Origin: a virus
Reading direction: 5' to 3' (one strand)
IMG/VR virus record: IMGVR_UViG_3300025648_000098
Coordinates: 1-22,167 of that record
DNA: 22,167 bases
Part shown: in pieces, positions 1 through 22,167 of the stretch
How positions within the stretch are numbered: position 1 is the stretch's first letter
Layout of the letters: each line of letters begins with the position of its first letter
Made by a program: the position numbers and the translations under genes
Notes under the pieces: generated by a model
Databases searched by the model: none
What the model saw: only the letters and a program-made list of their open reading frames with translations
Told to the model about the DNA's origin: nothing

Positions 1-238
1 TTCCACCCTCCATGCGATGACCTTCAGAAATCTTTTTGTAGTGAATGGTAGCCGTACCATGATCCTTGAGATGCTTTTTCAGGTGTTCGGCGTGTGCGCC
101 ATGAAAGTGGATCTCAGGATAGTGAACCTCTGCGGTCTTATTCTTTGCGTCGGTTACTTCGTGTGTTAATCCGCCGAAGTCTCCTTCGCCAAGATCGTGA
201 AATCCCTCTGGGATAGTTTGTTTTTCGTCGTATGCCAT
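1..238 (-). CDS. His-rich hypothetical protein, cut by the window edge
   Basis: An open frame starts with ATG at 238 and runs off the left edge without a stop, giving 79 residues that begin MAYDEKQTIPEGFHDLGEGD. Histidines are frequent between residues 38 and 65 (VHYPEIHFHGAHAEHLKKH) and the rest is polar, with no signal peptide or membrane segment. It follows the fibre gene by 14 bases, so it is probably the next gene of the same late transcript. I do not recognise the family. The His pattern could bind a metal, as histidines do in some trimeric phage spikes and fibre tips, but that is speculation because the C-terminus is missing. The start is preceded by an A/T-rich stretch and no Shine-Dalgarno site. 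Confidence 0.7.
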   Translation of the reverse strand, partial: MAYDEKQTIPEGFHDLGEGDFGGLTHEVTDAKNKTAEVHYPEIHFHGAHAEHLKKHLKDHGTATIHYKKISEGHRMEGG

Positions 239-252
239 AAGTTTGTTTTATA

Positions 253-1890
253 TTAAGCTATTCTTGTGATTTTGAAATAACTTCCAGCTTGAGGAGTAAT
301 ATTTGTTGCCGCAGTAGTTGCTGAAAGATTAAATGTATTTGAATTTACTCCGTTAATAATTACTCCCTTAATCAAACAGGCATGAGTAGCCGCATTTAGA
401 CTTGAAGTAGCAGGTAAAGCAAAACTTGTCGATGCAGTTGATGAGTTTATTCCAGCAGTTAAATCACTTGCCGCAGTTCCAACGCCAGCGGCAGGAGAAT
501 TAAAATACTGAGCATTTACTTTTAATAGACCAGAAGTTTGACTTCCAACAAGCGTGTATGTTGTTGCTCCAGTTCCTGTTGTAATGTATCCCAACTCGGC
601 TTCAATCTCATAAACCCCATTTGCGGCAAGCGTAAATGTTTGACCAGTAAAGAAATTTGAAATTGATGTAAATGATAATCCTGCGGTGGACAAATAAATA
701 TATGAAGGAATTCCAATTGATGACCATGTTGGCGCACCAGTTCCACCAGACAGAAGAATTTGACCAGTTGTTCCAACCGCGCTGTATGAAGTTGTGCCAG
801 ATCCAGTTTGATAAGGCACAACGCCAGCAGAACCTCCTGCAATGTTTGATGCAGTGCCAACTGACAAACTTGCTTGAGGAGTCCATTGTGGAGTGTTGTT
901 AGAACCCCTAGTTGTTAAAACTGATCCGCTGGAACCGAATGCACCATTAAAACCAACAGCATTAGCAGAGTTGATAGTTATGGCATCGGTTGTTTGTCCG
1001 TTTGTAACAAAGTGAATAGAATTATTTGTGTTTGTTCCAATTGAAAGGTCGCCACTTTGAGAATACAAGTAAGTTGCATTCGGAAGCGATAATGAACCAG
1101 TAGGAGTTCCACTAATTGTAGTTGCAGGAACAAGTTGTGCAGAACCATTAATGGTGTAAGTGCCAACTCCACCAGAGCCAGTAAGTATGGCTGTGATTGT
1201 CGCTGAAGTTACTCCGCTACCTGAAATTTGAGAGCCAACTGCAAGCGTTCCACTTGTTACGGCTGTTATTGTTAGCGTATTGCTTGCAACACCGCCTGTT
1301 CCAATATTTCCTGTTCCAGAAAAGGTTCCAAAATAAGAACCATTTATTCCAAAATCACCATAATATGTTGTTGCTGTTCCAGAATTATTTGAAACAATAA
1401 AATCTGTTGATGCGGAAGTTCCTGCGCTTGTATTTTGCAATACGCTTTGAATATATCCATTGATGGCGGCTGTGTAGCTTTCTACCAGTCCAACATCTGA
1501 GTAACTAAGAGTTCCGTAACTAAATGCACCCTGCGATAAGGCAGTTGTAATTACTCCGTTAGCTATAAAATTACCAGAAGTGATCGTCGTGTAAGTAGGT
1601 GTCTGCGTGTTTGATGTGTTTAAGCACCTGAGAATGTAGCACAAAAGACCCTCACCAGTGTTTCTGGTTAGTCCGTTGATGGAAGCCGTCTGATTAGGAT
1701 CGCAAGGGATAGTCCAAACCACCTGACCATTTGATACGCTCTTTGTGATCTGTCCGTACAGGGAATAAGTCAGGTTATTGATCAGAGAAGGTACTGATTC
1801 GGCAGAAGTAGAAGGATACGGAGTATCTGGTTGGCAGATAGTTCCATATGGGCTGTACCCAAAAGCGTTATCGTTGCATCCACATGACAT
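253..1890 (-). CDS. Modular tail fibre / virion adhesin
   Basis: This 545-residue protein is rich in Gly, Ser, Thr and Asn and has no long hydrophobic segment, as expected of a beta-rich fibre. Residues 1-90 form a distinct N-terminal part with six Cys (MSCGCND near the start, C19, C63, C84, C89), probably the virion-attachment end. Residues 165-330 resemble a fibre repeat seen in many environmental phages ([37 protein letters not shown]). Residues about 203-262 are a separate small module ([20 protein letters not shown] to ATTIS) inside that repeat. Residues 315-395 carry G-x-x-G...P-x-W type fibre repeats, and 395-545 form a C-terminal beta domain that could be the receptor-binding tip. It lies downstream of the lysis set. 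The fibre role is inferred from composition and modules; host specificity cannot be read. Confidence 0.72.
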
Positions 1891-1942
1891 ATCGGCAAAT
1901 ATTGATTATTGGTGGTTCTTTGTAAAGACTAAATGCAGTTAT

Positions 1943-2209
1943 TTATACCTTTGTCTTTTTGGGCTTATCGTCGTCGTCATCATCTTCAAACTCATCAGGA
2001 AGAAACTCTCCATCTACCCATTTGTCAATGTGATTTTCCAACGCAAATCCGTTTCCATCTAACACCTCGCAGTGCTGAGTCTCTCCTTTATCGTCTACCC
2101 AGTTGATAAACAGAGCCATGTTTTCATAGTGTTCGGTAATTAAAGCAATTGCCTTATTTACAGCCTCCCAACCTTCCGCAGTTACATTATATGGTTTTGG
2201 GCGTTTCAC
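1943..2209 (-). CDS. Small acidic hypothetical protein after the lysozyme
   Basis: This 88-residue frame probably starts at a GTG, one base after the stop of the lysozyme gene, so translation is likely coupled. The first internal ATG is only at residue 31 and would remove the well-formed N-terminal helix. The body (residues 1-65) looks like a small soluble alpha/beta protein. The tail is extremely acidic, with a run of five Asp and neighbouring Glu, and ends in a short basic KPKKTKV. There is no signal peptide or membrane segment. I do not recognise the family. Its place at the end of the lysis set suggests lysis control or an accessory late role, but nothing in the sequence shows this. Confidence 0.65.
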   Translation of the reverse strand: MKRPKPYNVTAEGWEAVNKAIALITEHYENMALFINWVDDKGETQHCEVLDGNGFALENHIDKWVDGEFLPDEFEDDDDDDKPKKTKV

Positions 2210-2210
2210 C

Positions 2211-2696
2211 CTATGTGATATGCAGATATTTCACTAGGTCGTCGAGCCGATTATTCCAGCCAGCCAAGAATTTTTGGTCGTTAGGATGATTCTGAACAAT
2301 CAAAGAATTGACGCGCTTTTGGTCTTTGATAAATGCCATAGGATCTCGTCCTGTCCTGTCCAATATTCGATTGGCTTGAGCTTTTCCACATACGATCTTG
2401 CAGTTGAACCATATCTCACCTAGTGGGAATCTTAACTGCTCAACATTCAAGCGACTCCAGTTCGTCCAGTAAAGGTTTGTGGCCTGTTGCATAGTGAGAT
2501 TTCGTATGTCGTCCTCGGTTAGATTAAATGGCGGTTGACTGAACTCTCGGTAGTCACATCCCCACTTAGTCACACCGCCTGCATCACCCTGAACCTCTTC
2601 TGCTATGACATAGTTGTAGTCGCCATAATGCCCCTTTGCAAATTCGCATTCGTGCTCAAATATGAATGGCAGAAAATTCTTAAAACGAGGTGTCAT
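2211..2696 (-). CDS. Endolysin, GH108-type N-acetylmuramidase
   Basis: The 161-residue product matches the layout of glycoside hydrolase family 108 lysozymes, which cut the peptidoglycan glycan chain. The N-terminus carries the HE motif (H15-E16) where the family's catalytic Glu sits. GDAGGVTKWG at residues 37-46 corresponds to the family's DPGG-x-T-x-x-G motif, and the C-terminal GWNNRLDDL (146-154) to its GW-x-x-R segment. The usual EGGY is replaced by ECEF and about ten extra residues separate it from DAGG, so it is a divergent member. There is no signal peptide, so export would depend on a holin. The start overlaps the upstream membrane-protein gene by 17 bases. Length is typical of the family. 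The identification is from motifs only. Confidence 0.82.
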   Translation of the reverse strand: MTPRFKNFLPFIFEHECEFAKGHYGDYNYVIAEEVQGDAGGVTKWGCDYREFSQPPFNLTEDDIRNLTMQQATNLYWTNWSRLNVEQLRFPLGEIWFNCKIVCGKAQANRILDRTGRDPMAFIKDQKRVNSLIVQNHPNDQKFLAGWNNRLDDLVKYLHIT

Positions 2697-3069
2697 GTGA
2701 CATCAAATAGTCTTTTGGATCACGACGAAGTTCTGTAGTGTTAGATTCGTACTGAGGCAATGCCTGATTGCTTTCTATTCTTTCATTAGAATCCTGATCC
2801 ATGTGTTGAAGTGCCGATATTGCCTTCCAATCCATTGCGGCTTGTCCTGTGATTAGGGTTGTTGTTATCGCTCCGAAGAAAAGAACTACAAGATTCGCCA
2901 ATTCCACAATATCTTTTGCCACCTCTGCGTGGGTTAGTATCAAAAACGCAGAACCAATGAAAACAATCAGGACAGAAACCGAGGCAAAGATTGCATAGAT
3001 CGCTTTCTTTGAGCCAAGTGGCTTTTGCTCTAGCTTGTTCTTGACTACAGATGACCTAGAAGGCTCCAT
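2680..3069 (-). CDS. Two-helix membrane protein, holin candidate
   Basis: The 129-residue product has a basic N-terminus, then two hydrophobic segments at about residues 23-46 and 56-76 separated by a short acidic turn (HAEVAKDIVE), and a long polar C-terminus. This is the layout of small phage holins or antiholins, which form pores in the inner membrane and release the endolysin. The gene directly precedes the GH108 lysozyme and overlaps it by 17 bases; it overlaps the upstream membrane-protein gene by 25 bases. A second two-helix protein is encoded at 3667-3828, so one may be the holin and the other an antiholin or pinholin. The sequence does not decide which. Confidence 0.65.
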   Translation of the reverse strand: MEPSRSSVVKNKLEQKPLGSKKAIYAIFASVSVLIVFIGSAFLILTHAEVAKDIVELANLVVLFFGAITTTLITGQAAMDWKAISALQHMDQDSNERIESNQALPQYESNTTELRRDPKDYLMSHDTSF

Positions 3070-3482
3070 GCCGCCCCTCCTGCTACAATTCCAGCACCGA
3101 TAGAGATAAACCAGTCAGAGGCTAGTGCAGGAGGATAGAAGGCAAGGAGAATTGAAGAAAACCTCTGAATGCTAGCGAATACAATGAACCCAATGCAACT
3201 AGAGCAGATCAATAGCAATAGGTGGAAATGATGACGAACATCTGACAACTCTTTACGAGTGATGTCTAGTTGGTTTTCTGCTTCATTCAACTTTGCCGTC
3301 TGTGCGTTTACTGCATTTTGAACTACTTCTAGTTCTTGCTTTGCGGCAGACGCTTCATCTTGAGCTTGGTGGACTAGTTGACGCTGATGTTCAATCGTCT
3401 TGATAATGTCATTTTTAGTTATCGTTGTAGCTTGAACACCGACTGCCATGACAAATAAAATTGCTAATGCTATTCTTTTCAT
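3045..3482 (-). CDS. Coiled-coil membrane protein, inner-membrane spanin-like
   Basis: The 145-residue product starts with a basic, hydrophobic signal or anchor (MKRIALAILFVMAVGVQA), followed by a long Glu/Gln/Ala-rich coiled coil at about residues 25-82. Two further hydrophobic segments lie at about 86-106 and 122-143. An N-terminal anchor plus periplasmic coiled coil resembles an i-spanin, the inner-membrane half of the complex that fuses inner and outer membranes during lysis. A lipoprotein gene immediately upstream overlaps it by 4 bases, which supports the pairing. The two C-terminal membrane segments are unusual for an i-spanin, so it may be a fusion of spanin and holin functions or a different membrane protein. 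The function is inferred from layout and neighbours. Confidence 0.6.
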   Translation of the reverse strand: MKRIALAILFVMAVGVQATTITKNDIIKTIEHQRQLVHQAQDEASAAKQELEVVQNAVNAQTAKLNEAENQLDITRKELSDVRHHFHLLLLICSSCIGFIVFASIQRFSSILLAFYPPALASDWFISIGAGIVAGGAAWSLLGHL

Positions 3483-3670
3483 TTCTGTGTTTTAAGCCAT
3501 TGTTCGATAACGACTGACTTGCTGTCAACCGCAGAAAGATTTCCCTGAACCGCAGAAATATTGTCTACTGCTGGAGCTACTGAAATTGAAGATGGGACAT
3601 GCGTACAACCTCCTAGAATCATTAGTATTGTTCCTAGAAATGGAAGTAATGCGTCCCAAGTCTTTTTCAT
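3479..3670 (-). CDS. Small lipoprotein, outer-membrane spanin-like
   Basis: Starting at the ATG at 3670 gives 63 residues: MKK, a hydrophobic stretch, then a lipobox ending L19-G20-G21-C22. After lipid attachment at C22 the mature part is about 42 polar residues (THVPSSISVAP onward). Small lipoproteins of this kind beside a coiled-coil membrane protein are typical of o-spanins, which sit in the outer membrane. The frame stays open upstream to an ATG at 3733, but I prefer 3670. It places the signal at the N-terminus, and it makes a 4-base ATGA overlap with the stop of the small membrane gene at 3667-3828. A Gram-negative host is implied if the spanin reading is right. Confidence 0.65.
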   Translation of the reverse strand: MKKTWDALLPFLGTILMILGGCTHVPSSISVAPAVDNISAVQGNLSAVDSKSVVIEQWLKTQK

Positions 3671-3828
3671 TTGTGTGACTGCTTGATGATCGTTAGGACA
3701 GATGCCGTTGCTGATAGCAGGAGGCAGATCCATTGAGCAAGAGGAGGGACTTCAGGGACAAACGAGAATAACAAAAAGCTAGCACTTGTTGCGGCTCCGA
3801 GAAGTGGTGTTTGTCCAGAAGAGTGCAT
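3667..3828 (-). CDS. 53-residue two-helix membrane protein, second holin candidate
   Basis: A frame of 53 codons runs from ATG at 3828 to TGA at 3667-3669. The product begins MHSSGQTPLLGAATSAS and has two hydrophobic segments at about residues 9-25 and 30-47, joined by PEVPP and ending in a basic KQSHK. It fits its neighbours exactly. Its ATG shares one base with the TAA of the upstream gene (TAATG), and its stop overlaps the lipoprotein start as ATGA. Size, topology and position in the lysis set point to a holin or pinholin. Simple length cut-offs would miss it. Translation through perfect stop-start junctions is the main evidence that it is real. Confidence 0.68.
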   Translation of the reverse strand: MHSSGQTPLLGAATSASFLLFSFVPEVPPLAQWICLLLSATASVLTIIKQSHK

Positions 3829-4208
3829 TATGATGTAGGTGTTGTATCAGGATTGTCTAACATTACAATCCAAGTTTTTGTTTCTTCATCCCATAAATAC
3901 ATATTCCCATCAGTAGGGTATGGTTCAGGAGAATCCCATAAGTAAGTATTTTGATTCAAAGTCCAACTTGGAAAAGGTTGTGGTGCTGAAAAACCTATTC
4001 CATCCCAAGAATAACCAATTCCAGCATAATTTTTATTTAGCGCAATTCCTGCATCTGGATTTCCATCTTGCCCATAATGCACTCCTCCTCTTGTATTAAA
4101 TGATGTCTGAATCCATTCGGAAGCATTTGGTAAAGATTGGATATAATCTGATTCAGCAACAATTACCTGATCTACTAATCCTTCAGAAATGTGAGCAAAA
4201 TGTGCCAT
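3828..4208 (-). CDS. Conserved phage protein with MAHFA... N-terminus, fibre-associated
   Basis: The 126-residue product begins MAHFAHISEGLVDQVIVAE and contains WIQTSFNTRGG, KNYAGIGYSWD and two W-rich segments (PFPSWTLNQNTYLWDSPEPY and MYLWDEETKTW). I recognise this pattern from many cyanophage and other aquatic phage genomes, where it is annotated as hypothetical and usually sits near tail fibre genes. It has no signal or membrane segment and looks like a small beta-rich domain. Here it is placed between the glycine-rich adhesin (one base away) and the lysis set. A virion-tip or fibre-assembly role is inferred from that placement, not shown. Confidence 0.72.
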   Translation of the reverse strand: MAHFAHISEGLVDQVIVAESDYIQSLPNASEWIQTSFNTRGGVHYGQDGNPDAGIALNKNYAGIGYSWDGIGFSAPQPFPSWTLNQNTYLWDSPEPYPTDGNMYLWDEETKTWIVMLDNPDTTPTS

Positions 4209-4209
4209 A

Positions 4210-5115
4210 TTATGCTTTGTAATAAAGTGATGTTAAAAATGCAATAATTGTATTAGAACCATTAATAATTTTTGTATATTGAGTTCCTTGTGTTGCTGGA
4301 GTTGTTCCATTTGTAGTAATATTGGAATCTCCAGAATAATTTGCATTGGGAATGGATAAAACAACAATTCCAGAACCTCCAGAACCTCCAGTTGATGCTC
4401 CTCCAGCACCACCACCACCACCACCTGTATTAGCTAGACCAGAAGTTCCATTGGCATTGGTATTACCTTTTCCACCACCACCACCACCACCATTACCTCC
4501 AGTTCCAGCAGTACCTGAAGAACTATAATTTGCACCACCACCACCACCAGCAAGATAATATGTTGTGGAAACTAGTTGTCCTGCCGTTGATCCAGTAATG
4601 GGATTAGCAAGTCCAATTCCACCAGATCCAGAAATAAGAGTTCCTCCATTACCGCCAACTGCTCCTGCACCACCACCACCAGCGGCAGGATAGTTAGTTG
4701 CTGTTGCCGTTGAAAATCCTCCATTGTTTCCTTGCCCAGAAGGAGTTGCTAATCCTCCAATACCTGTAGATGAAGAAGAGCCTGCTCCACCACCTGATCC
4801 ACCATTACTTCCATTTGCTGCACCACTTCCTCCAGCTCCTCCACCACCATACGAAACAAACGATGCAAACGAAGTATTACTTCCAGTAGAACCAATTGTA
4901 GTACCACCATTTCCTCCACCTCCTATTGTTATAAGATAGGAAGTTCCTAGAGTTAAATTTGAATTTCCTGTTAAAAACCCTCCTGCACCACCACCACCAC
5001 CATCAGATGCACCACCACCACCACCTCCAGCAACTATTAAATAAGCAGTTGGGTATAAAACAGGAGGAGCTATTGAATTAACATCCAAAGCTAAAGCTAA
5101 ACCAAGGAATGGCAT
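4210..5115 (-). CDS. Glycine-rich virion adhesin candidate
   Basis: The 301-residue product starts with a short hydrophobic N-terminus (MPFLGLALALD), then AYLIVAGGGGGGASDGGGGG, then a body dominated by Gly runs of four to eight residues alternating with short Ser/Thr/Asn/Ala segments. The last 50 residues (from IVVLSIPNANYSG) are ordinary beta-like sequence. Long Gly runs separated by loops are known from phage receptor-binding adhesins such as the gp38 type, where they form polyglycine-II helices and the loops bind the receptor. The DNA carries GGT repeats, visible on the plus strand as ACC/CCA runs, which could change length in frame. It sits with other structural genes. The adhesin role is an inference from composition and context. 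Confidence 0.68.
   Translation of the reverse strand: MPFLGLALALDVNSIAPPVLYPTAYLIVAGGGGGGASDGGGGGAGGFLTGNSNLTLGTSYLITIGGGGNGGTTIGSTGSNTSFASFVSYGGGGAGGSGAANGSNGGSGGGAGSSSSTGIGGLATPSGQGNNGGFSTATATNYPAAGGGGAGAVGGNGGTLISGSGGIGLANPITGSTAGQLVSTTYYLAGGGGGANYSSSGTAGTGGNGGGGGGGKGNTNANGTSGLANTGGGGGGAGGASTGGSGGSGIVVLSIPNANYSGDSNITTNGTTPATQGTQYTKIINGSNTIIAFLTSLYYKA
4400..5035. repeat. GGT/ACC triplet runs inside the glycine-rich gene
   Basis: Several uninterrupted CCA/ACC runs (for example near 4408-4427, 4473-4492, 4535-4550 and 4988-5033 on the plus strand) code the Gly tracts with the same GGT codon. Use of one codon throughout makes the tracts true microsatellites that can slip in frame, rather than only a protein-level bias. 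Confidence 0.75.
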
Positions 5116-5118
5116 AGA

Positions 5119-5475
5119 CTATGCGTTGTAAGCAATGATCGTTCCGCTAGCTAGTGTAATTGCAGTAAAATTTCCGAAGAAAATTGTTCCAGCAGGAAAG
5201 CTAAATGTGCTAATAGCGGTTCCAGAGCGCGTAGAATCAGTAAGCGTTGTAAATACTGACGCCGCTAGAACTTGAATGCAATACCATGTTCCTGTGCGAG
5301 CAGTAGTATCATTAAAAAACACACTTCCACTTGCCGCAGAACGAATATCTGTCAACAAGTTTCCAGTAGTCGCATTAGCAAGAAGCTGTGCTGAATCTCC
5401 TGCTGTTGAAGAATTAGTTCCTGCCGTTGCAAATGTTGCTTGAAACGGAACCGATGGATTGAGTTGTTTAGACAT
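5119..5475 (-). CDS. Small virion structural protein, hypothetical
   Basis: The 118-residue product begins MSKQLNPSVPFQATF and is rich in Ala, Ser and Thr with alternating hydrophobic residues, as in beta-sandwich virion proteins. The C-terminal GNFTAITLASGTIIAYNA resembles endings I have seen on small proteins in aquatic phage structural modules. It has no signal peptide or membrane helix. It is packed between the 760-residue structural protein (12 bases away) and the glycine-rich adhesin (3 bases away), so it belongs to the same late transcript. A tail or fibre decoration role is likely from context, but no catalytic or binding motif is visible. Confidence 0.62.
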   Translation of the reverse strand: MSKQLNPSVPFQATFATAGTNSSTAGDSAQLLANATTGNLLTDIRSAASGSVFFNDTTARTGTWYCIQVLAASVFTTLTDSTRSGTAISTFSFPAGTIFFGNFTAITLASGTIIAYNA

Positions 5476-5487
5476 AGTTTTTTAATA

Positions 5488-7770
5488 TTAGGACATTGCT
5501 TCTTGAACGACCAAATGTGCGCCGACATTTGCGCCGATTTGAGCAGTGATTGATCCTTGAGCAGTTGCTGTTGCAGGAGTTCCAGTTGCAATTGTAATAG
5601 TGATTGTATTTGCATTTGGAGTGCTAACAACAGGAACATTGCTCAAGTTCCATCCAGAAGGAGTAAACCCTGTAAGCGTGATCAAATCATTAACATTTAG
5701 CCCATGAGGTTGAGCAAATGTAATTGTTCCTGTGGTTCCGCTGATTGTTGCAGAAGTGACAAGAGGCATAGGTTGCGTTGATGCCTTTGTGGAGATAGCA
5801 AGCGTTAAAATGTCAGGCGCGTTTCCTCTGATCGTATTGTAAAGAGGGAAAAATGCTGACAAATCAATCGTTTGAAGTCCAGATCCACCAGCAGGAGTTG
5901 TAAATGCGTATACAACTTCACCTCCAGAAAGTGCTGTGGCTGATACATCCCTAGTTCCAAATGACTGATATGACCCAAGTTGAGAAAGAGGAGTAAAGCT
6001 AGATCCAGTAAGCGTTACTGGGTTGTATGGAGTCGAAGCAATAAGCTCAACAATCGTAAGCGAGTCAGATGACACAAGAAGTGTTTGTGGAAGAAGTTGT
6101 CCACGATTTATCTGACCAATTGTGTAAGATTTTCCACTTGGAATAATCAATGTTCCTGCGTTTCCACTAACTACTGCTCCTATTGGAAGTCCAGTAACAA
6201 TATCTTGAAGAGTCAGAGTTGTTGCGGTATTTGCATTTACCCTAGCAGTCAAGTTGTAAGTGGCAGTTCCAAAACCTGTCATCGTTCCAGCATTTGATGT
6301 CAAATTAATTGTAACCTGAGTAGAAGAAGGGACGCTTGTAACAGCCCATGTGCCATTCCATGCCGTAGGAGTAGCTCCAGATATAGTAATTTGATTTCCG
6401 CTTGAAAGATTATGAGCAGTAGCAAATGTAATCGTTCCAATGTACGGAAGAGAATTGTTTGGGTAAGTAGAGGCAACTGATGTTGCCGCTGAGATTGAAC
6501 CAAGAGAAATTCCTTGGATGTTTACGCAACGACCAACCCACTGATTGGTTGTCCAAGTTGCCGCAGAGTCATAAAGGGCAGACACAACTGCTCCTGCTGA
6601 AGTTGTAGTAGACTGATACTCTTGCGTTCCCATTGCGCGACCCTGAACTGAAATTACAGGATATCGAGTTGTGTTTGGAGAAACATATCTACGAGGAACT
6701 GAGGGAGACATTCCATATGCATAAGTAAATCCTCGTTGGTCATCGCGCTTTCCTTCAACAACAACTGACACACCATAATGGAACATGGTGTTTGCAGTGG
6801 TTGAAGTTATGTTTCTTTGTTCATAACGAACAGGAAGATTTCCAGTCCTTGCCCAAGGAAGTTGTTGTTGTCCAGCGGCAGTTGAAGCGTATTGAGGGAC
6901 ATTTGATCCATTTGAAAGAGGAGATCCAAGTGTTACGCTAGATGCGGCATTGTTTCCAAAACCAACTTCATGGAGAATGTATGGTTCTCCGTTAAGGAAA
7001 ACGCCCCAGCGGACTGCTCCAGCACCATACCAAGCAAATTCGATCCAATACATTTGAATGTCAGCCCAGTTAATAGATGACTTGATATTTTGAGGATCAC
7101 TCCATTGTGCGTAATCAACAACAACATCAGCAGGAGTTGATCCTATAACTAGGCTTCCATTTGAAGGAACATCAGAGCGATAGACAACGCTCATTCCATA
7201 AGGGTTTGCAGGGTTTGCTCCTTGTGCGCCAGTCTGCTGGAAGAATACTCCGTTAGCATCATCAAAGAATCCAACGCGCTGGAACTGCCCTAAATTTGTA
7301 GTTCCAAAATTTAAGGCAGTAGCCATAAACATTGTCTTACCAGGTTGATACCTGTGATATGGTCTTGATTGTCTGATAGTTACATCACCTGCAACAGCAG
7401 AAATTGTCATTGCAACACCACCATAAGCAGGGAGGTGGGTGATATTTGATCCTCCGCCATTGACGGCAGGAATAACAATCTCATCCCATCGAAGAGGTTG
7501 CTTTCCATATTCAAAGTCAGCTTCGTACACATTTTGGTGAACTGAAACCTTTAGTCTTCCTAAAACATCTTTGTCGCGCTTGGCAGGGTTTATTGAAAGA
7601 ACACCCTGTGCATCAGTTTGTACTGGTATTGCAGTTCCAGTGGGAGATGTTCCTATAATCTTAACAGCATCAGAATATGAAGAGTCTGAAAGACCTTTAA
7701 GCATTGTGAGGACGCTTGCCCTCCAGTTAGCAGTGGAAAGATTTGATGTGATTTCAGGGAATTGCGACAT
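5488..7770 (-). CDS. Large virion structural protein, 760 residues
   Basis: The N-terminal 350 residues (MSQFPEITSNLSTANWRAS onward; RVGFFDDANGVFFQQ; IEFAWYGAGAVRWGVF) look like a conserved globular phage structural domain with several Trp and aromatic clusters. Two copies of a beta module follow, at about residues 440-503 (TITFATAHNLSSGNQITISG) and 680-738 (TITFAQPHGLNVNDLITLTG). Each runs ...H-x-L...G-x-T/S-P-x-W-N... and is a type common in phage fibres. There is no enzyme motif. It lies 3 bases after the C1q-like gene and before other small structural genes. Likely roles are a tail spike, baseplate-like or host-contact protein; I cannot choose between them. Late expression is inferred from the capsid-proximal position. 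Confidence 0.65.
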   Translation of the reverse strand: MSQFPEITSNLSTANWRASVLTMLKGLSDSSYSDAVKIIGTSPTGTAIPVQTDAQGVLSINPAKRDKDVLGRLKVSVHQNVYEADFEYGKQPLRWDEIVIPAVNGGGSNITHLPAYGGVAMTISAVAGDVTIRQSRPYHRYQPGKTMFMATALNFGTTNLGQFQRVGFFDDANGVFFQQTGAQGANPANPYGMSVVYRSDVPSNGSLVIGSTPADVVVDYAQWSDPQNIKSSINWADIQMYWIEFAWYGAGAVRWGVFLNGEPYILHEVGFGNNAASSVTLGSPLSNGSNVPQYASTAAGQQQLPWARTGNLPVRYEQRNITSTTANTMFHYGVSVVVEGKRDDQRGFTYAYGMSPSVPRRYVSPNTTRYPVISVQGRAMGTQEYQSTTTSAGAVVSALYDSAATWTTNQWVGRCVNIQGISLGSISAATSVASTYPNNSLPYIGTITFATAHNLSSGNQITISGATPTAWNGTWAVTSVPSSTQVTINLTSNAGTMTGFGTATYNLTARVNANTATTLTLQDIVTGLPIGAVVSGNAGTLIIPSGKSYTIGQINRGQLLPQTLLVSSDSLTIVELIASTPYNPVTLTGSSFTPLSQLGSYQSFGTRDVSATALSGGEVVYAFTTPAGGSGLQTIDLSAFFPLYNTIRGNAPDILTLAISTKASTQPMPLVTSATISGTTGTITFAQPHGLNVNDLITLTGFTPSGWNLSNVPVVSTPNANTITITIATGTPATATAQGSITAQIGANVGAHLVVQEAMS

Positions 7771-7773
7771 AGG

Positions 7774-8340
7774 TTAGGCGAGTTGGATGATATTTACATT
7801 TACGCTAGGAGCAAATGGTCGTGTTGGTAATGTTCCTGCGGCAGTGGGTGTTAATGCTATTGCCGATGGACTGATGTCTGACCACCAGTAGAATTGAATA
7901 TAATCACCAGCATGGAAATAATTGATGTCAGTAACATTTGTGAGAGTTTGAGATCTTTGTGCGCTACCAATCGTAAATGTATAACTGGAATTCGGTGCAT
8001 TGACTCCGTTTACTGCATACCAATTAGTAATGTCGTAGTTGGTTGTTCCACCACTGAATAAAAACTGACCTTGGAAATCTATGTAGTAGTTTCCTGCGTT
8101 AGAAAAAGTAATTTGACTTCCATTAATAACTGAAATTCCATTTGCATAGTCAGTTGAGTTTATGCCAACAAGGTTTGCCGTAGTCAGTCCACCACTGCCT
8201 TGAGTTGTGGTATCAAAGAACGCACCAAAGTTAATGCTGTTCACCACAGAAGGATTGTTCAACAAAGATTGCTTGTAGTGCCTCCATGTGGGAGCACCTG
8301 CGGCTAGGTTAGTTTGAAGGGAATATTCTTGTGGCGTCAT
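7774..8340 (-). CDS. C1q/TNF-like beta jelly-roll virion protein
   Basis: The 188-residue product has a short helical N-terminus (MTPQEYSLQTNLAAGAPTWR), then a beta domain with the features of C1q/TNF-like folds seen in phage virions. These include SQITFSNAGNYYIDFQGQFLF, a polar WYAVNG strand and HAGDYIQFYWWSD, where family members have a G-D-Y-I/V-Q motif. Such domains form trimers and act as decoration or receptor-binding heads. It is the first gene after the capsid gene, separated from it by a strong hairpin at 8374-8409, so its level may be set below that of the capsid. Head decoration and tail-tip roles are both possible. Fold assignment is by pattern and is moderately secure. Confidence 0.62.
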   Translation of the reverse strand: MTPQEYSLQTNLAAGAPTWRHYKQSLLNNPSVVNSINFGAFFDTTTQGSGGLTTANLVGINSTDYANGISVINGSQITFSNAGNYYIDFQGQFLFSGGTTNYDITNWYAVNGVNAPNSSYTFTIGSAQRSQTLTNVTDINYFHAGDYIQFYWWSDISPSAIALTPTAAGTLPTRPFAPSVNVNIIQLA

Positions 8341-8373
8341 CGTAGTAAGGTTTTGTGAAAGCTAATCAGTTGA

Positions 8374-8409
8374 GGTGACCGATGCAAGTTTTATCCTGCA
8401 TCGATCACC
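8374..8409 (-). terminator. Strong hairpin between capsid gene and C1q-like gene
   Basis: GGTGACCGATGCA at 8374-8386 and TGCATCGATCACC at 8397-8409 form a 13-bp stem with a 10-base loop. On the minus-strand RNA the only non-Watson-Crick pair is a G-U wobble. It lies 16 bases after the capsid stop, the usual place for a late-gene attenuator. No U-tract follows it, so it may slow or partly stop polymerase or protect the capsid mRNA 3' end rather than act as a full intrinsic terminator. Confidence 0.6.
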
Positions 8410-8425
8410 GATAACTAACTACCTA

Positions 8426-9754
8426 TTACAGACCAGTCGAAGAGGTCGAGCAAGGAAGAGGCGCACCATCAAATGGGCAACGCTTGTACAAGACAGGAAC
8501 CACATTCTGTGGTCGAACTGGCTGGATAGCGCGTTGGATCTGATAGATGTGCTGACCGAAATCTCCGTAGAGATTGCAATCGTTGTCTCGGAAGTAAGTC
8601 CACTCAAGCTCACCCATAGCGAGTTGAGGAGCGAAACGGAATGTTCCCTCACCAACATACTGCTCTGGGACGAGACGCTTGAATGCGTCACCAGCGATGA
8701 CGAAACCAACTTCGTAGTTCGCGGCAACCCATGCTGGGTTACGGCGTTGAGCAAAGCCGTTTGTGACAGCCGAGCTAACGATAGGGTTGATCAGGACAAG
8801 GTTTCCGTTGCCGTCAAAACCAGAGGCGCGCAGAGGCTGTTGGTCGATACCAAAAGCGAAACCGCGATAGCCTTGGAACTGATAGCCACTGATGCTGTCC
8901 TCACCCAGCTTGAACGAACCAGCGGTCAAATAGAGGAGATCCTCTTTGACATCTGCGTCGTTGCGGATGTTTTCGATGGCGTCAGCGGAGAGCATGACTT
9001 GGAAGAACTCACCCTCTTTGGAGGCAAAAGGCTCTGCAAGCATCTCTTCACGAAGGAAGGTTCCGATGCGATAGAGCGTCTTGAAGTTCAGAGCAGAGTC
9101 AGGAAGAATCTGAGCGAACTTGGTGTTGATCTGTTGCATATCACCAGTGAGGTTGGCAGTGAAGGACTGGGTCGAATTGACCACATACTTCACACCAGAC
9201 TGGATGAGATACTGATAACGGATGTCAGCGTTGATGATCTGGAGGATGCTCTTCTCAAGGCTGACTTGAGCCTGAAGGTAAGAACCCTTAAACGCTGTGC
9301 GAGCTTGCTTGACGCAAATACGAGGGCCTGCGCCGCGAAGGGTCTGCAAGCTGAACTGGTACTCAGTCGAACCAACTTGGTCAGGAGTAGCACCGACGCC
9401 GCAAAGCGTAGTGTCATCGACGAAGGTTGGGGCGGCAAGAGAAGCGGCAGGCACTGCCATTTCCTCGACTACGCTACGGACAACATCCGAGACATTGGGA
9501 ATAGTTCCGCCGTCGATGGAGTTGATGTAGGGAGACTTACGAGCGAGAACTTTTGCGATCTGTCCGATGATGCGCGAAACATCCTTGGAAGCGAAGTTCT
9601 GGATCGTAGCAAGAGGAATACAATTGCTGAAGTTTGCGCTCGCGGTCGTGCTAGCTCCAAGATTGGAGTAATTGACTGGAGCCGTATCTGTGTTGGGGAT
9701 GTAACCGCTGTTTGCAACAGCAGAATTACTTACCCCAGTTCCTGTACTAGCCAT
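8426..9754 (-). CDS. Probable major capsid protein, HK97-fold type
   Basis: The 442-residue product has the size, composition and position of a phage major capsid protein. Residues 50-110 (ATIQNFASKDVSRIIGQIAK, then VSDVVRSVVEEMAVP) look like the helical arm. The middle carries FKTLYRIGTFLREEMLAEPF and VMLSADAIENIRNDAD, and the C-terminal half has NYEVGFVIAGDAFKRLVPEQ and LEWTYFRDNDCNLYGDFGQH, typical of capsid shells that cite an external scaffold. The tail has two Cys (KRCPFDGAPLPC). It follows the scaffold gene in transcription order, though five glycosyltransferase-like genes intervene. No protease is visible here. A long frame on the opposite strand covers the gene but has no family-like sequence. 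The HK97 fold is inferred from family knowledge, not demonstrated. Confidence 0.78.
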   Translation of the reverse strand: MASTGTGVSNSAVANSGYIPNTDTAPVNYSNLGASTTASANFSNCIPLATIQNFASKDVSRIIGQIAKVLARKSPYINSIDGGTIPNVSDVVRSVVEEMAVPAASLAAPTFVDDTTLCGVGATPDQVGSTEYQFSLQTLRGAGPRICVKQARTAFKGSYLQAQVSLEKSILQIINADIRYQYLIQSGVKYVVNSTQSFTANLTGDMQQINTKFAQILPDSALNFKTLYRIGTFLREEMLAEPFASKEGEFFQVMLSADAIENIRNDADVKEDLLYLTAGSFKLGEDSISGYQFQGYRGFAFGIDQQPLRASGFDGNGNLVLINPIVSSAVTNGFAQRRNPAWVAANYEVGFVIAGDAFKRLVPEQYVGEGTFRFAPQLAMGELEWTYFRDNDCNLYGDFGQHIYQIQRAIQPVRPQNVVPVLYKRCPFDGAPLPCSTSSTGL

Positions 9755-9933
9755 ATTATTTGGTTTGGTTGACTTGAAGGAGTCACAACCAATTGTGGTA
9801 GCGACAACCCCAAGGGTGTACGGATTTCGCGTGCGAAATCGATACGAAGTTTGGTTTGGTTATCGCTAGCGGCACGCTCTAGCTTTTGTTTGCGGCCTGT
9901 ATTAGTGAATGTTTGCGGCTTCCACCAAGCCAT
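9730..9933 (-). CDS. Possible 67-residue small protein before the capsid gene
   Basis: A frame from ATG at 9933 encodes MAWWKPQTFTNTGRKQKLER and about 47 more residues, ending 25 bases inside the capsid gene. An ATG two codons upstream (9939) and a GTG at 9954 are also possible starts. The N-terminal half is basic and helical-looking; the C-terminal half is hydrophobic with several Pro. I do not recognise it. It is the only frame that fills the 220 bases between the sugar cassette and the capsid gene. The same DNA also contains an inverted repeat at 9823-9840, so the region could instead be an untranslated leader of the capsid gene. Confidence 0.38.
   Translation of the reverse strand: MAWWKPQTFTNTGRKQKLERAASDNQTKLRIDFAREIRTPLGLSLPQLVVTPSSQPNQIIWLVQELG
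9823..9840. repeat. Perfect inverted repeat in the capsid leader region
   Basis: GATTTCGC and GCGAAATC are perfect complements separated by GT, about 70 bases upstream of the capsid start. It could be an operator, an mRNA stem or part of the small frame at 9730-9933. The tight two-base loop favours a protein-binding palindrome over an RNA hairpin. Confidence 0.4.
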
Positions 9934-9977
9934 TCCCATGCGGAGGGAACACACCGAGTTGAGTGACTATTACTAAA

Positions 9978-10568
9978 TCAATGATTAGTCGTCAATAGTA
10001 TTTTTTTAATTCTTTCTATTTTATCTCCACCACAGGCATGGAACACAAGCGAGTCACGGCTTAGATCATGCTCCCATGAGTTAAAACGATTGTGTGGAAC
10101 TTCTAATATTCTATTGTTGATACCATTCCAATTTTCATTTGTTAAGTGATGGAATGCCGCTTGTTCCCACCAGCCGTGATGGTTGTATTCATCCATCGAC
10201 CACATCTTGTCTAGTGTATCAATATTATCGCGGCAGTTTCTCAATGCCATCACACCGCAGTTATAACCATTGTCATCCTTGGATATTACTATGTCTTTGT
10301 CGGTATCTAAAAATTCAAGTAATGAAATTGCATGATTGTAAAAGAACGCATCAATGTCTACCGACACAACCCAATCATTACCACTGGAGAACGCTTCTTT
10401 CATGCATGGTATTTTATGCCATGACGCTGGTTTTTCTTGCGTAGGATATACTTCTACTAATCTGTAGTTAAATCCATGCGTGTCACAATATTTTTGTGAT
10501 ATTGGCGACACAAGTTCCGCCATCCCTCTAAAGTTATCAGTAAAGATGGAAACTACCTGAACTTTCAC
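9978..10568 (-). CDS. GT34-like (galactosyl/mannosyl) glycosyltransferase
   Basis: The 196-residue product has the marks of a GT-A fold sugar transferase of the GT34 kind. These are an N-terminal strand (MKVQVVSIFTDNF), KIPCMKEAF before WVVSVDIDAFF with a metal-binding D71-I-D73, GVMALRN at 105-111, WWEQAAFHH at 133-141 and a late FHACGG. In this family DxD binds Mn2+ and the nucleotide sugar, and N-x-G...R-N and W-x-E-Q follow in this order, so the active site appears intact. It lacks a membrane anchor, unlike eukaryotic members. It is the last gene of a five-gene sugar cassette, overlapping its upstream neighbour as ATGA. The acceptor is unknown; virion protein, host polysaccharide and DNA base are all possible. 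Confidence 0.7.
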   Translation of the reverse strand: MKVQVVSIFTDNFRGMAELVSPISQKYCDTHGFNYRLVEVYPTQEKPASWHKIPCMKEAFSSGNDWVVSVDIDAFFYNHAISLLEFLDTDKDIVISKDDNGYNCGVMALRNCRDNIDTLDKMWSMDEYNHHGWWEQAAFHHLTNENWNGINNRILEVPHNRFNSWEHDLSRDSLVFHACGGDKIERIKKILLTTNH

Positions 10569-11191
10569 GATCTGGCTAAGTAGTCCCTGATCATCTCAGG
10601 AGAAGTTTGACAACAAAAGTCTGCATCAAATGGTATTTGATCCATGTATTCTCCGTATCTATCTCCTTTGAAAAACTTATATACTTCTGTGTATGGGAAC
10701 ATATTGTCGATCAATTGGTTTCTATAATGGTCGTAAGGATGATCTGTAAAATCGTAGTAGGTATCAATCTTGTCTGGACAGATAACCTGTAATGATGATT
10801 CGTGAAGGTTGTGGCGTGGACACCAGAATGTATGCCACCCTGAGTTAAGTGAATTAACAAAGTCTTTGATAGACCTTGAAAGCAAATACGCATCTGATTC
10901 TGCGTGAATTATCTTATCGAAACCATTGTTCTTGGCATATCTGACTGCTATAGCAAAGCTCCTATACCATCCTCCGTAGTCAAGGTGACCCTGACGACCA
11001 AGATGCTCGTCAAACCTATAGTAGTTTTCTGCTGGGCAAAACTCTGGACGCTCTGGAGATGCGTCGTCAAATATCATCAGCTTGTCGTGATTTATTCCAG
11101 AAGACTTATAGTATTCAAACCATGACTTGTACCTGCCGTTCCAAACATCTTGGTTTTGCGCGTATGCTGTGCAAAAGAGAAGAGTTTTCAT
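10565..11191 (-). CDS. GT-A type glycosyltransferase-like protein
   Basis: The 208-residue product begins MKTLLFCTAYAQNQDVWNGR and contains IFDDASPE at 40-47, like the V-D-D-x-S nucleotide-binding turn of GT-A enzymes, and KIIHAESDAYLLSR with E98-S-D100 at the expected metal-binding place. There is no signal or membrane segment. The C-terminal third (YGEYMDQIPFDADFCCQTSP) may form the acceptor side. It overlaps both neighbours by 4 bases (10565-10568 and 11188-11191), so the genes are translated together. E-x-D in place of D-x-D is tolerated in some families but lowers certainty. Donor and acceptor cannot be read. Confidence 0.58.
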   Translation of the reverse strand: MKTLLFCTAYAQNQDVWNGRYKSWFEYYKSSGINHDKLMIFDDASPERPEFCPAENYYRFDEHLGRQGHLDYGGWYRSFAIAVRYAKNNGFDKIIHAESDAYLLSRSIKDFVNSLNSGWHTFWCPRHNLHESSLQVICPDKIDTYYDFTDHPYDHYRNQLIDNMFPYTEVYKFFKGDRYGEYMDQIPFDADFCCQTSPEMIRDYLARS

Positions 11192-11925
11192 TCTGGCAGG
11201 CTATCAAAATCTATCTTGCAATCATACGGATAGTGCGCCCCATCGTATCTTATTACGCTATTGGTAACTACTAGATCCATTTCTTGAAGTAATGGTTTAC
11301 GAAGTCCAGCGGCAATCCAGAACGAACTAGATTGATTTCCGACAAAGAAGTCACACCCTGCAATTGCCTTGGCAACATCCAGACAGCTTTCTGTCTTGTA
11401 GTATTCAATAGCTCCTACTTCGTGCGAGAATTTTGCGTGTTCTTCCTCAGTTCCAATAAACACCGCTCTATTTATATACCTGTCGTACACAGGTTTCCAA
11501 GGGAAGTTTGGATTCATGTATCGCGGAGTGCGATTAAAAATTACTTTTCCTTTAGTATTTTCGTCTGCGTCTACCTTTAGCCAAGGCTCTGTTATTTCAA
11601 CATGACCATGACCTCTTGGTACATAATTAAGGTATCTTGCTTGGCAATCAGTTAGGGAAACATGGTGTTCATAGCACTCGCGCCATCCTGAAACATCGTG
11701 ATCAATTCCGTACCTGCCATCGTTCCACAATACTTCAATGTTTTGGCTTTCAAGTAATGGTTTAAGTGAGTCGTATTTATATCCGCTCATTGGAGCCATC
11801 CAAGGCTCGTCACGAATAACCATAGTAGTGCCACCCATCCCCTGAAATACAGGTAGAAATGCAATAATGTCACCTATGTGACCTGTATGCATGAAAGTTT
11901 GACGCTTCTCAAATGGGCTTCTCAT
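11188..11925 (-). CDS. GT-B (GT9/heptosyltransferase-like) glycosyltransferase
   Basis: The 245-residue product has HTGHIGDIIAFLP at 13-25, matching the G-x-x-G-D-x-x-x-x-x-P motif at the start of heptosyltransferase-like GT-B enzymes. FIGTEEEH at 156-163 and DFFVGNQSSSFWIAAGLRKP at 192-211 match their C-terminal sugar-nucleotide site, where D-x-x-V-G-x-x-S/T-x-x-x-x-x-A-x-x-L-x-x-P is usual. At 245 residues it is shorter than the roughly 320-350 of bacterial heptosyltransferases, so parts of the N-terminal domain are reduced. It overlaps the upstream gene by 17 bases and the downstream gene by 4. Its natural acceptor may be a lipopolysaccharide-like sugar or a phage glycan. Confidence 0.65.
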   Translation of the reverse strand: MRSPFEKRQTFMHTGHIGDIIAFLPVFQGMGGTTMVIRDEPWMAPMSGYKYDSLKPLLESQNIEVLWNDGRYGIDHDVSGWRECYEHHVSLTDCQARYLNYVPRGHGHVEITEPWLKVDADENTKGKVIFNRTPRYMNPNFPWKPVYDRYINRAVFIGTEEEHAKFSHEVGAIEYYKTESCLDVAKAIAGCDFFVGNQSSSFWIAAGLRKPLLQEMDLVVTNSVIRYDGAHYPYDCKIDFDSLPE

Positions 11926-12505
11926 CAGAGAGCGTATTCAACATAACCTGTGACCTGACTTCAAGCGTAGAACACTTTGCATGGTGAATTAATTTTAGAA
12001 TTTCATCCAAAGTATTTTCAATTCCAAGAACTTCAGACTCGTTAATTATTTTATTACCTTCTACAAGTGGCTCTTGAACAAATTTCTTTATCGCGTTAGC
12101 GCAATGCTCTTTGGTCGCATAAAAGATATATGCAGGCTCACCGCTATTTATGTGGAGAGTTCCATGATCTTCATAAGATTTTGCTATCTCTGGGGTGAAT
12201 TTCTTGTTTACCACATCGTAGTCGCTCATCCATCCACCACCTGCGGCATAGAGAGCGCACCAACGGATGAAGCGCGCGACAATCCAGTCAAACTTGTTGA
12301 GTAGTTCAGGATGTAGACCCATCGCGGTAGCCATGAGTTTTTGCTGGAGTTTGTTGTAGAGCGGACTTCCTAGAGCGTGGCTCCTGTTGAGCATGACTGG
12401 CTCCCAGCCTCTGTCTGTCCAGCTAGTCTTCCACCAGTTGGCGCAGGCGAATTCCTCGCCTTGCCTTGACTGGGCGATGTTCTGATAGTAGGCGTAGACT
12501 TTCAT
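11909..12505 (-). CDS. GT32-like glycosyltransferase with DxD motif
   Basis: The 198-residue product begins MKVYAYYQNIAQSRQGEEFA. Its core ARFIRWCALYAAGGGWMSDY places R78/R81, a G-G-G at 89-91 and D95-Y-D97. This is the hallmark R-x-x-x-L-x-x-x-G-G-x-Y/W-x-D-x-D of GT32 and related capsular polysaccharide enzymes, where the DxD chelates the metal and nucleotide sugar. The later part (HINSGEPAYIFYATKEHC) corresponds to the acceptor-side region. It shares one base with the end of the upstream gene at 12505 and overlaps the next by 17 bases. There is no membrane anchor, so it is probably cytoplasmic, acting before assembly or on soluble acceptors. Confidence 0.7.
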   Translation of the reverse strand: MKVYAYYQNIAQSRQGEEFACANWWKTSWTDRGWEPVMLNRSHALGSPLYNKLQQKLMATAMGLHPELLNKFDWIVARFIRWCALYAAGGGWMSDYDVVNKKFTPEIAKSYEDHGTLHINSGEPAYIFYATKEHCANAIKKFVQEPLVEGNKIINESEVLGIENTLDEILKLIHHAKCSTLEVRSQVMLNTLSDEKPI

Positions 12506-13575
12506 TAGTATGTCTTGTAGCCGACATGGAACACAGGAAGTCCAAGGTCGATGTGAGGTTGGTGTCCTGCTTGCCTTGCCCTGAGACAGAACGAAACATC
12601 CTCTCCCCTTGCGCTGTCGAATGGGCGGAAGTAATCGTATTCGTAGTCAGGGACATCAATCTTTAGGCTATCGCCAAACTTTTCTTTAATGTCGTTAAAT
12701 ACATTTCGGTGGACTAGCATACAGCCAGTTCCTACCCAATCGACTGGCACAATCGCATCTTCGTAGGCTTTTGCTCGCGGTGCTAGCAAAGGATCTGCGC
12801 ACATAATGGCTCCTCCCTCCTGACGACCGAAGTAAGCCGCGCCTACAAGGTTCTTTCCTGCGCCTATAAGCCTGTGTAGCAGGTGTCGTTGTAGCGGAAG
12901 GTCTCCTATCGCTCTAGCTCCCTGAACCCAGTACCTGAACCAAGCTGGGCGTCCGATTGATGGAATGATGTCATCGTCCATCATCAGTAGCCACTTGGCG
13001 TCTGTCTCAAGGAACTTGTGAGCGAGGCGGTTGCGAGAGTGTTCAATCTTCGCGTCACCGATACTCATGTCGAAGCGGATCTTATCTTTACCGAAGTCTA
13101 ATGCCATCGCCACATTGACGGCGGCAGTGACAGGATTAGAAGACTTATACCAAGGCCAACCAACAAAGATGTCGCGACCAGCAAACTCACAGCGGTACGA
13201 AGGTAACCCTTCTTTGGTTCGCGATTCGATGATTGTAGTAACTCTGACTGGCTCTGACTTTTCAATTGGCTGTTTTGGTTTTCTACCGCGCTTAACTGCT
13301 GTTTGGGGAATTCCAAGAACTTCATGCTCTAATCTGATTTCATCTGGAACTACAGGCCCATCTGCTAGCGTTTCTCCAGTTGGATATTCTGGTTCAGGTT
13401 CAGGTTCAGGTTCAGGCGTTGGTTCAGGCTGTGTCACAATAGGAACAACTGGAGCGACTGGTCTTCCGTCCAACCTGCGAGGAGGTGGGATCGGTGTCAT
13501 GAACGGATTCGGTGAGTCGGTAGCCTTCATTGTCCGCTCCTGCATGGGAGTGGAGATAGGATCAAGTATTGCCAT
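12505..13575 (-). CDS. GT2-like glycosyltransferase with disordered Pro/Glu-rich N-terminus
   Basis: The 356-residue product has two parts. Residues 1-110 are disordered: Pro-rich, with a PEPEPEPEPE run at 50-63 coded by GGTTCA repeats, then a basic KRGRKPK at 95-101. Residues 112-356 form a GT-A domain with KWLLMMDDDIIP (D200-D201-D202), VDWVGTGCMLVHRNVF at 278-293, GEDVSFCLRARQAG at 324-337 and a final VFHVG. The order DxD, acceptor loop, E-D, H matches GT2-type transferases. It is the first gene of the sugar cassette, 2 bases after the scaffold stop, and shares the CATAATT-ATG start context with the portal gene. Its base composition looks closer to the head genes than that of the four genes downstream. 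Confidence 0.7.
   Translation of the reverse strand: MAILDPISTPMQERTMKATDSPNPFMTPIPPPRRLDGRPVAPVVPIVTQPEPTPEPEPEPEPEYPTGETLADGPVVPDEIRLEHEVLGIPQTAVKRGRKPKQPIEKSEPVRVTTIIESRTKEGLPSYRCEFAGRDIFVGWPWYKSSNPVTAAVNVAMALDFGKDKIRFDMSIGDAKIEHSRNRLAHKFLETDAKWLLMMDDDIIPSIGRPAWFRYWVQGARAIGDLPLQRHLLHRLIGAGKNLVGAAYFGRQEGGAIMCADPLLAPRAKAYEDAIVPVDWVGTGCMLVHRNVFNDIKEKFGDSLKIDVPDYEYDYFRPFDSARGEDVSFCLRARQAGHQPHIDLGLPVFHVGYKTY
13391..13426. repeat. Hexanucleotide repeat coding a Pro-Glu run
   Basis: GGTTCA is repeated four times in tandem at 13391-13414, with a further copy at 13421-13426. On the coding strand this gives alternating Pro-Glu codons in the disordered part of the first glycosyltransferase. Copy change would alter linker length by two residues without a frameshift. 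Confidence 0.75.
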
Positions 13576-13577
13576 AA

Positions 13578-14891
13578 TTATGCGCCAGCTTCGTCAAGTC
13601 CAAGATCAATGGCGTCGGACGCATTCATCTTGATTCGTGACTGGAGATCGTTGGATTTGTTGACAGACTGAGTCGTAACATTTTGCTTCGGCATCCTTCC
13701 AGACGCCTTGAGCTTGCTGTTCTCATCAGACAACTTCTTAACCTGCGCCTCCAGAGCGGCCTTTGCAGATTGCTCATTTTGTAGGCTTACACTCAAGATG
13801 TCGCTGTAGACTGCGGCGGCGGCGATTGACGCACGCTCGTTGGCGGTCTTAGGCCACAGCGCGCTGTTGAATTTTCCTTCAAGCGCGGCAACATTCTTGT
13901 TGTGTTGCTGGATCTTCTCGACCTGTTCAGGAGTAGCGTTCTCAGGAGGCTCTTGGTATCTTGCCCAAGGTACTTCTTTTGTAAGCTGGTTAACATAATC
14001 TCGTACTTCCGTTGTCTCTTTCTGATACCAGTCCCTTGCTTGGTTCTGACGCTGTTCAAGGATCTGCTCTGCGTTCTCAGCGGCGTGCGCGATCTCAGCC
14101 TCCTGCTTTTCTTTCAGGTCTGACACATCGATCAGGCTACGCTTGAGCTTTTCGGCGTCTGTCAGTCCCAGCTTGTTGATGGCATTGTTCTGCCACCACT
14201 TGTCGTCAACCTTGTCTGGGCCACCTGCTTTCTCAATGCTGGCGATGAGGTCATCCGTAGCACCATTCTTTCGCATGATGCTGTAAATGTTTTCCTTCGC
14301 CGTATTGATTGGCTGGGTGTACTTGCTCTGGAACTCAGGATCGTTTTTGATATCAAAGATTTGCCTGAACTTCTTTAGCTCTTCGTAATCTGTTGGAGCC
14401 TGTACCTGTTGTTGTTGGGCTTCGGCTAGTCGTTGCCGCAACATTTCGGCTTCCGCCGCTTGCTTTTTGTACTCGCTAGCGGTTTCTTGCAACTTCCTCC
14501 AATTGTTTTGATTCTTTTCGGAGAGGTTCCTCGGCTGTTCGATGGCGAGAATTTCTGGATCGATTTCGGCTTTTTGTTCTTGAACGGAACTGGGTGAAAT
14601 TTCGACTCCAGCTTCTGGTTGTGGCACTTCTGTACCTGTTTGAACAGGCTCTGGAGTGATTTCGTTATGCTGTTCGCTCTCTGTTCCAGAGATGCTATCA
14701 AGTGTTGTAGTGTCTTCATTGGATTGTATTTGTTCTGGTTGTGGTTCTACTCCTGTTTCTCTTTCCGCCTCGTCGAGAAGCGAATCGATTGATTGATGAA
14801 CATCACTGCTGATTGGATCAGCGTTGAGGTTTGCGGCTCCACCATCGCGGTTAGCGGCGGTGATTTCTGGTACTAGGTTTTCTTCTTCCAT
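13578..14891 (-). CDS. Probable capsid scaffolding protein
   Basis: The 437-residue product is acidic, Gln/Glu/Ala-rich and predicted largely helical. Residues 1-125 are disordered and acidic (for example PEPVQTGTEVPQPEAG). Coiled-coil segments follow at about 128-172 and 255-300, and again at 370-400 (AKAALEAQVKKLSDENSKLK). The C-terminus is short and ends ASDAIDLGLDEAGA. Such layout, with a helical C-terminal coat-binding tail, is typical of scaffolds that shape the procapsid and then leave. It lies between the portal side and the capsid gene as expected, though the sugar cassette separates it from the capsid. No protease motif is seen. Function is inferred from composition and gene order. 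Confidence 0.68.
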   Translation of the reverse strand: MEEENLVPEITAANRDGGAANLNADPISSDVHQSIDSLLDEAERETGVEPQPEQIQSNEDTTTLDSISGTESEQHNEITPEPVQTGTEVPQPEAGVEISPSSVQEQKAEIDPEILAIEQPRNLSEKNQNNWRKLQETASEYKKQAAEAEMLRQRLAEAQQQQVQAPTDYEELKKFRQIFDIKNDPEFQSKYTQPINTAKENIYSIMRKNGATDDLIASIEKAGGPDKVDDKWWQNNAINKLGLTDAEKLKRSLIDVSDLKEKQEAEIAHAAENAEQILEQRQNQARDWYQKETTEVRDYVNQLTKEVPWARYQEPPENATPEQVEKIQQHNKNVAALEGKFNSALWPKTANERASIAAAAVYSDILSVSLQNEQSAKAALEAQVKKLSDENSKLKASGRMPKQNVTTQSVNKSNDLQSRIKMNASDAIDLGLDEAGA

Positions 14892-14897
14892 AATTGA

Positions 14898-15137
14898 TTA
14901 CATCGACACAAATGACGCCGACGAAGCATCATCATTTTTGTTTTCGTCTAAGAGTATGTCATTCATCTGGCGCAGGATGAACTCCGCGCCTTCCTTGTAC
15001 TTTGCCTCAAGGGCAACTGACTCAATTGTTTTTCCAGTAGTTGGTGGAATTTGGGAGTAAAGAAAGCCGATTAGCTTTCCTCCAGACTTTTGATGATATT
15101 CGCGAAATCGTGCAGAGTCAGATGTTTCCCAATTCAT
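14898..15137 (-). CDS. Small conserved-looking phage head-region protein
   Basis: The 79-residue product begins MNWETSDSARFREYHQKSGG and continues KLIGFLYSQIPPTT, then an amphipathic helical half with many Glu and Lys. The first 30 residues, with S-x-x-F-x-x-Y and K-L-I-G-F-L, resemble short proteins I have seen near phage portal and scaffold genes, but I cannot name a family. There is no signal peptide or membrane segment. The start lies 12 bases beyond a 9-bp hairpin (15150-15179) with no Shine-Dalgarno site. It precedes the scaffold gene by 6 bases, so it may be a head-completion or assembly factor, by position only. Confidence 0.6.
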   Translation of the reverse strand: MNWETSDSARFREYHQKSGGKLIGFLYSQIPPTTGKTIESVALEAKYKEGAEFILRQMNDILLDENKNDDASSASFVSM

Positions 15138-15149
15138 AATTTATTTGTT

Positions 15150-15179
15150 GTGTCAGAAGACGCATAGGTTTTCTGACAC
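15150..15179 (-). other. Hairpin in a short intergenic gap
   Basis: GTGTCAGAA (15150-15158) and TTCTGACAC (15171-15179) form a perfect 9-bp stem with a 12-base loop, filling most of the 64-base gap before the gene at 14898-15137. No U-tract follows on either strand. It ends 12 bases from the downstream start codon, so it could set mRNA stability, act as a processing site, or influence ribosome entry. Confidence 0.55.
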
Positions 15180-15201
15180 TAATTAATGTATGTCAACAAT
15201 A

Positions 15202-15522
15202 TTATGCCAATCCAATATCGATTGCCTGTTCGGATGATAGTGGCTTGCTGGCATCGCGTCCGTAAGAATTGGGACTCATTGATGTCAGTCCGTTCTTGGG
15301 AGTAGGTGTAGGTTTAGCGATTGGTTTGAGCATCCCTGCCTTTTCAACTTTTCCAGCGGCTTCATCGAATTTTTGCTCTTCTGGCGTGAGGATCATGTCT
15401 CCCTGTGAATTGAATTTAGCTTCAGGAATGTTGCGATCAGCCGCGACTGGCATGAATTTATTCGGCTGTGAGTAATCCACAAAGTTGCGTGAATCTGGCA
15501 AGTTGTTGTTATGTCCGCCCAT
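15202..15522 (-). CDS. Small disordered head-region protein with scaffold-like C-terminus
   Basis: The 106-residue product begins MGGHNNNLPDSRNFVDYSQP. It is Pro/Asn/Lys-rich and mostly disordered, with one helical part around 47-64 (LTPEEQKFDEAAGKVEKA). The last ten residues, SEQAIDIGLA, resemble the scaffold's end, ASDAIDLGLDEAG, which suggests a shared capsid- or portal-binding tail. It follows the portal gene by 13 bases. I do not recognise a family. An accessory scaffold, portal-associated or internal virion role is plausible from position and the shared tail; nothing catalytic is visible. Confidence 0.6.
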   Translation of the reverse strand: MGGHNNNLPDSRNFVDYSQPNKFMPVAADRNIPEAKFNSQGDMILTPEEQKFDEAAGKVEKAGMLKPIAKPTPTPKNGLTSMSPNSYGRDASKPLSSEQAIDIGLA

Positions 15523-15535
15523 AGTTTTGTTTGGC

Positions 15536-17956
15536 TTACGCCGCTGTTACTGGCCTCGGAGGATTGGCTACATTGGCAACCATTCCCTGTTGGCTAGGAT
15601 TTTGTTGTTGGTATTGTTGTTGAAGGTTTTTTTCCTGCGCTACTGATGTTCCTGCGTGACCGCCACCATGACCGCGATGACCATGTGGCATTGCGGCAGG
15701 TATGACATTCTCGGCAGGAGGAGCGGCCTGACCAGCCGTGAGGTGAGCGTATGCTTCCTTTGCGGCCTGCCTGTACTTTTGAGTCTGCTTTGGCATTGCG
15801 CCTTTGGCCTCTGCGGCCTGAATGTGAGCGACATAGTGCTTCATCGCCGCCATGAGCGGTGCAATTCCTTCCTGTGGCAATCCACCCTTTGGGACATGGG
15901 CGATGACTGGCATCAGCTTCTGGCTCATCGTGTCGAGGTGGACGATGTCGTTGTCGCGTGGCGATACAGGGATGTCCTGACCTGCGATGATGGCCTGAAG
16001 TTCCAACACCTGCTGGCGCGTTGCTTCGATGGCAATCGCTTCGACCTGATCCTTTGGTAGGATGACGCTGTTGGCAGTTGTTTCGCCCAGCTTCCTGCTC
16101 CAGTCCAGCTTGATAAGCTCGTCTTGATTGATGCTAGGATTGCCCATGTAGCGTTGGATCAGGCTGTCAAGGATGACATTGTCTTGAGGAGTTGTGTCCT
16201 GAAGAAGCTGGCTGGCAGGTGAGTATGCCATGAGGAGGATGTCAGAAGGAGGGATGTTCTTCTGGAGCATATCGTACACGCAATTGATTGCGTCTTCGTC
16301 AAGGTGTTCAGGAACATCAAAGGGAACCATGAACGGAGGCATTTCCATTAGGCTACGATCAAATGCATCAACAACTTCCCTGCGCGCCCAGACTGCGTTT
16401 GGCTCGGATTGTTTGACGACATCCATCTTTTGTTTCAAGTCAGCCGCCGCCTTGATGTGTTCAGGGTGACAGATTCCCTTCTGCATACGCTCGACGGCCT
16501 GAGAAAATTGGCGAGAGAAGCGCGTGAGAATTCCCTCACGAAGCTGGTTCTCAATGGCGGCAGTGCGATTGACCTCAGATGCGGTCTTTTTTTGTCCGCT
16601 GTTATCGACAGGAGCCGATGGCAAGAATGTGCCTACCTGAATCTCAGCCAGCCCAGTAATGAACTGATCCAACTTTAGGAAGTCGTCAACATCTGCTGGC
16701 AATTGCTGTGGGATGACCTCGTAACCTTCGGAGATGTATCCGACAGGGTGAAGAACGGAAAGCGGAGGCACGCCAACTTTTGCGTTTGGCCCCTTCTTCA
16801 GCAACAGCAGTCCCTTCAGGTAGGTATTATCCACCACAAGGTTGCGAGCTTTCTCGACGGCGACATGGGTGTTGTACAGATCCCTGCCTGCTCCGCGAGA
16901 TGACATTAGGTTGCCGCTACCGATCTCAATACTGAACAACGCGAGCGTCTCGCTCATCTTGTTGTAGCGATCTACTTGCGTGCAGATTTCAAGACCACTC
17001 TTATCGTCAAATAAGAATCGGCTGATCTTGCCATGCGGTTCACGAACTAGGATCTCACCAAGCTCAACATATTTCGCGTCGTTCTCGTATGATGCGCCGT
17101 ATGAACCTTCCCTGATCCAATCCTCGTACCTGCGAGCGTCGTCGTCTGCGTCAAGCGTCCTGCCAGCAGGTATTGCTTGGTTGATTGACTGGATCAGGTG
17201 ATTGATGTGCCAGCCAGCGGCGGCAGAAAGTTCAGGCTGTTCTAAAACTGGGAGCAATTCTGCTATCTGATAGCGTCTCTTTCGCGCCCAGATCGGCGTC
17301 TGGTCAGTTTGTTGGGGAGTCTCAATAGAGAAGAAGGTATAATCTTGGCGAAGGAATTCAGGCTTCCAGTCGCGCAGGTCATCCCAGCACATACCACAGA
17401 ATCCAAAGGTCGTATTCTCATGGACGATCTGTGCAACCAAGTCGTCAAAACCTTTCCATCCCCTGATGCACTTGGTGATCTCTTCGCGGAATACTTTTGT
17501 CTTGTTCTCGGCGTCTAGCGAATCGATTGGGTACTGCGCAAAGGTAAGCGTAGCCGCCTGCTCAATCACCTGCTTGAAGGGAGGCTGGATTCGGCTGACC
17601 ATCGTAGACAAGAATCCTGTCGGCCTGTTTGACCTCCAGTTTTGACCCATGCTCTCCAGCTTCTTTGCCTGATAAGGCGGCTCGTTGTTCAGCTTCTTCT
17701 GAATCAATTGGTTCTTCCTATTCCTCTCAACATTTTGTTGCTTCAGCCTGCGGTAGGCTGAGTGCGCCTGAGTCGCATCCTTGAATGTCCTGCGAACCTG
17801 CATGGTGTCCTTGTTGACAACATCCAGATTACCATTGTCAGGATTGACTACATCCAGATTCAGAATGCGCGGCTTGTCGTGGACATCGACAACGCGAGCG
17901 GATTTCGTGCTGTAGTAATCGGTGACTTTGGGAGGAAGAGGCTTTAGGTTTGCCAT
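15536..17956 (-). CDS. Portal protein
   Basis: The 806-residue product has the size and features of a podovirus-type portal, the dodecameric ring through which DNA enters and leaves the head. It has a basic helical N-terminus (VERNRKNQLIQKK), a central domain with many aromatics (RGWKGFDDLVAQIVHENTTF and WDDLRDWKPEFLR), the long-helix region around 395-520 (VEKARNLVVDNTYLKGLLLL; SAPVDNSGQKKTASEVNRTA) and a Gln/Ala-rich C-terminal helix that could form a barrel. The G-x-K-K-T-A-T/S-E-V segment is typical of portals. An unusual His/Gly stretch lies at 757-769. Residues 33-48 contain a duplicated NLDVVN. It sits upstream of scaffold and capsid genes, in canonical order; no terminase gene adjoins it. 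Confidence 0.8.
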   Translation of the reverse strand: MANLKPLPPKVTDYYSTKSARVVDVHDKPRILNLDVVNPDNGNLDVVNKDTMQVRRTFKDATQAHSAYRRLKQQNVERNRKNQLIQKKLNNEPPYQAKKLESMGQNWRSNRPTGFLSTMVSRIQPPFKQVIEQAATLTFAQYPIDSLDAENKTKVFREEITKCIRGWKGFDDLVAQIVHENTTFGFCGMCWDDLRDWKPEFLRQDYTFFSIETPQQTDQTPIWARKRRYQIAELLPVLEQPELSAAAGWHINHLIQSINQAIPAGRTLDADDDARRYEDWIREGSYGASYENDAKYVELGEILVREPHGKISRFLFDDKSGLEICTQVDRYNKMSETLALFSIEIGSGNLMSSRGAGRDLYNTHVAVEKARNLVVDNTYLKGLLLLKKGPNAKVGVPPLSVLHPVGYISEGYEVIPQQLPADVDDFLKLDQFITGLAEIQVGTFLPSAPVDNSGQKKTASEVNRTAAIENQLREGILTRFSRQFSQAVERMQKGICHPEHIKAAADLKQKMDVVKQSEPNAVWARREVVDAFDRSLMEMPPFMVPFDVPEHLDEDAINCVYDMLQKNIPPSDILLMAYSPASQLLQDTTPQDNVILDSLIQRYMGNPSINQDELIKLDWSRKLGETTANSVILPKDQVEAIAIEATRQQVLELQAIIAGQDIPVSPRDNDIVHLDTMSQKLMPVIAHVPKGGLPQEGIAPLMAAMKHYVAHIQAAEAKGAMPKQTQKYRQAAKEAYAHLTAGQAAPPAENVIPAAMPHGHRGHGGGHAGTSVAQEKNLQQQYQQQNPSQQGMVANVANPPRPVTAA
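17814..17860. repeat. In-frame duplication near the portal N-terminus
   Basis: TTGACAACATCCAGATT (17814-17830) and TTGACTACATCCAGATT (17844-17860) differ at one base and lie 30 bases apart. They code two NLDVVN units ten residues apart in the portal N-terminus, suggesting a recent small duplication. Confidence 0.6.
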
Positions 17957-17958
17957 AA

Positions 17959-18537
17959 TTATGTATTGAGCCAGCAGTTAGCAGGCAGGTTTGTTGCTTT
18001 TAAGAATTGATCCTTGTCGATGAAGATTGCCGTCCTATTGTCGTGACGCATTGATTTGCAACCTCCAAGCACAGCACTGGACGCCGTGTCGCGACCCTGC
18101 CTGACGCCAGCGGTCAGCCTCTCGGTTGTTGAGATGCAGGAGCTACAGCCACCGCGCCAGTTGACATTCTCAGGACAATTGCGGCAGGTCTTTGCCCTTT
18201 GCTCTGCAAGCTCATCAGTCACCATGTTGATCGGCTCCTGACTCTGCTGGAGATTCTTAGCCCATGCTTGGATGTCATTCAGCAACGCCATCGTGTCGGT
18301 CTCAGGGTTAACAGAAGTAATTGCTACCATGTCAACGCCATGACAGAACTGAGGCCAGTTGGAACAGATAAAGCTATTTACATCGCCCTCGACATCTCCA
18401 CTAGGAAGATGGTTTTCGGCGCGGAAATGTTCCACATTCTGGATCAGGCTATCGTAGGTGACGCCGTTGATACGGACATCACCCTCAATATAATGCCAGC
18501 CAGAAGGCGGCAACATCCCTAAAATTGGTGTAGCCAT
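17959..18537 (-). CDS. Cys-rich protein with zinc-ribbon-like motif
   Basis: The 192-residue product has an N-terminal domain (GWHYIEGDVRINGVTYDSLI, then FRAENHLPSGD, C58, C65) and a C-terminal Cys cluster: C118-x2-C121, nine residues, C131-x2-C134, with C160 and C188 further on. Two CxxC pairs separated by nine residues are characteristic of a structural zinc site. The N-terminal part, G-W-H-Y/F...R-x-x-N-x-L-P-x-G-D, resembles short proteins that occur next to portal genes in other environmental phages, but I cannot name it. It is 2 bases upstream of the portal start, so it is likely co-expressed. Head-gate or portal-adapter functions are speculative. Confidence 0.6.
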   Translation of the reverse strand: MATPILGMLPPSGWHYIEGDVRINGVTYDSLIQNVEHFRAENHLPSGDVEGDVNSFICSNWPQFCHGVDMVAITSVNPETDTMALLNDIQAWAKNLQQSQEPINMVTDELAEQRAKTCRNCPENVNWRGGCSSCISTTERLTAGVRQGRDTASSAVLGGCKSMRHDNRTAIFIDKDQFLKATNLPANCWLNT

Positions 18538-18579
18538 TAGTTTGTGATATGTTATTTAGAAGCCAAGGGCAAGTAATAA

Positions 18580-19086
18580 CTACTTTACAAATTCATGATG
18601 ACACTTGGGACAAATGCACGTTTCTCTCTCCTTTTCATCCGCTTTCAGGCCATTATCTACTGGTTCTTCAGGAGATCCGATCATTTCTGCCAGTTGTTCG
18701 TTGGTGAAGGAAAGTAGCGACACATCAAACTTGGCGTCATTTAACTCGTCAATTTCAACAGAAAGCATATCAAAACTCCATGTTGAGTTCAGTGCCAGTT
18801 GATTGTCTGCAATGATGTAGGCTCGCCGCTGGGTCTCTGTCAGGTGATCCAGCTTAATGCAGGGTACTGAATCCAGTCCCAGCTTTTTAGCGGCTAACAC
18901 ACGCCCATGCCCTGCGATGATGTCGCACTCGTCGGTAATTAGCACAGGGTTGGTGAATCCAAACTCCTTGATGCTGGCGGCGATCTGACTCACCTGAATG
19001 TCGCTGTGCGTCCTGCTATTGCGAGCGTAAGGGATTAGCTTCTTGAGAGCGATTTGCTCAATCTGTTGAGATGTTTTGATTTCCAT
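18580..19086 (-). CDS. ParB/Srx-fold domain protein with C-terminal Cys motif
   Basis: The 168-residue product matches the ParB N-terminal/sulfiredoxin-like fold: IALKKLIPYARNSRTHSD at 12-29, IAASIKEFGFTNPVLI at 35-50, the nucleotide-binding DIIAGHGRVLAAKKLG at 55-70 with GHGR at 59-62, and RRAYIIADNQLAL at 87-99. In plasmid and chromosome ParB this fold binds CTP. In phages it is often linked to DNA methyltransferases or nucleases, or stands alone near packaging genes. It lacks the DNA-binding C-terminal domain of true ParB and instead ends with C157-I-C159-P-K-C162-H-H, a possible zinc site. It is the first gene of the head operon, after a pyrimidine-rich leader. A packaging-related or DNA-nicking role is possible, but activity is not proven. 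Confidence 0.78.
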   Translation of the reverse strand: MEIKTSQQIEQIALKKLIPYARNSRTHSDIQVSQIAASIKEFGFTNPVLITDECDIIAGHGRVLAAKKLGLDSVPCIKLDHLTETQRRAYIIADNQLALNSTWSFDMLSVEIDELNDAKFDVSLLSFTNEQLAEMIGSPEEPVDNGLKADEKERETCICPKCHHEFVK

Positions 19087-19098
19087 AGAAGGTTAGAA

Positions 19099-19164
19099 TT
19101 GATCACCCAGCGTTAAAAAGAAAAGATAAAAAGAAACCCCCCAAAGAAAATAGAAAAGATAAAA
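19099..19164 (-). promoter_or_regulatory. Pyrimidine-rich leader of the head operon, candidate late promoter region
   Basis: On the minus strand this stretch is almost pure T/C broken by a G6 run. It contains the 13-base direct repeat AGAAAAGATAAAA (plus-strand spelling) at 19119-19131 and 19152-19164, 33 bases apart. The proximal part, CTTTTCTTTTTA followed by a TGGGT, an AATT and CTTC just before ATG, is shared with the leader of the gene cluster at 21630 (see 21641-21668). Two matching leaders in front of separate operons suggest a common phage promoter or transcript start signal. No clear -10/-35 pair is visible. Confidence 0.45.
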
Positions 19165-19168
19165 GTGG

Positions 19169-19184
19169 GATCTGAAATCAGATC
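19169..19184. repeat. GATCTGA-AA-TCAGATC palindrome
   Basis: Seven-base arms separated by AA form a perfect inverted repeat directly upstream of the pyrimidine-rich leader. Size and position suit an operator for a dimeric regulator of the head operon; an RNA role is unlikely with a two-base loop. Confidence 0.45.
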
Positions 19185-19367
19185 AATATCACATATGACG
19201 AAAAGCGTCTCTCATGCCACAGCCCAAGGATTAGCCTGCTCTCAAATCGGAGCGCAATGAGGTTGGAGTGTGTGTCCTCCGAATTAAGCCGCGAGGGTTA
19301 TGCGCGGCTCCTGCCTTCGCCAGTGGCTCGACACAATCTCGATTTCCAGTGGTTACGATATCTACTT

Positions 19368-19456
19368 TTGTGCTGTAGATTTATTACGATTATCCTTGCG
19401 CCACATGATTGTCAACGGCATATTTTCATCGTTGCGATTCTCTTGTGCTGTAGATT
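19368..19456. repeat. 14-bp direct repeat pair
   Basis: TTGTGCTGTAGATT occurs at 19368-19381 and at 19443-19456, 75 bases start to start, inside the non-coding region. Nothing else in the flanks matches, so it looks like a duplicated binding site or the scar of a duplication or deletion. Confidence 0.65.
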
Positions 19457-19524
19457 CTCAACTGCTCTCTCGTCTTTGGGTTGAAGGCGAGAGGGCGTCC
19501 ATTTTGTTAGTGTGTGCTAGTGCT

Positions 19525-19568
19525 AGACCCTCACTCGTTGTCATGTGCGAGTGAGGGTCTTTTCTTTT
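19525..19568 (+). terminator. Intrinsic terminator, plus orientation
   Basis: AGACCCTCACTCG (19525-19537) and CGAGTGAGGGTCT (19548-19560) form a perfect 13-bp stem with a 10-base loop, followed on the plus strand by TTTCTTTT. On the minus strand the bases after the stem are AGCACTAGCAC, with no T-tract. It therefore points against the methyltransferase gene that ends at 19567, although the stem may still stabilise that mRNA's 3' end. Confidence 0.75.
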
Positions 19569-20142
19569 ACTTCGTGTTGACGATCATCAGCAGTCCGCGA
19601 TCACACCGCTCGTCTTCCCTGCTGTTCTGCGTGAACAGGAAGTGTGGCTTCCCAAACTCCTTCGCCCTGACATGATACGCCTGCAAGTTGGTGTAGTGAG
19701 GGTGATTGACATCGTGGAAGAAACAGAACGAGTTGGGAGCCATGATCTCAAATACTTTGTCAGCCCACTCTCCTGCGTGATCATGATCGCCGTCAGATAC
19801 AAGGAAGTCGTAGCTGTTCGCAGAAGTCTCATGCACAAAGTCATGCTCGGTCTTGGGAGCGATCAGCGTCACTTTTTCTTTCAGGCTATCAACATTCTCC
19901 TGAGACAGGTTTGTTCCAAGGTCGTAAAAACTATCGACGCAGGTAATACTTCCCTTTCCGTTATAGGCTACGCCGTCAAGCAATGCTCTGGTGATGAATG
20001 CAGTGCCAATACCGATCTCTAACACCCTATCAGGTTTCGCAGAGACCAGTGCGCCGTAGATCAGTATGGCGTGAGGCAGGTCAATAGCCGCGCCGTGTGT
20101 GTTATAGTTATCTAAAAAGTTAAGTGGAAGTGGATTACTCAT
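19567..20142 (-). CDS. Class I SAM-dependent methyltransferase (Methyltransf_24-like)
   Basis: From ATG at 20142 the product is 191 residues. RVLEIGIGTAFITRALLDG (39-57) is motif I of the SAM-binding Rossmann fold, SITCVDSF (65-72) ends with the acidic residue that holds the ribose, and YDFLVSDGDHDHAG (111-124) is the D-G-x-H region that in relatives binds metal at the active site. NSFCFFHDVNHPHY (137-150) has further His/Asp. These features point to O-methyltransferases of the small-molecule or sugar-modifying type rather than DNA methyltransferases, which need an N/D-PP-Y motif that is absent. The frame continues upstream to 20232, but those 30 codons cover direct repeats and a promoter-like stretch, so I prefer 20142. 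It might finish the glycans made by the downstream sugar enzymes. Confidence 0.75.
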   Translation of the reverse strand: MSNPLPLNFLDNYNTHGAAIDLPHAILIYGALVSAKPDRVLEIGIGTAFITRALLDGVAYNGKGSITCVDSFYDLGTNLSQENVDSLKEKVTLIAPKTEHDFVHETSANSYDFLVSDGDHDHAGEWADKVFEIMAPNSFCFFHDVNHPHYTNLQAYHVRAKEFGKPHFLFTQNSREDERCDRGLLMIVNTK

Positions 20143-20149
20143 ATAAATT

Positions 20150-20211
20150 ACATTACGAATACTGCAATCTTGTGTAAAGCGCACTTTACTTAAAGCGTCT
20201 TTGTGTAAAGC
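20150..20211 (-). promoter_or_regulatory. Repeat-flanked promoter candidate for the methyltransferase
   Basis: TTGTGTAAAGC occurs at 20170-20180 and 20201-20211, 31 bases apart, or about three helical turns. Between them CTTTACTTAAAG (20184-20195) has CTTTA/TAAAG inverted arms. On the minus strand TTTACA (20173-20178) could serve as -35, with TAATGT (20150-20155) 17 bases further as a weak -10; transcription would then begin almost at the start codon. The -10 matches the consensus poorly. A regulator bound at the paired repeats would cover the -35. Confidence 0.38.
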
Positions 20212-20232
20212 AAATGTCGATAGCGTGTACAT

Positions 20233-20515
20233 ATCAACGCGCTCATGTACAGAAAACGCGGATTCATCGACATGACAATATACCCTTGCGGTGATAATTT
20301 TGATTTATAACTCATGAATCATACCCAATCAGGTATAATGCGGCATGTAATCAGGTGTCTGCGATCATCAACATTTTACAGATGTCTACGATCTGCTACA
20401 CAATTTGGATATATGTAGTGTGATCACTACAATGCTTCTTTGTAGTAAGCAGGAATACTACTTTTGAGTGATAGCTGTTAAAAATATGTAGCGGTTTTTT
20501 TAACAGATTACTCTG
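20233..20515. other. Gene-free control region with dense short repeats
   Basis: No frame here looks like a gene. The region holds a near-repeat CAGGTGTCTGCGATC / CAGATGTCTACGATC at 20352-20366 and 20379-20393 (two mismatches), AATCAGGT twice (20327-20334 and 20349-20356), a plus-strand TATAAT at 20334-20339 without a good -35, and a set of TGTAGT/ACTACA words between 20414 and 20461. It separates two minus-strand gene groups. Operators, promoters or a replication origin are all possible; base composition is A/T-rich, but I see no long iteron array. Confidence 0.5.
20414..20461. promoter_or_regulatory. Paired TGTAGT palindromes, operator candidates
   Basis: TGTAGTG-TGAT-CACTACA (20414-20431) has perfect 7-base arms. 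GTAGTA (20442-20447) and TACTAC (20456-20461) form a second inverted repeat with an 8-base gap. Both use the same TGTAGT half-site, so four half-sites lie within 48 bases, as expected of cooperative binding by one dimeric repressor or activator. Confidence 0.5.
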
Positions 20516-20518
20516 TTA
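20475..20518 (-). promoter_or_regulatory. Three-segment alternative hairpin, attenuator-like
   Basis: Segment CTGTTAAAAA (20475-20484) can pair with TTTTTAACAG (20497-20506) in a 10-bp stem. The same TAACAG(A) segment (20501-20507) can instead pair with TCTGTTA (20512-20518) in a 7-bp stem, whose minus-strand loop is GUAA, a GNRA tetraloop. The two structures exclude each other. The second stem includes the stop codon of the last coiled-coil gene. No long U-tract follows either stem on the minus strand. Confidence 0.45.
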
Positions 20519-20800
20519 GTTGCCGTATTCCCTCAACCCTGCTTGGCAGAGTTCTTCATGGGCTTTGGCTAATTTGGTTTCTAGGTCGTAGATCCACTTG
20601 GGATCAACAAAGACCTTTCCTTGTTTTAGTTCGGCGTTCTCCTCGCGTAGCTTTATCAGTTCATCATCCTGCTTATTGATGATGTCGGTATATAGGTCGA
20701 GTGACTCACGGAGCCTTGCGACCTCGGTGGTTTTTTCATCCAGCAATCGTCGGTACTCAACGCAAGCATCCAATGCTTTGTTAAAAAAGTCAGGGTTCAT
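20516..20800 (-). CDS. Coiled-coil protein C of a small paralogous cluster
   Basis: The 94-residue product begins MNPDFFNKALDACVEYRRLL and is a nearly continuous heptad-like helix (TTEVARLRESLDLYTDI, then DDELIKLREENAEL), with a short break at KVFVDPKWIYD before a final helix. It has no signal or membrane segment. It is the last of four overlapping genes and overlaps the preceding one as ATGA (20797-20800). The TEVARLRE segment recurs in both adjacent proteins. Related small coiled-coil proteins are frequent in phage early or accessory regions and have no known function. Oligomerisation with the neighbouring paralogs is a reasonable guess. Confidence 0.65.
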   Translation of the reverse strand: MNPDFFNKALDACVEYRRLLDEKTTEVARLRESLDLYTDIINKQDDELIKLREENAELKQGKVFVDPKWIYDLETKLAKAHEELCQAGLREYGN

Positions 20801-21144
20801 TTGATTTCAGTTTTAAGTTCTTCTAGCTCGGTTCTAAATTTAGCCAATGCTTCGTCGGTCATATAAGAGATGGCTAGAGTAGCTATGGCTTGATAACTAA
20901 TTATTTCAGCTCGCAACTTTTGAGCTAAAGACTCTAGTTCAGAAATCCTGATTGCTTTGTGTTCATCAAGGTTGTTGCTGATTTTTAGCTCCTCACGGAG
21001 CCTATCATAATCTTGTTCCAATTTTTCCATACGCTCGGCTTCTATGGGCGAAACAAGCACGAAAGATTTTAAGGTTCCTCGAAGGTTTTCGTTTTCTTCT
21101 CGGAGCCTTTCTACCTCGTTGGTTTGTTCGTTAGTTGAGTTCAT
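20797..21144 (-). CDS. Coiled-coil protein B of a small paralogous cluster
   Basis: The 115-residue product begins MNSTNEQTNEVERLREENEN and is helical throughout, with heptad-like Leu/Glu/Arg spacing (MEKLEQDYDRLREELK and RISELESLAQKLRAEI) and a more hydrophobic part near 85-95 (YQAIATLAISY). NEVERLRE matches NEVARLRE and TEVARLRE of the flanking genes, and its N-terminus shares the Asn/Thr/Ser-rich start. It overlaps the upstream gene by 14 bases and the downstream one by 4. No enzymatic motif is present. Probably a small structural or regulatory helper; function unknown. Confidence 0.65.
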   Translation of the reverse strand: MNSTNEQTNEVERLREENENLRGTLKSFVLVSPIEAERMEKLEQDYDRLREELKISNNLDEHKAIRISELESLAQKLRAEIISYQAIATLAISYMTDEALAKFRTELEELKTEIK

Positions 21145-21379
21145 CGTATTTTTGTTTTAAGTTATCCAGTTCCATTTGTGTTGGGTTCTCGCTAGTTGCC
21201 CAGACTCGGTATCGCTCCACTATCTCACGGAGCCTTGCTACCTCGTTGGATTTCTCGGCGAGTTCGCGCTCTAGCTGACGAGAGGTTTCTACTGGCACTA
21301 CAAAGGCTTTTAAGCCCATTGCCTCGCAAGCCTCATCCGTCCTAGGCGTTTGTGTGGTGTCAGTGGTTGATGTATTCAT
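21131..21379 (-). CDS. Coiled-coil protein A with TPRTDEA motif
   Basis: The 82-residue product begins MNTSTTDTTQTPRTDEACEA. T-P-R-T-D-x-A followed by VPVETSRQLERELA is a pattern I recognise from short phage proteins of unknown role, where the conserved part runs T-P-R-T-D...V-P...A-R-x-L-E-R-E-L. The remainder is a coiled coil (EKSNEVARLREIVERYRVWA). It overlaps the upstream gene as ATGA at 21376-21379. Its first seven residues, MNTSTTD, are nearly those of the upstream gene (MHTSTTD), pointing to duplication of the gene start. No function can be assigned. Confidence 0.68.
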   Translation of the reverse strand: MNTSTTDTTQTPRTDEACEAMGLKAFVVPVETSRQLERELAEKSNEVARLREIVERYRVWATSENPTQMELDNLKQKYDELN

Positions 21380-21630
21380 TTGTATTGAAGCTGACTCAAA
21401 AAGTGATTTGGGAAATCAGGATAAAATCCAAAACGCAATGATTTTTTTTCAAGATGAGGATAAATCTTTCCGTAACTTTGAAGCAAGTCTGCGGCAATGA
21501 ATTCTTTAACACGACCACCAGAAATGTAATATCGGCGGCCTGATAGGAAGTTGTCATAGCATCCTTGTAACAGATGAACAAATTCTGGACTTGCAACTTC
21601 TTTTTTGCTGTCGGTGGTTGATGTATGCAT
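21376..21630 (-). CDS. Small hypothetical protein, first gene of the cluster
   Basis: Starting from ATG at 21630 the product is 84 residues, MHTSTTDSKKEVASPEFVHL onward. A TTG three codons upstream (21639) is possible but less likely because the shared leader motif ends with CTTC-ATG here. It is a mixed alpha/beta sequence with aromatic clusters (RRYYISGGRVKEFIAADLLQ; LRFGFYPDFPNHF), not a coiled coil. Apart from the MHTSTTD start it is unrelated to the three following genes. No motif is recognised. It is the first gene after the tRNA/ncRNA region and probably early or constitutively expressed. Confidence 0.62.
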   Translation of the reverse strand: MHTSTTDSKKEVASPEFVHLLQGCYDNFLSGRRYYISGGRVKEFIAADLLQSYGKIYPHLEKKSLRFGFYPDFPNHFLSQLQYK

Positions 21631-21640
21631 GAAGCTCAAT

Positions 21641-21668
21641 TAAAAACCCAAGCTGGTAAAAAGAAAAG
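21641..21668 (-). promoter_or_regulatory. Leader motif shared with the head operon
   Basis: On the minus strand CTTTTCTTTTTA (21657-21668) is followed by CCAGCT-TGGGT, a T-rich spacer, AATT and GAGCTTC-ATG. The leader of the ParB-like gene has the same order: CTTTTCTTTTTA, ACGC-TGGGT, AATT, CTTC, T-ATG. Twelve identical bases plus the ordered smaller blocks exceed what I expect by chance in such short leaders, although the T/C tract itself is low in complexity. Confidence 0.45.
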
Positions 21669-21771
21669 AAAAAAATCGGAGGAGGTTCAGGTCGCTAGTC
21701 GTTCGGTTTCCGCCTAACTAGTAAACTAGGATTGCTCCCCTACACAGACCCCCTCAATGCCTCCTCCGATT
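21661..21771 (-). ncRNA. Candidate small RNA or long-loop terminator
   Basis: AATCGGAGGAGG (21674-21685) and CCTCCTCCGATT (21760-21771) are perfect 12-base complements enclosing 74 bases. On the minus strand the closing stem is followed by a T-run and TCTTTTC, so the transcript could end here. The enclosed part can form smaller stems (CTAGT/ACTAG; CGG-AAA-CCG). It follows the two tRNAs in transcription order. A tRNA is ruled out because no T-arm or anticodon arm fits. Options are a small regulatory RNA, a tRNA-operon terminator with a large insert, or a riboswitch-like leader for the gene at 21630. Confidence 0.45.
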
Positions 21772-21785
21772 ATAAGCGTCCAACC

Positions 21786-21801
21786 GAGTCTTTTCAGACT
21801 C
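21786..21801 (-). other. Tetraloop hairpin after the tRNA genes
   Basis: GAGTCT and AGACTC enclose GAAA on the minus strand (six Watson-Crick pairs, two further U-G pairs outside), a stable GNRA hairpin about 40 bases after the tRNA-Trp 3' end. It may mark the 3' end of the tRNA transcript or its processing site. Confidence 0.45.
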
Positions 21802-21839
21802 AATCAGAGCAGTGGTTCACCGAAGATCCCCACGAAATA

Positions 21840-21916
21840 TGGCACAGCCTGTTGGAATCGAACCAACCCAGATGGATTTGGAGTCCTTCTCGCCCAGCCT
21901 TGGAACATGAGACTGC
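21840..21916 (-). tRNA. tRNA-Trp (CCA), atypical D-arm
   Basis: A 77-base cloverleaf can be drawn on the minus strand. The acceptor GCAGTCT pairs fully with AGGCTGT (two G-U), the T-arm GTTGG-TTCGATT-CCAAC is perfect, the anticodon loop CTCCAAA gives CCA at 21879-21881, discriminator G73 is the usual one for Trp, and the 3' CCA is encoded. The anticodon stem AAGGA/TCCAT has one A-A mismatch. The D-arm does not fit: GTTC/GGGC with a GG-containing loop is possible only with an extra base on each side. It may be a decaying or unusually folded tRNA. Confidence 0.6.
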
Positions 21917-21959
21917 AATACAAATCCTATGCATTTATCAAAAAGTGTCAAGCCTTTGT

Positions 21960-21986
21960 AAACTCCCTAAACTCCCTAAACTCCCT
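21960..21986. repeat. Three tandem copies of a 9-bp unit
   Basis: AAACTCCCT is repeated three times without mismatch between the two tRNA genes. On the transcribed strand it reads AGGGAGTTT. It lies just after the tRNA-Gln 3' end and may be a processing spacer or a slippage product. Confidence 0.85.
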
Positions 21987-21991
21987 ATAAT

Positions 21992-22065
21992 TGGCTACCC
22001 CTCATGGACTTGAACCATGACAAACAGAGTCAAAGTCTGTTGTGCTACCATTACACCAAAGGGTA
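21992..22065 (-). tRNA. tRNA-Gln (UUG)
   Basis: The 74-base minus-strand sequence folds as a normal tRNA: acceptor TACCCTT/AGGGGTA (one T-G), D-arm GTGT-AATGGTA-GCAC, anticodon arm ACAGA-CTTTGAC-TCTGT with anticodon TTG, variable loop TTGT, T-arm CATGG-TTCAAGT-CCATG, G73 and an encoded CCA. TTG reads CAA, a Gln codon. All arms are intact, so it is likely functional. Phage tRNAs usually offset codon-use differences from the host or replace cleaved host tRNAs. Confidence 0.93.
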
Positions 22066-22084
22066 ATATGAAATTTTTTTACCG

Positions 22085-22090
22085 ATTATA
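22085..22090 (-). promoter_or_regulatory. Extended -10 promoter for the tRNA genes
   Basis: On the minus strand TGC-TATAAT is a perfect extended -10 about 20 bases before the tRNA-Gln 5' end, so transcription would start near 22078. The -35 region is weak (CGCATT/GCATTT), which extended -10 promoters tolerate. The rest of the stretch from 22091 to the window end shows no gene or repeat that I can support. Confidence 0.5.
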
Positions 22091-22167
22091 GCACATTTTA
22101 CAGAGTAAATGCGATTCTATAATGAGGTTATGGCCTATTTTTACCCATGCGTTTGTAGACTATAGCC

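Follow-up and report, generated by a model that had tools for sequence, protein, structure and literature searches.

The window analysed here, by which we mean the whole 22,167-base virus record IMGVR_UViG_3300025648_000098, carries on its minus strand a run of genes that are transcribed in the order 126-residue gene, 53-residue gene, 63-residue lipoprotein, 145-residue coiled-coil protein, 129-residue protein and 161-residue endolysin (Table 1). Judging by the IMG sample numbers that their contigs are named after, these phages are presumably from fresh water. The original prediction for this DNA had placed a dense lysis set of membrane or lipid-linked proteins and a lysozyme at 3045-4208, with its genes joined by TAATG and ATGA junctions. 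As a reading of the sequence such a lysis set stands, and three of the five junctions are of the proposed kind, TAATG between the 126- and 53-residue genes and ATGA both between the 53-residue and lipoprotein genes and between the lipoprotein and coiled-coil genes; the other two are longer overlaps, of 25 nt (coiled-coil and 129-residue genes) and 17 nt (129-residue and endolysin genes). The frames in the proposed range are present and overlapping, but that range takes in the 126-residue gene and omits the lysozyme and nearly all of the 129-residue gene.

Table 1. Genes and predicted features of the lysis region, in order of transcription.
Feature	Coordinates	Strand	Basis or remark
126-aa gene	3828-4208	-	matches PHROG 7759 (unknown function); not evidently lytic
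53-aa two-TM membrane protein, holin candidate 1	3667-3828	-	small two-TM type upstream of spanin genes
63-aa lipoprotein, predicted outer-membrane subunit of split spanin	3479-3670	-	lipobox LGG/C at residue 22
lipoprotein leader, residues 1-21	3608-3670	-	DNA similarity to fused-form phage ends inside leader
145-aa coiled-coil protein, predicted inner-membrane subunit, C-terminally anchored	3045-3482	-	F2 homology and AlphaFold model
signal-peptide-like N-terminus of coiled-coil protein, residues 1-18, VQA/TT	3429-3482	-	alignment; cleavage inferred
periplasmic helical segment of coiled-coil protein, about 63 aa, no Cys	3240-3428	-	first part most conserved, candidate lipoprotein docking site
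C-terminal hairpin, two TM helices, about residues 87-108 and 121-144	3051-3224	-	hydropathy, model break at residues 116-120, F2 C-terminus homology
129-aa two-TM membrane protein, holin candidate 2	2680-3069	-	anchor gene for locus comparison
GH108-like endolysin, 161 aa, no signal peptide seen	2211-2696	-	PF05838 and PHROG 315 matches

The 53-residue gene

The original prediction treated the 53-residue frame as a real gene that fixes the start of the lipoprotein gene, and held that disruption of the frame in close relatives would speak against it. We looked for such disruption with a tblastn search of the protein against all collected loci. None of the 55 matching loci, which overlap and amount to 14 distinct contigs among the 66 loci anchored on the 129-residue gene, has an internal stop; 53 of them cover the protein nearly whole, and the remaining two lie at a contig end (L209) or are a remote partial match (L079). 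Nucleotide differences from the window within the gene are all synonymous in two relatives (13 synonymous to 0 nonsynonymous for L159 and 12 to 0 for L173), and the corresponding counts are 13 to 3 for L220, 18 to 2 for L001 and 25.5 to 22.5 for L163; this comparison took in open frames only, stops being assessed separately by the tblastn search. The gene is under purifying selection in close pairs, which together with the absence of stops rules out a chance open reading frame. The proposed effect on the lipoprotein start was also borne out. Although the longest open frame of the lipoprotein starts at 3733, we place the start at the internal ATG (3670), because this ATG forms the ATGA overlap with the 53-residue gene and because the open frame of loci L008 and L012 begins exactly there.

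Neither Pfam nor PHROG matches the 53-residue protein at E up to 1. Small two-TM proteins of 47-67 residues that lie upstream of spanin genes fall into three types, which we call by their motifs EVPP (47-53 residues), EVGSTSAIVS (60-61 residues) and DPxLDLELR (65-67 residues); members of the latter two are 12-26% identical to the window's 53-residue protein, and a single type can pair with different spanin forms.

Split and fused forms at one site

Relatives were found in IMG/VR for the coiled-coil protein (7 loci), the 129-residue protein (29) and the endolysin (7), several of them on common contigs. The site between the small two-TM gene and the 129-residue gene holds one of three forms. The S form, which is that of the window, consists of a short lipoprotein and a coiled-coil protein with a signal-peptide-like start and two C-terminal TM helices; the F1 and F2 forms are each a single protein with a lipobox and a helical stretch, followed by one C-terminal TM helix in F1 and by two in F2. 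Profile scans gave 21 loci for S and 8 for F2, one of which (L070) is S-like on reading; for F1 the best 80 of 110 relatives were kept.

Alignment of the S and F2 profiles with hhalign (15 and 9 sequences) gave Prob 99.4 and E 3.6e-21 over 104 columns that span the periplasmic helix and both TM helices, so that the window's coiled-coil protein matches residues 56-162 of the F2 profile; with only 6 and 4 sequences the result was Prob 98.4 and E 4.9e-15. Since coiled coils and TM helices can match by composition alone, we compared the scores with those of shuffled alignments in which columns were permuted within the leader, periplasmic and TM segments. The S-F2 score was 126.2, against a maximum of 36.5 in 200 such shuffles; F1 scored 39.9 against S (maximum of 200 shuffles 22.8) and 55.0 against F2 (maximum 26.3). 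By these profile comparisons the coiled-coil halves of the split and fused forms are of common descent. L070 bridges the forms, in that it combines an S-type start with the GERDWWQND block of F2 and a separate lipoprotein.

In Pfam and PHROG, the scanned S, F1 and F2 proteins match nothing better than about E 3e-4, the lipoprotein has no match in PHROGs, and a search of solved structures gave nothing better than E 0.19. No match to the 129-residue, coiled-coil or 53-residue proteins or to two F1 proteins was found by tblastn among 50,697 isolate phage records, and in a DNA search of isolate phage records with positions 2200-4300 only the 126-residue neighbour matched.

To avoid selecting loci by their spanin form, we collected them by the 129-residue gene, which gave 66 loci in addition to the window, six of them with next to no upstream sequence. 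Each of the 61 classified loci holds one form (24 S, 28 F1 and 9 F2, assigned by hand from profile matches). All 23 testable S records carry a separate lipoprotein (L166, whose sequence breaks off immediately upstream, was left out), and it was found in 0 of 37 fused loci over the available stretch of up to 3 kb upstream (under 600 bases in four); these counts are not independent, because many contigs are near-copies of one another. When 15 fused records were searched whole, 11 had no lipoprotein match and four matched only in their own fused leader, so that none of the 15 has a separate gene. In a partly overlapping set, a lipobox motif detector reported another lipoprotein-like open frame within the range scanned in 0 of 87 fused and 15 of 21 S loci. 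The other six S loci do have the lipoprotein by whole-record search, but not adjoining the coiled-coil gene: in five it lies 1.2-4 kb upstream with other open frames between, and G002 has it at the opposite end of the contig, a position that would count as upstream only in a circular or permuted genome. For nine of the 87 fused loci the detector did not report the lipobox of the fused protein itself (three are cut off and six fell to thresholds), and in those six, two of them duplicates, a lipobox is visible on reading.

We also looked for an Rz1-like lipoprotein embedded in the coiled-coil gene, among plus-strand frames whose ends fall between 700 bases ahead of the gene and 900 bases beyond its stop; the window and other S loci gave only the upstream lipoprotein or nothing, and this arrangement was rejected. 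At two S loci whose lipoprotein is not adjacent (L051 and L052), a sigma-70-like promoter, TTGAGT-17 nt-TATAAG, can be seen by eye upstream of the coiled-coil gene. The open frames before the coiled-coil gene in L052, L055 and L157 are rich in VARLRE-type text.

On the best tree of the 129-residue protein (50 rows) the distribution of forms needs 15 changes, and strongly supported branches force at least five for S. Independent pairs on this tree number five, all agreeing (p 0.0625), although five pairs cannot reach 0.05; lipoprotein presence was entered here from the searches described above. A tree of the coiled-coil parts, in which L174 stood in a wrong frame and L070 was truncated, supports none of our claims. 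Natural swaps can also be read directly from DNA. L014 (split) and L083 (fused, F1) are 94.7% identical over the small gene and leader up to about six codons after the lipobox cysteine, and 91.1% identical again from inside the 129-residue gene onward; the middle holds, in L014, what remains of the split pair and, in L083, what remains of the fused gene together with an HNH-like gene. The window and L035 are likewise 90.8% identical over the 53-residue gene and part of the leader, to about 3648, after which the one is split and the other fused; their identity in the 129-residue gene is weaker (69.3%). For forms that substitute for one another within an operon in this way, the simplest reading is that they share one function.

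These observations bear on a quite different account, by which the coiled-coil protein regulates lysis in the manner of a holin or antiholin and the lipoprotein is a product of its own, for example a superinfection-exclusion lipoprotein. The TM hairpin and the position between two small membrane proteins would suit a regulator, and fused members weakly match the PHROG of the Cor superinfection-exclusion protein (three of nine, best E 0.017), while in the same search Rz-like spanin PHROGs match up to four of nine (best E 0.0081). Such a regulator would leave unexplained both the swaps with single fused proteins and the presence of the lipoprotein where the coiled-coil protein has no lipobox (23 of 23 records, and 0 of 37 fused ones), and we regard this account as improbable.

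The split pair as a predicted spanin

We judge it quite probable, from the sequence comparisons, that the lipoprotein and the coiled-coil protein are instead the two halves of a split spanin that fuses inner and outer membrane as the last step of lysis. By the motif detector, the lipoprotein has a mature part of 42 residues after its lipobox, and no cysteine beyond the lipobox was found in eight of eight lipoproteins. Its C-terminal half (QGNLSAVDxKxVVxExWLK) is strongly conserved among six aligned sequences. With its signal included, it aligned to the start of F2 at Prob 84.5; the mature part alone, with L070 included, scored 23.4 against the F2 N-terminus, above all of 300 shuffles (maximum 16.1), and without this bridge sequence 13.1 (E 0.04). 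The lipoprotein halves and the fused N-termini thus likely share descent, a grade that we keep at likely because significance needs L070 in the alignment. The lipoprotein stands in for the N-terminal, lipidated part of the fused protein.

The coiled-coil protein itself has no lipobox, the lipoprotein being a separate gene. Its N-terminal stretch, as read from the alignment, resembles a cleavable signal ending in VQA, and a C-terminal TMD is present by hydropathy and in the model. The AlphaFold model is all-helical (residues 2-18, 23-115 and 121-144; pLDDT 71.5, pTM 0.29), and that of the F2 protein of L015 has helices at 4-18, 30-48, 52-137 and 141-162 (pLDDT 73.9, pTM 0.36); the confidence of both models is moderate. 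The helix break of the F2 model at 49-51 lies near residue 56, where the homology to S begins. Heptad or helix periodicity was significant in two of seven S, four of five F2 and five of five F1 proteins tested.

The original prediction had remarked that the coiled-coil protein has extra C-terminal membrane helices not expected in an i-spanin, and that the lysis mechanism may therefore differ from textbook types. The helices were indeed found, and are conserved. According to the profile alignment, these "extra" helices are homologous to the C-terminal inner-membrane anchor of the fused proteins that relatives carry at this locus and that resemble u-spanins, and as a sequence-based reading the suggestion of an unusual mechanism holds as well. 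The fused relatives have a lipobox, so their helix is predicted to be periplasmic, and by homology that of the window as well, which makes the C-terminal hairpin the predicted inner-membrane anchor. The inner subunit therefore probably has its anchor at the C-terminus, the reverse of the arrangement in lambda Rz. Positive charges before TM1, assessed by eye, do not alone favour an N-out orientation, and if the N-terminus is uncleaved, the protein would be anchored N-terminally too.

Nearly invariant columns of the S coiled-coil protein are concentrated just past the signal-like stretch (14 of 23 at residues 18-40, compared with 6 of 46 at 41-86 and 11 of 59 at 87-145). This conserved mature N-terminus (T-I-T-K-x-D-I-I-x-T-x-E-H) lies outside the F2 match except for its end, and it and the conserved C-terminal half of the lipoprotein form a candidate interface. 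By a hydropathy cut, the mature periplasmic lengths are 41-43 residues for the lipoprotein and 63-66 for the coiled-coil protein, and 88-93 for F2 and 73-99 for F1. The split pieces sum to somewhat more than the F2 length, which would follow if they overlapped where they dock. No periplasmic cysteine was found in 15 coiled-coil, 9 F2 or 64 F1 proteins.

Kongari et al. (2018; PMC6139136) give a periplasmic cysteine in 507 of 528 two-component spanins and in 0 of 58 u-spanins, describe u-spanins as thought to have an independent origin, with no detectable similarity to o-spanins, and name an i-spanin with a C-terminal TMD (type I, N-out, C-in) as a possibility outside that survey's criteria. An ordinary two-component spanin would here be made up of an Rz-like i-spanin with an uncleaved N-terminal TM helix, whose hairpin has no spanin role, and of the lipoprotein as an ordinary o-spanin. 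We consider this unlikely, if the least so of the alternatives. It agrees with the N-terminal hydrophobic stretch followed by a coiled coil, and with weak matches to Rz-like spanin PHROGs (E 0.012, 0.023 and 0.13 for the window protein and 0.046 for that of L018). However, the hairpin that it leaves without a role is conserved and homologous to the sole inner-membrane anchor that F2 has, the cysteine typical of the published two-component spanins is missing from the periplasmic part, and a protein held in the inner membrane at both ends could meet the lipoprotein only if its helix of about 63 residues doubled back.

Under the split-spanin reading we infer localisation, processing, docking and membrane fusion as follows. 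The lipoprotein, once lipidated, would go to the outer membrane. An N-terminal signal would direct export of the coiled-coil protein, whose helix would lie in the periplasm and whose C-terminal two-helix hairpin would hold it in the inner membrane (N-out, opposite to Rz). The mature N-terminus of this protein probably docks on the lipoprotein's C-terminal half, which would restore the bridge for which relatives use a fused protein. After release of the endolysin by the holin or holins and cleavage of the wall, the bridge would collapse and the membranes be joined. In grading this reading we counted against it the dependence of the lipoprotein similarity on L070, the weak periodicity of S proteins, the moderate models, the small number of independent pairs, the near-copies among the contigs and the nonadjacent lipoproteins.

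The pair has traits of several known or proposed systems. Like the unimolecular spanin T1 gp11 it has a C-terminal TM anchor, no periplasmic cysteine and a place in the lysis cassette, and its fused relatives F1 and F2 share with T1 gp11 a lipobox and a C-terminal TM; unlike T1 gp11 it is divided over two genes, with the lipobox outside the TMD protein, and whereas T1 gp11 is described as mainly beta (PMC6139136), the periplasmic parts of the window protein and the F2 protein of L015 are modelled as all-helical. With two-component spanins (lambda Rz/Rz1, T4 PseT.3/PseT.2) it shares overlapping adjacent genes for a lipoprotein and an inner-membrane protein with a periplasmic helix, but its inner subunit begins with a signal-like stretch and ends in a TM hairpin, in place of an N-terminal TM alone, and the pair is without periplasmic cysteines. 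The hypothetical type I i-spanin would likewise have a C-terminal anchor and a lipoprotein partner; the window protein differs from it in having two TM helices, by which its C-terminus would be periplasmic, and in its sequence evidence of descent shared with fused proteins. If our reading is right, the window pair works like a spanin yet meets the full definition of neither class.

The two known spanin designs seem to be related in these phages, because the two-piece bridge predicted for the window is one fused protein in relatives. We lean, with some reserve, towards a broader statement: that both spanin classes are here one homologous system which switches between one gene and two at a single locus, the window protein being C-terminally anchored and the split form having specific docking segments on both sides. 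A search of the open-access literature found no description of homologous split and fused spanins or of a natural C-terminally anchored i-spanin, a topology that appears there only as a proposal. Split and fused homologues that replace each other in nature would, if true, connect the two spanin classes, and, as naturally occurring matched alleles, they could be used to ask for the minimum that a spanin requires for membrane fusion: a continuous polypeptide or a docked bridge, helix or sheet, a disulfide or none.

Holin candidates, endolysin and other features of the window

The endolysin matches the endolysin family PHROG 315 at E 5.4e-11 and PF05838 at E 0.0011 (19.9 bits, gathering cut-off 21.2); since it has no visible signal peptide, a holin is expected. 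The 53- and 129-residue two-helix proteins are both candidates for this role, and a small two-helix protein and the 129-residue two-helix protein both recur beside the spanin in relatives. The 129-residue protein has no convincing Pfam or PHROG family match. It has 66 related loci in viral contigs, and a scan of genome contigs with its profile for a host or prophage gave 47 pattern matches, none of them confirmed. The order small TM gene, spanin-like gene or genes, 129-residue gene and endolysin recurs in relatives. Genes that look HNH-endonuclease-like by their motif occur inside the lysis cassette of some of them, in the endolysin position in L018, L022 and L209 and between the spanin and 129-residue genes in L025, L083 and L202.

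The upstream neighbour genes look structural or fibre-like, which might suggest that the whole set is not lytic and consists, for example, of envelope-modifying or virion genes. This we hold to be very improbable, given that the endolysin overlaps the 129-residue gene in the window and that the cassette order recurs, even though an HNH-like gene replaces the endolysin in some relatives.

A promoter scan of the window gave no clear excess over shuffled sequence (11 against a mean of 8.9, sd 3.2). Elsewhere in the window, a 465-residue open frame at 8375-9772 (plus strand) lies antisense to a 442-residue frame at 8426-9754 (minus strand), the latter without a family match. The gene at 12505-13575, within a structural-looking block, has a weak match to a glycosyltransferase PHROG (E 0.0064) and a better one to a PHROG of unknown function (E 6.8e-8). 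Finally, the minus strand at 21840-22065 carries genes for tRNA-Trp (cca) and tRNA-Gln (ttg).
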